This document shows, in pieces, positions 1 to 64,000 of a DNA stretch of 64,000 bases (position 1 is the first letter of the stretch; every line of letters starts with the position of its first letter). A program made the translations under genes and the position numbers. This stretch comes from an uncultured Spartobacteria bacterium. Its GTDB lineage: Bacteria > Verrucomicrobiota > Verrucomicrobiia > Chthoniobacterales > Chthoniobacteraceae. The stretch spans positions 248,001 to 312,000 of the forward strand of contig CAIXGS010000076.1 in NCBI GenBank assembly GCA_903919125.1, in the 5' to 3' direction. The notes below the pieces were generated by a model that was given only the letters and a program-made list of their open reading frames with translations, had not been told where the DNA came from and did not search any database.

Positions 1-1254
1 CGCCACAAAGCGCTCGACGTTTTTCTTTCCAAACCCATGCCAACCCACTGGGCGAGCAAGGACTTGGAAAATATCGTCTTCGACAACATCCGTTATTACC
101 TAGCCAACTCCCAGCGTCCCACTCGTTCTTGGGATGAAGTTCCAGATGACGTGAAGCGCACTTTCGAGCGCCTCGGTATTCCTGAGCAGGAACGCAAATT
201 CCTCGCCGGAGTCGAAGCCCAATTTGATTCGGAGGCCGTCTATTCCAACATGAAAAAAGCGTTGGGCGACGAGGGCGTTATTTTCGTCGGCTCCACGGAA
301 GGGCTCAAGGAACATCCCGAGATTTTTAAAAAATGGTTCGGCAAGGTCATTCCCACCGGTGACAACAAATTCAGCGCGCTGAATTCAGCAGTATTCTCGG
401 GAGGCTCCTTTATTTATGTACCACCTGGAGTGAAGGTTAAGCACCCACTACAGGCATATTTCCGCATCAACGCGGAAAACTTCGGGCAGTTTGAACGTAC
501 GCTCATCATCGCGGACGAAGGCTCCGAGGTGATGTATATGGAAGGCTGCACGGCACCCAAGTTTGAAACGGCGACGCTGCACTCCGCCGTGGTGGAGTTG
601 GTAGCGATGAAGGGGGCCAAAATTCAGTATGTGACGGTTCAAAACTGGAGCGCAAACGTCTTTAATTTGGTGACCAAACGGGCCATCGCCCACGAGGAAG
701 CGGAAGTCAAATGGATCGACTGCAACATCGGTTCACGCCTCACGATGAAATATCCCGGCGTGGTTCTCAAAGGCCGCAAAGCACGCGGGGAAGTTCTCTC
801 AATCGCTCTAGCCAACAACGGGCAGCACCAGGATACAGGTGCCAAAATGATTCACGCGGCGGATGAGACGACCTCGAATGTCATTTCCAAATCCATTTCC
901 ATTGGCCACGGACGTTCAACCTACCGCGGGCAAGTCCACATCCCACGACATCTCAAGGGCTGTAAAAACAACACGGAATGCGATGCTTTGCTGATCAACT
1001 CGACCAGCCGCACCGATACCTACCCCGCCATCACCGTGCGCGGTTCGCGAAACTCCGTACAGCACGAGGCCTCGGTGAGCCAGGTGAGCGCGGAGCAAAT
1101 CTTTTACATGCAACAGCGTGGCCTGAGCGAAGCACAGGCGATGAGCTTGAGCGTGAATGGTTTCGTGAATGATTTGGTCCGTGAATTCCCGATGGAATAC
1201 TCGGTAGAACTCAAGCGCCTTATCGACCTCGAGATGGAAGGCTCCGTCGGCTAA
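1..1254 (+). CDS. sufB: Fe-S cluster assembly protein SufB (5' partial)
   Basis: SufB is the scaffold subunit of the cytoplasmic SufBC2D complex, on which Fe-S clusters are built. The frame is open from base 1, so the true start lies outside the window. The ATG at 37 is internal: the codons before it ([12 protein letters not shown]) read as the normal SufB sequence ahead of the P-x-HW segment. The visible part holds the beta-helix core, with [12 protein letters not shown] near residue 126 counted from base 37, and the C-terminal [10 protein letters not shown] and [17 protein letters not shown] blocks shared by SufB and SufD. About 400 of the usual 470 residues are present. sufD follows 104 bp downstream; no sufC lies between them. 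Confidence 0.96.
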
Positions 1255-1306
1255 ACGCATCAAAAGCCGCGAACTCCAGCCGCCCAACGCGCCCTTAAAC
1301 AGGACT

Positions 1307-1357
1307 ATTCCCCTCGGCAGCCCTTGCTCCGGGGAATTACGAAAGACCCTTTTTTTT
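1307..1357 (+). terminator. hairpin plus T-run between sufB and sufD
   Basis: A perfect 7-bp inverted repeat (ATTCCCC at 1307-1313, GGGGAAT at 1331-1337) can be closed further by GCA/TGC pairing inside the loop. Eight T residues at 1350-1357 follow after a 12-nt spacer and run straight into the sufD start. The spacer makes this a poor intrinsic terminator. It could be a partial attenuator or an mRNA processing or stability element between the two cistrons. Confidence 0.3.
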
Positions 1358-1358
1358 C

Positions 1359-2648
1359 ATGAGTGACACTTTTCTCCAAGACGCACCACCCGCGCCGACA
1401 GCCGCGCCCGAGTGGTTCGTCACCGCCCAACGCGACGCAGCCAAGCGCTTCGAATCGCTGCCCATGCCTTCCCGCAGGGACGAGTCTTGGCGCTTCTCCA
1501 ACCTCAAAGCGCTCGATCCACTTGACTTCACCCAAGCCCGTCCCGTGGTGCAGGAACTTGCCGAGCAGCTCCTCGCGGACTCCGTTGGCTTCGAGGCCGC
1601 TTTAGCCACGCTGGTTTTCGCAAATGACCGCCTCATCGCAAAGCGGGCAGACGAACATCTCGCTACACAGGGAGTCATCTGGCTGCCCCTCGAGGAGGCT
1701 CTCAACACCCACTCTGAACTCGTCCATCGCCACTTCATGCGGAGTGAGTCGTCCGTGGGCACCCCAAAACTCCTCGCCCACCATCAGGCTTCTGTGCGCG
1801 CCGGCACCTTCTTGTACGTTCCGCAAGGCGTGCGCCTGAGTGCACCTCTCCAGGCAGTTCATTGGGCAGCTGGGTCAGGCCAAGCGATATTCCCGCACAC
1901 GCTGATTGTAGCCGAAGAAGGCAGCGCAGTCACTTTTGTAGACTGGTTTAAATCGAGCGGCGAGGGACGAAATATGGCCTGCGGCGTCAATGACTTGCAC
2001 GTGGGCCCGGATGCGACAGTCCACTACGTCAGCGTACAGGAATGGAACCGCCAGACTGCTGCCCAACAATCCAACACCACGGCAATCGCCCACGGTGGTT
2101 CGGCGATCAATCTCGGATTACATCTCGGCGGCGTGTTCGCGCGCAGCGAAAGCGTCAGTCGCCTCAACGGCTCTGGAGCCCGTAGCGAGATGCTCGCCGC
2201 AACGGTCGCCGACGGCGCACAGGAATTCGACCAACGCACTCTGCAAGACCATCGTTCACCGGATACGTGGAGCGATCTACTCTATAAAAACGCGCTCTAC
2301 GATACCGCCAAGACCATAGTATCAGGACTCATTCGTGTGGAGCCTCAGGCCCACCATACGGATGCCTACCAAAAAGTTCGCAATCTGGTACTCAGCGCCG
2401 AGGCTGAAGCCAACTCGTTGCCCGGTTTGGAGATTCTAGCCGATCAAGTGCGTTGCTCCCACGGAGCGACCACCGGCGAAATTAATCCCGAAGAGCTCTT
2501 TTACATGCAGGCCAGAGGCATTTCAGAAAAAGACGCGTACCGCCTGATCACATTCGGCTTTTTAAACGAAGTCCTCGAGCGCCTCCCCGACGAAGCTCTG
2601 CGCGAGAAACTGCAACAGACCCTGCGCGCGCGCTTGCAGGGACACTAA
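1359..2648 (+). CDS. sufD: Fe-S cluster assembly protein SufD
   Basis: SufD, 429 residues, pairs with SufB in the SufBC2D scaffold and helps with iron entry and cluster formation. Evidence: an N-terminal helical region with RRDESWRFSNLKAL (about residues 41-54), typical of SufD; the beta-helix segment RAGTFLYVPQGVRLSAPLQ near residue 150; and the C-terminal LPGLEILADQVRCSHGATTG followed by EELFYMQARGISEKDA. The length is normal for the family. The ATG start has only a weak ribosome-binding site, inside a T-rich stretch. No sufS or sufU follows; the next gene is on the opposite strand. Confidence 0.96.
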   Translation: MSDTFLQDAPPAPTAAPEWFVTAQRDAAKRFESLPMPSRRDESWRFSNLKALDPLDFTQARPVVQELAEQLLADSVGFEAALATLVFANDRLIAKRADEHLATQGVIWLPLEEALNTHSELVHRHFMRSESSVGTPKLLAHHQASVRAGTFLYVPQGVRLSAPLQAVHWAAGSGQAIFPHTLIVAEEGSAVTFVDWFKSSGEGRNMACGVNDLHVGPDATVHYVSVQEWNRQTAAQQSNTTAIAHGGSAINLGLHLGGVFARSESVSRLNGSGARSEMLAATVADGAQEFDQRTLQDHRSPDTWSDLLYKNALYDTAKTIVSGLIRVEPQAHHTDAYQKVRNLVLSAEAEANSLPGLEILADQVRCSHGATTGEINPEELFYMQARGISEKDAYRLITFGFLNEVLERLPDEALREKLQQTLRARLQGH

Positions 2649-2755
2649 GAAAGGGCTCTCCAAAGTTTGGCAAGACGCCCGCTATTAATTCCTAGTCACT
2701 CCGCCTGTTCGGGCTTTACAACCCGCGAAGCCCGCCCAGCCATTTCAGCGAAACC

Positions 2756-3205
2756 CTACTGCGGTGGCTTACCACCTCCCGGAGGCGGGCCTTTGCGTTC
2801 CCCACCATTAGGGCCACCGGGACCGCCAGGAGGCGGGCCGTCTGCTCTGTGTTTCTTACGCAACTCTTCGAACTTTGTTTTCTGCTCAGACGTCAACTCC
2901 GCGTTGATAGCCGGATCAGCCTCGCGCATAATTTCGCGGCCCTTCTCTCTTTTTTGCTCCTGAGGCGTAGCCGTATCATCGTGTAGCGCCTTCATTTTGT
3001 TGGCGATATTAGCGAAAATGGGCTTCAACTTAGCCACCTGCGCCTCCGAAAGCTCGAGGTCGGTGGTCAGCCGTTTAAGCCGTTCCTCTGGACTAGGCGG
3101 ACTATGCGGCGGCGGTGGTTGTTGAGCTAAAGCGTTACCGGAAAGTAGGGATGTCCCCAGAACTGCGACGCCGAGCATCAATATATAAGCGAACTTTGTT
3201 TTCAT
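2756..3205 (-). CDS. Spy/LTXXQ-like periplasmic protein with Gly-Pro-rich tail
   Basis: A 149-residue exported protein. It has an N-terminal signal peptide (KFAYILMLGVAVLGTSLL, then ending near NALAQ) and a Pro-rich linker. A helical region with LELSEAQVAKLKPIF (about residues 50-65) and a second block around ELTSEQKTKFEELRKKH (about 103-120) gives the two-repeat pattern of Spy/CpxP-type periplasmic chaperone-like proteins. The last 27 residues are almost only Gly, Pro, Lys and Asn, and probably disordered. The role is inferred from the family: envelope stress or metal response. It is divergent from the DUF2237 gene and similar in type to the product of 17834-18394. Confidence 0.7.
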   Translation of the reverse strand: MKTKFAYILMLGVAVLGTSLLSGNALAQQPPPPHSPPSPEERLKRLTTDLELSEAQVAKLKPIFANIANKMKALHDDTATPQEQKREKGREIMREADPAINAELTSEQKTKFEELRKKHRADGPPPGGPGGPNGGERKGPPPGGGKPPQ

Positions 3206-3372
3206 AAATACGACTCATGAGCGGTGGTGATTGCCCCTTCAGGGTTCCAATCCCAATCTAAATCTGACAAAGTTTTGTAAGCGAATAATTCAGCGTACGT
3301 AAATATTTAGTAAATTGGTCATTCCCCTGTCTTCGCACTTGCGCAAAGACGACAACCTAGAAAAATTTCGTC

Positions 3373-3735
3373 ATGCGCACAAACGTTCTCGGCGGCCCAC
3401 TCCAATGCTGCTGCACCGACCCCCTCACTGGCTTTTACCGCGACGGCTACTGCCGGACCGGCGCAGAGGATCGCGGCCTCCATACCGTCTGCGCCCTTGT
3501 CACCACTGATTTTCTCGCCTTCTCCAAGGCCCAAGGCAACGACCTCAGCACGCCACGCCCTGAATACCGGTTTCCCGGCCTCAAAGACGGAGACCGCTGG
3601 TGTCTCTGCGTCGAACGCTGGAAAGAAGCTCTGGACGCAGGATGCGCGCCAGCGGTGATTCTCGAAGCGTGCCATATTACGGCGCTCGAATTCGTGGACT
3701 TAGAAGATCTCAAGACCCACGCCGTCATACGCTAA
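3373..3735 (+). CDS. DUF2237 family protein
   Basis: A 120-residue soluble protein matching the DUF2237 family throughout. The diagnostic parts are the opening NVLGGPLQCCCTDPLTGFYRDG, with a Cys-rich run near residues 12-14 (cut at 20 here: NVLGGPLQCCCTDPLTGFYR), then CALVTTDFLAFSKAQGNDL and a C-terminal WCLCVERWKEA. Length and order match the family. No biochemical role is established for it; the clustered cysteines hint at metal or redox chemistry. It stands alone between a divergent Spy-like gene and a convergent unknown gene. Confidence 0.8.
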   Translation: MRTNVLGGPLQCCCTDPLTGFYRDGYCRTGAEDRGLHTVCALVTTDFLAFSKAQGNDLSTPRPEYRFPGLKDGDRWCLCVERWKEALDAGCAPAVILEACHITALEFVDLEDLKTHAVIR

Positions 3736-3767
3736 GCTACGCTGGGTTCACTTCCCAGTCACCTCGG

Positions 3768-4373
3768 TTAAACCACCGAGAAGCTTAATTCCAATTGCTG
3801 CGCCGTCGCGCGGATGCCGGTCACCCGCAACCCGAAGCCCTCTATCCGCCTCAAATCGATCACTTGCGCGCTCAATCGCGCCAACTTCGGCCGCAGCACC
3901 GCCCCCGCAATTCCTGCGAACATCCCAGATCCTGCGTCCAATTGAAGCCCCTCAAAGTGCAGCGTCCCCTCCTCTTGCTGCAACACCAACGAACCGGTGA
4001 TGCGCACGGTTACCTTCCCCAGAAAAGCTTTGGCATCGGCCTCAATCTCCAGCCCCAATCGCTCGGGTGCTTCCTGCTTGAACCCCAAATCCAGACGACT
4101 AACTTGGATGCCCTGTTCCTCCGCAGCCGCCTCTGCCGCTCTGCGCGCCAGAGCCTCTAATTCCACGATCGGCACGCTGACACAAAACGCCGCTCCGCTC
4201 ACCCCCGCTCCCCCAGTCGGCTCGGCAATCAAACCCACGCTGGCTCCGTTAAATCCCGACGAAACAAACAAACTACGGGCAAACGAAAGCACCTCCTCTA
4301 CAGAGGTAGGTGCAGTCTTTGGAAGGGTGGACGCATCAAATAACATGGACATACCATGCCAAGCGTCACGCAA
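3768..4373 (-). CDS. unknown protein co-transcribed with recO
   Basis: A 201-residue protein I do not recognise. It starts 7 bp after the recO stop, so the two are almost certainly one transcript. There is no signal peptide or membrane span at the first Met (nor at MSMLFDAS a few codons later). Residues 60-110 are Ala/Glu-rich and helical. The C-terminal half (about 110-200) alternates hydrophobic strands, with VTVRITGSLVLQQEEGTLHF and GFGLRVTGIRATAQQLELSF. This vaguely recalls the beta-rich DUF2993/LmeA fold, but I would not assign it. Confidence 0.65.
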   Translation of the reverse strand: MRDAWHGMSMLFDASTLPKTAPTSVEEVLSFARSLFVSSGFNGASVGLIAEPTGGAGVSGAAFCVSVPIVELEALARRAAEAAAEEQGIQVSRLDLGFKQEAPERLGLEIEADAKAFLGKVTVRITGSLVLQQEEGTLHFEGLQLDAGSGMFAGIAGAVLRPKLARLSAQVIDLRRIEGFGLRVTGIRATAQQLELSFSVV

Positions 4374-4380
4374 AACGCCA

Positions 4381-4917
4381 TCAAAGAGCGCTCAGGCGAC
4401 TGAGTAATTCTCCCCGATTTACCGGCAACCGATGCAACAGCGCTTCCAACGATTCCTCCGCAGGAATCCCAGGTTGTGTCACGCCCAAGAGCCGAACCAG
4501 TTCGGATTCAAAATGGCGCAGTGCTTTTTGAGACCCAGCATTCGCATCTAAAAATCTCAATAAACGCTGCAGCAAATCAAAAAGCTCCGGCATAGGAAAC
4601 TCCGCTTCGGTGCTGCGCTCGATTAACTCCACCCCATAAGCGGCCAGAGCAAGCCGAGGGTAATCCTTACGCACATTCACAAAAGCTTCCAAAAGATTAG
4701 CCTCCCTCAAACTATGCAAATCTCCAGTCCGCGCCGGTGAAAACTGGATCTCACAAAGGTGCAACGAATCCAACACCCCAGCGAGGCGGCTTTTGGGGCG
4801 AAACACGCCTTTGGCCACCGTCTTAACTCGCCCATGCGAAGCGGAAAGCCAGGTTACAATCAGGCTACTTTCCGTCAGACGTGTTTTGCGTAAAAGGATG
4901 GCATGGGTGCGATTCAC
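4381..4917 (-). CDS. recO: DNA repair protein RecO (short form)
   Basis: RecO loads RecA onto SSB-coated DNA in the RecFOR gap-repair pathway. The start is GTG at 4917. Residues 1-80 form the RecO OB-fold (AILLRKTRLTESSLIVTWLS, GRVKTVAKGVFRPKSRLAG), followed by helical segments with YGVELIERSTEAEFPMPELF. At 178 residues it is clearly shorter than the usual 230-255, and no CxxC zinc-finger segment is visible. The missing part is at the C terminus. The unknown 201-residue gene follows directly. Confidence 0.85.
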   Translation of the reverse strand: MNRTHAILLRKTRLTESSLIVTWLSASHGRVKTVAKGVFRPKSRLAGVLDSLHLCEIQFSPARTGDLHSLREANLLEAFVNVRKDYPRLALAAYGVELIERSTEAEFPMPELFDLLQRLLRFLDANAGSQKALRHFESELVRLLGVTQPGIPAEESLEALLHRLPVNRGELLSRLSAL

Positions 4918-4931
4918 GGCTCAGGTATTGT

Positions 4932-4967
4932 GGAGCTGCTTGCGGCTTTTGCAAAGCTCCGCCGCAA
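4932..4967. other. extended hairpin between recO and tkt
   Basis: GGAGCT (4932-4937) pairs with AGCTCC (4955-4960), and TTGC (4940-4943) pairs with GCAA (4951-4954), giving a 10-bp stem with a 2-nt bulge. A second pairing, TTGCGG (4940-4945) with CCGCAA (4962-4967), uses the same bases and excludes part of the first. There is no T-run. It lies 15 bp upstream of the recO start and about 200 bp upstream of tkt, so it could be a leader structure for either gene. Confidence 0.35.
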
Positions 4968-5163
4968 CGCAATCGGATGGCCTCCAGCTTTTAGAGAAAA
5001 CCAAATGGTGCCGCCACAGAATCCTTGATGGCCGAGCGACGCTGCTTCTAGCGAAACCGCCTCGACCCATTTCCCAATCTAGAACCACAGCAAACAAACA
5101 TCCCACGCGGAGGATGCCTTGACTCCGTCGCCACGACTCCTAGTCTCCACGCTTTTACAACTT

Positions 5164-7161
5164 ATGAACCTCGCTACTGATGCATTGCAAAGCGCCGCTA
5201 ATGAAGCCCGCGGCCTCGCCATGGACGCCGTCCACGCCTGTTCCTCCGGTCACCTCGGCCTCCCCTTGGGCTGCGCTGAAATAGGCGCCGTCCTTTTCGG
5301 ACACTCGCTCAATTATGACCCCGCGGAACCCCGCTGGTTAAACCGCGACCGCTTCGTGTTGTCGGCAGGACACGGTTCCATGTTTTTGTACGGATGGCTG
5401 CATCTCGCCGGCTACGCGCAACTGAGTATCGAGCAGGTCAAGGCCTTCCGCGCCCCGGGTTCCTTCACTCCGGGACATCCCGAAGCGCATGAAACCGATG
5501 GAGTCGAATGCACCACCGGCCCCCTCGGCCAAGGCGTCGCTAACGCCGTGGGTATTGCCGTTTCACAAAAGATGGCAGCAGCTCGTTTTAATACGGCTGA
5601 ACACACCATCTTCCACAATCATGTGGTTGTTCTGGCCGGAGACGGATGCTTGCAGGAAGGCGTTTCCGCAGAAGCCTCCGCGTATGCCGGACACAACCAT
5701 CTGGACAACCTGATCCTGATTTACGACTCCAACGATGTCACCCTCGACGCCATGGCCAACGCCTCCCAAAGCGAGGACACCGCCATGCGTTACGCCGCCT
5801 ACGGTTGGCACGTTCAGCACGTTGACGGACACGATTTCCACGCGATTGCGGCCGCCATCGAGAACGCCCGCAACACCAAGGGCAAGCCGCATTTCATCAT
5901 CGCCAAGACCCTCATCGGCAAGGGCATTCCCGAAGTCGCCGGCACAGCCAAGGCCCACGGCGAAGGCGGCGCAAAGTTCATCGAAGCGGCTCGAAAAGGC
6001 CTCGGTTTGCCAGAGCACGAGCATTTCTACGTGTCGGAAAAAACCCACGCCTATTTTGCCAAGCATCGCGAAGAACTCGCGGCAAACCACGCCGCCTGGA
6101 AACAAACCTTTGCTGCGTGGCAAGCCGCTCACCCTGACTTGGCCGCTCTCCTGAATGAAGGCGTGCAAGGCCACCTGCCCTCGCCCCAAGAGCTCCTCGC
6201 TGTCATCCCTCCCTTCCCGACAGACTCCAAAATCGCGACTCGCAAAGCAGGTTCCGACGTCCTCCAACCCATCGCAGCAAAACTTCCTTTGACGGTTTCA
6301 GGCAGCGCCGACCTTTACGGCTCGACGCTCAACTACATCAATGGGGTCAAGGATTTCACGCCCACCTCGCAAGACGGCCGTAATATGCGTTACGGGATCC
6401 GCGAGCACGGCATGGCGGCCATCATGAACGGGATCGCCTACGACGGCATCTTCCACGCAAGCGGCGCCACGTTCTTGGTGTTCGCCGATTACGCGCGCCC
6501 CTCGATTCGTCTGGCCGCTCTTTCGCACCTGCCAGTGGTCTATATCTTCACGCACGATTCCGTCGGCGTGGGAGAAGACGGCCCGACGCATCAGCCCGTC
6601 GAGACGGTCAGCGGCTTGCGTGTCATTCCAAATCTGCACGTGATTCGCCCCGGCGATCCTGAGGAAACAGCGGGTGCTTTCGCCTCAGCTTTCTCCCGCA
6701 AGGACGGCCCCACGCTGCTCGCGCTTTCCCGACAGGCGCTGCCCATGCTCAACGACGTGCCGGTTGAAACGCGGCGCGAAGGCGTCCTCCACGGCGGCTA
6801 CATTGCCAAACACGAAACGGGCGCCCTCACGACCATCTTGCTCGCCAGCGGCAGCGAATTGCAGCACGCATTCGCGGCCGCAAAGACCCTCGGTGACGGG
6901 GTTCGCGTGGTTTCGATGCCCTGTATGGAAATCTTCAACGGCCAATCCGCCGAGTACAAAGAAGCCGTCCTACCCAGCTCCGTGCGCCGCCGCGTCGCGA
7001 TCGAAGCTGGAGTCAAAGACGCGTGGTTCAGGTACGTCGGACTGGATGGCGCAGTGGTCGGGATCGAGCGCTTTGGCCTCAGCGCCCCTGGCAATTACGT
7101 GATGGAAAAGTTAGGCATCACGGCGCAAGGCGTTGTGGATGCGGTCCACTCGCTTAAGTAA
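5164..7161 (+). CDS. tkt: transketolase
   Basis: Thiamine-diphosphate enzyme moving two-carbon units between sugar phosphates in the non-oxidative pentose phosphate pathway. I chose the ATG at 5164 (665 residues, the normal size) over the upstream in-frame TTG at 5119. Seen: the ThDP-binding region [19 protein letters not shown] with [11 protein letters not shown] (N-terminal domain), [13 protein letters not shown] with its early catalytic His, the central pyrimidine domain with [20 protein letters not shown], and [18 protein letters not shown]. The C-terminal domain is complete. It is a single cistron, closed by the terminator at 7214-7249. Confidence 0.97.
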
Positions 7162-7213
7162 GTGCGGAACACTAACCGGACGACGAAATAAAAACGTCGG
7201 CTCTGGAAATTTT

Positions 7214-7249
7214 AAAAGGTGCAGAGATGTAATTCTCTGCACCTTTTTT
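7214..7249. terminator. intrinsic terminator between convergent tkt and thuA-like genes
   Basis: A perfect 10-bp stem, GGTGCAGAGA (7218-7227) with TCTCTGCACC (7234-7243), has a 6-nt loop. Four A residues precede it and six T residues follow (7244-7249). It is a textbook rho-independent terminator for tkt. The A-tract makes it usable in the other direction for the convergent ThuA-domain operon ending at 7339. Confidence 0.92.
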
Positions 7250-7338
7250 AATGTGATCGCTCCCTCACCAGAGCGTAATCCAGCGCGCTTGTTTTGAAGT
7301 TGAAAATGAGAATCCTATGAAGGATCCAACGCCGTCTT

Positions 7339-8271
7339 TTACTTGAGCGGAACAGAAGCGGCAGCCACCGCTGGCTTCGCGTCAAGATTGGAGCTGATCG
7401 CGGCGGGGAGCATGGCGACATTCGCGCCGTCCTTTGGCACTTCAAGATTGGCACTCCAAAGAATCCCATTCGTCACGAAGCGACGCTGGCCTTCCACACT
7501 CCAGTTACGATGCAAATCACACCCCGTAAAGGCGAAGCTCCTCCCTCCCGCAGGACGCTCATAAGCCCACGCAACAACCTCAGGCCGACCCTCATGGGAA
7601 CGGGCGTCCGCAGTGGAGCGCGACTTTTCCGGAACGATGCCCGACAACAACGGCTTCACCCCGCTAGCGAAATGCAGGTTGTAAAGCCAACCGTCCAACG
7701 GCGCGGAAAAAGCGGTCACGCCGTTGAGCGAGGGATGCTTCGGAAATTCGCTAAACTCCATGTCCCAATGTCCCCGGCAGCCAATGTCCTTTTGCCACGC
7801 GGCTCCGATCCACTGCTGGAAATCCTGCGCGTGATCTTCGGGAATATCCACAGCCTGATGCAGCACCACGATACCCGCACCTTTTTCTACAAGCCTCTTC
7901 ATGCGATCCCAACGCCCCTGCTCCAGAAACGGAAGTTTTGCTCCCCCGTCAGCGTAGACCACAACCGCTTTGGCGCCGTCGAGAATCGCTTCGTTTTTTG
8001 GCCAACCGTCGGCGACCAACACAGGCCAGACGCCAGGCGCCTCACGTAGCCATTGGACCAATAGCGCGCATCCAGCGAAGTATTCGTGCTGCCCGGGCTT
8101 GTTACTGGTGCTGCCCGCAAGAAGGACGATCTTCGCCAACTTCGGATCGGGCGAATCAGCCTCCAGTGGGAGTTTGCGCTGTTCATCGGTGAGCTCGGCA
8201 CGAACTGGAGTGGCAGCAGCGAACGCGGCACTCAGGAGAATGAGGAATAAGGAGGGAGGGTTTGTTTTCAT
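7339..8271 (-). CDS. exported ThuA-domain protein
   Basis: A 310-residue protein with a Sec signal peptide (SLFLILLSAAFAAATPVRA) followed by a ThuA-like glutamine-amidotransferase-fold domain: KIVLLAGSTSNKPGQHEYFAG, shown here by its core VLLAGSTSNKPGQHEYF, then AVVVYADGGAK, GIVVLHQAVDIPE and HPSLNGVTAF. The final part, SFAFTGCDLHRNWSVEGQRR, also fits ThuA proteins of Planctomycetes and Verrucomicrobia. It is the last gene of a minus-strand operon and overlaps the DUF1501 gene by 4 bp (ATGA). Its role is inferred to be extracytoplasmic carbohydrate metabolism. Confidence 0.88.
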   Translation of the reverse strand: MKTNPPSLFLILLSAAFAAATPVRAELTDEQRKLPLEADSPDPKLAKIVLLAGSTSNKPGQHEYFAGCALLVQWLREAPGVWPVLVADGWPKNEAILDGAKAVVVYADGGAKLPFLEQGRWDRMKRLVEKGAGIVVLHQAVDIPEDHAQDFQQWIGAAWQKDIGCRGHWDMEFSEFPKHPSLNGVTAFSAPLDGWLYNLHFASGVKPLLSGIVPEKSRSTADARSHEGRPEVVAWAYERPAGGRSFAFTGCDLHRNWSVEGQRRFVTNGILWSANLEVPKDGANVAMLPAAISSNLDAKPAVAAASVPLK

Positions 8272-9689
8272 GCAAAAAGGTCGTGTACCACGCGCCCGTG
8301 GACGTCGGTGAGGCGGAAATCGCGGCCCGCGTAACGGTAAGTAAGCGCTTCGTGATTCAGGCCAAGTGCGTGCAAAAGCGTGGCGTGTAAATCGTGCATG
8401 TGCACCTTGTCGACGACGGCGTGATGGCCGTATTCGTCCGTCTCCCCGTAGGCGATTCCCTTTTTAAAACCGCCCCCCGCAAGCCAGATGGAAAAACCCG
8501 CAGGATTGTGATCGCGTCCCGTTCCGTTTTTCTCCGCGTAAGGTGTCCTTCCAAATTCGCCACCCCACCACACAATCGTATCCTCCAGCAGACCGCGCTG
8601 CTTGAGATCCGCCAGAAGCCCTGCCACTGGGCGATCCACGGCCTTGGCGTGTTCCCCGTGTTTCTTCAAATTTGAGTGCTGATCCCACGCCGGGTTGTTC
8701 GTGTTGTCCCCGTAATTGACCTGAATAAACCGCACACCGCTTTCGCAAAGACGCCGAGCGAGAAGGCATTGGCGCCCAAAGTTGTCCGTGGGCTTTTCGC
8801 CGATACCATAAAGCGCGAGGGTTTCCGCCGACTCGCCTTCTATTCCCAAAACAGCGGGAGCGGAGTCCTGCATCTTCCACGCCAACTCGTAACTACTGAG
8901 AACGGCTTCCAACTCCGTCTCGCCCGGCTTCTGGCGCAACTGCTCCGCATTGAGCTCCTTTAGCAGATCAAATTGCCGGCGCGCCTCCTCGGGACTTCGT
9001 GGAGAACGTAGGTTGCCAATCGTGGCATCCTTGGCTGGAACGCCCGCCCGCCCGATGCTCGTCCCTTGAAAAACCGCCGGCAAAAACGCATTCCCATAAT
9101 TGCGCGGCCCGCCATTGCCGAGGCTCGGACTGATCGTGACGAAGGAAGGCAAATTCTCATTTTCCGCTCCCAACCCGTACGAGATCCAAGCCCCCATGGA
9201 TGGCCGCACAAAATTGGTGCTGCCCGTGTGCAAAAACAACGTGGCCGGTCCGTGCGCAATCCCCTCGGTGTGCATGGAGCGAATCACGCACAAATCATCC
9301 ATATGCTGCGCCATTTCAGGAAAAAGGTTCGACGCCCAAAGTCCGCTCTGACCGTTTTGTGCAAAATCCCAAAGCGACTTCATGACGCGCTGCTGAGGAC
9401 TTTTTCCTGTCTTGGCGAGGCTGCGCAAATCCGCGAAGTCCAGCATCCGACCGTCCTCGCGCTCAAGCAGCGGCTTGTGATCGAAGGAATCGACGTGACT
9501 GACGCCGCCCTGCATGAAGAGGAAAATAATGCGCTTCGCCCGCGGCTTGTGATGAGGCTCTTTTGAGGAAACTGGCCCCCCTTCAGCACGCGCCAATTGT
9601 TCGGCGGCAAGACCGGCAAGAGCCAGTTGCCCAAAGCCGCAGCCGAGAGTCTGCAAGGCACTGCGGCGAGTAAATAGCGAAGGGTTCAT
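8268..9689 (-). CDS. DUF1501 exported protein
   Basis: A 473-residue protein of the DUF1501 family, which has the alkaline phosphatase/sulfatase superfamily fold. The N terminus has an export signal (RRSALQTLGCGFGQLALAGLA) with a twin-arginine look. Then come KRIIFLFMQGGVSHVDSFDHK (core FLFMQGGVSHVDSFDHK, near residues 55-72), SSLGNGGPRNYG-like repeats and the C-terminal WWGGEFGRTPYAEKNGTGRD HN block, where the expected metal-site residues lie. In these phyla it normally pairs with a DUF1549/DUF1553 protein, as here (12 bp apart). Substrate unknown. Confidence 0.93.
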   Translation of the reverse strand: MNPSLFTRRSALQTLGCGFGQLALAGLAAEQLARAEGGPVSSKEPHHKPRAKRIIFLFMQGGVSHVDSFDHKPLLEREDGRMLDFADLRSLAKTGKSPQQRVMKSLWDFAQNGQSGLWASNLFPEMAQHMDDLCVIRSMHTEGIAHGPATLFLHTGSTNFVRPSMGAWISYGLGAENENLPSFVTISPSLGNGGPRNYGNAFLPAVFQGTSIGRAGVPAKDATIGNLRSPRSPEEARRQFDLLKELNAEQLRQKPGETELEAVLSSYELAWKMQDSAPAVLGIEGESAETLALYGIGEKPTDNFGRQCLLARRLCESGVRFIQVNYGDNTNNPAWDQHSNLKKHGEHAKAVDRPVAGLLADLKQRGLLEDTIVWWGGEFGRTPYAEKNGTGRDHNPAGFSIWLAGGGFKKGIAYGETDEYGHHAVVDKVHMHDLHATLLHALGLNHEALTYRYAGRDFRLTDVHGRVVHDLFA

Positions 9690-9701
9690 GAGGAATGAGG
9701 G

Positions 9702-12581
9702 TTACTCAAGGTAGCGAAAGTCAATGGAGCAGAACAGCATCTGGTGTAACTGCTGCCACGATTCTTCGGGTGGACAAGTGGCGTTTGCTAAAAAGCGTTG
9801 GCAAGAAAGCCGCTCGGCAGCCCGCGGGGGCCGGCCCAGAATTCGGGTAAAGGCGCGCGTCAACCGAGCCTCGTCATTCTCATTTTGGGCGAGCGTCTGG
9901 GCGGCGGCCAGACTCGCCTGTTGAGCTACAAACGGGTGATTCAGCAGATACAGCGCCTGCGGGGCGACGGTGCTAGTGTTTCGCTGGCCCATGGGTTGGT
10001 TAATGTTTCCAAAATCAAACACCTCGAAAAGCTCCAATCGTTTGTTGCGGAAAGCCGGCGTGTAAACCCCGCGCCGATTGTCCTCAAAAACGTAAGCGTA
10101 CTCGATGTTTTGCGCCGAGGAATTGTTCGCGTCGATATCTCCTGCGCCCTTAATGTTGGGTCCCCCAACACTCGTGTCCAAGTTCCCGCCGATCCACAGC
10201 AACGCGTCGCGCAACTGCTCCGCACTGAGCCGTCGCCGATTTGCGTGGGCAAAAAGCGCGTTCTCCGGATCGCTTGCATCCGCCGAAGAGACCGCCTGCT
10301 GCCAGCCGCGCGAGAGCACGATTTCCCGAATAAGTTTTTTCACACTCCACCCCTCTTGCACAAATCGAGTGGCCAAGTAATCCAGCAATTCTGGGTGTGA
10401 CGGCACATCGCCCGTGGTCCCAAAGTTGTCCACACTGCGCACGATCCCAGCGCCAAAAAGCCAGTTCCAAATCCGATTGACCTGCACCCGCGCGGTGAGC
10501 GGATTTTGCGCGCTGGCAATCCAATCCGCAAGTTGAAGTCGGCCGCTCGCTTCTCCGGAAATGGGCGTGGCCTCCCCTTGAAGTGCGACTTGCAGAAAAC
10601 CGCGCGGTACTGTTTCCCCCCGCTGCCGCTCCACTCCGCGAATTCGGATTTGCGTGTCCGCGGCATGAGGATCGTCTTCCACAGCCATCGTGGTCTCCCG
10701 ACGTGCACCTTCCTTGATGGCTTTTTTGATGGCAGCCTCGAGTTCGCGCACCCGTTTTTTGGAATCAGCGGCCGCTTTGTTGTCCGCAAAATCTTCGCCC
10801 TTCACCGCAGGCGCACCTTCCTCCAAAAGCTGCAACGCATCCACGGTCACGAAATTCGTGGTGCCTTCATTGCTGATCATGACGTACCCCGCGCCATCGT
10901 TCTCAAACCGGTACTTTCCGAGCGACACAAAGCGTCCATCAATGGGCGGCACCTCGGTTTGATCCACAAAGACGGTGTCCTCGCCATCCGCGTGTAGGAT
11001 GTTGACTCGGACGTTTTTAGCTCGCCCAGGAGCATGGGTGTAAGCGAGTCGCACTTCATACCGCGCGGTTTTAGGGATTATCGGAGTAAAGGTGACCGTT
11101 TTCTCGCCTTTGCCTGTATTGTTGTCACTCAAGTAGCCTTTGCCAATGAAGGAGCGCACAAATGTGGAGTGCTTCCATTCCCCAACAACCTTGGCGTCAC
11201 CATCATCCAAAATTATCCCAGAAAGTTGGGCCACGGGAATAGCAGTCCCAGCCACTGCGCCCGTTCCAGCGGCCGTAAGCGAGGCGGAAGCGGCGCTTAA
11301 CTCTGCCTGAGCAGTTTCAAGCTCTTTCCTTAAGGCGGCGAGGCGCTCCTCCTGCATTTTGACAGCAGCCTCCTCCTGAGCAGCTTCTGCGGGGAGCGGG
11401 ATGGAAATCCAACGCGCCACATTGTCCGTGTAATTAAATAAGGTCTTGGTGGACGCGAAAATTCCGGCAAGCGCGTAGTAGTCCTTTTGGGGGATGGGAT
11501 CGAACTTGTGATCGTGGCATCGGGCGCACCCGATGGTCTGTCCGAGGAAAGCGCGTCCAACGGTTTCGAGTTGTTCGTCTATCACGTCGAAGCGCAGGAG
11601 TTGCTTGTCCTGTTCTTCGTAATTGGTGGGACCGAGAGCCAAAAAGGCGGTGGCAGTAAGCTTACGGCGGCGCTCCGAGGCGTCTTTGCTCGGAAGAAGA
11701 TCTCCGGCAAGTTGCTCGCGGATGAACTGGTCAAAAGGCAAATCTGCGTTGAAGGCTGAAACCACGTAGTCTCGAAAACGCCACGCGTCTTTGAAAAGAA
11801 GAGTGCGCCCACCACCACTGGACTCTGCAAACCGTACGACATCCAACCAGTGCCTGCCCCATGTCTCCCCGAAACGTGGACTAGCGAGCAATTCGTCCAC
11901 CAGTTCCGTAATGGCCGAGAGGCGATCCTTTCCTGCTCTCAACAAAAAGGTCTGTAATTCCTCAGGGGTCGGAGGCAGTCCGGAGAGCGTAAAGTGGAGT
12001 CGACGCGCGAGAACCTCAGGCGTTGCATCAGGCGCAGGGGAGCGGTTTGACGTCTCCATTTTGGCCAGTAGAAAACAGTCAATCTCAGAACGCGCCCAAG
12101 CCGTGTTTTTTACAACAGGAGCCGCCGTCTCTTTTACTGGCGCATAGCACCAGAACTTCCGTCCCGCCGCCACGCTAAGTCCCTGCTGCTTTTGAGTAGC
12201 CTTAACCGCCACGCGCGGATCTGGGGCGCCGCTTTTAACCCATTCCTCAAGAATACCCACCTCCTCGGAAGAAAGCTTTTGCTTGGGAGGCATTTGCAGG
12301 TCGCGATTTTTATATCGAACCGCCTCGATCAAAAGACTTTTTTCCACCTCATTGGGAACCAACGCTGGCCCAGTGTCCCCGCCTCTGCTCCAACCCTCCT
12401 GCGAGTCAAGACTGAGCCCACCTTTGATTTTCTTTTCGGCGCTGTGACATTCAAAACAGCGTTCCACAAGGAGCGGCCTTACCTTGCGCTCGAAAAAGTC
12501 CACGCCCGCATGATCCGCAGCCCCCACCGATGAAAGGCCCATGGCACTCAAAGCAGCAATCTTGAGCAGAGGATATTTCAT
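9702..12581 (-). CDS. exported cytochrome c-type DUF1549/DUF1553 (PSD1-group) protein
   Basis: A 959-residue exported protein. After a signal peptide comes a planctomycete-type cytochrome c domain with heme motif CFECH (near residue 42), then DUF1549 with a second CxxCH ([20 protein letters not shown]). A middle region carries a carbohydrate-binding-like beta domain ([20 protein letters not shown]). DUF1553 follows, with [21 protein letters not shown] and [15 protein letters not shown]. It is first in the operon with the DUF1501 and ThuA genes. The family is tied to degradation of complex polysaccharides by association; no substrate can be read here. Confidence 0.93.
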
Positions 12582-12691
12582 CGGGGGTACTGAGATAAGC
12601 GCATAGCGGCCTTTTCTTTGAAAGAAAAACCAGATTCCCCAAAAAAGCAGTGCTCAGGCGAGCGCTATTCTTAGTCAAGATATCCACAACG

Positions 12692-12737
12692 ATCCCTAAC
12701 TTTCGCAGGACGATCGACGCCGACAGAAATTAGGGAT
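12692..12737. repeat. 8-bp inverted repeat upstream of dnaG
   Basis: ATCCCTAA (12692-12699) and TTAGGGAT (12730-12737) are a perfect inverted repeat separated by 30 bases, 46 bp before the dnaG start. The ATTAGGGA half recurs at 14652-14659, between dnaG and rpoD. Candidate operator or leader stem; no known regulator is assigned. Confidence 0.35.
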
Positions 12738-12782
12738 GCTAGAACTTCGACCCAGCGTATGCTATAGATAACCGCTCCACCC

Positions 12783-14633
12783 ATGTCGCGCATCCCCGAG
12801 GAAATCATTCAGCAAGTTGCCGCCGCCAACGACATCGTGGAGGTGATCGGCGGCTATTTTCCTCTTAAACGTTCCGGGCCCACCTTCAAAGCGCTGTGCC
12901 CGTTTCACCAGGAACGCTCCCCCTCGTTCAACGTCAATCCGGCTCGACAAATTTTTAAATGTTTCGGCTGCGGAGCGGGAGGTTCTGTGTTCAGGTTCGT
13001 GATGGATTACGAGCACCTCGATTTTGCGGCTGCAGTTCGCAAGCTTGCCGAAAAAGTCGGGATTCGCATCGAAACACAGGAACTCACCGCCGATGACCGT
13101 CGACGTCTTGGCCAGCGTCGGCGTTTGTTAGCCCTACACGCCGATGCGGCAACGTTTTTCCACCACCACCTCCTCAAAAGTCCAGACGCCCATGTCGCTC
13201 GCGAATACCTCAAAGGACGCGGCATCAATTCCGCGACCGCGAAAGCCTGGACCCTCGGCTACGCGCCCAATGGTTGGGATCACTGTGCCCGATGGGCCCG
13301 CTCCAAGAACTATTCCCAAGAAGACCTCCTCGCGAGCGGCTTGGTTTCGTCCCGAGATCAGGAAAACCCCGGCAGCGATTGCTATGACCGCTTCCGTGCT
13401 CGGGTCATGTTCCCGATTTGCAACGACAACGGAGAGGTTATTGCCTTTTCAGGGCGAATTTTAGAGGCAGACGCCAAGACCGCCAAATACGTCAATTCCC
13501 CTGAAACCATCCTCTTCACCAAAGGGGCTGTCTTATTCGGACTGCACCGTTCCAAGCGGGCACTCATCGATAAGCGCAAGGCGATCGTGTGTGAGGGACA
13601 GTTGGACCTCATTACGGCGTTCGAAGCAGGAGTTCAAAACGTCATCGCGCCCCAAGGAACCGCGTTTACGCCCAAACAAGCACGTATTCTAAAGCGTTAT
13701 GTCGAGGAGGTCATCCTTTGCTTTGACTCCGACGCAGCCGGTGAAAAAGCCGCCGAACGCTCCTTGCCCTCCCTTCTTAAAGAGGGCATCGCAGTTCGTG
13801 TAGCCAGTCTGCCGCAGGGAGAGGACCCAGATTCACTGATCCGCTCCCAAGGTGCAGACGTGTTTAGCGCTAGAATGGACGCCGCACGCGAGTTCTTTGA
13901 CTTCCAAGTTGACAGGCTGGCCACGCAACCAAACTTCGACTCTGCAAGAGGCCGCAACGCAGCCGCACACAAACTCGCTGACTCACTCGGGTGGATCGAG
14001 GATCGCGTGCTTCGGGAGATGCACGTGCAAAGAGTCGCCACCCGACTGGGACTCGCGGCAGTCGATTTAAACAAGCTCGCTGCGATCGCTGCACAACGAA
14101 ACGAATCAATGCAGTCGCGCCAAAGTGAAGAGAATTACCAGGGACATTCGCTCTCGGAGCCCACGCCAACCAGTCCAACGGAGGCTCCGATAAAGGCCGA
14201 ACCAACCATCGAACTGCTGGCCTTGGTGCTGATGCACTCTTTGGAAGCACGCTTGTGGTTATTGGAGGAGGACTGGAGAGCGCAGTTGCAAGCGGAACCG
14301 CAGGGGGAAATTATCGAACAGATTCTAGAACGCTCAGAATACTTGGAGGAACCGGAAACGCTGCATCGCTTTCTTTCGAGTTTGTCTCCCGCGATGGAAT
14401 CTTTCGCGACGACCCTGCTAGACAAAATGCCCCCACAACATCCCCTCGCGGTCGCCCAGGACTGCTGGAGCGAACTGGAGCGCAGACAAATCCGGCGCCA
14501 GATGGACGCGGCCAAGGCAAGGCAACGTAATCCAGCGCTTTCCTTAGAGGAGACAGCGGGACTGCATCAACAAATCCTTGACCTTCAGAGACGGCTAGTA
14601 GATATTGCTCGGCCTTTTTCCCCTTTGCGCTAG
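12783..14633 (+). CDS. dnaG: DNA primase
   Basis: DnaG makes RNA primers for replication. It is 616 residues long, a normal size. The N-terminal CHC2 zinc finger has C39, H42, C60 and C63 (LCPFHQERSPSF and FKCFGCGAGG). The Toprim catalytic core has VCEGQLDLITAFEAG, with the conserved Glu, and LCFDSDAAGEKAAERSLP, with the acidic metal-binding residues. The C-terminal part (about 440-616) is a divergent helicase-binding region. It precedes rpoD by 192 bp, the dnaG-rpoD order of the classic macromolecular synthesis operon, without rpsU in view. Confidence 0.96.
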   Translation: MSRIPEEIIQQVAAANDIVEVIGGYFPLKRSGPTFKALCPFHQERSPSFNVNPARQIFKCFGCGAGGSVFRFVMDYEHLDFAAAVRKLAEKVGIRIETQELTADDRRRLGQRRRLLALHADAATFFHHHLLKSPDAHVAREYLKGRGINSATAKAWTLGYAPNGWDHCARWARSKNYSQEDLLASGLVSSRDQENPGSDCYDRFRARVMFPICNDNGEVIAFSGRILEADAKTAKYVNSPETILFTKGAVLFGLHRSKRALIDKRKAIVCEGQLDLITAFEAGVQNVIAPQGTAFTPKQARILKRYVEEVILCFDSDAAGEKAAERSLPSLLKEGIAVRVASLPQGEDPDSLIRSQGADVFSARMDAAREFFDFQVDRLATQPNFDSARGRNAAAHKLADSLGWIEDRVLREMHVQRVATRLGLAAVDLNKLAAIAAQRNESMQSRQSEENYQGHSLSEPTPTSPTEAPIKAEPTIELLALVLMHSLEARLWLLEEDWRAQLQAEPQGEIIEQILERSEYLEEPETLHRFLSSLSPAMESFATTLLDKMPPQHPLAVAQDCWSELERRQIRRQMDAAKARQRNPALSLEETAGLHQQILDLQRRLVDIARPFSPLR

Positions 14634-14653
14634 CTCGTTTCCTTACCTTAGAT

Positions 14654-14697
14654 TAGGGAAATACCCTAGCGCTTGAACCGGATTTTTTTCTTTTTAA
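14654..14697 (+). terminator. weak hairpin and T-rich tract between dnaG and rpoD
   Basis: TAGGG (14654-14658) pairs with CCCTA (14664-14668) around AAATA. A T-rich tract (seven T, C, five T) lies 14 bases further on, at 14683-14695. The stem is short and the tract detached, so this may only lower read-through from dnaG into rpoD. Confidence 0.25.
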
Positions 14698-14825
14698 CAG
14701 AGCCTTTCTTCCGAACCCATCCACTCAGCCTCCTACTCCGACTCCCTCGGAATATCGCACTATCGCAATAGGCTTCCTCTTCGGAAGGAGCCGCTCCCAA
14801 ACCCCAATCTGAGGGTTACCACCCA

Positions 14826-17300
14826 ATGTCTTCTGACAAACTAAAAGCGAAACTCACGACAAAATCCCCCGCAAAAGTGAAGGGAAAAGCCCCAGCAAAG
14901 GTGATCTCCAAAGCGCCCACTGGGATCAAACCCGCCGCGAAGCCAGTTCCTCTGAAACCGAGCAAGGGTGCGTCTTTGAAAACAGTGAAACCAGTTGGGA
15001 AGCCGGTCGCAAAGGCTGCTGCAAAACCTGCGCCCAGACCCGCGCCAGCGAAAAATAAAAAAACTGCGCCCAAGGCAAAGAGCAAGCCTCAGATTAAGGC
15101 AGAAGGCCGAGTCGCAGTTAAAAATCCAGTTCAGCCCACGGCAAAAGCCGCCCACAAAACACCTTCCCCTAAGGCGCTCAAAACCTCTTCCGCAAAGTCT
15201 TCTGGAAAGACTACAAAGGGCAAGCCTGTGACAAGGGCGACGAGTCCAGTGGCCCAGAAGCGGGTTGCTGCCCCGAAAGTTGCCGTGAAGGCCGTAAAAA
15301 CTGCACCTCAGAAAGGTCGCAGCGCGCCTCAAACCAAGCAGCCTGCGTCATCCCCCAAGATTGCAGCGTCCTCAACGACCAAGCAAAAAGCGGCCAAACA
15401 AAAAGGCGAGACCGTGTCCAGAACGGCAACTCCCCCAGTCTCTCCCAAGCAGACCCAAAAAGCCGCTGTTCAGATTAAGCCGTCTTCTAAAGAGTCCTCA
15501 AAAGCGACGACGAAAACCAAGGCGCCTGAACCTGTGAAACCAAGCAAGGCGAAAGGAGCAATCGTTCCAGCGCCTTCGCTCGTCATCGCACCGAAAACGA
15601 CTCAAAAACAGGCTAAATCCGAAGGAGCTAAAACCAAACAGGGGAAAGGGAAAAACGAATCCTCCTCTAGCAGTGCATCCACCGGATCCAATCCGTTAGC
15701 GGCCGAGTTCGACATGGCCGACAAGCTGCGCGAGCTGATTCGTTTGGCCAAAGAACAGGGCTATCTCACCTTCGACGATCTGAATGAAGCCATCCCGGAT
15801 ACAGTCAGCGATCCGGAAGAAATGGAAATCATCCTCACGCGCTTGAGCGGGATGGAAATTCAAGTCATCGAAGCCTCAGACGTCGATCGCTTTAAAGACG
15901 GTAAAAAGGACGCAGAGGAAGACGAAGAAGATAAGACTGCCGACCAAAGGGCTGACATTTTAGATGATCCCGTGCGGATGTATCTAAAGCAAATGGGCCA
16001 AGTCCCCTTGCTGACCCGCGAGCAAGAAGTAGAAATTTCCAAGCGGATCGAAGACGCGGAATTAAATGTGCTTAAGCACATCAACCGTTACGGGTTTGTC
16101 TCAAAACTGTACACGGATCTTGCCTCGAAACTCTTGGAGGGCAAAGAACGCTTTGACCGCGTGATTCAGGACAAAAAAATCGAGAGCCGCGACAGCTACA
16201 TGAAGCTTCTTCCGAAGCTCATCAGCACACTTTCCGAAGCGGGAGACGAAGCCTCCCAACTCTACCAGCGCTTTCTCAAAACTGGTGAATCCGAAGCTTC
16301 CTCCAAGGTGTATCCGGATTTTAAGAAATCCCACGCCGCAATTCAGAAGCAGTATCCCAAGTTCTTCTTCAAACAGAAGGTGACCGAGGAGTTCGTGCAA
16401 CTCGCAGAGGAGGCAGCCAAGCTAGTCAACCGTTTGAGAGATGAATCCCTGAGCGGCAAAAAAGATGCGACCCAACGTCTGCGCGACCAACAGCTCGCCT
16501 GTTGGATGAGTACCGACGAGTTCCTCGGAGACTATCAGGAACTACGCCTCTGGATGCGCAAAGCACTCCGCGCCAAAACGGAAATGGTCGAGGCAAACTT
16601 GCGTCTGGTTATCTCCATCGCCAAAAAGTACACGAACCGCGGTCTCTCTTTCTTGGATCTCATTCAAGAAGGCAACATGGGGTTAATGAAGGCCGTAGAA
16701 AAATTTGAGTATCGCCGCGGCTACAAGTTCTCCACTTACGCCACCTGGTGGATCCGGCAGGCCATCACGCGCTCCATCGCAGACCAAGCGCGCACCATCC
16801 GCATCCCGGTCCACATGATCGAGACGATCAACAAGCTGATGCGGGTGCAGAAGCAGCTAGTGCAGGACTTTGGCCGCGAACCCACGCCCGAAGAAGTCGC
16901 AGAGGAAATTAATCTTCCTGTCGAACGCGTGCGGGCCGTACTCAAAATGGCCCAGCAACCCATCTCTTTGCAGTCCCCTGTGGGCGAAAGTGATGACACT
17001 AGTTTCGGAGACTTCATCCCAGATACCACCGCCGAAGATCCCTCCGATGTCACCGCTATCGCGTTGCTGAAGGAAAAAATTCGTGATGTGCTCGAATCTC
17101 TCACCGAAAGAGAACGTCAGGTGTTAGAACAACGCTTCGGCCTAGTGGACGGCTACAGCCGCACTTTGGAGGAAGTGGGGCGCCAGTTCCGTGTAACCCG
17201 CGAACGCATCCGGCAGATTGAGGCGAAAGCACTTCGCAAGATGCGCCATCCGACTCGGATTCGCCAGTTGGAAGGTTTCTTGGATGCTTCTGAGATGTAG
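14826..17300 (+). CDS. rpoD: primary sigma factor RpoD with long basic N-terminal extension
   Basis: Housekeeping sigma-70 factor. Residues from about 297 to the end form a complete group 1 sigma: region 1.1 ([20 protein letters not shown]), region 1.2 ([20 protein letters not shown], from about 381), a non-conserved region, regions 2.1-2.4 ([36 protein letters not shown]), region 3 ([20 protein letters not shown]) and region 4 ([20 protein letters not shown]). Residues 1 to about 290 are a low-complexity Lys/Ala/Pro/Ser chain resembling histone H1 tails. A GAGG ribosome site lies before the ATG at 14826. An internal ATG at 15714 would give an ordinary 528-residue sigma factor. Confidence 0.96.
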
Positions 17301-17324
17301 GAGTCTCGGAAAACTCCAATTTTC

Positions 17325-17852
17325 TTGCAGAGTTCGCCTCAGAATCCTGCGCAACATTTGCTGATCCTCGGTGTTTATTTCTACGTGCAGGCACAAAACC
17401 AAAACGCAGAAGATAGGCCACACCCTCAGGATCAGGCGCTGGACGAGTTACTGGGGCGCGCAAGTTTGCCTTTTTTAGAAGCTGGTTTTGCAAATCGGGT
17501 CCTGCAAACGATTGCCTGCGAAGATTCGAGCGGGCTGATGCAGAACTCTCAGAGCGAAAGAACCTCCGCAGAACGAGGGGGTCCCATTGACTCTTGGGCC
17601 ACGCGAATTGCATTGGTTGCTGCCTTGTTTGTTACCTGCGCTGGGCTTTTACTTTTCAATCTCCCCCAGCGAGGGACACAAGCTAACTCTGAAGTTTTAG
17701 CCACACACACACCCCTAGACGAAGCGGTGCTCATTCAAACGCTACAGTCCAACGCACTCACCTCGGATGATTTGGCGCTAGTCAGCAAGCTTGGCGAGGT
17801 ATTGGAAGCCGAATTATCCGCTCACAACAGTTTATGGCCGGATTACGAATAA
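17325..17852 (+). CDS. small single-span membrane protein downstream of rpoD
   Basis: 175 residues if it starts at TTG 17325; an in-frame GTG at 17385 would give 155, and neither has a clear ribosome site. The N-terminal cytoplasmic part has LDELLGRASLPFLEAGFANR, a short motif I associate with small Verrucomicrobia/Planctomycetes proteins encoded next to sigma factors and Spy-like genes. One membrane span follows (IALVAALFVTCAGLLLF, about residues 91-107), then an outside tail. It could play an anti-sigma-like role, but that is inference only. The stop overlaps the next gene by 19 bp. Confidence 0.6.
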   Translation: MQSSPQNPAQHLLILGVYFYVQAQNQNAEDRPHPQDQALDELLGRASLPFLEAGFANRVLQTIACEDSSGLMQNSQSERTSAERGGPIDSWATRIALVAALFVTCAGLLLFNLPQRGTQANSEVLATHTPLDEAVLIQTLQSNALTSDDLALVSKLGEVLEAELSAHNSLWPDYE

Positions 17853-18394
17853 GTCAGGCTCTGGCGCGTCATCGGCCCAGGTTCTGGGGAACGTTCTTTG
17901 CGGGGATGCTTTTTTTGTCCTGCCAGGACGCCGCTACTCTCAGGGCGCAACCCGAGGGCACTCCACCCGAGCCGCCCCCAGCAAAAGGCGCTGCAGCAAC
18001 TCCCGGGGAGCGTCCAAACCGCAAGCCGGTAGATCCTTTAGTCGAAATCATCCGTAGCCTGACCGCTGATCAGAAAAATCAGTTGATGGAGAACATTAAG
18101 GCTTGGCAACAAATCAGCCCCGATCTCAAACAAGCCCTGCGGAATCGAGATTCTCTCTTGCGTAAAAAATTCAAAGATGAAGTCGATGCTGCACTCGGGG
18201 ACACACCGCTTTCGGCCGAACAGCGAACCGCATTCGAAGATCGTTACCGAGACGAACGCAAAAAAATAGATTTAGGCCTGCGCGCTGAATTAGAAAGCCG
18301 ACGCAAGGCCGCGCTTGATGAAGTGGTGCAGCGACTCAAAAAGACGCTCACCGCCCCCGCCGGAACAGAGCCAACGCCAACGCCCGCACGGTAA
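17834..18394 (+). CDS. exported helical protein (Spy/DUF3106-like)
   Basis: A 186-residue protein with an N-terminal hydrophobic signal (WGTFFAGMLFLSC; the Cys could be a lipid site, but the lipobox is weak). A Pro-rich linker and a charged all-helical domain follow, with LTADQKNQLMENIKAWQQ and LSAEQRTAFEDRYRDERKK, the spacing of Spy-like periplasmic sensors or chaperones. The Pro/Thr-rich end is disordered. It overlaps the single-span gene by 19 bp, so the two are translated together. This suggests an envelope sensor pair following rpoD. Confidence 0.65.
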   Translation: MAGLRISQALARHRPRFWGTFFAGMLFLSCQDAATLRAQPEGTPPEPPPAKGAAATPGERPNRKPVDPLVEIIRSLTADQKNQLMENIKAWQQISPDLKQALRNRDSLLRKKFKDEVDAALGDTPLSAEQRTAFEDRYRDERKKIDLGLRAELESRRKAALDEVVQRLKKTLTAPAGTEPTPTPAR

Positions 18395-18464
18395 ACGGCT
18401 GAGAAAATAGCTGTGAAAAATTGGGGGGAGACAATTTCCACCGTACTCTCATTTCTTTCACCTC

Positions 18465-19976
18465 TCACTCATTTACGGCACGCTCCCTCACCTGCACCTC
18501 AGAGACATCCGGCAGCAAATCGGTGGATGTCTCTCGGGGGGAAACAGCACCGCTCACAGGAGTAAGAGCAGGAGCATTCTCCCCAGACTGCGCAAGAAGG
18601 TCCTCACTCGCCTCATTCTCAATGAAAAGCGCTGGAGTAAGCTGGGAACCCTCCTGCTGGTTCGAGGAGGAAGCGGGAGATATCAGCACCCGAAACGCGG
18701 GCAAGAGGTCCGGGCTGAGGGGACGCAGCACACTTATTTCCACAAAATCGCCCATGAGTCCGATGTGTTCAAAGTCCCTGATTTTCTTTAAAAGCACCCG
18801 CGTAATCAAAGTACCCTCCGGCGCAATAAACATTTTTGTGATCGTATGAAGCGGCTTGGCCAGAAGATCCAACAGCCCCAAATCCTCTAGGCGCACCACC
18901 CGGTTTACCCGTTCGAACGGTCTCTGAGAGGGAGAAGTCCAGCGCGATTTGCACACCTTCAAAATCTCTGGATCGTAAAATCGCGCGTCCAATTCCAGCT
19001 GAGCCAAAGCCGTCCGCCTATGCAACCCCGACGCCTCCAAACGCAAGATATCGGACATCACCCGAATCAAACGCGCCCCAAAAGGAATCCCCTCACCTCG
19101 CACGGGATCTGTCGGAAAACCGCTACCGTCAAAGCCTTTATCCTGATATCGTATAATTTTAGCCACCTCCTCTAATCCAGGTATCTTCGCCACCAACCTC
19201 GCCCCAGACTCAGGCATACTCTCCACCAACCTGCGTTCATTCAAACTCAACTCCCTACCCGTTTTTGCCTTGTGTAAGATCAGCCCCGGCACTGCTAAAC
19301 CGCCCACTGCGCGAAACATTGCAGCCAACTCAATCTCTTCAGGTACTGGTAGCGAAGCATCAAACGCTCGATAATAAGAACGCACATAATCCCGCAGAAT
19401 TTGGCATCGATCGAAACTCATGGAGTCCGAGGATTGCATCAACTTCTTAATCAACTGCAGACTGCCGTCCAGATATCGATCCAAGTGCGGTCTCTGCTCC
19501 CGCAACGCCTCATGCCGCACCCCACAAAGTTCCAACGTCTGGAGAAGGTTCTCCGAAGTAGTGGGTTTTACAATACAACGAAACGCGCTACCGTCCTGAA
19601 GGGACTCCTGAGCTTTCGAAAGGTCGGCATGACTACAAAGCAAGACGCCCACGACATCTGGGTGTAAGCGGCGAGCCTCTCTCAAAAATGCAACACCGCC
19701 ACCCTCTGGCAAATCGAAATCCGCAACGATGGCCGTTAATTGCCCAGAAAAACCGGACAATACCTCCTCCCAATCCTCTGTACTCACCGCAACATCATGC
19801 CCACCCACCCCTCCGGCCCTCAGGTCTGAAACGACACCTCGCCCCACCTTGCGGATAGCACAAACACCTTCTTTAAAGCAGTATATGCTCATTACTACAT
19901 ATAACCTCCTGACTACTCGCCCACTACCAAGAGCGCGTATCGCGTCCGCACCGGCACAAAGAATGAGCTTTTTCAT
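18465..19976 (-). CDS. response regulator with degenerate HD-GYP output domain
   Basis: 503 residues. An N-terminal receiver-like domain has VADFDLPEGGG, with probable phosphoacceptor D86, and the conserved K137-P138. An HD-GYP-like domain then spans about residues 205-350: the fold landmarks survive (GARLVAKIPGLEEVAKII; FDGSGFP at 282-288; GEGIPFGARLIRVM). The catalytic His-Asp of the HD pair is replaced (AAMFRAVGGLAVP), and the HHE triad reads YQD. The C-terminal third (350-500) ends in a Ser/Thr/Pro-rich tail and is unrecognised. It is probably a non-catalytic c-di-GMP-type binding or signalling protein. Monocistronic; no kinase adjacent. Confidence 0.78.
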   Translation of the reverse strand: MKKLILCAGADAIRALGSGRVVRRLYVVMSIYCFKEGVCAIRKVGRGVVSDLRAGGVGGHDVAVSTEDWEEVLSGFSGQLTAIVADFDLPEGGGVAFLREARRLHPDVVGVLLCSHADLSKAQESLQDGSAFRCIVKPTTSENLLQTLELCGVRHEALREQRPHLDRYLDGSLQLIKKLMQSSDSMSFDRCQILRDYVRSYYRAFDASLPVPEEIELAAMFRAVGGLAVPGLILHKAKTGRELSLNERRLVESMPESGARLVAKIPGLEEVAKIIRYQDKGFDGSGFPTDPVRGEGIPFGARLIRVMSDILRLEASGLHRRTALAQLELDARFYDPEILKVCKSRWTSPSQRPFERVNRVVRLEDLGLLDLLAKPLHTITKMFIAPEGTLITRVLLKKIRDFEHIGLMGDFVEISVLRPLSPDLLPAFRVLISPASSSNQQEGSQLTPALFIENEASEDLLAQSGENAPALTPVSGAVSPRETSTDLLPDVSEVQVRERAVNE

Positions 19977-20126
19977 AGATCCTTAAGGCAAGGGACGCAA
20001 AAAAAAGAATCCCGCAAGGAGTTTTTCAAAAGTGAGAACAAGCTAACCCACCGCGCTTGCATGTGTCCGCCAGAGCCAAGCCTCCTTATCCAGAGAAAAA
20101 CGTCCCCGAGAGCCCCTTTTTAAATC

Positions 20127-20163
20127 AGGTGAGCGTCATCATTGCGTTGCGTCCAACTCACCT
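20127..20163 (+). repeat. inverted repeat in the leader of the carboxypeptidase gene
   Basis: AGGTGAG (20127-20133) and CTCACCT (20157-20163) are a perfect 7-bp inverted repeat with a 23-base loop, ending 21 bp before the start codon. It could fold as an mRNA leader stem or serve as an operator. There is no other support. Confidence 0.3.
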
Positions 20164-20184
20164 TAATATCTAGATCAACACCCC

Positions 20185-21180
20185 ATGAAATCTCCGTTTC
20201 GCGTACCGCTGCTTTCTTCCGCAACCTGCGCCCTTGTTTGGACCATTGGCGCCATGTTTCCGAGTGCCCACGCGGGCAACGCGGAAAAACCCACTTCTGC
20301 AGCTTACATTGTGGTAGACCATCACAGTGGCCATGTCCTTGCGGAATGGAATGCGAATAAAAAACTGCAAGTCGCTAGTTTGACAAAAATTGTGACTGCC
20401 ACCGTGGTTTTAGACTGGGCGCACGCGAGCGAGCAAAGCCTCGATCAGCTTGCCACGGTGCCGCCGTTTAGAGAAGAGCTTCTCACTCCAGGGGGAGTGG
20501 CTTGGAAAGATGGCGACAAGGCAACGCTCAAGACTCTGCTCTATTGCATGTTGTTGCAGTCCGACAACGTTGCAGCCCAGACGCTGGCGGAGTTTGTCGG
20601 TCAATCGCTTTCGGGCGGGCCCGACCGAGAACTCCATAACGTCAGTTTCGTATCCCAAATGAACGCCTTTGCGCGCAAACTGGGGATGTTAGACACGAGA
20701 TTCCTCAACGCGCATGGTCTGGAAACCCTTGAGAGCAAGCGCCCCTTCTCCACCGCGGAGGACATCGCTAAAGCTAGCATCTATGCGATGAGCAATCCGG
20801 GCTTCCTTTTCTTCGTTTCGCAAAAGGAACGCACTATCAGCGTGCAACACTTTGACGGAGGGAAATTGACTTACAAACTAGTCAATACCAACAAGCTTCT
20901 CGGAACCAATTCCATCGACGGTGTGAAAACCGGCACCACCAAACGCGCTGGCGAGTGTCTCGTGATTTCTGCGGCACGCTCTCCGGAAGTGCACAAAGAT
21001 GGCGAAACCTTCTATGCGATTCCTCGGAGACTGGAAGTGGTAGTCCTCGGTTCACCGGACCGGTTTAATGAGGCGCAAACCCTTCTGGAAAAAGGATGGA
21101 TCGCCCATGCCGCATGGGTCGCCGAAGGTCGCCCTGAAACGCCCCGTCCAGAACGCAAAAAGCCACTCTTTGGCTTTTGA
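20185..21180 (+). CDS. D-alanyl-D-alanine carboxypeptidase (PBP5/PBP7 family)
   Basis: Peptidase family S11 enzyme that trims the terminal D-Ala of peptidoglycan peptides, acting in the periplasm. 331 residues with a signal peptide ending near AHAG (residue 30). All three active-site motifs are present: SxxK in VASLTKIVTA (about residue 69), SxN in LQSDNVAAQ (about 127) and KTG in DGVKTGTTKRAGE (about 247). The short C-terminal region lacks a clear membrane anchor. It begins a plus-strand run with the GNAT, LarB and helicase genes, probably with independent promoters. Confidence 0.93.
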   Translation: MKSPFRVPLLSSATCALVWTIGAMFPSAHAGNAEKPTSAAYIVVDHHSGHVLAEWNANKKLQVASLTKIVTATVVLDWAHASEQSLDQLATVPPFREELLTPGGVAWKDGDKATLKTLLYCMLLQSDNVAAQTLAEFVGQSLSGGPDRELHNVSFVSQMNAFARKLGMLDTRFLNAHGLETLESKRPFSTAEDIAKASIYAMSNPGFLFFVSQKERTISVQHFDGGKLTYKLVNTNKLLGTNSIDGVKTGTTKRAGECLVISAARSPEVHKDGETFYAIPRRLEVVVLGSPDRFNEAQTLLEKGWIAHAAWVAEGRPETPRPERKKPLFGF

Positions 21181-21318
21181 ACCCGAATCTAAAAAGACAA
21201 ACCTCACACTGCGTATTTTTGCTTTTCACACGTTCGCACCACAGTCGGCAACCAAAATGCTGCCGAGGTGCGCCCCTCACTTGCTCAGGACTCCGCACCC
21301 TGCTTTTCTGTTATTCTA

Positions 21319-21807
21319 ATGGACGGCCCACAAATCGAACAAGCTACCATGGAGGATTTGCCTCTGCTCACGGAGTTGCTCACAGAACTGTTTTCATTAG
21401 AAGGCGATTTCGTTCCCGATCCGGTGCGCCAAAGTCGGGGAATCCGCATGATTTTGGAGCAACCTAGCAGGGGCCGGATTTTTGTGGTGAAACAAAACGG
21501 AGTGCTACTGGGGATGATTAATCTGCTTTTCACGATTTCAACGGCTGAAGGGGGATCTGTGATTTTACTCGAAGATCTTATTGTTCAGAAGGCGTATCGC
21601 GGACACGGTCTGGGCGCCAAATTGCTGGCTTATGCGATCGAATATGCGCGCAAAAAAGACTTCAAACGCATCACCTTACTGACCGACCGTCTCAACGCCG
21701 ATGCGCAGCGTTTTTACAAACGGCACGGGTTCTTCGATTCCGCCATGCTGCCCATGCGCTACGTACTTTCCTCGGACGCGAGCACACAGGCTGCGGTCCC
21801 TCATTGA
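21319..21807 (+). CDS. GNAT family N-acetyltransferase
   Basis: A 162-residue acetyl-CoA-dependent acetyltransferase of unknown substrate. I chose the ATG at 21319, because the longer frame from 21268 adds 17 residues that do not belong to the fold. Motif A is clear: LEDLIVQKAYRGHGLGAKLL, with the Q/R-x-x-G-x-G/A acetyl-CoA loop. It is followed by RITLLTDRLNADAQRFYKRH, the usual GNAT motif B. It lies 70 bp before the LarB-like gene. Confidence 0.9.
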   Translation: MDGPQIEQATMEDLPLLTELLTELFSLEGDFVPDPVRQSRGIRMILEQPSRGRIFVVKQNGVLLGMINLLFTISTAEGGSVILLEDLIVQKAYRGHGLGAKLLAYAIEYARKKDFKRITLLTDRLNADAQRFYKRHGFFDSAMLPMRYVLSSDASTQAAVPH

Positions 21808-21876
21808 AAACAACCACAACCTGACGGCGAACGCCTTGCCCCCGCTGCAGGCTTCCATTCGCCCCATTTTCGCCTC

Positions 21877-22572
21877 ATGAGCTTCGTTGACCTTGGATTC
21901 GCAAAAGTGGACACAGATCGGGCTCATCGTTGCGGATTTCCAGAGGTTGTATTTGGTGCGGGGAAGACTCCCGAGCAAGTGGCGGCAATTGCACAGGTGC
22001 TGATGAAGGCGCATGGCTTATTTCTTGCAAGCCGCGTGGATCACTCTCATTTCGAGGCGGTAGCAAATTATTTTCCGGATGCGATCTGGCATTCCGTGGC
22101 GCGCTGCATTTCGATTGAGAGAAATCCCTTACCCAAGCTGGGCGGCAGCGTGGGAGTCATTTGCGCTGGAACATCCGACCTGCCTGTGGCCGAGGAGGCG
22201 GTGGTCACGTTAGAAGTTTTTGGGAACCGCGTGCTGCGGATTTCAGACGTGGGTGTGGCCGGCATTCACCGACTCCTGGCTGTGCGCAACCAGTTGGAGG
22301 CGTGCAGTGTACTGGTGGTTGTTGCAGGAATGGAGGGAGCCCTGCCCAGTGCGGTGGCTGGGTTAACCAGCAAACCAGTTGTAGCAGTTCCTACAAGTGT
22401 GGGGTATGGTGCAAGCTTCGGAGGGTTAGCGGCCTTGCTAGGAATGCTAAACAGTTGCGGCAGCGGTGTCACAGTCGTGAATATAGATAACGGCTTTGGT
22501 GCGGCGTACGCGGCTGCTCAAATCAACCGACTGGTCGCGGTCTGCGAGCCAGAAGCAGCAGGTCTAAAATGA
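21877..22572 (+). CDS. larB: LarB-like nickel-pincer cofactor biosynthesis protein
   Basis: 231 residues. LarB carboxylates and hydrolyses nicotinic acid adenine dinucleotide in nickel-pincer cofactor synthesis, and shares the AIR carboxylase (PurE-like) fold. Seen: PEVVFGAGKTPEQVAAIA near residue 24, SVGVICAGTSDLPVAEEA around 90, DVGVAGIHRL and VVVAGMEGALPSAVAGLTS near 145. The C-terminal PTSVGYGASFGGLAALLGML is the LarB/PurE nucleotide-binding end. No larC, larE or lactate racemase gene is nearby, so the pathway partners must lie elsewhere or the function differs. Confidence 0.88.
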   Translation: MSFVDLGFAKVDTDRAHRCGFPEVVFGAGKTPEQVAAIAQVLMKAHGLFLASRVDHSHFEAVANYFPDAIWHSVARCISIERNPLPKLGGSVGVICAGTSDLPVAEEAVVTLEVFGNRVLRISDVGVAGIHRLLAVRNQLEACSVLVVVAGMEGALPSAVAGLTSKPVVAVPTSVGYGASFGGLAALLGMLNSCGSGVTVVNIDNGFGAAYAAAQINRLVAVCEPEAAGLK

Positions 22573-22615
22573 CCGGCCATAGCCCAATCGAGTCTAGTTG
22601 TAGTAAATAAAAATA

Positions 22616-23845
22616 ATGGATTTTCAGAATTTCGGCCTGCATGAAGCGGTAGTGCACGGCGTACAATCAATGGGCTATTCCGAGCCCACCCCAATTCAAT
22701 CACAGTCTATACCCGTGATCCTTTCTGGGCGCGACCTCATGGGGTCCGCTCAAACGGGTACCGGCAAAACCGCCGCTTTCGCCCTTCCCCTGCTTTCTCT
22801 GCTGGCCAAGCACAGCAAAGCGCCACGCTGCCTGATTCTGGAGCCCACTCGGGAACTCGCGGCCCAAGTGGAAATTGCGTTCAAAGACTACGCACGTTTT
22901 TTTGACATCGAAGTCGGTATGATTCATGGCGGGGTAGGCCATGGCCCGCAACGCGAAATGCTCCAACGCGGCGTTGACGTTCTGGTGGCCACTCCCGGAC
23001 GCTTGCTGGACTTCATGGAGGAGGGCGACATCAATCTTTCCAGCATCGAATATCTAGTTCTGGATGAAGTCGACCGCATGCTCGACATGGGCTTCCTTCC
23101 TCAAGTGCGTCGTATCGTCGAACGTTGCCCTAAAGAACGCCAGACGCTCTTTTTCTCTGCCACTCTCCCCCCGGAAATCGAGGGACTCACCAAGTGGGTG
23201 CTCAGGGATCCCCTGACTATCTCTATCGGTCAGCGCCGCTCTCCAGCGGAGACCGTCACCCACGGGGTCTATCCGGTAGCCAAAGACCAGAAGTTCGATC
23301 TGTTGCTGGCTCTTTTGGAAAAAACAAATTACCATAGTGTCATCGTGTTTACCGCTACCAAAATGATGGCGGACCGAGTCGCTGCTCGCCTCAATGAGCT
23401 CAAACACCCAGTGGCTTGCATGCACGCGGATCGGAGTCAGAAGGAACGCATGGAAGCGCTAGAAGGCTTCAAATCGGGGCGCTTTGAGGTTCTCGTTGCC
23501 ACGGATGTCGCAGCGCGCGGTTTGGATATTGCAAGCGTGTCGCATGTCATTAACTACGACGTTCCTGGACACCCCGAGGACTACGTCCACCGCATCGGAC
23601 GCACCGGACGCGCGCAACAGGAAGGCGACGCTTTCACGCTTTTCACAGCTGAGGAACTCGACGCGGTTCGCGCCATCGAGCGTTATATCGAGACGAAAAT
23701 TCAGCGGCACAAACTCGAGGGCTTTCCCTACTTGTACACCGCTCTTTTCAACGAAGACGCCATTCCTCAAGGCGGCGCGGCCAAGGGCGGTCGCACCCTC
23801 AATGGTTATTCCTTCGGTGCGAAAAGCGGAAAGAAAAGACGCTAA
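22616..23845 (+). CDS. rhlE: DEAD-box ATP-dependent RNA helicase (RhlE group)
   Basis: A 409-residue RNA helicase. In order: Q motif (GYSEPTPIQSQSIP), Walker A (AQTGTGKTAAF), PTRELA, TPGRLLD, motif II as DEVD (LVLDEVDRMLDMGF) rather than DEAD, SAT (FFSATLPPE), and the C-terminal RecA domain with ATDVAARGLDI and HRIGRTGRAQ. The basic tail after about residue 375 is short. It probably acts in rRNA maturation or RNA turnover. It starts 43 bp after the larB stop and converges with the Verru_Chthon A gene. Confidence 0.95.
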   Translation: MDFQNFGLHEAVVHGVQSMGYSEPTPIQSQSIPVILSGRDLMGSAQTGTGKTAAFALPLLSLLAKHSKAPRCLILEPTRELAAQVEIAFKDYARFFDIEVGMIHGGVGHGPQREMLQRGVDVLVATPGRLLDFMEEGDINLSSIEYLVLDEVDRMLDMGFLPQVRRIVERCPKERQTLFFSATLPPEIEGLTKWVLRDPLTISIGQRRSPAETVTHGVYPVAKDQKFDLLLALLEKTNYHSVIVFTATKMMADRVAARLNELKHPVACMHADRSQKERMEALEGFKSGRFEVLVATDVAARGLDIASVSHVINYDVPGHPEDYVHRIGRTGRAQQEGDAFTLFTAEELDAVRAIERYIETKIQRHKLEGFPYLYTALFNEDAIPQGGAAKGGRTLNGYSFGAKSGKKRR

Positions 23846-23854
23846 GTTCCAACA

Positions 23855-23885
23855 GGGCGCGACGCGCAAGCCAAGCCGCGCGCCC
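23855..23885. terminator. GC-rich inverted repeat between convergent genes
   Basis: GGGCGCG (23855-23861) and CGCGCCC (23879-23885) can form a strong stem in the 42-bp gap between the helicase and Verru_Chthon A stops. There is no T-run, so intrinsic termination is uncertain. The position between convergent stops is the main argument. Confidence 0.3.
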
Positions 23886-23887
23886 CT

Positions 23888-26800
23888 TCATTCCGCGACG
23901 AACTCCACTTGGCGTTCCAATACTTCGCCCGTAAGCCGATCGATTGCGAGGTGTACCCACGCTCGGGTTTCGCCCGCTACCATAAACTGCTGAGCATCCG
24001 CAGCGTTCAGAGGATAGTGGCCGGTTTGTACAATCACATCTAACAACAGGTTCCAAACACGGGTTTGCCCGGCGTCCACTAGAGCTCGCACCACGGATTC
24101 CCTCATACGCTGCACCTTGGCGTCGGCGCTTTTGGAAAAAACAGCGTCTAGGTCAGCCGAGAAACCTGTGAAGGTCCATGAAAGCGGGACACCGGGAGCA
24201 ACCGATGGATTGCGCCCTGGAGCGCTGGAAGTTGCCGGCGCGACGCTGGTGTACAGTCCGGCGCAACTCTTGGTAGGCGCTAAAACGCTGGCCGTATACA
24301 CATTGGGCGGCGTTGCCATACCGAGAGCCGGCATATTGCATCCCACCACCCGCCCAGCAAGCTCGCTAAGGTTTCCCAACGGTCCCTTTGCAAAGCCCAC
24401 TCCCGTTGTCCGATCAACCAGCGCTCGTGCCGCCGCACTAACCTCGGAAACCTCCAGGCATTGCGCCTCATCGCGTTCATCCTTAAGCGCACCAGCCAAC
24501 AGCGCCCGCAACACGACCTCCTGACGCGTATTCAAGTTCACCCGCCCGGCTACGAGCGGCGAGCCCCCAACAGCAGACTCGCTCACGCAGAACAAATCCA
24601 GAAGCGCAGCATCGCCAGTTTCCGGCGCACTGAAGTCCAATTGTTTCCATGGCGCACCTCTGAACACCACCCCAAGCTCGGCCACCGAACGAAACGGACG
24701 GTCTAAAATAACGGGCCGATTACGCTCGCGTGCCCCCGACAATTGCGCCAAAGCCAGTCCCTCTCCAGTCGCCCCGTAACCAGCACCGCCCCCAGCGTAG
24801 CCGCCCATTGCTCGGCGCACCACGTCATCAGGATCCGCGTACGCCTGACGCTCAAAATGAGTGGCATCAGGCGCCACGTTTTCACTGAGCCAACCTTGGC
24901 GAAACGAGTCCGCCCAGTATTGCCACTTTCCCGTTTCGGTAGATTCCTGACTGCCGGCATCGTGGCTGTAATCCTCCCAAAAATGAGGAAAACCCCGCGC
25001 GCCCGCTGGAGCGGCAGTCGTAAAAGTCGCGGGATTCCCGAAGCGCGAAATCCACCCATAGTCGTTGGCATTCTGGGACGGACATTGCACCAAAGAGCGT
25101 ACGGCCCACCACGCTCCCAGCTTTTGATACAAACTCGCAAGTATCGCAGGATCCTGATCCATCGCCGCCTTAAAAGAGACCCAACTCTGGTTAAACTGGG
25201 CGGGACCACTTCCCAAAGCCGCCATCGCTCCCGAAGTTCCGTCGAGCTTTGGACGATCCGTAATCCCATCACCTGTAGCACTGAGAGGAACCTGCAATGC
25301 CTTCGCTGCCAAAGTTCCATCGCCAATCACAGCGTTCTGCCAATTGTACGCATAGCGCTGGGTCGCCCCAAAACGCGGCGTGCGAGGATCACAAACGGTC
25401 AACAGTGGGTTGGACCAAGCCAGAGCGGGCAACTTGCCCTCGACAGGAACAGCGTTCCACTGACCTTGATAGGGAGGTGCATCTGGCACCATGCGGCCGT
25501 CCATGCTCAGGAAGCGCTCGTCGTACGTAATCCATTTTCCAGAATTCGGTTCCTGGTACTGCAACCTGAGCTTGAGTGTGCACCAGTTACGCTGTCCCAC
25601 CAAATTAACGGGCACCTGAAAAAAACGCCACAGCGTACCCGAAGAGGAGGCTGCTCCTGAAACATCGCTTAGCACGGGAGTTCCGGTGACGGTGGTTTTG
25701 GGCGCACCCACCAAACGTTGAGCAGAAATGAACTGACTCGGCACCTCGCCCAGCGAAAAGCCCACCCAATTTATACCCTCGCTTCCGCGCAATACGCCAA
25801 AGTACGGCGCACTCTGAAAAAAGTTTTCCGCCCCAAACCCAAGAGCCGTGCCCTCAGGAAGTCCTGGCGAACACAAGGTGGTTGGCTCACGAAACAAAGT
25901 CGGCAATCCCAACGGGAGCTCGAGTCTCAATTCTGAGTTGCGCAACTCAATGCGCGTCGGCAGCGGATCATCCGCGTGCAACTGCGCCACGGGCAGCACA
26001 CTCCAACTACGCGCGACTCGTCCGTCCGCCGGAACGAACCAAACCGGCGAGGAGTCATCGGCCTGACCGCTTGCGTTGCCCCTAAAACTCGAACCCCTAC
26101 AGGCAACCGGTGGAGCGTCATTTTGAGGCGTCCCAGCCGGATAGAAGGCTCCCGGCAATAATTTCCAAAAAGCAAAGCCCTCTACGGCGAAGCGCAAACT
26201 CGTCGACCCAACGGGAACTTTAGGCCAGAACAAATAAGAACTCGGCTCCGCCGGCGCGTTAGTTGCCAACCGGGCGCTGTGACTGTCGTCTGCATCGGAA
26301 CTGACTCCGTAAAACTCGTAAGACGAACTAAATCGCCGATCGTGAAAAAACGTCTTCGTACTTTTGCCGGGGCTCGCCAGCGAAAATGCGTACGCCCCAG
26401 ACGGCCAGGACGCAAAGTGCGCATGCCGGTCGGTCGCCGCTCCCGTCTGCATTAACGTCTTCCATCGCGTCCCCAACATCGGAAAAAACGGCCGCAACGC
26501 ATTCCCTCCAAAGCTCGCGCCCTCGGGATCCTCACCCACGGCAACCACCCTTAACCGCATTGAACCTGAAGCCAAACGAACCGGTGGAGCATGGGGATTC
26601 CACAATTCGGGAAATGCGATAAGCGAGGTGGTTCCTGGGAAAAATCCGTCTCCCACAAAATTAGCGATACTATCAGTGATCTCCCTAATCGAAGTGACCT
26701 TTGGCGAAGCCGGTGACACGGCATTTTCAACCGCACGCCAATGGAGGCGGTAGAGGTACGGCAAGTTTTCGATGCCTCGCGCTGTGAAAGTTGGAGCAAA

Positions 26801-28876
26801 CACCGCAGCTCCCGCAGCGGATAAAGTCGTACCACCAATCTTGATAATTGTGGGGAAACTATCGGCATCAAACTGATCAATGATGTTTGCGCCGATCTCG
26901 AGAACCTGATTACTGGGATCCTTGTCGCGCAACTGCGAAACGGTGGCGGGATCATGGGCCCATCCTTCCATTCCAACGTGCTGTTTCATCGCAGCTTTCC
27001 CCAAAGAACCGACTAGGATTCCAGCCTTGAGTAGCTCAAAGAAATCCGGCTCCCGACCGTCAAGCGCTACCTGCTGCAACCGCCCAATCCCTTCGGCAGG
27101 AACCGCACCACCGCGCTTACTATGATCGTAGCGCCAGAAAAAACTCCCGACTTCATCAGGAGGAGTAGCTGGAGCATCGCTACCGAGATACGCCAAACCC
27201 GCCTCAGCTGTCCATTCCAAGCCAAACCACGCCTTGATCGCATCGGGAGTTCCATCCGCATTATAAAGCGGATCCGCCTTAGGCAACAAAGCGCTTGGTC
27301 CCTTACACGTCAGCCAGGCAAGCCGCGACAACGCAAAGCGCTGCCTTACCAACGGCTCTCCAATGACAGCCTGCGTGCCATCCCTCCTCGTAAACGGAAC
27401 AACGACACGCACCTCTAATAAGCCTGGATTGATCGCGTCCTGCAAACGCCCAGTCCCCGGCTGCCCCCGCTGCCCAAAAGTGCCCCAAGCGTCGTTACCG
27501 CCTCGGTTATTACCCAAGGCCATTTCGTATGGAAGATTGAGCAATCGGCGTACATCCTTCACATCCAAATCAGCAGCGACTTCGCTGGGATACAAAACGT
27601 CGGGCCAACCGCTTGCCGGAGGGACAATCTCAGGCAGCTTCCAACTTTTCGAAACCGCGTCGTACACTCCAGGTCGCACGGAAGGCTGCTCCAAGGCTCT
27701 CGAAAAGTGCGTGAGATATTGTAATGAATCCGTCAGTGCCTCGGTTTCCGCCGTAGAACCACCCAATGCACGAACCATTTTGATCATCGCCTGACGGCTG
27801 TAAAATGCTCGATCCCCCGCGTTGGCGATCCTGAGAAAACCTCCATTTTTGTTACTGTTAAACAGATAGTTTAAAACCCGATTCCCAAAAGGCGCCACAT
27901 CCTCGGCCCGCAACACTCCTTGGTTTCTCCAAGCCACAAGGCCCACCAATGCCCTGCTCCCGAAGTTGAGTTCTCGCAAATCCGCCAGCCCGACGCTGCC
28001 CTTGCGACTGGCCGAAGTCGTGGGTACAAACGCGGGATCGTACCCCGCCGCATTTAAATCTAGGAGCCCGCCTTCATCGTAAATTTGGTAAGCGAAGCGG
28101 GCAACCACAGCACCCGCGTCGGCACGTTCCGCGGACCGACTCCTCAATGCGCCACTCCATGTAGTTGGATTTGCGCCGCACCTAGTTACAAGAATCCAGT
28201 CTGGTGCGTACCAAGACCAGGCAGCGTCCGCCCCGTCTACCCTAGCAGAGCCACTGGAAGCAGGCGTCAAATCGTCCGCCGCACCTGTCGCGCCACGAGG
28301 AAGCAACAGGGGGCCATTCCAACGCGCTCCATTAACCCCTCGAGCATTGAGAGATGCCGCCGCAGTAGACGCCGCAACCGCTCGTATCGGAACTAAATTT
28401 GTCGCGCTCTGTGGATACACGGGAGTCTCATAAACAAGGGTCGTTTCATCGTAAAACTGCCCCCCCGAGCGACTCTGTTTTACAAGATTGGGAGGCAGGC
28501 CGCTGGCTCGCCACGGAACAACGCTCCACGACGTTGCGGGATAATACAACGACGGCACCATTTGTGGACTCACCGACCCCGCTTTAAGTTCCGCCCGTAA
28601 GTCTCCCAGCACCACCGCCTCGGCAGCCTCCAAGGCCAGACGCCCCATCAAACGCGATGATTGGCCGGAGGCAATCGCCTCGCCACGGAATGCGGCGAGA
28701 TTACAAGCGAGGACCAAAGCGCTCAGGAGCGCGACCAACAACAGCACCAGCACCAACGCTGCGCCGCATTGCCGGCCCAGCCTGTTGCTGGGATTTCTAC
28801 ATGAGCCAAAAACCAGTTCACTTTCCGCGCCGTAATTTAAGCCGTTACACCATTTTCCCGTTATTATTTTCCTCAT
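23888..28876 (-). CDS. giant Verru_Chthon cassette A-type protein (GspK-like pseudopilin)
   Basis: 1662 residues from the ATG at 28876, which has a good AAAGGA site just upstream; the frame stays open further to 28978. The N terminus is prepilin-like: a basic leader ending RQCG (38), then one hydrophobic helix (AALVLVLLLVALLSALVL) and GQSSRLMGRLALEAAEAVVL, the pattern of the Verru_Chthon A family. Like type II secretion GspK it has YQIYDEGGLLDLNAAGYDP (about residue 265) and, near the C terminus, VAGRVNLNTRQEVVLRALL. The rest is large exported beta-rich sequence. The cassette B, C and D genes are not adjacent. Confidence 0.85.
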   Translation of the reverse strand: MRKIITGKWCNGLNYGAESELVFGSCRNPSNRLGRQCGAALVLVLLLVALLSALVLACNLAAFRGEAIASGQSSRLMGRLALEAAEAVVLGDLRAELKAGSVSPQMVPSLYYPATSWSVVPWRASGLPPNLVKQSRSGGQFYDETTLVYETPVYPQSATNLVPIRAVAASTAAASLNARGVNGARWNGPLLLPRGATGAADDLTPASSGSARVDGADAAWSWYAPDWILVTRCGANPTTWSGALRSRSAERADAGAVVARFAYQIYDEGGLLDLNAAGYDPAFVPTTSASRKGSVGLADLRELNFGSRALVGLVAWRNQGVLRAEDVAPFGNRVLNYLFNSNKNGGFLRIANAGDRAFYSRQAMIKMVRALGGSTAETEALTDSLQYLTHFSRALEQPSVRPGVYDAVSKSWKLPEIVPPASGWPDVLYPSEVAADLDVKDVRRLLNLPYEMALGNNRGGNDAWGTFGQRGQPGTGRLQDAINPGLLEVRVVVPFTRRDGTQAVIGEPLVRQRFALSRLAWLTCKGPSALLPKADPLYNADGTPDAIKAWFGLEWTAEAGLAYLGSDAPATPPDEVGSFFWRYDHSKRGGAVPAEGIGRLQQVALDGREPDFFELLKAGILVGSLGKAAMKQHVGMEGWAHDPATVSQLRDKDPSNQVLEIGANIIDQFDADSFPTIIKIGGTTLSAAGAAVFAPTFTARGIENLPYLYRLHWRAVENAVSPASPKVTSIREITDSIANFVGDGFFPGTTSLIAFPELWNPHAPPVRLASGSMRLRVVAVGEDPEGASFGGNALRPFFPMLGTRWKTLMQTGAATDRHAHFASWPSGAYAFSLASPGKSTKTFFHDRRFSSSYEFYGVSSDADDSHSARLATNAPAEPSSYLFWPKVPVGSTSLRFAVEGFAFWKLLPGAFYPAGTPQNDAPPVACRGSSFRGNASGQADDSSPVWFVPADGRVARSWSVLPVAQLHADDPLPTRIELRNSELRLELPLGLPTLFREPTTLCSPGLPEGTALGFGAENFFQSAPYFGVLRGSEGINWVGFSLGEVPSQFISAQRLVGAPKTTVTGTPVLSDVSGAASSSGTLWRFFQVPVNLVGQRNWCTLKLRLQYQEPNSGKWITYDERFLSMDGRMVPDAPPYQGQWNAVPVEGKLPALAWSNPLLTVCDPRTPRFGATQRYAYNWQNAVIGDGTLAAKALQVPLSATGDGITDRPKLDGTSGAMAALGSGPAQFNQSWVSFKAAMDQDPAILASLYQKLGAWWAVRSLVQCPSQNANDYGWISRFGNPATFTTAAPAGARGFPHFWEDYSHDAGSQESTETGKWQYWADSFRQGWLSENVAPDATHFERQAYADPDDVVRRAMGGYAGGGAGYGATGEGLALAQLSGARERNRPVILDRPFRSVAELGVVFRGAPWKQLDFSAPETGDAALLDLFCVSESAVGGSPLVAGRVNLNTRQEVVLRALLAGALKDERDEAQCLEVSEVSAAARALVDRTTGVGFAKGPLGNLSELAGRVVGCNMPALGMATPPNVYTASVLAPTKSCAGLYTSVAPATSSAPGRNPSVAPGVPLSWTFTGFSADLDAVFSKSADAKVQRMRESVVRALVDAGQTRVWNLLLDVIVQTGHYPLNAADAQQFMVAGETRAWVHLAIDRLTGEVLERQVEFVAE

Positions 28877-29697
28877 GGATTCCTTTCTGTTCCGGGGTTC
28901 AAGACCCCCACTTACCGGCGGCGAGTGACACTCAAGACACTTCATCCAACCCCATTGCCGAATCGCTTTTCTCCACACCTTCCGATTCGGAAAATCCTCG
29001 CAATCACATCTGGCGACGACCGCCAGCCCACTGCCTCTGGGAAATCAATTTCCACTTCGCTGCACAACCCGATTCCAGCGATAAACCTCCTGAACGAAAA
29101 GGCGCTCCCCTAAAAATAACCGTTATCCAACACGGCAAAGAAAGCGTCGCACGGCTCGAAACCGAGGACGGCAACCATTTCGAGTTTTGGACCCTTGGAC
29201 ACGCTGAAATCGATGGTGTGGCAGGACAATTGCGAGTGCGCCCCGCACGCGTTGCTAGCAACTCAGGGGCAGCGAACAAATCTTTGGATGAGCCTTCGTC
29301 TGTAACTAAGCCACCTCCAATTTGGAAAGCAGACTGGCATTCGTTTCGGGATTTCCAGTGGCTGCGCCCAGAACTATTGCGAGGCACCATCCTCGTCGGG
29401 ACAGAGCGCATGCTCGTTTTCGCCTACGCCACTCCCAGCCTCATAGGAAGCAAACGCTTAAGCGGTTTATTTATAGAACGAAACCCGATTGGTGGCCTTC
29501 CAATGCTTGATGGAATCAGCGCCGCCGCCATTCACGAAGGCTCCCTTCTCCCCGCCATGCTGCAACGTGGCCCCGAGGTTCGCACCTACAAGTTTTCCCC
29601 GCTGCCCCAGCAGAAGCTCGAGATCCCACAGCACATCGCTCTGTTCCTAGAAAACCTCCGCGCATCGCACCCCGTTAAACCTAGACCAACGCCATGA
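28801..29697 (+). CDS. unknown exported protein, first gene of the Exb operon
   Basis: 298 residues from the ATG at 28801; the frame is open upstream to 28657 but that part is the antisense of the Verru_Chthon A gene. A short basic start and hydrophobic stretch (YTIFPLLFSSWIPFCSG, about residues 16-32) suggest export, with a Cys near the end of it. After a Ser/Asp-rich linker there is a beta-rich domain (LWEINFHFAAQPD; ITVIQHGKESVARLETEDG). I do not recognise the family. Its 5' end overlaps the divergent Verru_Chthon A gene by 76 bp, and its stop overlaps the TPR gene by 4 bp (ATGA). Confidence 0.65.
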   Translation: MSQKPVHFPRRNLSRYTIFPLLFSSWIPFCSGVQDPHLPAASDTQDTSSNPIAESLFSTPSDSENPRNHIWRRPPAHCLWEINFHFAAQPDSSDKPPERKGAPLKITVIQHGKESVARLETEDGNHFEFWTLGHAEIDGVAGQLRVRPARVASNSGAANKSLDEPSSVTKPPPIWKADWHSFRDFQWLRPELLRGTILVGTERMLVFAYATPSLIGSKRLSGLFIERNPIGGLPMLDGISAAAIHEGSLLPAMLQRGPEVRTYKFSPLPQQKLEIPQHIALFLENLRASHPVKPRPTP

Positions 29698-32612
29698 TGT
29701 GCCACCCTAGATCACCCATGACAGCTTGGTGCAGCGCCGTCGTTTTCATCGTCCTGTTCCCCACAAAAGCCATCGCCGCACCGAAGCAAACCCTCCAGAC
29801 GCCGCTCCATCCGTTAGCGCTCCCCGCTAATAATACTCCAACACCCTTCACCAACCTAACCGCGGAAGACCTACTACGCCTCGCCAACCGCAGTCTTGCC
29901 GCCGGCAATTCGGCAGATGCATCAAATGCTTTCCTGTGCTTTCTAAAGGATTTTGAAGACCGTCAGGAAACCGCTCTGCTCGTGCGTAAATTTCGCCCAA
30001 GTCTGGCAATTTCTCTCATGCGATTGGGACGTTTCGCAGAAGCGCACCAACAACTCGAAAAAGCGATAGCCACACGCCCCGCGTATCCAGAACCCCTGCA
30101 AGGAGAGCTTCTCTTTCAAAATGGAATCTGCGCTATGCAGCTCAACCTTTTCGCAGAGGCGCGCAATATTTTCCTCAGCGCAATGCCGCCGCTTGTTGAA
30201 CGCCTCCAATTAGGAGCGAACCTTCCCCCGCGAGCCCAGCAAATCCATCTGCTGATTGCGTCGTGCCTGTTTCACGAAGCGACCCCAAAAGAAGCTGCAG
30301 CTCACCTATCCAGAGTGCGCCATCTTCTTGATTCCGAAAATCAAACGCGCGCAGCGGCGCTACAATTTCGTGCCCTCATTGCTGGAGAATCCTTTGAGCA
30401 GGCTCTTCAACTTTTTCAATCCGACGCCACGCGCCTCACTGATTCGCGCTATCTACTAACCACCCAAACCCTCCTGCTCAAACTCGGAGACGGGCTTTTA
30501 GAACGTGGCCTCAATCGGCAAGCCTTAGCGGCGTTGCGACAAATCCGACCGTTTGAAAAACTCCTCCAGTTTCAGGACTCAGTCCTTGCCGCGCGATCTG
30601 CGCAAGTAAAGTCCCAGGAAACTCAGCGCCAACCGGAGCGTCTTGGCAGCGTTGAAGTCACCTCCGCTGACGCCGACGCCCATGTCGAACTGGAGGCGTT
30701 CCGAGTGCTAAAAAACTTTGACCTCTCCGTGCGCCTGCGCCAAGTCGCCGCCTATCAGGCGCTCCAACGCCACCAAGAAGCCGCACTCGTTCTAGAACAA
30801 GCACTGGAGGGCTGCTCCCAAAGTCCCCTACTCGATGGTGCCATCATTTCCTTAGCGCAATGCTGGGGCGAACTGGAACGCTGGGAAAAAGTGCTCTCAC
30901 TCGCCTCCCGCTTTTTACAGAACACACCTCAGAACGCCACCCAGAATCCCACGCAGAATCCCACGCAGAATCCCACGCAAAACGTCAAGCAACGCTCAGC
31001 CTTGACCTACTTTAAGGGGCTCGCGGAACAAAAAATGGGACTATACGTGGAGAGCCTCCGCACTCTGGACTCGCTTTCACAAGTCCGCCCGCAACAAGAA
31101 TTCGAGTTGCGTGCAGAATTTTCAGCCGCATTCACGCAATTACTCGCCGACCATCCCGCCGACGCCGCCGCACGTTTTCGCCTTTACCTTAACCGACATC
31201 CCAAGCACGCCACGGCCGAAGATGCCTCCCGATGGTTCTGTGTAGCTTTGGGTTTCGATAAACAACACGCAGCGTGTCGCGCCGCGGCGGACGACTACGT
31301 CGTTCATTTCCCGGAGGGCGAAGTGCGTCCAGTGGTGCTCTTGCAAAAAGCGCGCTCCACCTCAGCTCTCAAACTTCAGGCTCAGGCCGAGGCGGAACTG
31401 AACGCTTGGCTGGTTAACTTCCCCCAACATGAACTCAAAGGAGAAGCGGCTCTGATGCTCGGTGATCTCCTGTCTGCACGAAACGCGACAGATGCAGCGC
31501 TCGTCAGCCTCGCTAAAATCCCGAGCACGCAGTCGCGGCCCTTTGACGAAGGCTTCTTTAAAGCAGCAAAACTTCTCCAACAGAGCCAACAACTTCCGCA
31601 ACTGTACGCGCATCTCCTGCGTTTTCCCGATCAACGCCCGGAAAGTCCTCGCTTGGCAGAGGCCGTTCTTTGGGCTGCCAAAGTCGCCGAGTCTCCTGAG
31701 TCGGGCGCCCCAAACCACGCGGCTCATGATCTGCCATTCGATATCCTTCGCCGCCACGGGGACAATCCGGTTGCGGAGGGAGTGGAGGGAATCTTTGACC
31801 CCATGGCCAAGCAGGCTTCAACGCCCGAACTTCGCACCGCTTTGCTGCATCGACTCACACTTGCTCACAAGGAATCCAGCCAATCGGGTAAAATGTGTCT
31901 CACCCGCAGGCTTCTTTGGGCCATTGGACGCGCCCAGCTTGCAACCAATCCCACGGCGGGCCAAGCCGCTCTACTCAACGCTGCGGACAAAGCACCTCCG
32001 GATTCTACGAGCCCGCGCCTCCTCGCAGACTTCGCCGATGCGCTCGCAATGGCAAGTCGTCCCAATGAGGCCAAACTCTGCTGGCTGGATCTCATTAAAT
32101 GGCACCCTGCAGCCGCTCAAAAAGACAGCGCATTCGCGTTTTTAGCCGCCTCAGCTGCTGCCGCTGGAGACAAAAACTCTGGCCTTGGATGGATTACACG
32201 CTTCGAAAAAGAATGCGGGGCATCCGCTCAGTCCGGCTCAATTTTACTAACAAAAGCCCATATCCAAGAGGCCTCGGGAGATCCTAAAGAAGCCCGAAAA
32301 ACCTTGGAAGCACTACTCAAAGAACGCGCCGTCCCCGCAGAATTCAAGGCGGACGCCCTCCTGTTGCTTGCGGATTCACACATGCACTCACGAGATCCGC
32401 ACACCGCAATCCCATACTATCAAAGGGTATACGTTATGTATGCACGCTGGCCAGAGCGCGTGGCAAAAGCCTATCTGCGCAGCGGCGAAGCCTTTGAGGC
32501 GCTCGGCAATGTCCCAGCGGCACGGCGTACTTATCAGGAAATGCTCGCCTCCTCTCTTCCTCGAATCGCCGAGGCGCAAACCCACTTGGATTCCTTGGAG
32601 GGACTCGAATGA
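29694..32612 (+). CDS. large exported TPR-repeat protein
   Basis: 972 residues. There is a signal peptide (WCSAVVFIVLFPTKAIAAP, residues 12-30), then many degenerate tetratricopeptide helices: LLRLANRSLAAGNSADASNA, SLAISLMRLGRFAEAHQQLE, VAAYQALQRHQEAALVLEQA, and at the end YYQRVYVMYARWPERVAKAY followed by RSGEAFEALGNVPAARRTYQ. The series resembles YbgF/BamD-type periplasmic scaffolds. A Gln-Asn-Pro-Thr repeat sits near residues 409-432. It is coupled by ATGA overlaps to both neighbours and followed by exbB/exbD genes, so it is likely the periplasmic scaffold of that system. Confidence 0.85.
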   Translation: MMCHPRSPMTAWCSAVVFIVLFPTKAIAAPKQTLQTPLHPLALPANNTPTPFTNLTAEDLLRLANRSLAAGNSADASNAFLCFLKDFEDRQETALLVRKFRPSLAISLMRLGRFAEAHQQLEKAIATRPAYPEPLQGELLFQNGICAMQLNLFAEARNIFLSAMPPLVERLQLGANLPPRAQQIHLLIASCLFHEATPKEAAAHLSRVRHLLDSENQTRAAALQFRALIAGESFEQALQLFQSDATRLTDSRYLLTTQTLLLKLGDGLLERGLNRQALAALRQIRPFEKLLQFQDSVLAARSAQVKSQETQRQPERLGSVEVTSADADAHVELEAFRVLKNFDLSVRLRQVAAYQALQRHQEAALVLEQALEGCSQSPLLDGAIISLAQCWGELERWEKVLSLASRFLQNTPQNATQNPTQNPTQNPTQNVKQRSALTYFKGLAEQKMGLYVESLRTLDSLSQVRPQQEFELRAEFSAAFTQLLADHPADAAARFRLYLNRHPKHATAEDASRWFCVALGFDKQHAACRAAADDYVVHFPEGEVRPVVLLQKARSTSALKLQAQAEAELNAWLVNFPQHELKGEAALMLGDLLSARNATDAALVSLAKIPSTQSRPFDEGFFKAAKLLQQSQQLPQLYAHLLRFPDQRPESPRLAEAVLWAAKVAESPESGAPNHAAHDLPFDILRRHGDNPVAEGVEGIFDPMAKQASTPELRTALLHRLTLAHKESSQSGKMCLTRRLLWAIGRAQLATNPTAGQAALLNAADKAPPDSTSPRLLADFADALAMASRPNEAKLCWLDLIKWHPAAAQKDSAFAFLAASAAAAGDKNSGLGWITRFEKECGASAQSGSILLTKAHIQEASGDPKEARKTLEALLKERAVPAEFKADALLLLADSHMHSRDPHTAIPYYQRVYVMYARWPERVAKAYLRSGEAFEALGNVPAARRTYQEMLASSLPRIAEAQTHLDSLEGLE
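30918..30989 (+). repeat. 12-bp tandem repeat inside the TPR gene
   Basis: Three perfect copies of CAGAATCCCACG (30942-30953, 30954-30965, 30966-30977) lie inside six 12-bp units in all (30918-30989). The flanking units are diverged. They encode QNTP, QNAT, QNPT three times, and QNVK, keeping the frame. Copy-number change here would lengthen a linker between TPR blocks without a frameshift. Confidence 0.9.
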
Positions 32613-33724
32613 GCAGCCTACACCCAAAACTTACCGTCCTGATCTGCGTCCTCGCTCCGTTTAAACTCGCCTGCGCCGATCTGGTAACGCTCAAGGACGG
32701 TCAACAGCGCGTCGGCCACATCGCCGGGCAGTTAGAGAACGTATTATTATTTGAAGTCCAACCCGCCCCGACTCTACCTCCCGTGCAATTACGCTTCCCA
32801 CTTGCACACATAGCCTTGCTCAAGTTCGAAAAGAATCCCGCTGCAGACGAACTACTCCGGCTCGCTGCCACAGGCGACTCCTCCACCCTTCAGGAATTGT
32901 GGGAACGCTTCAGGCCCCTACTCAAAAACGACGCCTCTCCAAGTGCCGCAATCGGTCTTCGCTACGGACTCCTTCTGCTCAACACCCAGACGCTTAACTC
33001 TAGGGAAGACGCTTTGACACTCTTTTCCCTTCTCGCCATCGACTCCCCCACCCTCGCCGAGCGGGATGCCGCTCTTCAGGGCATTCTCAGGGCACTTTTG
33101 TGCCTCGGAAAAACTCAGACTGCTCAAAATCAAGCTACTGAGATCCTCAAAAAGACGCCCTCTGCTCCGCTCGCATCCGAGGCCAATCTCACACTAGCGA
33201 CATTAGCCGACTCCGCTTTTCGGAAGTTTCTCGAACAACATCCACGCTGGCAAGAGGACCCTTTTTCCCAACCCGAGTACCACACGCTTCACCACGCTAT
33301 CCTCGACTTTTATCTGACCGCAGCGCTACTGCCCGAAGCTCCTCCAGAGCTTGCCCAACGCGCACTTCTAGGCGCAATGGGCGTCCATCGGCTGTGTAAG
33401 GCCCTCCCACCAGCCGCAGAAATTGCTCGGGATCTCACCCTGTTTTTCCCAGACACGCCAGCCTCACAGATCGCCACGGCGTTTCTCCAGTCCCTGCCAG
33501 CGTCTCTACTCAACAGCGATATTCCCCCAGTGACCGCCCCCCGAGCCTCCTCAACATCCTCAGGCGAGCGCACACAAAAGGCCCCGAAATCCGAAAACCA
33601 AAACTCCATTCAAAATGCAAAAACGACTAACTCTACCGCTGCCCCTGATGCTCCTACTTCTACCCATCACCGCAAACGCAGCCGATCTGGAACACAGCAA
33701 GACGCTGCTGGACCTTTACCGTGA
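32609..33724 (+). CDS. unknown exported protein between TPR and exbB genes
   Basis: 371 residues with a signal peptide (LTVLICVLAPFKLACAD, residues 8-24). The first domain is short and beta-rich (LVTLKDGQQRVGHIAGQLEN; LRFPLAHIALLKFEKNP), like small secreted Sm-like or SH3-like domains. It is followed by helical repeats of TPR type (about 80-300). The last 50 residues are Ser/Thr/Asn/Lys-rich and disordered, and are encoded in a 110-bp overlap with the exbB frame. It is ATGA-coupled to the TPR gene. Family not recognised. Confidence 0.75.
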   Translation: MSSLHPKLTVLICVLAPFKLACADLVTLKDGQQRVGHIAGQLENVLLFEVQPAPTLPPVQLRFPLAHIALLKFEKNPAADELLRLAATGDSSTLQELWERFRPLLKNDASPSAAIGLRYGLLLLNTQTLNSREDALTLFSLLAIDSPTLAERDAALQGILRALLCLGKTQTAQNQATEILKKTPSAPLASEANLTLATLADSAFRKFLEQHPRWQEDPFSQPEYHTLHHAILDFYLTAALLPEAPPELAQRALLGAMGVHRLCKALPPAAEIARDLTLFFPDTPASQIATAFLQSLPASLLNSDIPPVTAPRASSTSSGERTQKAPKSENQNSIQNAKTTNSTAAPDAPTSTHHRKRSRSGTQQDAAGPLP

Positions 33725-34373
33725 CGGTGGACCGATCATGCACCTCATTGCCCTCTGCTCCGTAGCGGCCCTCTCCCTCGCTGCCTACTGCTTTATCAGC
33801 CTGCGCAAATGCCGGATGCTCCCCCCTTTACTGATTTCCGAGCTGAACACTTTTCTTTCTCAAAAACAATTACGAGAAGCCTACGAGCATTGCACGACGC
33901 ATCCCGGCCCACTCACGCACAGCCTCGCCAACGCTCTTATCAAGGCCAATTACGACCGTGATATGTATAACAAAGCAGCCATGGAAAACGCATTGGCTGA
34001 TGAGTGTTTCCGCGCAGAAACCAAGCTCATGGTCACCGTGAATTACTTCAATACCCTCGCCGTTCTCGCACCCATGATCGGTTTGCTGGGTACCGTTTCG
34101 GGAATGATTAACAGTTTCGGTGCGCTTACAGCAGGGCGGGCGGAGGCTGCCGATTTGGCGAAAGGCATTGGCGAAGCGCTTGTGGCCACAGGCGGCGGAC
34201 TGCTGCTTGCGATCCCCTCGATGTTCCTCTACTTCCATTTCCGCGGGTCGGTTTCATCCAACATGGCGGATATGCACGCCGCTCTTTCCCACATGCTCGA
34301 CCGTTTCACTGGCGAGGCCCACGGCACCCCGCCAGCGTCAAACCAACACAACGCCGCGCTTGCGACACTCTAG
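33615..34373 (+). CDS. exbB: MotA/TolQ/ExbB proton channel family protein
   Basis: A 252-residue inner-membrane component of a proton-motive-force-driven TolQ/ExbB-type motor. It begins with a signal-like segment (LPLPLMLLLLPITANAAD), as in many Planctomycetes/Verrucomicrobia homologues. Then come TM1 (MHLIALCSVAALSLAAYCFI), a cytoplasmic loop, TM2 with NTLAVLAPMIGLLGTVSGMI, the family signature, and TM3 with ALVATGGGLLLAIPSMFLYF. The chosen start lies 110 bp inside the preceding gene. Starting later, at MHLIAL, would remove the leader. Two exbD genes follow at once. Confidence 0.92.
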   Translation: MQKRLTLPLPLMLLLLPITANAADLEHSKTLLDLYRDGGPIMHLIALCSVAALSLAAYCFISLRKCRMLPPLLISELNTFLSQKQLREAYEHCTTHPGPLTHSLANALIKANYDRDMYNKAAMENALADECFRAETKLMVTVNYFNTLAVLAPMIGLLGTVSGMINSFGALTAGRAEAADLAKGIGEALVATGGGLLLAIPSMFLYFHFRGSVSSNMADMHAALSHMLDRFTGEAHGTPPASNQHNAALATL

Positions 34374-34377
34374 CGCC

Positions 34378-34809
34378 ATGTCCGCACCCACATCCCGTCG
34401 CCGCCCATTGCGCCGAATAGAACACGAGGAAGTCGGCCTCCAAATCGCGCCCATGATCGACGTAACACTGCTTCTGCTTTTCTTTTTTATGCTCTCAGGA
34501 AAACTCACTCGCAGCGCAAAACTCATGCGCATCAACGTGCCCACCGCCGCCGCCGCACACGACACGCCCGCTTCCTCTCCGCGGGATGTCATCAATATCG
34601 ACGCCGCTGGCCATTACTTTGCTGGCGAAAAGCCACTCAATTCCAACGAACTCGCCGCCCACCTGCGCGCACGTTTCCACAACACGCCGCCACTGAAACT
34701 CCAGGTCCGCGCCGACGCTTCCACACCCGTGGCGAAAATCAAAAACCTTATGCATCTTGCCGCAGAAGCCGGAGCCCTAGAAGTCGTGTACGGAGTCCGC
34801 GCACAATGA
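34378..34809 (+). CDS. exbD: ExbD/TolR family biopolymer transport protein (first copy)
   Basis: 143 residues from the ATG at 34378; the frame is open far upstream, but that is the antisense-frame shadow of exbB. One N-terminal membrane helix follows EVGLQIAPMIDVTLLLLFFF, with the conserved channel Asp in PMIDV (residue 27). A periplasmic TolR-like domain includes RDVINIDAAGHYFAGEKPL and the C-terminal VAKIKNLMHLAAEAGALEVV. The gap to exbB is 4 bp, and the stop overlaps the second exbD copy by ATGA. Confidence 0.92.
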   Translation: MSAPTSRRRPLRRIEHEEVGLQIAPMIDVTLLLLFFFMLSGKLTRSAKLMRINVPTAAAAHDTPASSPRDVINIDAAGHYFAGEKPLNSNELAAHLRARFHNTPPLKLQVRADASTPVAKIKNLMHLAAEAGALEVVYGVRAQ

Positions 34810-35246
34810 AGCGCGCGGAACATCCCAAGGTGGAACTGCAAATTGCACCACTCATCGACGTGTGCTTCCTCCTGCTATTTTTCTACATCCTCACGTCTAA
34901 ACCCGTAGTGCCGGAGAAGGACCTTTCCGTTTCACTTCCGGGTACCGCCCAACAAGATGTGCCTCTAATAATCCCTGATGAACAACGTATCGAAATTCTC
35001 GAATCCGGCCAAATCATCCTGAATCAAGAGCCGCTCGACACCGTTGCCAGCAAGGATTTACCTCAATTACACGTTCTGCTGAAACGCTTGGTTCTGAGCG
35101 CGGCAGCCAACAAAACAGTCGCCTTAATCACCATCGACGCCGACGACCGTGCGAAGCACCAACGCCTAGTCGACGTGCTCAACGCCTGCTCCAAGGCCGG
35201 GGTCGGATCAGTCACTTTTGCAGACTCTTTGGAGGCCCAGAATTGA
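34806..35246 (+). CDS. exbD: ExbD/TolR family biopolymer transport protein (second copy)
   Basis: 146 residues with the same layout as its upstream neighbour: a short cytoplasmic tail, the membrane helix ELQIAPLIDVCFLLLFFYIL with channel Asp in PLIDV (residue 19), and a periplasmic domain with IEILESGQIILNQEPL and KHQRLVDVLNACSKAGVGSV. The two copies differ clearly in sequence, so they may form a heteromeric pair in one motor. Overlaps of 4 bp at both ends show tight translational coupling. Confidence 0.92.
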   Translation: MKRAEHPKVELQIAPLIDVCFLLLFFYILTSKPVVPEKDLSVSLPGTAQQDVPLIIPDEQRIEILESGQIILNQEPLDTVASKDLPQLHVLLKRLVLSAAANKTVALITIDADDRAKHQRLVDVLNACSKAGVGSVTFADSLEAQN

Positions 35247-36289
35247 ACTCCGCTACGACCGAAAATCACGATCGTCGCAGTCAGCGCCGAAAGCTGATTG
35301 TCTCCATACTCGCAGCCAGCCTCGCGATTCACGCAGGCGCGGCGCTTCTAGCCGGCGCATGGATCGTTGCGCGCCATTTTTCGACGACGGCACAAAAGAT
35401 TGAACCCGTACTCAAAGCCGTCCCGCCAGCTCCGCCTCCCGTGACCGAACGCGAGCAACGACTCAATGCAGCGGCACTAGAAGGCGGCCCAGCAAAATCC
35501 ACAGCCGCCAACCGACTGCAGAGCGCAAGGCTTGCTCCGATCGCCCTGCCGGCACTTCCCAAATTGCCCAACGCCCCCGTGCTGCCGCTTAACGCAGCCG
35601 ATCTTTCGGCAACATCCATCCTTTCCAACGCATTCAACGATGCCGAGGGAAACGGCGCCGGTATCGGCAAGGGCGCCAACGGATCAGGAGCCGGGCCGGG
35701 AGTCAATTTTCTGGGCGTTCAAACCAATGCCAAACGCATCGTGCTCATGTACGACGTCTCTAAAACCGTCGCCAACGCAGCAGCTAAAGTCCGTGTTCCC
35801 ATGGAAAGCATACGCACCGAGACGGAACGCCTCATCACAGGGCTGAGTGTGAACACCCGCTTCACTATGGTGGAATTCGCTAGAAACTACGCGTTTTTCA
35901 AACCCGAACTCGTCTCATCCACGACAACCAACCGAACCGCCGCAACCCAATGGCTCGCAAATTACTTCGCCACCACAGGAACCATTCCCCATGGCGTACC
36001 CGGCTTGGTCTCGGGCAGTCCCGGCTTTCTGGTCACTCTCGAAGCCGTATTCAAACTGCTTCCAGATGCCGTTTTCATTCTCTCAGATGGCAGTATGCAA
36101 AGAGGAACCGGTACTAACTCCACCATTCCCCTGCCTGAAATTGAAAAAACGCTTTCCGAGCTTCAAGCCACGCTCCCTCAAAAAGCAAAAATCTACTTTA
36201 TCGGAGTAGGAACCAGCCCCGAAACCGAACACGGGTTGCGCCGTTTGCTCGCAAATACCGGGGGCACTTTTTCCGTCTTGAAACCGTAG
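35243..36289 (+). CDS. membrane-anchored VWA-like protein closing the Exb operon
   Basis: 348 residues starting at TTG 35243, which overlaps the exbD stop (TTGA). It has a TonB-like N-terminal anchor (KLIVSILAASLAIHAGAALL, residues 17-36), a Pro/Ala-rich periplasmic linker (PPAPPPVTEREQR) and a Gly-rich stretch (GNGAGIGKGANGSGAGPG). A von Willebrand A-like domain follows from about 160: RIVLMYDVSKTV carries a D-x-S-x-T version of the MIDAS motif, then FTMVEFARNYAFF and AVFILSDGSMQRGTGT. It is positioned where TonB or TolA would be, so it may be what the ExbBD motor acts on. Confidence 0.8.
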   Translation: MNSATTENHDRRSQRRKLIVSILAASLAIHAGAALLAGAWIVARHFSTTAQKIEPVLKAVPPAPPPVTEREQRLNAAALEGGPAKSTAANRLQSARLAPIALPALPKLPNAPVLPLNAADLSATSILSNAFNDAEGNGAGIGKGANGSGAGPGVNFLGVQTNAKRIVLMYDVSKTVANAAAKVRVPMESIRTETERLITGLSVNTRFTMVEFARNYAFFKPELVSSTTTNRTAATQWLANYFATTGTIPHGVPGLVSGSPGFLVTLEAVFKLLPDAVFILSDGSMQRGTGTNSTIPLPEIEKTLSELQATLPQKAKIYFIGVGTSPETEHGLRRLLANTGGTFSVLKP

Positions 36290-36318
36290 ACGATGGGCTC
36301 GCTGCCGTTCCCTAACCA

Positions 36319-37596
36319 TTAAAGAAAAATCGAAATCGCATGAATGAGCACCCCCACAAGCCCGCCAATTAAAGTGCCGTTTATCCGAATAAACTGCAAA
36401 TCTGCCCCCACTTCCAATTCCAACTTTTCACTCATTTCACGCCCGTCCCAAGCCGCCATCCTCTCTTCAATCATGTGCCCAAAGCTGTGCCTGTGTTTTT
36501 CCACAATTCCCGCTAACGCACTGCGCAGCCATACATTGAGCCTGTCCATAAAAGCGGGGTCTTCTTCAATCGTCGCCACCCCCTCAAAAAGCATCTTCTC
36601 TACTTTCTCCTGCAAGCCGGAATCAGGCCGAGCCGCCTTTTCCAGCCAAAGCCGGATTTCCGCCCAAATGTTGGCAGCGTAACTGCGCACCCCTGCATTC
36701 GAAAGTAGCTCGCGCTTCAACTCCTCCCCCTTCGCCGCATACTCCGGCGACGTCTTGAGCTCCGCCACCAACTGCGCCACCCGCGCAGCGAAGCGTCTCC
36801 GTACCGGATGCTCCCTGTCAGTTCCAGCAGAACGCAAAAGCTCCTGCACCTTCCCAATTAGCTTGTCCGCAATCCACTCGGCGATCGGCTCCTTAAACCC
36901 TTTGAGCGAAATCCCCAAAACGTCTTCAGGCAAAGGCACCTCCTTCTCAATACTCTGCTGAATCGCCTGTTGGTGCTCCGCAATAAGACGCCCCGCCTGC
37001 TGAAGCACCTCATCCAAGAGGACCTCGTGCTTCCCCCCAGCCGTGAGGATTTCCAAAATCCGCCCTCCCAGAGGCGCTATGGGCAAAGCATAAATCTGGC
37101 GTTCCAACTGGGCTTGAATCAATCCGGACATCTCCTCGTGATTCAATGACTGCACAAGACGAGGCACCATCCGGCACAGATTTTCTGCGAGAATCGGCGC
37201 CGCGCTTTTCACCCATCCCAACCCCAAAACCACAAGATTCATTTGCCCCAAACGTTTTCGTACAACCTCCTCACTCAAAAAGTTTTCCACTACAAAAGTC
37301 CCCAGAGTTTTGGCAATCTCGTTCTTGCGCGTTGGCAGGATTGCCGTATGAGGAATGGGCAAGCCGAATGGATGCCGAAACAAGGCGACGACGGCGAACC
37401 AGTCCGCGAGCGCGCCCACCATGGCTGCCTCCGCAAACGCCTGCAGCCAACTCAAGGCGGGCACCGCCGGTTGCCCCAGTCGCGCCACGAAGAAAAGTGC
37501 GACCATCAACAAGAAGAGAGCCGAAGCCACGGCCTTCGTCCGCGAAAGACGCCGTTGTTTGGCAACCACGAAAGAAGAAGGCGAAACGTCATTCAT
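36319..37596 (-). CDS. DUF445 family membrane protein
   Basis: 425 residues from the ATG at 37596 (MNDVSPSSF); the frame upstream to 37692 is not supported. There is an N-terminal membrane helix (AVASALFLLMVALFFVARL), then the DUF445 hallmark AMVGALADWFAVVALFRHP followed by GLPIPHTAILPTRKNEIAKT. A long amphipathic helical middle follows, and the C-terminal helix LIGGLVGVLIHAISIFL anchors it again. The family is related to E. coli YjiN and B. subtilis YheB; function unknown. It lies downstream of the potassium channel gene on the same strand and converges with the Exb operon. Confidence 0.9.
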   Translation of the reverse strand: MNDVSPSSFVVAKQRRLSRTKAVASALFLLMVALFFVARLGQPAVPALSWLQAFAEAAMVGALADWFAVVALFRHPFGLPIPHTAILPTRKNEIAKTLGTFVVENFLSEEVVRKRLGQMNLVVLGLGWVKSAAPILAENLCRMVPRLVQSLNHEEMSGLIQAQLERQIYALPIAPLGGRILEILTAGGKHEVLLDEVLQQAGRLIAEHQQAIQQSIEKEVPLPEDVLGISLKGFKEPIAEWIADKLIGKVQELLRSAGTDREHPVRRRFAARVAQLVAELKTSPEYAAKGEELKRELLSNAGVRSYAANIWAEIRLWLEKAARPDSGLQEKVEKMLFEGVATIEEDPAFMDRLNVWLRSALAGIVEKHRHSFGHMIEERMAAWDGREMSEKLELEVGADLQFIRINGTLIGGLVGVLIHAISIFL

Positions 37597-37759
37597 GGTA
37601 TAATCAGGAGCGAACTCACTGCAGTATAACACAACTGCAGCATTCGCAATCTGCGAAGAAATAGCTCCCACCCGCACCAAAGTCCCGCCCAACCGTTGGA
37701 AAGGCGCTCAAAAAGTTCGCTTCCCTTTCTGAGTGCTTCGAGCAAACCGCCGCTTTCCG

Positions 37760-38785
37760 CTAACGCTTACCGTGGAGGCGAGCCTGAAATTCCTCGTCGC
37801 TCATCGCCAATAACTCGTCGTAATGAGCTCCCTTAATCAGTTCGATTTCCAACATGGTTTTCACCAAAGCCTCTCTTGTCGGCCGACTGTCCATCTGTTC
37901 ACCAAAAAGCAAAACCATTAACGTCTTTCCAACTATATTCATCAAAATACCAAATAAAACCAACCCCAGTAACATTGTGAATCCAGCTAAAAAACGCCCC
38001 CCAAAAGTCACGGGATACATATCCCCGTAACCAGTTGTCGTCAGCGTTACGATACACCACCACATCGCAGCAGGTATCGACGTGAAAAATTGTTTGTCGG
38101 TCGGGATGGGATTTCCCCCAACAGGATCCTGTGGCACAAACTTACGGTCTGCTTCAGGAAGATCCTTGGAAGCTGGGTCCGCTGCCAATTTTGCATCCAA
38201 ATCTTTCTGGCCTTGCTCTATCGCATCCTTCGTATAATAGCCGCCTTCCACGTAGTACATCAGGGTGCTGGAAATCATCATCACTGAGAATAGCGCGATC
38301 AAATAGATCCTGAGATTTGCAATGATTGGATTCGAGTTCTCAATTTTAGCTTTGTTGGTTATATCCATTAAAGCGACTCGGGCCATTTTCAGAACTCGAA
38401 GTACCCTCACTACACGCAGCAAACGAAACACCTTCGCACCCTGTAGTGCGGTGAGGTTTAATATCATTAAATAACTTGGGAGAATCGAAATGAGATCGAC
38501 TATTCCCCAAAAGCTAAAAATATAGCGGATTCGATTTCCAGAAAAATAAAAGTTAGCGATGTAATCCAAGGTAAAGAAGAACACAGCCACAATCTCCACC
38601 ATCCAAAACAAACTAGGATTTTTCGATGCGAATGGTTCCACAGTTTCCATCGCCATCGACAAGCAAGAACCAAAAATCAGAAGGTTAAGGAACCCCTGCC
38701 AACGCAAGAACAGAGGATGACTTGGATCCGTGAACATTTCACGCAGGATGTGCTCTTTGGTAGGGGTAATTTCTTTAGTAGTCAT
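37760..38785 (-). CDS. voltage-gated-type potassium channel
   Basis: 341 residues from the ATG at 38785; an AGGAG site 11 bp upstream supports it over the in-frame TTG at 38803. It is a six-helix Kv-like subunit. S1-S3 have Glu/Asp pairs (FFFTLDYIANFYF). S4 has arginine every third residue (RLLRVVRVLRVLKMAR, about 120-135). S5 follows, then a charged turret of about 55 residues, and the pore with selectivity filter TTTGYGDMYP (about 260). S6 is LAGFTMLLGLVLFGILMNIV. A short cytoplasmic tail ends the protein. The long polar S5-pore linker is unusual. K+ specificity follows from TxGYGD. Confidence 0.92.
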   Translation of the reverse strand: MTTKEITPTKEHILREMFTDPSHPLFLRWQGFLNLLIFGSCLSMAMETVEPFASKNPSLFWMVEIVAVFFFTLDYIANFYFSGNRIRYIFSFWGIVDLISILPSYLMILNLTALQGAKVFRLLRVVRVLRVLKMARVALMDITNKAKIENSNPIIANLRIYLIALFSVMMISSTLMYYVEGGYYTKDAIEQGQKDLDAKLAADPASKDLPEADRKFVPQDPVGGNPIPTDKQFFTSIPAAMWWCIVTLTTTGYGDMYPVTFGGRFLAGFTMLLGLVLFGILMNIVGKTLMVLLFGEQMDSRPTREALVKTMLEIELIKGAHYDELLAMSDEEFQARLHGKR

Positions 38786-39061
38786 CTTTACGGAACTCCT
38801 CAACAGGGGGTGGTTGAATCACCCGAGCACGTAGCAATCATTGTGCCATTTGCTTAAATCACAACCGTGATAATGGCGCAAAACACTAATCCTTATGCCT
38901 TTAGCGAAACACCTAGTTCATTGCGGCGAAATCGCTATGAAGAGATTCATGTGATTCAGACAACCCGAGCACGCCCAGAGCTCGGTTCGGTTCAGTATTG
39001 TGAGCCCTAGAAAGCCCAACTCACAGTCCAATAGAAAGATGAGTTACCCCCGCATCTGTTA
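38786..39061. other. AT-richer intergenic stretch, no gene seen
   Basis: The gap between the divergent potassium channel and glycosyltransferase genes (to 39219) is the longest in the window. Apart from the small frame at 39062-39226, I see no convincing ORF, RNA gene or clear promoter pair. A TTGACT at 39089-39094 could be a -35 element, but no good -10 follows at the right spacing. Base composition drops here and stays lower through the glycosyltransferase gene. Confidence 0.6.
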
Positions 39062-39226
39062 ATGCAGACGACTTACCTGTTGACTATGGAAAATTTGAAC
39101 TACACCCTCGACTTTATGCCTGCTGGAGAAGCGATCCCAAAAGTTGCCCACGGATCTACAATAAGCGTGTACAAATTGGCAAATAACGATGGCGGTAATT
39201 ATTCAAACTGCGCGAAACATGAATAG
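39062..39226 (+). CDS. possible small protein ahead of the glycosyltransferase gene
   Basis: A 54-codon ATG frame ends in ATGAATAG, so its stop lies 8 bp inside the next gene, a translational-coupling arrangement. The peptide looks protein-like: TMENLNYTLDFMPAGEAIPK, then VAHGSTISVYKLANNDGGNY. An alternative Met is at 39086. It resembles no family I know. It may be a genuine leader or small protein, or a chance frame in an AT-richer region. Confidence 0.35.
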   Translation: MQTTYLLTMENLNYTLDFMPAGEAIPKVAHGSTISVYKLANNDGGNYSNCAKHE

Positions 39227-40739
39227 CGAGAAAACCAATTACTGGCTGTCCGTATGCATTCCAACTTTTAATCGCTCTCAGTATTTACGACTGACACTGG
39301 AGAGCATTACAAACCAGGAACTGTTTCAGAACAGTGATGAAATAGAAATCGTCATCTCGGACAACTGCTCAAGCGACGATACTCAGTCCGTTGCAGAGCA
39401 ATTTCAAACGCTCTACCCAGAAAAAATATCCTACTATCGCCAGGTTAAAAATCTGGGGGAGGCAAACTTTGAGTATGTGCTCTCTAAGGGTTCCGGTCGT
39501 TTTCTAAAGCTCCACAATGACACACTGCCCTTTAGGAATGGCGCCCTCGCTGAGTTCATAAAAGTGATTAAAGCCACGGTGAATGAAAAGCCGGTGCTCT
39601 TTTTCACTAATGGGCCGAGACATTCGGGTAATTCCATTGGTGTTTGTAATAACCTTGACGAATTCGTTAAAAGCGTTTCGTTCATATCCACGTGGATCGG
39701 TGCATTCGGAATTTGGCGCGATCAGTTTCACGCGTTACCCGATTTTTTACGCAGGATCGACCTTCACTTAGTACAGACCGACACATTGTTCAGGTTGATG
39801 GCCGAGGGGCGCCGAGCCATCGTCCTCTACGAAAACTATTTCACTAGCTACGCGGTCCAGAAGGGTGGGTATAACATTGCGGAGGTTTTTGGTAAAAATT
39901 ATCTGACACTCCTCAAAGAACAGGTTTCGGCGGGCAAACTTACGAGTCAGACCTTTGAAGCTGAAAAGAAGGAGGTCTTTTTAAAGCACATCGTTCCATA
40001 CCTTTTTCACGATAGCTCTCATAATTTCGATAAGTCAGCATTCTTTGTGCATATGCAGGACTACTTGCACGATGACTATTTTTATGACGTCGTGGAGAAG
40101 CAAATCTTCAAGAAACCTGCGGAACCCACCATGCCAACTCCCGCCCGTGACTTCCCCGCTGAATGGCGAGCTATCAATGCTCACAACGAAACGACCATCA
40201 CAAAGGTTGTTGGCAATCTGGATCCCAACAAAGTCAAAGTTGGTAGAAAAACCTACGGCGGCCTGACCATTTACGGCTTTGATCTCAAAGCGGAAAGTCT
40301 AAGCATCGGCAATTTTGTATCCATTGCCCATGAAGTAACTTTCTTGCTCGGAGGAAACCATAGTTTCCACGGACTTTCGTCTTACCCATTCAAGGCACAA
40401 TATTTTGGAGAAATGGAGGCCCGGACCAAGGGACCAATCGTCGTTTGTGATGATGTCTGGATCGGTCACGGCTGCACAATATTATCGGGCGTTACAATAG
40501 GCCAAGGTGCAATTCTCGGCGCGGGGAGTATTATTACTAAGGATGTTGCGCCCTACAGCATCGTGGGTGGGAATCCTGCCAAACTCATAAAGTACAGGTT
40601 TGAGCAGGCGGTCATCGATCGATTACTGACATTTGACTTCTCCAAACTCAGCGATGAAAAGATTCTTGCATTGCATCAAACATTTTATGAACCGCTTACT
40701 GCGGAGAACGTAAATATTGTTCTTGCTCGGTTCGAATGA
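39219..40739 (+). CDS. fusion of family 2 glycosyltransferase and hexapeptide acetyltransferase
   Basis: 506 residues from the ATG at 39219 (39189 also possible). N-terminal GT-A domain of GT2 type: LSVCIPTFNRSQYLRLTLES, then IVISDNCSSDDT. The usual D-x-D site reads LKLHNDTLPF, so it is altered. After a linker near residue 310, a left-handed beta-helix acyltransferase of the CatB/xenobiotic type runs from about 355: SIGNFVSIAHEVTFLLGGNH (with the catalytic-type His), then VVCDDVWIGHGCTILSGVTI and DVAPYSIVGGNPAKLIKYRF. It probably transfers a sugar and acetylates a glycan. AT-richer than its neighbours and without other glycan genes nearby, so possibly acquired. Confidence 0.88.
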   Translation: MNSEKTNYWLSVCIPTFNRSQYLRLTLESITNQELFQNSDEIEIVISDNCSSDDTQSVAEQFQTLYPEKISYYRQVKNLGEANFEYVLSKGSGRFLKLHNDTLPFRNGALAEFIKVIKATVNEKPVLFFTNGPRHSGNSIGVCNNLDEFVKSVSFISTWIGAFGIWRDQFHALPDFLRRIDLHLVQTDTLFRLMAEGRRAIVLYENYFTSYAVQKGGYNIAEVFGKNYLTLLKEQVSAGKLTSQTFEAEKKEVFLKHIVPYLFHDSSHNFDKSAFFVHMQDYLHDDYFYDVVEKQIFKKPAEPTMPTPARDFPAEWRAINAHNETTITKVVGNLDPNKVKVGRKTYGGLTIYGFDLKAESLSIGNFVSIAHEVTFLLGGNHSFHGLSSYPFKAQYFGEMEARTKGPIVVCDDVWIGHGCTILSGVTIGQGAILGAGSIITKDVAPYSIVGGNPAKLIKYRFEQAVIDRLLTFDFSKLSDEKILALHQTFYEPLTAENVNIVLARFE

Positions 40740-40780
40740 GTTTAGGTGTCTGTAGATCCAACCAAACAGAGAGTCCCCTC

Positions 40781-41959
40781 TTACTTCAACATCCAGCGGG
40801 CCTGACGCAAAACTGCAAGTTTTGGCTCCAGCATGCTTTCGTACCACACGGTCAGGAGCGAACCATCGCCCAGTTCCACCGTGCTGGGATAGCCGAGGTC
40901 TCCCTGAATGCCGTCTTCGGAGATACTCATCGCTTCGCCCCAAGTCTGACCATCGTCGATGCTCAATCGAGCTTGGTTTCCAAAAGGCGAACGGCGATGC
41001 CCGTAAGTCATTAACAGCCGCCCGTCGCGAAGTTTCAATAGATGTGAAGGAAGGCCCCACACGCCAATGGAGTGCGGTTCGCTCCACGTTTTTCCTCCAT
41101 CTGTAGACTCAGTTTGCAAGGTCTCTCCTGAATTGGCGTTTTTACCCTGATTGCGGATCTGGACGAGCAGCTTGCCGTTACTCGCTTCGATTGCGTGTAA
41201 TTCATGGTAGCCTTCTTTGAAGGCATCCCCATTGCGTGTGGGAATTTCTGCCAACCATTGCCAAGTAAGGCCGTCATCCTTGGATTCGCAAACACCGATT
41301 TTCTGGTCGCTCCAAAGCTTTTTCCCAGCGTAAAGAAGGCGACCGTTGCTCAATTGAAGCGGGCCGTGCGGACTGTTGACGATGGTCGGCAGACGCGCGG
41401 ACCAAGTTTTGCCGCCATCGGTGGAGCGGATCAACCACTCGCCAACATCAGCTTGACGCTCTTCGTCGGTTAAGCGCGCTTCGCAAGCCTTCCACCGGGC
41501 GAGTCGCTCTGGCGGCAGGTTGGCCCTCTCTAAAATGGGCTTGTAAGCAAGCGAGGTGAACGTGGTGACCAGCAGCGTTCCCTTGACGGTTTCCATCACT
41601 CCGGAATCCCGATCATCCGTGGCACTGTCGAGCAGCACGCGCGGCCAGGTCCACGTCTCGCCGTTATCACGGGAGGTCATTGAGTGAACTTGTCCAAAGG
41701 GGCAAATGTGATTCTCACGCCCCCCTGACCAAGTCAACCACAGCTCTCCGTTGGCCCTGCGCGCAATGGTAGGCCAACCGTTGTAATACTGAGGCTGCTT
41801 ACTGATCACTTTGGTCTCAAGAATAGTTGCCTTTGGGGAGCCTTGGACAAAAGACGGAAACCCAGCAATCGCAGCGCCGGTGCAAGCGCCCGCCACTTGC
41901 AAAAAAGTACGGCGAGACTGGGGTTTATCTAAAGTGGGAGGCTGTGGGGGGAATAACAT
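40781..41959 (-). CDS. exported sialidase-like BNR-repeat protein
   Basis: 392 residues with a twin-arginine-type signal (QSRRTFLQVAGACTGAAIAG). The beta-propeller carries repeated Asp-box motifs S-x-D-x-G-x-T-W: SRDNGETW, STDGGKTW (twice), SKDDGLTW and SIDDGQTW. An Arg-rich start (RRANGELWLTWSGGRENH) and FKEGYHELHAIEASNGKLLV fit GH33-like or unclassified exo-sialidase-like proteins. A sialic acid substrate is not shown; related proteins act on other glycans. It is 94 bp downstream of the xylonate dehydratase gene, probably the same transcript. Confidence 0.85.
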   Translation of the reverse strand: MLFPPQPPTLDKPQSRRTFLQVAGACTGAAIAGFPSFVQGSPKATILETKVISKQPQYYNGWPTIARRANGELWLTWSGGRENHICPFGQVHSMTSRDNGETWTWPRVLLDSATDDRDSGVMETVKGTLLVTTFTSLAYKPILERANLPPERLARWKACEARLTDEERQADVGEWLIRSTDGGKTWSARLPTIVNSPHGPLQLSNGRLLYAGKKLWSDQKIGVCESKDDGLTWQWLAEIPTRNGDAFKEGYHELHAIEASNGKLLVQIRNQGKNANSGETLQTESTDGGKTWSEPHSIGVWGLPSHLLKLRDGRLLMTYGHRRSPFGNQARLSIDDGQTWGEAMSISEDGIQGDLGYPSTVELGDGSLLTVWYESMLEPKLAVLRQARWMLK

Positions 41960-42053
41960 AAATACAGATCTAGTTCAGAGGGATGGGCACTGCAATTCAA
42001 CGGCTTTCGGCGCCTTTAAATATAGTTCAAAGGGCAAAGAATTCTGGCGCTCG

Positions 42054-43997
42054 CTAGCGACTTTTGAGTGCGGCGAGGATTGCATCCACGTCGTAAACAC
42101 ATCCGCCCCACGTACCGCCACTAACCTGTTGAAGGGCAGCCCAAAGGCGGGTGTCCTCAGGCAAATTAGAATGCGGCGCGAGGGCGGGATTGGGAGCGCG
42201 GGATTCCAAAAGACGGGCCCCGTCTTCCGCTGAAAAACGCAGAGTGCCTTCGCCTACCAGATTCAGGGTGCCAGTCATGTTGAGTCGGTCGATAGAAATC
42301 CTGATCCAATCGCCTTCGCGCACCTTGCCAATGGGGCCGCCCGCCAAAGCCTCCGGTCCAAGATGCCCTATGCAAGCGCCTGTAGAGACGCCTGAAAAGC
42401 GGGCGTCTGTGATCAGGGCCACATGCTTGCCAAAAGGCAGATGCTTGAGAGAAGAAGTGATTTGGTAAGTCTCTTCCATGCCTGTGCCCATGGGGCCGAC
42501 GCCGGCCAAAACCATCACGTCGCCCGCCTGAATACGCCCTTCACGAACGGCGGCTATGGCGCTCGCCTCGCTCACAAACACACGCGCTGGGCCTTCCTTG
42601 CGATAGACCCCGTCAGCGTCCACAACACTCGGGTCGATTGCTGTACTTTTAATCACAGAACCCTCCGGAGCAAGGTTGCCCACGGGAAACACCATGGTGC
42701 TGGTGAGGCCCCGCGCACGCGCCAGATCCGGTGACATGATCACGTCATCCGGCTCCACCCCATCCAGTTTTTTGAGCAAGGCGCGGAATCTAATTCGGCG
42801 CTCGGAGGATTCCCAATGATCGAGATTTTCATCTAACGTTAGCCCGGTAACAGTGAGCACCGAAGTATCCAACAGTCCCATAGCGCGCAAATGCAGCATG
42901 ACCTCGGGGACGCCACCAGCGAGAAATGCTCGGACTGTTGGATGAAATTTTGGGCCATTAGGAAGCACATCCACAAGCCGAGGCACCTGACGATTAACCT
43001 CGATCCAATCGGCGACAGTCGGCCTCGGAAGGCCCGCGCTGTGGGCGATTGCGGGAATGTGGAGAAGCAAGTTGGTGGAACCGCCGAAGGCAGCGTGCAC
43101 AGTCATTGCATTGCGGACGCTCGCCGACGTAAGGATGTGACGCATGGTCAACCCACGCGACTCCAAGTTTGCGACGGCGCGGGCGGCCTGCGTGGCGAGG
43201 TCCGTCCATACGGGCTGCCCCGAGGGAGCGAGCGCCGAGTGCGGCAACGCCATTCCCAGCGCTTCGGCAACGACCTGCGAGGTGGCCGCCGTCCCCAAAA
43301 ACTGGCAACCGCCCCCCGGCGAACCACAAGCGCGGCACCCCAGTTCCGCTGCCTCGGACAAAGTGAGCAGGCCGCGCGAAAACCGAGCGCCAATGGTCTG
43401 CACCGCTCCAGCGTCCTCTCCGACACTGGGAGGCAGGGTGACGCCGCCGGGCACCAGCACGCACGGAAGGTCGTGCATTGCGGCAAGAGCCATCATCATG
43501 GCAGGGAGCCCCTTATCGCACGTAGCGATCCCAATCACACCCGCCCGCCGAGGCAGCGAACGGATCAGGCGCCGGAACACCAGCGACGAGTCGTTGCGGA
43601 ACGGCAAACTGTCGAACATCCCTGTGGTACCTTGAGTGCGACCGTCGCAGGGATCCGAACAGTAGGCGGCAAACGGCAAAAAGCCCTGACGGCGAATTTC
43701 GTCGGCAGCCTCTTTCACCAGCAGCCCGATTTCCCAATGGCCAGTGTGATATCCCAGCGCCACGGGTTTACCGTCCGGTGCGCGCAGTCCGCCTTGGGTG
43801 CTAAGAATGAGAAAAGACTTGGCAGCGACGCCGGCGGGATCCCAGCCCATACCAGCGTTTTGGGTTAAGCCGAAAATGTCGCCACTCGGGCTTTGGCTCA
43901 GTAGATCTTCAGTCAAGGGCAAGGCGCCCGCCGGCCCGGGGGAATGGGTGCGAATTTCATAGATGGACTCTTTGGAAGGCGCTGGGGTGTCGGACAT
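42054..43997 (-). CDS. D-xylonate dehydratase, YjhG/YagF type
   Basis: 647 residues from the ATG at 43997; the frame opens at 44030. It belongs to the IlvD/Edd Fe-S dehydratases and most closely to the long YjhG/YagF branch, known to dehydrate D-xylonate to 2-dehydro-3-deoxy-xylonate. Seen: [20 protein letters not shown] (cluster Cys), [18 protein letters not shown] (second Cys), [20 protein letters not shown] (third) and the C-terminal [20 protein letters not shown]. It is divergent from the FAH and aldehyde dehydrogenase genes, with only 100 bp between starts. Confidence 0.9.
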
Positions 43998-44097
43998 GGG
44001 ATCACAACTTAGACAGAAAAGCTTGAACATGACGACTCTATGTTTGGAAGCTACCTTCGCGCTTCACCTTTGATCCTGTTCGAGTTCAATGTAGGGA

Positions 44098-44928
44098 ATG
44101 ACTGCCTCCATCACCGTGTATTGTTGCTCCACCGGCCTTGTCGCCCAGCGCGGCGGAGATTGGTTCGCACTCGCTGAACCCCATCTGGACGTGCTGTTTC
44201 AACAACCTGACCCGGCTCAATGGCTCGCGGCGGCCCTTGCGGGAGCAACGCCCACTGGTGCTCCCTCCAACTTCCACGCGCCCATTCAAAGTCAGGAAGT
44301 TTGGGCCGCAGGCGTGACCTATCTGCGTTCACGCGATGCCCGCATCGAGGAGTCCAAAGACGCGGGCGGCGGCACTTTTTACGACAGGGTTTATGATGCC
44401 GATCGACCAGAAATTTTCTTCAAAGCAACCCCGCATCGGGTTTTCGGCACGGGCGCCACATTACGGCTGCGAAAGGACTCCAAGTGGAACGTGCCAGAAC
44501 CGGAATTGGCGCTGGCAATCAACGTGGATGGAAAAATCTTCGGCTACTCGGTGGGCAACGATCTCAGTTCTAGGGATATCGAAGGGGAAAATCCGCTGTA
44601 CCTTCCCCAAGCAAAAGTCTGGAGCCACTGCTGCGGCCTCGGGCCCGGGCTTGTAGTTTGCCCGCCCCTCGCTCCCGAAACGCCCATCGCCCTCTCCATC
44701 CTGCGCGCCGGAGCAGTCGTCTTCGATGGAGGCACCGCCCTCTCTCAAATGAAGCGCACCCCAGCAGAGCTCGCGGAATGGCTATGGCGAGACAACAGCT
44801 TCCCCGCAGGTTGCTACTTACTCACAGGCACCGGACTGGTTCCTCCAAACGAATTCACACTCGCCTCAGGTGATGAGGTGCGCATCTCCATCGGCACCCT
44901 CGGCTGCCTCGTCAACCATATCGCCTAA
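44098..44928 (+). CDS. FAH-family 2-keto-3-deoxy-acid dehydratase (probable)
   Basis: 276 residues of the fumarylacetoacetate hydrolase superfamily. Seen: [40 protein letters not shown], the metal-binding acid in [15 protein letters not shown], and [20 protein letters not shown]. The last matches FAH members that dehydrate 2-keto-3-deoxy-pentonates to 2-oxoglutarate semialdehyde. The context makes this the likely reaction: xylonate dehydratase divergent upstream, semialdehyde dehydrogenase 12 bp downstream. It is much shorter than Caulobacter XylX, so the exact substrate remains inference. Confidence 0.85.
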
Positions 44929-44940
44929 ACCTCCCATATC

Positions 44941-46533
44941 ATGTCACTGCACGGAAAAAGCCTCATCGAGGGAACTCCCCTCCCCACAAGCACCAAAACA
45001 TTCACCGCCTTCGACCCACGAAAGGGAGTCTCACTGGAACCAAATTTCCATGAGGCCAACGCAGCGGACGCCGACGTAGCACTGAATTCGGCGCAGGCGG
45101 CGTTCGCGGCTTTCCGCCAAAAAAATTCCGGAGAACGCGCAATCTTTTTGGAAACAATCGCCGCAGAGATAATGGCTTTGGGGGACGAATTACTAGAGCG
45201 TGCTCACCAAGAAACAGGACTGTTACTTGACCGACTCACTGGGGAGCGCGGACGGACGGTTGGGCAACTCAGGCTCTTTGCCGAGGTGCTCCGGGAGGGC
45301 TCTTGGTGCGATGTTCGGATCGACACCGCGCTCCCCGAAAGAACTCCCCTGCCCCGCCCGGATTTGCGCAGGATACTCGTCCCTGTCGGGCCTGTGATAG
45401 TGTTTGGAGCGAGCAACTTTCCCCTCGCCTTCTCCGTGGCGGGAGGCGACACCGCGAGCGCTTTGGCAGCGGGCTGCCCGGTGATTGTCAAAGGACACCC
45501 AGCGCACCCGGGCACTAGCGAGCTCGTGGCGGGTGCAGTAATCAAAGCGGCTCAATCCTGCGGACTGCCGCCGGGCGTCTTTTCGCTTCTTCAGGGAAGT
45601 TCTCACGAAATTGGAACGGCCCTCGTGCGCCATCCCAAAACCCGCGCAGTGGGCTTCACGGGGTCCCATCGGGGTGGACGGGCACTCCTGGATGCTGCTG
45701 CTGCACGACCTGAGCCCATTCCTGTTTTCGCCGAAATGGGCAGTCTAAATCCCATTTTTATCTTACCGGGCGCATTACAAGAAAGAGGCGCGCAAATCGC
45801 TGAAGGATTGAAAAACTCTATCACGATGGGCGCCGGTCAGTTTTGCACAAAGCCCGGACTGACTTTTGCGATTGGCGGGACGGACCTAGAGGCCTTCAAA
45901 TCCACCATCGAACCCGCCATCCGCTCGGTCGCACCCGGAACGATGCTTCACCCGGGAATCCGCGACGCGTACGTATCCTCAGTCAATGCGGCGCTCAACA
46001 CAAAGGGCGTCAATGTTTTGGCTCGCTCACACGCGGAGGCAGACGCAGGCCTCACGCAGGGACAGGCCGTGTTGTTGGATGTCAGCTCAGACACCTTTTT
46101 GGCGCAGCCCTGTCTACGGGAGGAAATCTTTGGTCCCGCCGGCATACTCGTAGAGGCGCGGGACATGGCAGACTTGTTACAAGTCGCGGAAAGCCTCAAC
46201 GGGCAATTGACGGCATCCATCCACGGGACGGAGGCGGATCTCGACGGTGCGCAGGAGTTGCTCTACGTTTTGGAGCGCAAGGCGGGGCGACTGATTATTA
46301 ACGGATTTCCGACTGGAGTGGAAGTCAGCCCGGCCATGCAGCACGGGGGGCCCTATCCAGCGACGACTGACAGCCGTTTCACCAGCGTGGGCACCGCTGC
46401 AATTTTGCGCTGGGTGCGCCCTGTGTGCTACCAAAACTTTCCGGCAGCAGCGTTACCGCCGGAGTTGCGGAACGAAAATCCGCTCGGTCTCATGCGTCAG
46501 ATTAATGGCAAGTTGGGAAGAGAATCCGTGTAA
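44941..46533 (+). CDS. 2-oxoglutarate semialdehyde dehydrogenase
   Basis: 530 residues of the aldehyde dehydrogenase superfamily, most like the NADP-dependent 2,5-dioxovalerate (2-oxoglutarate semialdehyde) dehydrogenases. Seen: VPVGPVIVFGASNFPLAFSV, VKGHPAHPGTSELVAGAV with the cofactor Lys, GFTGSHRGGRALLDAAAARP, the catalytic Glu in VFAEMGSLNPIFILPGAL and the nucleophile Cys in GAGQFCTKPGL. The C-terminal INGFPTGVEVSPAMQHGGPY and ATTDSRFTSVG are typical of this branch. It forms an operon with the FAH gene (12 bp apart) and would finish a Weimberg-type route to 2-oxoglutarate. Confidence 0.93.
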   Translation: MSLHGKSLIEGTPLPTSTKTFTAFDPRKGVSLEPNFHEANAADADVALNSAQAAFAAFRQKNSGERAIFLETIAAEIMALGDELLERAHQETGLLLDRLTGERGRTVGQLRLFAEVLREGSWCDVRIDTALPERTPLPRPDLRRILVPVGPVIVFGASNFPLAFSVAGGDTASALAAGCPVIVKGHPAHPGTSELVAGAVIKAAQSCGLPPGVFSLLQGSSHEIGTALVRHPKTRAVGFTGSHRGGRALLDAAAARPEPIPVFAEMGSLNPIFILPGALQERGAQIAEGLKNSITMGAGQFCTKPGLTFAIGGTDLEAFKSTIEPAIRSVAPGTMLHPGIRDAYVSSVNAALNTKGVNVLARSHAEADAGLTQGQAVLLDVSSDTFLAQPCLREEIFGPAGILVEARDMADLLQVAESLNGQLTASIHGTEADLDGAQELLYVLERKAGRLIINGFPTGVEVSPAMQHGGPYPATTDSRFTSVGTAAILRWVRPVCYQNFPAAALPPELRNENPLGLMRQINGKLGRESV

Positions 46534-46557
46534 CGCCATTCCAACTCGCGAGGCCGC

Positions 46558-47745
46558 TCAACGCTTAGCGCTTTGGTTCCACAGGATCTGTAGGTTTTTT
46601 GTTTGGCGCCCCGCAAGCACCAGATCGGGCTTGCCGTCGCCATCCAAATCCGCGCTCTTGATGTCTTCAATGGCGACTTCATCGCCGGAAATTGCGGAGG
46701 TTCGCCATTCTTTAGCCTCGCTGTCCAGCGGCGTGAACAGTCGGACACCGGGAACGCCCTTGGGATTCAATCCACGCCACCCGGCGACGATCTGATCACT
46801 ACCCGTTCCCAAAAAATCTGCCACTACCACGGCGTGTCCATCCAAAAGTGATTCGTCTAGAACCTGCCGCTTCCATAGGCCTTTGCTCGAGTCAGGAGCA
46901 GTGTAAAATGCCACAGTGGTCCCATGCATCGGCTCGATGGTCGCAAAAAAACGAACTCCGTTAGGGAGCTTTCCATCACGCACTTCACCCGCCCAGTTTT
47001 CTGATAACTGCCGCTTCTTCCACGCCCCCGTACTGCGCCCGAACCAAAACACGCCCTCTTTGGCGGCGGTGAGTAATTCGTGCTCGGGATCTTTGTCCCA
47101 ATTGATTGGCTGAAAATTATGGCTGGCGTGAGTGAAGTCGCTCACCAACGAGGTTTTCCACGGATCCCGCGGATTTTGGGGCATCTCGTAAGCGTACACC
47201 TTGCTGCCATCCCCAGCATTGTTCCGATTGCCTCGTCCATGAAGCGGTTTAACCACCAATTCCCACTTGCCCGAAGGTGCCATCACCCAATGCATTCGGT
47301 GAACCGTCGGTTCGTGGTGGAGCTTCACCGCCTCCCAACGCTGGGTCCGGTCTTCTGGCGGAATTAGATAAAACACACCGCCGCTTTTCTCCGAGTCGGT
47401 GGTCTCGCCCGGATTCCATTGCGCGCCGATGGCGACCTCAGCCTTACCGTTCCCATAAATATCAAACGCAGCGACACAGACATTGTCCCGCTCAGTGACT
47501 TTTTCGACCATGATATGCTTCTTCCAAGAAGGATTCTCATACCACTGAACCGTATTCTGATCGGCAAGAATGATGTCCGGCTTGCCGTCGCCGTTAATGT
47601 CGGCGATCGCGATTCCATAGCCGATTTGAACCTCTGAATCGATGGTCTGCACCCGAAAGGAAGGCTCCGGCGGGACTGCCATCAGCGGTTCAGCTAGCAG
47701 AAGGGAAATTAGAATGACGCAGCGAAAAAGGAAGGGAGTTTGCAT
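46558..47745 (-). CDS. exported FG-GAP/VCBS repeat protein
   Basis: 395 residues with a signal peptide (FLFRCVILISLLLAEPLMA). A beta-propeller follows with calcium-binding FG-GAP motifs: IAIADINGDGKPDIILADQN near residue 47, AAFDIYGNGKAEVAIGAQWN, and near the C terminus SADLDGDGKPDLVLAGRQTK. It is common in Verrucomicrobia and Planctomycetes next to sugar-handling genes. It converges with the aldehyde dehydrogenase gene. No enzymatic role is shown. Confidence 0.88.
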   Translation of the reverse strand: MQTPFLFRCVILISLLLAEPLMAVPPEPSFRVQTIDSEVQIGYGIAIADINGDGKPDIILADQNTVQWYENPSWKKHIMVEKVTERDNVCVAAFDIYGNGKAEVAIGAQWNPGETTDSEKSGGVFYLIPPEDRTQRWEAVKLHHEPTVHRMHWVMAPSGKWELVVKPLHGRGNRNNAGDGSKVYAYEMPQNPRDPWKTSLVSDFTHASHNFQPINWDKDPEHELLTAAKEGVFWFGRSTGAWKKRQLSENWAGEVRDGKLPNGVRFFATIEPMHGTTVAFYTAPDSSKGLWKRQVLDESLLDGHAVVVADFLGTGSDQIVAGWRGLNPKGVPGVRLFTPLDSEAKEWRTSAISGDEVAIEDIKSADLDGDGKPDLVLAGRQTKNLQILWNQSAKR

Positions 47746-47893
47746 GGCGGGGGGATTCCCTTAACATCTACTCCAATCCCCGAGCATTCCTCAAGACGGG
47801 ACATGCAGCACCGAAGCCTCGCTTTTTCCACACGCTCCTTTCATTCTGAATCTGCCTGACCAACACGATTGTGTCGGGAACATTTTTTACCAC

Positions 47894-49762
47894 ATGGAGA
47901 ATCCATTTCCCGCAGAACAAATCGAACCCGCAGGCGACCTTACACACGAGGCCGCCGCAACCACGCACGAAGCCGCCGTGCACACAAACGAAGGAGAATC
48001 CGAGAGCGCCCGCGAACCCAATGCGGACATCGTGCACTCGCATGATCCGGCGGAAGCGACTTTGATGCACTCTGCCCAACAAAACGAACACGCAACTCAG
48101 GAGGACCATTCCCCACAAACCGCACCTCCGACTGGGGAGTCCGAAGAAGCCTCCACTCTAACAGAGAACGGCACCCCTGCGCACAACCAAGACCCAGAAG
48201 ATGAAGAGAGCGACTCAACGTCCTCCCAAGAAAAAACTTCGCACGACGAATCGAATGCTCCTGAACCCGGCTCGCTCGAGGATTTCACCAACCGAGCCAG
48301 GCGGGCCCGCCTCAATCCGGAGGAAGAAGCGGAGACCGTCCGCCTGTTGAAGGAGTCCCTTTTAGGAGGACGGACCGAGGTCGCACGCGCCATCGCCGTC
48401 ACTGCATCGCTACCGTGGGTAGTGAGCGTTCAGGCAACAACTCTCGCTTGGCCTGAGATGAAGCCGTCCTTCCGAGCACAATTTCTGGCTGGACTTGCGC
48501 GCACCCAGGGAGAGTCGGCGGCACGCGTGCGGCTGAGTCTGGCGCGTGGTCTGTACAAGGTGGACACCACAGCTTCCAAAAAGCTTATTTTATTGACGCT
48601 CAAAGTTTTACGTAATAAAGAAACTGGATTTTTGGAAGGCAAAGGCGCCGCCATTTTTGCGAACGTTCTTATTGGTCGCGGCAAAGCATGGGTGCTGCAA
48701 CTTCCGCTTGAGGATATGAAATCAGCGGAGGCAGACCTTCTTGTCTTCTCAGCGATACACAGTGCATTTCATGCGCCTCAGGCACCAATCACACAACTTG
48801 GAATTCTGCGCTGGGCTGGAGAACGCTTGGGAAAACTGCCCGCCGCATTGGAACAATTGGTGTTGAAGAATATCTCACGCTGGAGCGGAAAATGGCAGGC
48901 CGCGCTGCGTAAAGAGGTTTCACAACTCCCTGAAACATGGGAGGAAGTATTGAAAGTTCCTGCCCCAAAAAACAGCCCGCCTGCAAACCGCGGCGCCGCG
49001 ACAGAAAGCTCCGCAGATGCTGAAAAATCGGAGGACGGTGACGAATCATCCAACTCTGAGCGCGAGGAGACGGAGGCCCGCGATCACGGTCAGGACAGAG
49101 ACAATCTCGACGACCGTGACGAGGAAGAACAGGACGAAGACGAGGATGAGGATTCGGATGACGACTCCGAAAAGCCCTCCCGCCACAAGGCTCGACCTGT
49201 TTACGTTTCCAAGACAGTTCCGAATCAGGGCACACAAACCACTCACTCCCAACAGAATCGCAGGGGAGCGCCCGCGCAGCACTTCAACCTCACTGACACA
49301 CTGCGCCAAATTGAAAGTCATGTGGTGGGACTGCGAAACGAGTTACACACGGCTCAAAAGCAACTTCGGCAGCGGGAGGAAGATCCCAGACGGGGTCGGC
49401 GTGCAGAGAAACCTTTACCCCAACCCAACCCGGGTGAGTTTTCAAACGACGAGCTCAACCGACTAAACCAACAGTTGGAATTGCGCAACGCCGAGCTCAA
49501 ATCCCGCATTGATGAACTCACCCTCGATAGCGAGGAGCGGGCCACCAGCCGCGGGCTTGTCACCGACACGGAGCCGCCGGATCCCAACACTCAACTTCAG
49601 ACTCTGTTAGGCTGGAAGCTGAAAGACGATTACGACGACTTTCTCGCGCTCCAGCAAGAGGCTAGGGATTTAGTAGTTCAACAACACTACAAGACTTTGC
49701 TCGCCCACGTCTTCGAAGTGCTTCAAGCAGAGGGCATTCAGTTTCAACTACCGAAAGCCTAA
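47894..49762 (+). CDS. large charged protein of unknown function
   Basis: 622 residues, no signal peptide or membrane span. Layout: residues 1-125 are a disordered acidic His/Glu/Thr-rich region. Residues 130-355 are a folded helical domain (RARRARLNPEEEAETVRLLK; ASKKLILLTLKVLRNKETGF). Residues 360-425 are a strongly acidic tract with long Asp/Glu runs. Then comes a basic, Gln-rich linker, and residues 440-525 form a coiled coil (TDTLRQIESHVVGLRNELHT; LNRLNQQLELRNAELKSRID). The conserved-looking end is LLGWKLKDDYDDFLALQQEA. The acid/base segments recall nucleic-acid- or scaffold-associated proteins. Not recognised. Confidence 0.75.
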   Translation: MENPFPAEQIEPAGDLTHEAAATTHEAAVHTNEGESESAREPNADIVHSHDPAEATLMHSAQQNEHATQEDHSPQTAPPTGESEEASTLTENGTPAHNQDPEDEESDSTSSQEKTSHDESNAPEPGSLEDFTNRARRARLNPEEEAETVRLLKESLLGGRTEVARAIAVTASLPWVVSVQATTLAWPEMKPSFRAQFLAGLARTQGESAARVRLSLARGLYKVDTTASKKLILLTLKVLRNKETGFLEGKGAAIFANVLIGRGKAWVLQLPLEDMKSAEADLLVFSAIHSAFHAPQAPITQLGILRWAGERLGKLPAALEQLVLKNISRWSGKWQAALRKEVSQLPETWEEVLKVPAPKNSPPANRGAATESSADAEKSEDGDESSNSEREETEARDHGQDRDNLDDRDEEEQDEDEDEDSDDDSEKPSRHKARPVYVSKTVPNQGTQTTHSQQNRRGAPAQHFNLTDTLRQIESHVVGLRNELHTAQKQLRQREEDPRRGRRAEKPLPQPNPGEFSNDELNRLNQQLELRNAELKSRIDELTLDSEERATSRGLVTDTEPPDPNTQLQTLLGWKLKDDYDDFLALQQEARDLVVQQHYKTLLAHVFEVLQAEGIQFQLPKA

Positions 49763-49850
49763 CAACCAGCTCCAGAACCCAGGAAACCACTGGAAGGAAC
49801 GTTAGGGGGGCTTGCGCTTCCCAAATCACTCCTCTACCATTTTCGCCCCT

Positions 49851-50726
49851 ATGTTTGAAGGTACTTTCACCGCCTTGGTTACGCCGTTTCAAGGCCAACA
49901 GCTCGACGAAGTCGCGTTCGCGCACCTCATCGAATCGCAGATTCTCGCCGGGATCACGGGCATTGTGCCAGTGGGTACCACGGGCGAATCTCCGACCCTC
50001 GACTACGATGAACACCATCGCGTCATCGAGCTCGCGGTACAAACGGCAAAGGGGCGTTGCAAAGTCATCGCAGGTACAGGATCCAACTGCACCGCTGAGG
50101 CATTGGCGCTTACCATTGAGGCAGAACGCCTAGGGGCAGATGCGGCGCTAATTGTTGCGCCTTATTACAATAAGCCGACTCAAGCGGGCCTTGTCGCCCA
50201 TTACTCTGCGATCGCCGAAGCAACAAAGCTACCCATCATGCTGTACAGCATCCCGGGCCGTTGCGGCATTGAGATTGGCGTGGAGACGGTCGCCGCGCTC
50301 GCAGAACGTCACTCAAATATCGTCGCCCTCAAGGAAGCGGGCGGCTCAGTGGAGCGCATCAGCCAATTGCGCAGCGTGCTCCCAGAGGCGTTTGAGCTGC
50401 TGTCTGGTGACGACTCGCTCACGCTTCCATTTCTGAGTGTGGGCGCGGTGGGAGTGGTCAGTGTCGCGAGCAATGTTGCCCCCGGCCCGGTTGTCGAGTT
50501 GGTAAAAACCGCTCTATCAGGGAATTATACGCTTGCCAGAGCGATGCATTACCGACTTTACACCCTATTTAAGGAACTCTTTGTGGAAAGCAATCCTGCC
50601 CCAGCAAAGTACGCTCTTTCGTTATTAGGCCAGATGAAGGAGGACGTCCGCCTTCCTCTTGCGCCTCTCACGGAAAGCAGCCGGGCACGGGTAGAGGCCG
50701 CCATGCGCCACACCGGATTAATGTAA
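49851..50726 (+). CDS. dapA: 4-hydroxy-tetrahydrodipicolinate synthase
   Basis: 291 residues from the ATG at 49851. DapA condenses pyruvate with aspartate semialdehyde in lysine/diaminopimelate synthesis. Seen: GTFTALVTPFQ at the start, VPVGTTGESPTLDYDEHHRV near residue 40, VAPYYNKPTQAGLVAHY, the catalytic Tyr in IMLYSIPGRCGIE (about 134) and the Schiff-base Lys in NIVALKEAGGSVERI (about 162). Size normal. It heads a plus-strand run, with dapB 24 bp downstream. Confidence 0.97.
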   Translation: MFEGTFTALVTPFQGQQLDEVAFAHLIESQILAGITGIVPVGTTGESPTLDYDEHHRVIELAVQTAKGRCKVIAGTGSNCTAEALALTIEAERLGADAALIVAPYYNKPTQAGLVAHYSAIAEATKLPIMLYSIPGRCGIEIGVETVAALAERHSNIVALKEAGGSVERISQLRSVLPEAFELLSGDDSLTLPFLSVGAVGVVSVASNVAPGPVVELVKTALSGNYTLARAMHYRLYTLFKELFVESNPAPAKYALSLLGQMKEDVRLPLAPLTESSRARVEAAMRHTGLM

Positions 50727-50750
50727 CACCAAGCGCTAGAGCAACCTCCG

Positions 50751-51494
50751 ATGAGCAATTCCTTGCGCCTCCTTATTAATGGTTCACGCGGTCGCATGGG
50801 GCAAGCCCTGGTGCATTGCGCCGCGTCGTTCCCCGAACTTTCAGTAGCCGCAGAAATCGATGCGGGCGACGACTTTACAGCAGCTCTCGCGTACTGCGAT
50901 GCAGTTATCGACTTTAGTCACCATGCGACATTGGACGGCGTGCTTGCGTTGTGCGTGGAAAACAAACGCACTTTGGTTATCGGAACCACCGGTCATTCCG
51001 ACACCCAAATTGCCGCGATCCATGACGCTGGCAAAGCGATACCTATTGTCTTCGCGCCGAATTACAGCGTAGGCGTGAACACGCTCTTCTGGCTAACGCG
51101 CAAGGCGACTGAAATTCTTGGACCTGCATTCGATCTTGAAGTGGTTGAAATGCACCACCGTATGAAGAAAGATTCCCCCAGTGGGACAGCCAAACGTCTG
51201 GCGGAAATCCTCGCGGAAGCACGCCACCTTTCCTACCAAAAAGACACAAGACACGGGCGCTTCGGAATTGTCGGAGAGCGCACCGCTGACGAAATTGGGA
51301 TGCACGCAGTTCGAGGCGGCGATGTCGTCGGAGATCACACTGTGATATTTGCGGCGCTCGGGGAACGAGTTGAATTAACGCACAAGGCCTCAAGCCGCGA
51401 GACGTTTGCCATGGGGGCGTTGCGGGCTGCGCTGTGGGCGCACGGGCGGAGTCCCGGCGTATTCGACATGCAGGACGTTTTGGGATTAGTCTAG
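50751..51494 (+). CDS. dapB: 4-hydroxy-tetrahydrodipicolinate reductase
   Basis: 247 residues. It carries out the next step after DapA. Seen: a slightly shortened nucleotide-binding start (LLINGSRGRMGQALVHCAAS), VIGTTGHSDTQIAAIHDAG, APNYSVGVNTLFWLTRKA, the signature VVEMHHRMKKDSPSGTAKRL, and RGGDVVGDHTVIFAALGERV. All catalytic landmarks are present. Coupled to dapA, with folK directly behind. Confidence 0.96.
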   Translation: MSNSLRLLINGSRGRMGQALVHCAASFPELSVAAEIDAGDDFTAALAYCDAVIDFSHHATLDGVLALCVENKRTLVIGTTGHSDTQIAAIHDAGKAIPIVFAPNYSVGVNTLFWLTRKATEILGPAFDLEVVEMHHRMKKDSPSGTAKRLAEILAEARHLSYQKDTRHGRFGIVGERTADEIGMHAVRGGDVVGDHTVIFAALGERVELTHKASSRETFAMGALRAALWAHGRSPGVFDMQDVLGLV

Positions 51495-51515
51495 TTGCTT
51501 CTCCTTCAGACCTTT

Positions 51516-52025
51516 ATGCGCGCAGGCATCGCACTTGGCTCGAACATCGGCGACCGTCTGCAAGCTCTTATTGCCGGTCGCGAAGCGTTGGAGAAATTAG
51601 AGGGAGCTGAGGGTCCTCGTATTCATTCCAGTCTGTATGAAACTGAACCGGTTGGAACTGAACCAGATGCGGCTCCGTTCCTAAACGCGGTCGTGGAACT
51701 CGACTTTCACGGACACCCAGCAAACCTGCTTGAAGCACTCCAGCAAATTGAATCAGCCATGGGGCGTCCATCCAAGCGTCCACGCAATGCGCCGCGCACT
51801 ATTGATTTAGACATTTTGTACGTCGGCAATCTCACCCTTTCCACCCCGGACATCGTCATCCCGCATCCCCGTCTGCACCTGCGCCGCTTCGTGCTCGTGC
51901 CCCTCGCGGAAATTCGTCCCGACCTCCGCCTTCCCGGACAGCACCACACCGTAAGCGAGCTGCTCGCCGCCTTGACAGATCCCGCTGCTGTTCAACGTAG
52001 CAGCCTCCAGTGGAATCTTTCGTAA
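51516..52025 (+). CDS. folK: 2-amino-4-hydroxy-6-hydroxymethyldihydropteridine pyrophosphokinase
   Basis: 169 residues from the ATG at 51516; an in-frame TTG at 51495 would add seven. FolK transfers pyrophosphate to the pterin alcohol in folate synthesis. Seen: IALGSNIGDRLQALIAGREA at the start, YETEPVGTEPDAAPFLNAVV, and the HPPK signature RPRNAPRTIDLDILYVG with the Mg-binding D-L-D, then IPHPRLHLRRFVLVPLAEI. The stop shares one base with the panB start (TAATG). Confidence 0.95.
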   Translation: MRAGIALGSNIGDRLQALIAGREALEKLEGAEGPRIHSSLYETEPVGTEPDAAPFLNAVVELDFHGHPANLLEALQQIESAMGRPSKRPRNAPRTIDLDILYVGNLTLSTPDIVIPHPRLHLRRFVLVPLAEIRPDLRLPGQHHTVSELLAALTDPAAVQRSSLQWNLS

Positions 52026-52810
52026 TGACCGAATTACATCCTTTGACCGTTGCTGAACGCCTCTCCCCAGTGGCATGCGCCGCTGCCAAAGCCCGAGGCA
52101 AGCGTGTGTCGGTGCTTACCGCCTACGATTACCCTGGGGCGCGTCTGTTAGAAGAGGCTGGTGTCGACTGGCTTCTTGTGGGGGACTCGCTTGGCATGGT
52201 CGTGCTAGGCTATCCAGATACGACTCACGTGACCTTGGCCGACATGGCGCATCACACTGCGGCTGCCGCCCGCGGCCTAACGCGAACGCCTCTCATAGCC
52301 GACTTGCCCATCGGAACTTACGATGACGACGCAGCGGCCATACAAAGCGCCCGCGTTTTGCTAGCTGCCGGAGCACACGCCGTGAAGCTGGAGGGCGGTG
52401 TCTCGCATGCAAATCGGGTTGCGGCACTTACCGGCGCAGGAATCGCCGTGATGGGACACATCGGAATGTTGCCGCAAAGCGTTCTTCTGGAGGGCGGCTA
52501 TCGCATCAAAGGGAGAACGGAAGACTCCGCGAGCGCACTTGTAAGAGACGCGTTGGCGCTAGAAGCAGCGGGTGCCTTTGCGCTGGTCGTTGAGCTAGTG
52601 GACTCGGCGGCAACCCAGCGCATCAGTGAGGCAGTACGAATCCCAACCATCGGGATAGGATCCGGGGAAGCCTGTGATGGACAGGTTCTTGTGACACACG
52701 ATTTAGTCGGGGCTTTTCCGTGGTTTCATCCCAAGTTTGTCACGCCCGCCGCCCATGTGGGCGAGACGATTAAAGGGGCTGTAAAAAATTGGTTACAGCA
52801 ATTTGAGTGA
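52025..52810 (+). CDS. panB: 3-methyl-2-oxobutanoate hydroxymethyltransferase
   Basis: 261 residues from the ATG at 52025, chosen over GTG 52010 because it forms TAATG with the folK stop. PanB makes ketopantoate in pantothenate synthesis. Seen: VLTAYDYPGARLLEEAGVDW, LLVGDSLGMVVLGYPDTTHV with Mg-binding Asp, the catalytic Glu in AVKLEGGVSHANRVAALTGA, VMGHIGMLPQSVLLEGGYRI, and IPTIGIGSGEACDGQVLVTH. Full length. No panC is next to it. Confidence 0.97.
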   Translation: MTELHPLTVAERLSPVACAAAKARGKRVSVLTAYDYPGARLLEEAGVDWLLVGDSLGMVVLGYPDTTHVTLADMAHHTAAAARGLTRTPLIADLPIGTYDDDAAAIQSARVLLAAGAHAVKLEGGVSHANRVAALTGAGIAVMGHIGMLPQSVLLEGGYRIKGRTEDSASALVRDALALEAAGAFALVVELVDSAATQRISEAVRIPTIGIGSGEACDGQVLVTHDLVGAFPWFHPKFVTPAAHVGETIKGAVKNWLQQFE

Positions 52811-52935
52811 GTCTGCTTTTTGCGCTATGCGGGAGCACGCTGAAACAGGAATGATGAATCTCGGCTTTTCCGTCCCTCCATTTTAGCCACAGTCTCCTTA
52901 CCCTCAGCGTCCAAAACCCTAACCCCCTCATTCGC

Positions 52936-53964
52936 ATGCATCGCAATCTCCCTCTACTCTTTTGTGCCAGTCTCCTCGCCTTTGCCGCGACGTTGCAGGC
53001 TCAGCCCGATTCCGGTTACAGCTTTGCAGACACCTCAGGCGACCATCTGGACGTCCAGTTTAACGGCAAAACGCTTGTCCGCTACCAATACGCCTTCGAT
53101 AAATCCACTCCGGAGCGCCTACACGAAACCTACAAGCCATTCCTTCACGTGATGGATGCGGCGGGTGTCGCCCCCATCACGAAAGGCCCAGGCGGCGAGT
53201 TTACGCACCATCGCGGTTGGTTTTTGGGTTGGAGCAAAATCACCACTCCCGACGGCCAAACGGTGGACCGCTGGCACATGAAGGGCGGAAACATCATCCA
53301 CCAAAAGTTCGTAAGTCAGAAGGCGAACAAGGACGCCGCCATCTTCAGCGTTGAACTGCTTTGGGATGGCTCAGGGTCGGCGCCAATTCTTTCTGAAGAA
53401 AGAACTTACACGGTTCACGCCCTCCCTCCGCCCGCCTATTTACAAGTAGAAATGAGCACCAAAATTAAGGCGCTTACCGGAGAAACAAAACTGGACGGAG
53501 ATCCCGAGCACGCCGGCTTCCAATTCCGCCCCGCGGGCGAAGTGGACCGCACGCAAACCACGTACCTATTTCCCAAAACCGACGCAGACCCGAAAAAGGA
53601 TCGCGACTATGCGTGGGTCGCCGAGAACTTTGTGCTCGGTGAAAAGCGTTATTCCGTCGCGTTTCTCAATCATCCGATCAACCCGAGGGATACCCCTTTC
53701 TCCGCATACCGCGATTACGGGCGCTTCGGCGGGTTTTTCCGGACAACCATTCCCGCCGACGGCACGTTGAATCTCAAAGGCAGCATTCTCGTGGCGGAAG
53801 GTTCCCCGCTGAATGCGGAGTTGATTCAGAAAGTTGCGAATGTTTTCACCGCTCAGAGTGACCCCGTTCCATCCGTGACAGAGCGGCATGCGGACGCACC
53901 AGCCGCAAAGCCTGTGAAGAAGGATACGCCGAATGCAAAACCGGCGCCTGAGCCAGCGAAGTAA
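52936..53964 (+). CDS. exported DUF6807/PmoA-type protein
   Basis: 342 residues with a signal peptide (LPLLFCASLLAFAATLQAQ). The beta-rich domain matches the PmoA-like/DUF6807 family common in Verrucomicrobia and Planctomycetes: LVRYQYAFDKSTPER, KPFLHVMDAAGVAPITKGPG, then EFTHHRGWFLGWSKI and DRWHMKGGNIIHQKF, and late YSVAFLNHPINPRDTPFSAY. Despite its database name it has nothing to do with methane oxidation; a carbohydrate role is suspected. The Pro/Ala/Lys tail is disordered. aroC starts 18 bp downstream. Confidence 0.85.
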   Translation: MHRNLPLLFCASLLAFAATLQAQPDSGYSFADTSGDHLDVQFNGKTLVRYQYAFDKSTPERLHETYKPFLHVMDAAGVAPITKGPGGEFTHHRGWFLGWSKITTPDGQTVDRWHMKGGNIIHQKFVSQKANKDAAIFSVELLWDGSGSAPILSEERTYTVHALPPPAYLQVEMSTKIKALTGETKLDGDPEHAGFQFRPAGEVDRTQTTYLFPKTDADPKKDRDYAWVAENFVLGEKRYSVAFLNHPINPRDTPFSAYRDYGRFGGFFRTTIPADGTLNLKGSILVAEGSPLNAELIQKVANVFTAQSDPVPSVTERHADAPAAKPVKKDTPNAKPAPEPAK

Positions 53965-53982
53965 CCACGTCTTAAATTATTT

Positions 53983-55065
53983 ATGTCCAGTCAGTTCGGT
54001 CACCTTTTTCGCATTAGCACATGGGGAGAATCCCACGGCGGCGGCGTGGGCGTGGTAGTCGATGGTTGTCCGCCACGACTTCCTCTTTGCGAGGCAGACA
54101 TCCAGGTAGACCTCGACCGGCGACGCCCTGGACAAAGCGAAATTGTCACGCCTCGCAATGAAGCAGATCAGTGCCGCATCCTCTCAGGTGTTTTTGAGGG
54201 ACAAACTTTAGGCACGCCCATTGCCGTGAACGTCTTCAATGCGGATGCACGTCCCGAGGCCTATCGGGAAATGGAACACGCCTTCCGCCCGTCACACGCC
54301 GACTACACTTATCAGGCTAAATACGGGGTGCGAAATTGGCAGGGCGGTGGACGGTCTTCGGCTCGGGAGACCATCGGACGCGTTGCAGCGGCTGCGATCG
54401 GCAAAAAGGTGCTAGCGGCAATTTGTCCAGGACTGGAAGTGGTGGCTTACGTAAAATCTATCCAACATCTTCAAGCCGAAGTTGATCCGAATACCGTGCA
54501 GTTTTCATCGGTGGAAGCCAATATGGTGCGTTGCCCAGACGCAGCAATGGCGTTGCGGATGATCGACCACATCAAGGCCGTGCGCTCGGAAGGTGATTCC
54601 GTTGGGGGCGTCGTCGAATGCGTGGTGCGAGGCGTTCCGCCTGGCTTGGGGGAACCGGTGTTCGACCGACTGGAAGCGGATCTCGCCAAGGGGATGCTCA
54701 GCCTGCCCGCGACGAAAGGTTTCGAGATCGGCTCAGGCTTCGCTGGGACTGTCCTGCGCGGATCCGAGCACAACGACGCCTTTGTCATGGAGAGCGGGCG
54801 AGTGCGCACCGTGACGAACCGCTCCGGTGGCGTGCAGGGCGGCATTTCCAACGGGGAGGCCATTGTGTTCAGAGTGGCGTTTAAGCCGACTGCGACAATT
54901 TTCCAAACACAACAAACCGTTTCGCCAGAGGGAGAAAACGTCGAGCTCAAGGCAAGAGGTCGCCACGATGCGTGCGTCCTGCCCCGAGCCGTTCCAATGG
55001 TCGAAGCCATGGCGGTGTTGGTGCTCACCGACCATGCCTTGCGTCAGCGCGCACAAAACGGGTAA
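53983..55065 (+). CDS. aroC: chorismate synthase
   Basis: 360 residues. AroC uses reduced FMN to convert EPSP to chorismate, the last step of the shikimate pathway. Seen: [20 protein letters not shown] (signature 1 with the active His), [20 protein letters not shown], then [20 protein letters not shown] (signature 2), and [20 protein letters not shown] (signature 3). Complete and of normal size. It converges with cysNC, with 32 bp between stops. Confidence 0.97.
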
Positions 55066-55097
55066 AATCACCCGCGTTGTCAGAACTCTAAAATCGC

Positions 55098-57035
55098 CTA
55101 AATCGAGAACTCGTCCTCGCCGCTGCGACGGATCCGTGGAGCCAAATACTCCAGAACTGACGCGGTGCATTCTGCCAGACTACTCTGCGCAGTTTTCACG
55201 GTGACCTCAGGATTTTCGGGTGCCTCATAGGGAGCGCTAATTCCCGTGAAATCAGGAATTTCCCCTGCACGCGCCCTCTTATAAAGCCCCTTCACATCAC
55301 GCGCTTCACACACCTCCAAAGGTGTATCGACGAATACCTCCGCGAACTCATGGCCGCCCTCAAGCACGATCTCTCGCGCACGACGGCGATCCTGAATGTA
55401 AGGCGAAATGAAGGCGGTGATCACGATAAGCCCCGCGTCCGCCATCAGACGGGCGACTTCCGAGACGCGACGGATATTTTCCAAACGATCCTCTTTGGAA
55501 AAGCCGAGGTTTGAGTTTAGCCCGTGACGGATGTTATCGCCGTCGAGGACATAGACCTGGCGGCCGCTGTTAAATAATTCCCGCTCTAACTCCCTTGCGA
55601 GCGCTGATTTACCCGAACCGCTCAAGCCCGTCAGCCACAAAACGGCACCCTCGTGCCCATTGCGTAAACTCCGATTACGGCCGGAAACGTTGCCCTCGGA
55701 CCAATAGATATTGGCACTCTTGACCTTAGTACGATCCGCGTAAACCCCACTATGAATGATCCCGCCACCGGCTACTTGCCGATCGTCGACGAGCACAAAG
55801 CGACCCATGAAGGGATTACGATCGTGATTGTCCATCACCAACGCGCCACGGGTTTGAAGCGTCACCTCCGCGACGTCGTTCCGATTGATGGAAGTTCGTT
55901 CGCCTGTCACCACCTCCAATGTAGAAGCGTCCATTACGTTCTCCACAGAAACCACTTCTGCGTCTAACTCTTGTGTTGCCAACTTCAACTTGTAAGACTG
56001 ACCGATCAACAAGGGACGTTTTCCCATCCAAAACAGCCTCGCCTTGAAGCGGTTAGACTCAATAGGCGCATGCGACGAGTGAGATGCAACGTGCCCGCGC
56101 TGGACAAAAATCTGTTCCTTTAGCGTGAACGCAACGGATTCACCTGCTAACGCCACCGTTTTTTCCTCACCGCTCCAGTGCTCGATGGAAGCAACAACAC
56201 TCACTTTATTATTGGGAGAAAACACCAATTCATCGCCCACTCTAAGCGTTCCAGACTCAATACGACCAGCTAGCAACCGTCTGTGGTCGAAGCGGTAAAC
56301 ATCCTGAATCGGCATCCGCAGGGGCATCGCAACAAGCGGCGCTGGAGGCTCAAAAGTATCCAGCATCTCCAGCACCGTCGGCCCCACGTACCACGGCATG
56401 GGATTGGGCGCGCCCGCCTCCGCAGTGCGGGAGGCAACATTCACTCCGTTTCGCGCGGAAATCGGCACAAAAGCCCTCGCCTCCACGCCGATGCGACTCA
56501 GAAAATCCAGGTACTCGGCCTGTACCGCGGCGAAGGTTTCTTGGGAGTAATCCACCAAGTCCATCTTGTTCACCGCGACCACGACCTGTTTGATTCCCAG
56601 CAAGCTCAACAGGTAGCCGTGGCGCCGACTCTGTTCCTGCACGCCCTCATTGGCTGCGATCAAAAGGACTGCGGCATCTGCGCTCGCAGCCCCTGTGATC
56701 ATGTTCTTCAGGAACTCTTTATGGCCAGGCGCGTCGATGATGACATAAGGCCGCCGCTCCGTCTTAAACTGGATCTGCGTGGTGTCAATCGTGATGTTCT
56801 GCTCCTGCTCTTCTAAAAGCGCGTCCAGCAGGAAGGCGTACTCGAAGTCCATTCCTTCTTCGAGACAGGCGTTGCGGATTTGGTCCACCTTGCCGTCGGG
56901 GAAGGAGTTAGTATCATAGAAAATACGTCCGATGAGGGTGGACTTGCCGTGGTCAACGTGACCGACGAATACCACGCGCAGTCGGCTGGTCTGGCCGGGC
57001 GCGAGCGAAACTGGGACGGAAGAGGCGAGAGACAT
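55098..57035 (-). CDS. cysNC: fused sulfate adenylyltransferase subunit 1 / APS kinase
   Basis: 645 residues in two parts. The CysN GTPase (about 1-440) has FVGHVDHGKSTLIGRIFYD (G1), IDAPGHKEFLKNMITGAA (G3) and VAVNKMDLVDYSQ (G4), and stimulates ATP sulfurylase. The CysC APS kinase (about 445-645) has WLTGLSGSGKSALARELERE (P-loop), VLDGDNIRHGLNSNLGFSKE and VFVDTPLEVCEARDVKGLYK, and makes PAPS. This CysN-CysC fusion is the NodQ-type arrangement. Last gene of the cysH-cysD-cysNC operon, 54 bp after cysD. Confidence 0.96.
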   Translation of the reverse strand: MSLASSVPVSLAPGQTSRLRVVFVGHVDHGKSTLIGRIFYDTNSFPDGKVDQIRNACLEEGMDFEYAFLLDALLEEQEQNITIDTTQIQFKTERRPYVIIDAPGHKEFLKNMITGAASADAAVLLIAANEGVQEQSRRHGYLLSLLGIKQVVVAVNKMDLVDYSQETFAAVQAEYLDFLSRIGVEARAFVPISARNGVNVASRTAEAGAPNPMPWYVGPTVLEMLDTFEPPAPLVAMPLRMPIQDVYRFDHRRLLAGRIESGTLRVGDELVFSPNNKVSVVASIEHWSGEEKTVALAGESVAFTLKEQIFVQRGHVASHSSHAPIESNRFKARLFWMGKRPLLIGQSYKLKLATQELDAEVVSVENVMDASTLEVVTGERTSINRNDVAEVTLQTRGALVMDNHDRNPFMGRFVLVDDRQVAGGGIIHSGVYADRTKVKSANIYWSEGNVSGRNRSLRNGHEGAVLWLTGLSGSGKSALARELERELFNSGRQVYVLDGDNIRHGLNSNLGFSKEDRLENIRRVSEVARLMADAGLIVITAFISPYIQDRRRAREIVLEGGHEFAEVFVDTPLEVCEARDVKGLYKRARAGEIPDFTGISAPYEAPENPEVTVKTAQSSLAECTASVLEYLAPRIRRSGEDEFSI

Positions 57036-57089
57036 GAATCAAAAAAGGGAAAAAGCTGCCGTTAAGGGATGAAGGAAGGACGCGTGGGC

Positions 57090-58061
57090 TTACATGAAAC
57101 CCTTGGCACGCAACTTCTGCATTGCGTTGCGCTCGTGATGGTCCTGCGCACGCCCTGCGCGCTCACTAGTCTTGGTCGTGGCCAGTTCATCGATGATTTT
57201 ATCGATAGTGTCCGCTTCGCTTTCCACAGGACCGCTAATCGGCCAACAACCCAGAGAGCGGAAGCGGTACTGTTTGCCATCCGGCCCCTTGCGCGAAAAG
57301 TACATGTGTGGAATCGGAATCCCTTCGCGTTGAATATATTGCCAGATATCGCGCTCGCTCCAATCCAGAAGCGCTTGTACCCGAACGTGTTCACCCGCCG
57401 CACACGAGGTCGTGAACTGATTCCAGAACTCCGGCGGCTGGTCCTTGTAATCCCACTCGAAGTCCTTGTTGCGCGGCGAAAAATAGCGCTCCTTTGCGCG
57501 CGTGGGATCCTCATCCCGCCGGATCCCCGTGATGAGCGCACTCCATTGATGCTCGGCCATAACCTGCTGCAACGCAGCGGTCTTTAGCTCGTGTGTCACC
57601 GTCACAGGATCAGCCGTTTCATACCCAATGGGCCCACGCTGCGCATACTCGCCAGTGCCCGCCCGAGCGTCTTCGTTGATCTTCACGATCAAGTTCAACT
57701 CGTGGTACTTCACCGCCCAATCACGGTACACGAGCATTTCAGGAAACTCGTAAGTCGTATCGATATGCAGCAATGGATAGGGAATATGGCCACCGAACGC
57801 TTTGCGAGAAAGCCATATAAGCACATTGGAATCCTTTCCCATGCTCCAGGGCATACACAACGCCTTGAAGTGATGAAACGCCTCACGCAGCAGGTAAATG
57901 CTTTGGGCCTCCAACGCGTCTAAATGCGCAGCGTCGTCGCGGTGAACTTTTTTCGGGAAAAATGCAGGACAATCGCCCGGGGTCGGAGCCGCATATTTTC
58001 CCGCATGGGCTGGATGCGAGGAAAAGTCGGGGAGCAGAAGTTCAGAAGCGCTTAAGGTCAT
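57090..58061 (-). CDS. cysD: sulfate adenylyltransferase subunit 2
   Basis: 323 residues of the PAPS reductase-like ATP pyrophosphatase superfamily; forms ATP sulfurylase with CysN. Seen: ALCMPWSMGKDSNVLIWLSR (PP-loop, near residue 70), PLLHIDTTYEFPEMLVYRD, ALITGIRRDEDPTRAKERYF, VQALLDWSERDIWQYIQREG and YRFRSLGCWPISGPVESEAD. It is 93 bp after cysH and upstream of cysNC. Confidence 0.96.
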   Translation of the reverse strand: MTLSASELLLPDFSSHPAHAGKYAAPTPGDCPAFFPKKVHRDDAAHLDALEAQSIYLLREAFHHFKALCMPWSMGKDSNVLIWLSRKAFGGHIPYPLLHIDTTYEFPEMLVYRDWAVKYHELNLIVKINEDARAGTGEYAQRGPIGYETADPVTVTHELKTAALQQVMAEHQWSALITGIRRDEDPTRAKERYFSPRNKDFEWDYKDQPPEFWNQFTTSCAAGEHVRVQALLDWSERDIWQYIQREGIPIPHMYFSRKGPDGKQYRFRSLGCWPISGPVESEADTIDKIIDELATTKTSERAGRAQDHHERNAMQKLRAKGFM

Positions 58062-58154
58062 GAGACAGGGGTTGAATTAAAATTAGGGGGGGCTAGGCGC
58101 ACCTCACTTTTACAGATTTTTTTGGGGCGAACGTTATGGGAGCTTCCTCGAAGC

Positions 58155-58889
58155 CTACTGCGCCACGGGTAAAAAAGTGTGGATGCCGCATTCGGTTTTC
58201 TCGAAGCCCTCCCAGCGCCCCGCCCGTTCCGCACCATCTGCGTTGGAAACTCGAGTGCAAGGCTGGCAACCAATAGAGCGATAACCTTTGTCGTGCAGCG
58301 GATTGTAAGGAATTCCGTGGGTCTTAATGTATGCCCATACCTGCTCACGGGTCCAAGCCACCATGGGATTGAGCTTTAAGATGGTTCGCTCCATGAGCGG
58401 GTCAAAAACGTAGCGCTCCAAAATAGCAGCGCCTTTGCGCGTCTCCCCCTGCTCCTGACGCACGCCGGTAATCCAAACCGAAAGGCTCTCCAACCGCTCC
58501 CGCAACGGCTCTACCTTGCGCAATTGGCAGCAAAAATCCGGGCGACTCCGCCACAATTCCGCTCCGAACTCCGCCTCCTGCGCCTCCAAAGAAAGCGTCG
58601 GCTTCACACTCTCTATCTCAATGCCCCAAAACGTCTCTAACCGCTCCTTGAGCGCGAGAGTCTCTGGGAACAATACTCCGGTATCCAAAGTGAAGACAGG
58701 CAAGGCAATACCGGCTTCAAGAGCGTGGTGAATCATGACCAGACCAGCACCTTGAAAACTCGTACCGATTGCCGCCTTTTCTCCAAAAGCATCGTAGGCC
58801 CAATGGAGCACCTCATCGAGAGGCGCAGCAGCGAGGTGAACCGCTTGAGCGCGTACCTGTTCGGTAGAAGTGAGACAAGAGGAGTTCAT
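58155..58889 (-). CDS. cysH: Fe-S-type assimilatory APS/PAPS reductase
   Basis: 244 residues. It reduces adenylyl sulfate (or PAPS) to sulfite. Besides the nucleophile Cys in TECGIHTFLP (C233), it has the CC-x(86)-CxxC set that binds a [4Fe-4S] cluster: C119-C120 in RPDFCCQLRK and C207/C210 in SIGCQPCTR. This marks the APS-reductase-like class. Also seen: AIGTSFQGAGLVMIHHALEA and LDTGVLFPETLALKERLE. First gene of the minus-strand sulfate operon, with AAGGA just before the ATG. Confidence 0.95.
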   Translation of the reverse strand: MNSSCLTSTEQVRAQAVHLAAAPLDEVLHWAYDAFGEKAAIGTSFQGAGLVMIHHALEAGIALPVFTLDTGVLFPETLALKERLETFWGIEIESVKPTLSLEAQEAEFGAELWRSRPDFCCQLRKVEPLRERLESLSVWITGVRQEQGETRKGAAILERYVFDPLMERTILKLNPMVAWTREQVWAYIKTHGIPYNPLHDKGYRSIGCQPCTRVSNADGAERAGRWEGFEKTECGIHTFLPVAQ

Positions 58890-58915
58890 ATTCCTTATTA
58901 AACCAGTAATGATTT

Positions 58916-58944
58916 AGGGTATTTAATTTTTGGGGCTATTTCAA
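58916..58944 (-). promoter_or_regulatory. candidate cysH promoter
   Basis: On the minus strand TTGAAA (58939-58944) is separated by 17 bp from TACCCT (58916-58921). The -35 matches the consensus at five of six places; the -10 is weak. It lies 27 bp upstream of the cysH start codon in an AT-rich stretch. Assignment is by pattern only. Confidence 0.4.
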
Positions 58945-59021
58945 TTATTTTTTTAATTTCGCCGCTCTTTTTCCAACCCTCTCCCAACGGATGTCCCACC
59001 CCTGTTGCTATTGTGCTCCTG

Positions 59022-59156
59022 ATGAAACGCAAGATCAACACCCTCGCCCTTTCCCTGCGCACCGTCTTAGTCCGTCTCGGTTGGTGCAGCGCAAAAGCCC
59101 CCAAGCAACTCGACTTTGAATTCGCTCTCGATACCACGCACTGCAAACGCCGGTGA
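59022..59156 (+). CDS. possible 44-residue basic protein
   Basis: An ATG frame of 44 codons encodes a basic peptide (MKRKINTLALSLRTVLVRLG at the start, ending THCKRR), with two Cys and an amphipathic helix-like N terminus. It lies between the cysH promoter region and the convergent regulator gene. No ribosome site is clear and no family is recognised. It could well be chance. Confidence 0.25.
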   Translation: MKRKINTLALSLRTVLVRLGWCSAKAPKQLDFEFALDTTHCKRR

Positions 59157-59237
59157 GGGGAAGCCACCCAGCGGTTCAAGTCGCAAGGAAGACGCCATCG
59201 CGCATTTCACCGACCAAGCACCACTCCACGCGCCCCC

Positions 59238-60638
59238 TCACTCCCCCTGAATCGCCACATACGCGCCGGACGCCCGCATCTCTTTTAAACGCCGATGCAA
59301 TGTACGGCGGCTCATCCCCATGCGCTTGGCTGCCTGAGTCACGTTGCCCTTGGTTTCGGCGAGCGCCTGAGCGATGGTGCGGTCCTCCAGTCGCTCCAAA
59401 TTAAGTCGTTCCTCACGCACACTACTCTGAGAAAGCGCCGCCTGTCCGTACCGATTGCCAGCGTCGATGTTGCGCAGAGCCACAGGAAGATCACGCAATG
59501 TGATTTTCGAACCGCTGGCCATCACCACGCCGTGCTCGATAGCCGTGCGCAATTCCCTCACATTCCCGGGCCAGTCGTGGCGAAGAATCGCATCCATGGC
59601 CTCCGGGGATAGTTCCCGAAGCGGTTTGGAGTTTTCCGCAGAAAACGCTTTCAGGAAAGCCTGCACAAGCACCGGCAAATCCTCCTTGCGCGATCTTAGG
59701 GGCGGCATCAACACGGGCACTACGCTGAGTCGGAAATAAAGGTCCTCGCGAAACTTACCCTCCTCGACCATCTTGGCGAGGTTGCGGTTAGTGGCAGTCA
59801 CGAGACGAACATCTACCTTGATGGTGGTATTCCCGCCCACCCGTTCAAAGGAGCGCTCCTCCCCCAGCACACGAAGCAGTTTCACCTGCGTGGCGGGGTC
59901 TATCTCCCCGATTTCGTCCAAAAACAACGTGCCGCCATTGGCCTGCTCAAAGCGCCCGATGCGCCTTTCTGACGCTCCGGTGAAGGCGCCTTTTTCATGC
60001 CCAAACAATTCGCTTTCAAGCAACTGCGGAGAAAGTGCCGCACAATGCACGGCAACGAACTTTCCTTTTGGGCGCTCGCTTAGCGCGTGTAACGCCTGTG
60101 CCGCCAGTTCCTTACCAGTGCCGCTTTCGCCCGAGATCAGCACAGTCGCGCGCGTCGGAGCCACTTGGCGGATAGTATCGTACACCTCCTGCATCGGAGC
60201 GGAATCGCCCACGAGCCGCTCGAGACCGAAGCGTTTTTCGACCTGTTTCTTTAATTCGACGACCTCTTTTTCCGCATCTTGCGAGCGCAACGCTCTTTTC
60301 AAAAGGAGTTCCAACCTGTCGATATTGACGGGTTTAGGCACAAAATCATACGCCCCCCTGCGCATCGCGTCTACGGCGGTGTCCAACGAACCATAGGCAG
60401 TCATCATCAGCACGACGGGGCGCTGAGTCCGAGCCAAGGCAAGGTCAACCAACTGCATGCCGTCCTCCGCTCCGATGCGTAAATCCGTGAGCAGCACGTC
60501 GACATGTTCGCGCTCCAGAACAGAAATCGCTCCGGCAATATCGGCGGCGACATACACGTCAAAGGCGTCCTCGAGTCCGGCGCGGAGCCCTTCACGGGTG
60601 TGTTTTTCATCATCGACGATGAGGAGGGTCGGGTTCAT
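59238..60638 (-). CDS. sigma-54-dependent response regulator, NtrC family
   Basis: 466 residues from the ATG at 60638; TTG 60650 is in frame too. Receiver domain: LLIVDDEKHTREGL, phosphoacceptor Asp in VLLTDLRIGAEDG, and the Lys in DFVPKPVNI. AAA+ domain: Walker A GESGTGKELAAQALH, GHEKGAFTGASERR (sigma-54 contact loop) and Walker B GGTLFLDEIGEIDP. Fis-type helix-turn-helix at the end (NVTQAAKRMGMSRRTLHRRL). It activates sigma-54 promoters upon phosphorylation. No histidine kinase gene is beside it, so the signal is unknown. Confidence 0.95.
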   Translation of the reverse strand: MNPTLLIVDDEKHTREGLRAGLEDAFDVYVAADIAGAISVLEREHVDVLLTDLRIGAEDGMQLVDLALARTQRPVVLMMTAYGSLDTAVDAMRRGAYDFVPKPVNIDRLELLLKRALRSQDAEKEVVELKKQVEKRFGLERLVGDSAPMQEVYDTIRQVAPTRATVLISGESGTGKELAAQALHALSERPKGKFVAVHCAALSPQLLESELFGHEKGAFTGASERRIGRFEQANGGTLFLDEIGEIDPATQVKLLRVLGEERSFERVGGNTTIKVDVRLVTATNRNLAKMVEEGKFREDLYFRLSVVPVLMPPLRSRKEDLPVLVQAFLKAFSAENSKPLRELSPEAMDAILRHDWPGNVRELRTAIEHGVVMASGSKITLRDLPVALRNIDAGNRYGQAALSQSSVREERLNLERLEDRTIAQALAETKGNVTQAAKRMGMSRRTLHRRLKEMRASGAYVAIQGE

Positions 60639-60836
60639 GGGCACGCTCAAGGGGCAGCAAAGAACGCAGAATCTAGGGCGTCAATGGGATTCCGCCGAGA
60701 ACAGCGGGCACGCGCCCCACATCATACCGAACCCCAAGTGGGCTTCCGCATTGACGGAGCACAGAAAAAGCGAATCTGCTCGGGCAGCAGTCCGCACCAG
60801 CCCGCGCGCAGAGACATCCCGCCATTCAGCGTTGGA

Positions 60837-61598
60837 TTAATTGCCGGGTACGGCTGGTTCTCTATCCGGCGTCCATCCGTAACCAGTGGCCCAGTTCTTT
60901 AACTTGTACCCCGTGTTTTCAGTACCCTTCCAAGCACGATGAAAAAAGTCTGGTACCGATCGGTAAGGCTGTCCGGGCTTAGACCAGCGAGCCTCACGCC
61001 GATCCTCTTCAGTGATTGTCAGCTCACTGCTTCGCTCAAGAATAGTCCCCGAATCTGCGGCGATTCTTAGCGAACCGACTCGAGTCACAGGGCCGTCAAA
61101 AAGTTCCACCTTCCAACTAGGAGCACCGCCGGGCCCGCCTGTGCTGAGCACATAATCGAGCCGGTCGAAAGAGACATTCGCCCTCAAGGCTTCCGTGTTA
61201 GCCACCGTGAACACCCCGTCGGAATCCAGTTGGACCGCCGCCAAATTCACCCGCATCCCGGGCGCAACCCCTCCGCCTTTGCGCAATCCCACCACCTTAT
61301 CACGTTGCACATCAATCTCCTGCACCCCGCTACGCCCCGTCCCCCCAGCCGCATCCTCTATGACGACGCGCCACACCGTCGGCTGCGGTTTGCCTGCGGT
61401 TCCTGAGATCCTCACAATCCGAGATTGAGCGTCCCGACCCGCCTTTGTACAGGCAACCCGAAGAGCATCATAAGCAGTATCCCCAGCAAGAGCAGACCCC
61501 ACCCCGAGCAGGGCAAAGGCGGACACCACGGCGAAAGATCGAATCAAGACTCCGTACACCGTCCAAGTTGAAGCTGAAAACGAGAGAGAATGTTTCAT
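60837..61598 (-). CDS. unknown exported protein
   Basis: 253 residues from the ATG at 61598; upstream ATGs at 61610 and 61634 are possible. A signal peptide (GVLIRSFAVVSAFALLGVGS, cleaved near ALAG) precedes two beta-rich repeats, each like a small PepSY-type unit: RVACTKAGRDAQSRIVRISG with TVWRVVIEDAAGG, and later FDRLDYVLSTGG with PSWKVELFDG. The basic C-terminal part (KLKNWATGYGWTPDRE) is unusual. The PepSY comparison is inference. Upstream of, and on the same strand as, the NtrC-type gene. Confidence 0.65.
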   Translation of the reverse strand: MKHSLSFSASTWTVYGVLIRSFAVVSAFALLGVGSALAGDTAYDALRVACTKAGRDAQSRIVRISGTAGKPQPTVWRVVIEDAAGGTGRSGVQEIDVQRDKVVGLRKGGGVAPGMRVNLAAVQLDSDGVFTVANTEALRANVSFDRLDYVLSTGGPGGAPSWKVELFDGPVTRVGSLRIAADSGTILERSSELTITEEDRREARWSKPGQPYRSVPDFFHRAWKGTENTGYKLKNWATGYGWTPDREPAVPGN

Positions 61599-61706
61599 AC
61601 GATTGCTCATGATGTATAGCACAAGGTAACTCACTGCAACAGCACCGCTGTACTCATAATCAAGCCCGATTGCATTACGGCGGCAACCAGCCTACAACCA
61701 GTGGGT

Positions 61707-62852
61707 ATGTTTCCTTTCACCCCGAAGCACATCGAGCAAGCGCGTCTTTATCTGCGCGAATCTGCGAAGCTCGTTGCTTATCGTAAAGACATTACCTCCC
61801 CACAAGTTTTAGAGGCTGTAGAAGCTGAAACCGAGGCACTTAAGGCTGCCATCAAGACGCGGGACAAAGCCACCGTCGAGGCGCAGATGGAACGCTTAGA
61901 CAACGCTTGCCGCCACCTCCAACCAAACCATCAACACAGCAGTTGGCGTGAAAACGTCGAGGTCTTCGTGGTCGCGATAAGCATCGCCTTGGGTGTGCGC
62001 ACCTACTTCGTGCAACCCTTCACCATCCCTACCGGCTCGATGCAGCCCACCCTGAACGGGATTATCAGCCAGGCCGCAGATCAGCCGCAACCCAATCCCA
62101 TCATGCGCGTGTTTGACTGGGTCGTCCTCGGGCGCAACCACTTCGACGTCGTAGCACAGCGAGACGAAACCGTGCTCGGGATCCGCGAAAGCCGTTGGCT
62201 GGGGATCCCCTTGGGCTTATTCACCTACACGCTGATCGAGACCGACTCCGGCAGCTACTCCGTCAGCGTCCCAAAAGACGCGCTTCTTTCCGACAAACGC
62301 TGCGTCCCCGGCAGGAAGGTCAACCGTGGTGACATCATCGCGCGCGGTCACACCACCACCGGCGACCATGTTCTGGTGGACAAGTTCTCCTACCATTTTG
62401 TGCGCCCGACAGCGAGTAACGTCTTTGTGTTCAACACAGCCGGGATCAAAACTCACGAAAATGTGTACAATCCCGGGGCGCCTTCCCAGTTTTACATCAA
62501 ACGTATCGGCGGAGTCGGCGGCGACCAATTGCGCATCGATCCCCCAACGCTTTTCCGCAACGGAACCCCCGCGACTGAGCCCGCATTTGTGCGAGTCATG
62601 GCAGGCACCTTGCGCGCCCCAGTAGACGGCTATCGCGGCTATTCCAACGGACCGGAACGCGCCTCCTTTCCGCTGCTTGGCAACCCAAAGGCTGTCGTCG
62701 ATGTTCCCAAAAATTCGTTTTTTGCCCTCGGCGATAATTCCTATCACTCCTCAGATTCCCGCGACTGGGGTTGGGTGCCCGAACACAACGTGGTGGGACG
62801 CGGCTGGCTGGTCTACTGGCCGTTCAGTCGCCACTGGGGGCCCGTGCGTTAA
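61707..62852 (+). CDS. lepB: signal peptidase I
   Basis: 381 residues (ATG 61707; GTG 61701 would add two). LepB removes Sec signal peptides on the outer face of the inner membrane. The N-terminal 85 residues are cytoplasmic and helical. One membrane span follows (VEVFVVAISIALGVRTYFV), leading into TIPTGSMQPTLNG with the catalytic Ser. The general base Lys lies in FYIKRIGGVGGDQLRI, and FFALGDNSYHSSDSRDWGWV is the C-terminal box. Long insertions between boxes are usual in this phylum. Downstream genes may be co-transcribed. Confidence 0.95.
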   Translation: MFPFTPKHIEQARLYLRESAKLVAYRKDITSPQVLEAVEAETEALKAAIKTRDKATVEAQMERLDNACRHLQPNHQHSSWRENVEVFVVAISIALGVRTYFVQPFTIPTGSMQPTLNGIISQAADQPQPNPIMRVFDWVVLGRNHFDVVAQRDETVLGIRESRWLGIPLGLFTYTLIETDSGSYSVSVPKDALLSDKRCVPGRKVNRGDIIARGHTTTGDHVLVDKFSYHFVRPTASNVFVFNTAGIKTHENVYNPGAPSQFYIKRIGGVGGDQLRIDPPTLFRNGTPATEPAFVRVMAGTLRAPVDGYRGYSNGPERASFPLLGNPKAVVDVPKNSFFALGDNSYHSSDSRDWGWVPEHNVVGRGWLVYWPFSRHWGPVR

Positions 62853-62973
62853 AAAACGACGCTGGTGCCGAACTTATTCCCTGACTCCTCCCCACTTTTT
62901 TCTGTCCCATGCAATACTGAAGGACTCCTTCCCAAGTTCTTTTCAGAAAATCTCTCCCCCCACCCAGACCCCT

Positions 62974-63366
62974 ATGGCACGCAGAGCAAGTTCCTCCTCC
63001 CCTAATTTGAAAGTGATCGGTGGCGTCGCCGGTCTGCTCGCGGCGTTGATCGGGGCCTACATCGTTTTCGGTAAAACTCAGGATTCCTACCGCACGACGT
63101 CCGTATTTCCGGTGAAAGAGTACCTCGAAAACGCCAATAGTTTGAGAGGAAACACCTACCGCCTCGAAGCTGTCGTAGATAAAACTCTCGAAGTCGCTCC
63201 GGACGTCGGACGTCTCATTTCCGTGGAGGCAAGCGGCGATATGCTTCCTCTTTTTGTTCCTAACAAGCTAAATGGGATTAATATAGAGCGTAGCCAGAAG
63301 TTCCAGTTCCAAGTCCAGATCGATGCCAAGGGCCTCATTGTCGCCTCCGATATCCGTAAGCCTTGA
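62974..63366 (+). CDS. unknown membrane-anchored small protein
   Basis: 130 residues from the ATG at 62974; the upstream open frame is the shadow of lepB. A basic start, one membrane helix (VIGGVAGLLAALIGAYIVFG, residues 13-32), then a compact beta domain (SLRGNTYRLEAVVDKTLEVA; QKFQFQVQIDAKGLIVASDI) that could be an OB-fold. Not recognised. Its stop shares a base with the next start (TGATG), so the two are coupled. It lies 121 bp after lepB. Confidence 0.7.
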   Translation: MARRASSSSPNLKVIGGVAGLLAALIGAYIVFGKTQDSYRTTSVFPVKEYLENANSLRGNTYRLEAVVDKTLEVAPDVGRLISVEASGDMLPLFVPNKLNGINIERSQKFQFQVQIDAKGLIVASDIRKP

Positions 63367-64000
63367 TGCATGCCATGAAGCGTCTCCCCCCGTATTTCCG
63401 CCTACTTTTTGGGGCTCAACTGTCGGTCGCCCTTTGCGCCACCTTTCCCGCTCACGCGCAAGCACCCGCGCCGCCAACTGCGCCAACTGCGCCAACTGCG
63501 CCACCACCTCCGCCGCCGCCTCCGATTCTTCAACCCGGCGCAACCACTCCGCAAGCATCCGGTGCAGATCCCGCATCCAACGCGCCTGGAGCTCTTTTTG
63601 ACAACCGCTTGCCCATGCTCGATCCGGCCGGCGGCTTGCTGCGCTTTAATGGACAAACTTGGGACATCCAAAACAACGCCATTTTCCGGGCACGCTTTGA
63701 AAAATATCTCAACACGCCAGAGGAAAACGGGGAACAAGAGAGCGCCCACCGCGAAACGCTCAACCGGATCATCACGCTGCTAGATCCCAACAATCTCAAG
63801 CCCCAGACCCTCACCGACGCCTACCGCCTCCTTGCGAGAGCGGCTGGTTATCCTGGGGACAGCCGTTTGTCCGACACCCTAGCAAACGCCATTTACTCGG
63901 TTTGGGGTGCCAAACGCAATCAGGCCAAAATGGAGGAGGCCAATCAGATCTTGGAGGATGAAAACGCACGACTACGCCGCAATATGGCCGTTCGCGCGTC
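63366..64000 (+). CDS. unknown exported protein (3' partial)
   Basis: The frame is open to the window end, at least 211 residues. It starts at ATG 63366 (TGATG with the previous stop) or 63375. A signal peptide (LLFGAQLSVALCATFPAHAQ) is followed by a Pro-rich linker with three PTA units and a run of Pro, then MLDPAGGLLRFNGQTWDI and helical segments; the last visible part (MEEANQILEDENARLRRNMA) looks like the start of a coiled coil. Not recognised. Likely acts in the envelope with its coupled upstream partner. Confidence 0.7.
   Translation, partial: MHAMKRLPPYFRLLFGAQLSVALCATFPAHAQAPAPPTAPTAPTAPPPPPPPPILQPGATTPQASGADPASNAPGALFDNRLPMLDPAGGLLRFNGQTWDIQNNAIFRARFEKYLNTPEENGEQESAHRETLNRIITLLDPNNLKPQTLTDAYRLLARAAGYPGDSRLSDTLANAIYSVWGAKRNQAKMEEANQILEDENARLRRNMAVRA
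63474..63500 (+). repeat. 9-bp tandem repeat
   Basis: Three perfect copies of CCAACTGCG in the Pro-rich linker of the last gene, encoding Pro-Thr-Ala units in frame. The next codons are a Pro run. Such a stretch is prone to length variation between strains. Confidence 0.85.

What the first reader, a model, noticed from the sequence alone, without database searches (positions are those of the whole stretch)
28801..36289. Seven-gene overlapping operon pairing an ExbB-ExbD-ExbD motor with a giant TPR protein and a VWA effector
Seen: six junctions, of which five overlap (four by 4 bp, one by 110 bp) and one has a 4-bp gap. Order: unknown exported protein, TPR, unknown exported protein, ExbB, ExbD, ExbD, VWA-like with a TonB-type anchor. 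No TonB, TolA, Pal or TonB receptor is present. Known: ExbBD/TolQR stators drive rotation or pulling of a partner through the periplasm. Inferred: here the Gly/Pro-linked VWA protein is the driven partner and the TPR proteins the periplasmic scaffold. This is the best candidate for an undescribed system in the window.
Basis: partly seen in the sequence, partly recalled or inferred. Interest (0 to 1): 0.75.

Follow-up and report, generated by a model that had tools for sequence, protein, structure and literature searches.

The report
Proton-motor operon driving a vWA protein
This operon encodes a proton-driven membrane motor that most likely pulls or turns a membrane-tethered von Willebrand-type protein across the cell envelope; the kind was predicted in a 2025 paper, but here we find that a whole bacterial phylum shares the same five-gene motor-and-scaffold cassette and fits it with at least three different working heads, whose job nobody yet knows.

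Summary
In detail: seven same-strand ORFs at 28801-36289 with the stated overlaps. Six of them form the system; the first (g1) is not conserved. The order TPR - g3 - ExbB - ExbD1 - ExbD2 - transducer recurs across the order and, with divergent sequence, across the phylum: 87 of 110 top TPR matches have ExbD2 2.1-3.1 kb downstream on the same strand. The motor residues are intact, both ExbDs keep their channel Asp, and the VWA protein has a TonB-type anchor with an invariant His. The genome has separate TonB, TonB-receptor and Tol-like loci, so the VWA protein is the best candidate for the driven partner. The 'undescribed system' claim fails: Mol Biol Evol 2025 msaf138 (PMC12204202) predicts this vWA force-transducer class, including the TPR/TolQ/two-TolR neighbourhood in PVC bacteria. 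New here, as far as I could read: g3 (SH3-like barrel plus helical solenoid) is a regular fifth chassis gene; the same chassis carries PA14-like or squalene-cyclase-like (alpha-alpha toroid) heads instead of VWA, sometimes in tandem with near-identical anchor/linker DNA; and this genome has a second, dispersed set of parts with a PA14-like head. What the force is used for remains unknown.

The parts
28801..29697 (+). g1, exported protein of unknown function; not part of the conserved system; its 5' end overlaps a divergent PilX/GspK-like gene
   Evidence: ORF; no Pfam hit; homologue only in L044 among relatives examined
29694..32612 (+). TPR protein, 972 aa, Sec signal peptide by eye, predicted periplasmic scaffold; chassis gene 1
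   Evidence: TPR Pfam hits; orthologues with a full-length profile across the phylum (131 of 388 genomes at E<=1e-30)
32609..33724 (+). g3, 371 aa: signal peptide by eye, small beta barrel (residues 24-72), then helical TPR-like solenoid (77-301); chassis gene 2
   Evidence: AlphaFold2 model mean pLDDT 85; position filled by an ORF of at least 200 aa in 63 of 65 further loci; profile-profile E 6.5e-25 with the divergent ones
33615..34373 (+). ExbB/TolQ-type motor subunit; channel threonines T160 and T192 kept
   Evidence: PF01618 6e-25; aligns to solved TolQ/ExbB; T160 and T192 in 99% of 84 chassis ExbBs
34378..34809 (+). ExbD1/TolR-type subunit, proton-site Asp28
   Evidence: PF02472 6e-19; Asp28 in 77 of 77
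34806..35246 (+). ExbD2/TolR-type subunit, proton-site Asp18; paralogue group distinct from ExbD1
   Evidence: PF02472 3e-18; Asp18 in 76 of 76; separates from ExbD1 in the tree, modest support
35243..36289 (+). Transducer: short cytoplasmic tail, TM anchor with S26-x3-H30, linker ending in a Gly-rich stretch, C-terminal VWA domain
   Evidence: Alignments A1/A5; structure and fold search; matches in 28 of 57 genomes searched, own included
35291..35362 (+). TonB-type transmembrane anchor of the transducer (about residues 17-40), invariant His30
   Evidence: His30 invariant in 20 of 20; helix 7-47 in the model
35702..36286 (+). VWA head (residues 154-348); D171-x-S173-x-T175 and D282 at the metal-site positions, loop-2 Thr apparently replaced

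Best explanation
A proton-motive-force-driven force transducer. ExbB most likely forms a pentameric inner-membrane channel with one ExbD1 and one ExbD2 inside it. Proton flow past the ExbD Asp residues turns the motor. The VWA protein docks on the outside of ExbB through its TonB-type helix (S26-x3-H30), and its Pro/Gly-rich linker carries the VWA head across the periplasm towards the outer membrane. The secreted TPR and g3 proteins form the periplasmic scaffold or dock that the head engages. The motor therefore applies force to a head-specific client at the outer membrane or cell surface. Shown: gene order, phylum-wide conservation, intact motor residues, anchor motif, VWA fold, separate TonB and Tol-like loci elsewhere. 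Inferred: 5:1:1 stoichiometry, docking, force, scaffold role. Unknown: the client and the phenotype.
For: Six-gene order in 12 other genomes of the order, 7 genera in all; phylum-wide chassis. ExbB T160/T192 and ExbD Asp residues essentially invariant (channel positions aligned to solved TolQ/ExbB). Anchor: His invariant in 20 of 20 aligned transducers; in 54 further phylum-wide transducers 50 have a His in the TM, with Ser at -4 in 42. VWA fold. Canonical TonB + ExbBD + TonB receptor together on C46 and another TonB_C gene beside ExbB on C1. Same mechanism proposed independently from AF3 models in PMC12204202.
Against: No experiment and no complex model. In one relative (G053) TPR-g3-VWA stand without the ExbB/ExbD genes, and G015 lacks them at this place too, so the motor need not be co-encoded. 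A few divergent transducers lack the TM His (L167, L175, L196), so docking by His is not universal. Some chassis have no transducer next to them (L122, L123, L128, L164). ExbD1/ExbD2 clade support is only 0.51-0.58.
Confidence: 0.75

Rival explanations
1. An adhesion or gliding machine of the Myxococcus Agl-Glt type: one TolQ-like and two TolR-like subunits, periplasmic TPR protein and a VWA adhesin; the motor moves surface adhesins. Compatible with the best explanation; it specifies the output.
For: Part list matches: AglR (TolQ/ExbB), AglQ and AglS (TolR/ExbD), GltC with TPRs, CglB/CglD with VWA_2 (PMC4488436). VWA and PA14 are domains often found in adhesion or glycan binding (general knowledge). 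PMC12204202 suggests the same.
Against: CglB is an outer-membrane lipoprotein, not an inner-membrane-anchored transducer; GltA/GltB beta barrels, AglZ and the other Glt genes are not in the block. Homology to Agl/Glt proteins was not tested. Toroid heads do not obviously fit an adhesin.
Confidence: 0.3
2. A Tol-Pal-like outer-membrane stabilising system, with TPR/g3 in the place of CpoB and the VWA head pulling an outer-membrane or peptidoglycan partner.
For: Best solved-structure hits of ExbB and of the ExbD2 profile are TolQ and TolR; TPR scaffold next to the motor.
Against: No TolB, Pal or TolA in the block. The genome has OmpA-family proteins and a TonB_C/ExbB pair elsewhere. Head swapping argues against one fixed housekeeping client.
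Confidence: 0.2
3. A nutrient-import energiser: the VWA protein acts like TonB on outer-membrane receptors.
For: TonB-type anchor; ExbBDD motors often serve TonB (general knowledge).
Against: No TonB C-terminal domain and no receptor adjacent; five receptor matches elsewhere, and a TonB-ExbBD-receptor cluster on C46.
Confidence: 0.07
4. Chance or loosely linked operon without a joint function.
For: g1 is indeed a non-conserved passenger.
Against: 87 of 110 TPR matches with ExbD2 downstream at 2.1-3.1 kb, control count 1.
Confidence: 0.02

Closest known systems
vWA force transducers of Mol Biol Evol 2025 msaf138 (PMC12204202; Tichowtungia family)
   Same: TolA/TonB-like topology, SHLS-type TM with conserved His, disordered linker, VWA C-terminal domain; downstream of TPR, tolQ-like and two heterologous tolR-like genes in PVC bacteria
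   Different: The text I could read does not mention g3, PA14-like or toroid heads, tandem heads, or dispersed sets (figures and supplements were not readable)
TonB-ExbB-ExbD
   Same: Motor type and anchor motif
   Different: No TonB C-terminal domain, two distinct ExbDs, TPR + g3 scaffold, no receptor; the canonical system exists separately in this genome
Tol-Pal (TolQ-TolR-TolA-TolB-Pal-CpoB)
   Same: TolQ/TolR-like motor, periplasmic TPR protein
   Different: No TolA CTD, TolB or Pal; head is VWA
Myxococcus Agl-Glt gliding machine
   Same: One TolQ-like plus two TolR-like subunits, TPR protein, VWA protein
   Different: VWA proteins there are outer-membrane lipoproteins; many further components; homology not tested

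Membership tests
vWA force-transducer systems (PMC12204202) | Single N-terminal TM with conserved motor-binding His (SHLS-type) | tested here: met
   S26-x3-H30; His invariant in 20 of 20
vWA force-transducer systems (PMC12204202) | Disordered Pro/Gly-rich linker | tested here: met
   Low-pLDDT residues 82-99 and 114-150 with a Gly-rich stretch
vWA force-transducer systems (PMC12204202) | C-terminal vWA fold, no TolA/TonB CTD | tested here: met
   Foldseek VWA matches; no TonB_C hit in the window
vWA force-transducer systems (PMC12204202) | Neighbourhood TPR, tolQ-like, two heterologous tolR-like | tested here: met
vWA force-transducer systems (PMC12204202) | PMF-driven, complex with the motor | not testable with these tools
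   Needs complex prediction or biochemistry
ExbB/TolQ - ExbD/TolR 5:2 motors | Pfam membership and channel Thr/Asp residues | tested here: met
ExbB/TolQ - ExbD/TolR 5:2 motors | 5:2 stoichiometry (here 5:1:1) | not testable with these tools
   Inferred from two consistently paired ExbD paralogues
TonB family | TonB_C domain | tested here: not met
   No TonB_C match in the window; head is VWA
Tol-Pal | TolA, TolB and Pal with TolQR | tested here: not met
   None among the genes of the block; no TonB_C or OmpA hit in the window
Myxococcus Agl-Glt gliding machinery | Homology to AglRQS/Glt/CglB and gliding function | not tested
   Only the part list was compared

The most novel reading that the evidence does not exclude
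A phylum-wide exchangeable-head force-transducer platform: a constant chassis (TPR, g3, ExbB, ExbD1, ExbD2) energises interchangeable transducers that share anchor and linker but carry VWA, PA14-like or squalene-cyclase-like toroid heads, swapped by recombination and sometimes run in tandem from one motor; this genome runs two, the VWA operon and a dispersed PA14-like set.
Probability: 0.6. Interest if true: 0.68.

Novelty: new member of a known kind. Interest (0 to 1): 0.5.

Why it matters
Only a few trans-envelope force systems are understood (Ton, Tol-Pal, Agl-Glt). Another conserved TonB-like system across Verrucomicrobiota, with no deletion phenotype reported for its vWA class (PMC12204202), is a directly testable gap. 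The head swaps give natural chimeras: one motor and anchor with three kinds of working end, so the client-specific part can be separated from the motor part. The consistent pair of ExbDs suggests a heterodimeric stator that could be tested structurally.

Tried and rejected
Using g3 alone to find the system phylum-wide gave a long tail of generic TPR matches, so TPR and ExbD2 profiles were joined by coordinates instead. The g3 fold search gave only weak generic TPR matches (E >= 1e-3), so no family name is offered. The first idea that VWA is the defining head was dropped when PA14-like and toroid heads turned up. Literature searches for PA14 or squalene/prenyltransferase heads next to ExbBD found nothing, within an open-access library only. 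Considered and rejected: g1 as a system part; TonB or TolA as the hidden partner.

Full report
OBSERVATION. Pfam confirms the TPR protein, ExbB and both ExbDs. The last protein has no Pfam hit on its own, but orthologues hit VWA families. Its model is confident from about residue 154 on, and solved VWA domains are the dominant matches. The finding is therefore real in the sequence.

WHAT BELONGS TOGETHER. The VWA protein was matched in 28 of the 57 genomes searched, own included. In 12 other genomes of the order (7 genera in all) the complete block TPR - g3 - ExbB - ExbD1 - ExbD2 - VWA is present in that order. The first ORF, g1, was seen in only one of the relatives with flanking sequence (L044), where the divergent pilin-like (PilX/GspK-like) neighbour is also kept. 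I treat g1 as a passenger. The unit is thus six genes.

PHYLUM-WIDE CHASSIS. Profiles of the TPR protein and of ExbD2 were searched in the same 388 genomes of the phylum. Of the 110 best TPR matches, 87 have an ExbD2 match downstream on the same strand, at a distance of 2,061-3,065 bases (median 2,383). Only one pair lies in another arrangement within 7 kb. The distance leaves room for g3, ExbB and ExbD1. In 63 of 65 further loci an ORF of at least 200 aa fills the g3 position, and even those that my g3 profile missed align to g3 (profile-profile E 6.5e-25, with the caution that TPR-like repeats attract each other). g3 is predicted as a five-stranded small barrel followed by a helical solenoid. 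The text of PMC12204202 that I could read does not mention it.

MOTOR. ExbB aligns with solved TolQ and ExbB chains, and the profile of ExbD2 with TolR and ExbD chains. Across chassis loci ExbB Thr160 and Thr192 are 99% conserved, ExbD1 Asp28 is present in 77 of 77 and ExbD2 Asp18 in 76 of 76. The matching of these residues to the E. coli channel residues rests on the alignment and on general knowledge. ExbD1 and ExbD2 fall into two groups in a tree, with one exception that belongs to a second Exb cluster, but with modest support. A heterodimeric stator (5:1:1) is the natural reading; it is inferred.

TRANSDUCER. The anchor has S26-x3-H30, and His30 is invariant in 20 of 20 aligned transducers of the order. 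Over 54 more distant transducers, 50 have a His in the TM and 42 of these have Ser four residues before it; L167, L175 and L196 clearly lack the His. This is the TonB/TolA docking motif. In the window-type head Asp171, Ser173, Thr175 and Asp282 occupy metal-site positions, but the loop-2 Thr is apparently not kept, so metal binding is uncertain.

NO OTHER PARTNER. A TonB_C protein, ExbB, ExbD and a TonB receptor lie together on contig C46; another TonB_C protein lies beside ExbB on C1. OmpA-family hits are on other contigs. Nothing of the kind is in the window.

EXCHANGEABLE HEADS. In 93 transducers examined, head-specific profiles (trained on some of the same sequences) assign 73 to VWA, 13 to a squalene-hopene-cyclase-like alpha-alpha toroid and 7 to PA14-like, none ambiguous. 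Pfam agrees where it reaches significance. In L113 two transducers lie in tandem, one VWA and one PA14-like, both with an N-terminal SAM domain; 413 bases covering anchor and linker are 94.7% identical, and then the heads are unrelated. L162 and L163 have toroid plus PA14-like heads in tandem; L126 and L160 have two toroid heads. The window's own genome has a second set, dispersed: TPR-g3 on C5 (L109), ExbB-ExbD1-ExbD2 on C67 (L039) and a transducer with a PA14-like head on C36 (L226). That these three loci work together is inferred from their being the only such orphans found. I found no report of the other heads.

KNOWN OR NEW. PMC12204202 (2025) describes the vWA force-transducer class, gives the TPR/tolQ/two-tolR neighbourhood in PVC bacteria, models the motor complex, and says that no deletion phenotype is known. 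The window operon is a member of that predicted kind. The additions here are g3, the head swaps and tandem heads, the synteny count and the second dispersed set.

MECHANISM AND RIVALS. Most likely: proton flow turns ExbB/ExbD1/ExbD2; the transducer is moved through its anchor; TPR and g3 receive or position the head in the periplasm; a head-specific client at the outer membrane or surface feels the force. The nearest understood machine by part list is the Myxococcus Agl-Glt gliding apparatus; Tol-Pal is the nearest by motor sequence. Neither membership holds on present evidence. The function of the output is open.

Noticed in passing
window 23888-28978 (-): Very large (up to 1696 aa) PilX/GspK-like protein whose 5' end overlaps g1 on the other strand; the pair with g1 is kept in L044 but not in most relatives.
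   Followed up: partly
L046 (G053) and L055 (G015): TPR - g3 - VWA adjacent with no ExbB/ExbD between; G043, of the same genus as G053, has the full block, so the motor genes were lost or moved.
   Followed up: partly
L219-L225: Variant loci: TPR - g3 - ExbB without ExbD1/ExbD2 directly downstream; several neighbours are unrelated housekeeping genes.
   Followed up: partly
L113:10229-13241: Tandem transducers with a SAM domain in the predicted cytoplasmic tail: a sign that some transducers assemble or are regulated on the cytoplasmic side.
   Followed up: partly
L126, L164: Two ExbD2 genes in one chassis; L126 also has two toroid-head transducers.
   Followed up: no
window 36319-38803 (-): DUF445 protein and an Ion_trans-family channel downstream on the other strand, conserved next to the block in the closest relative (L040).
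   Followed up: no
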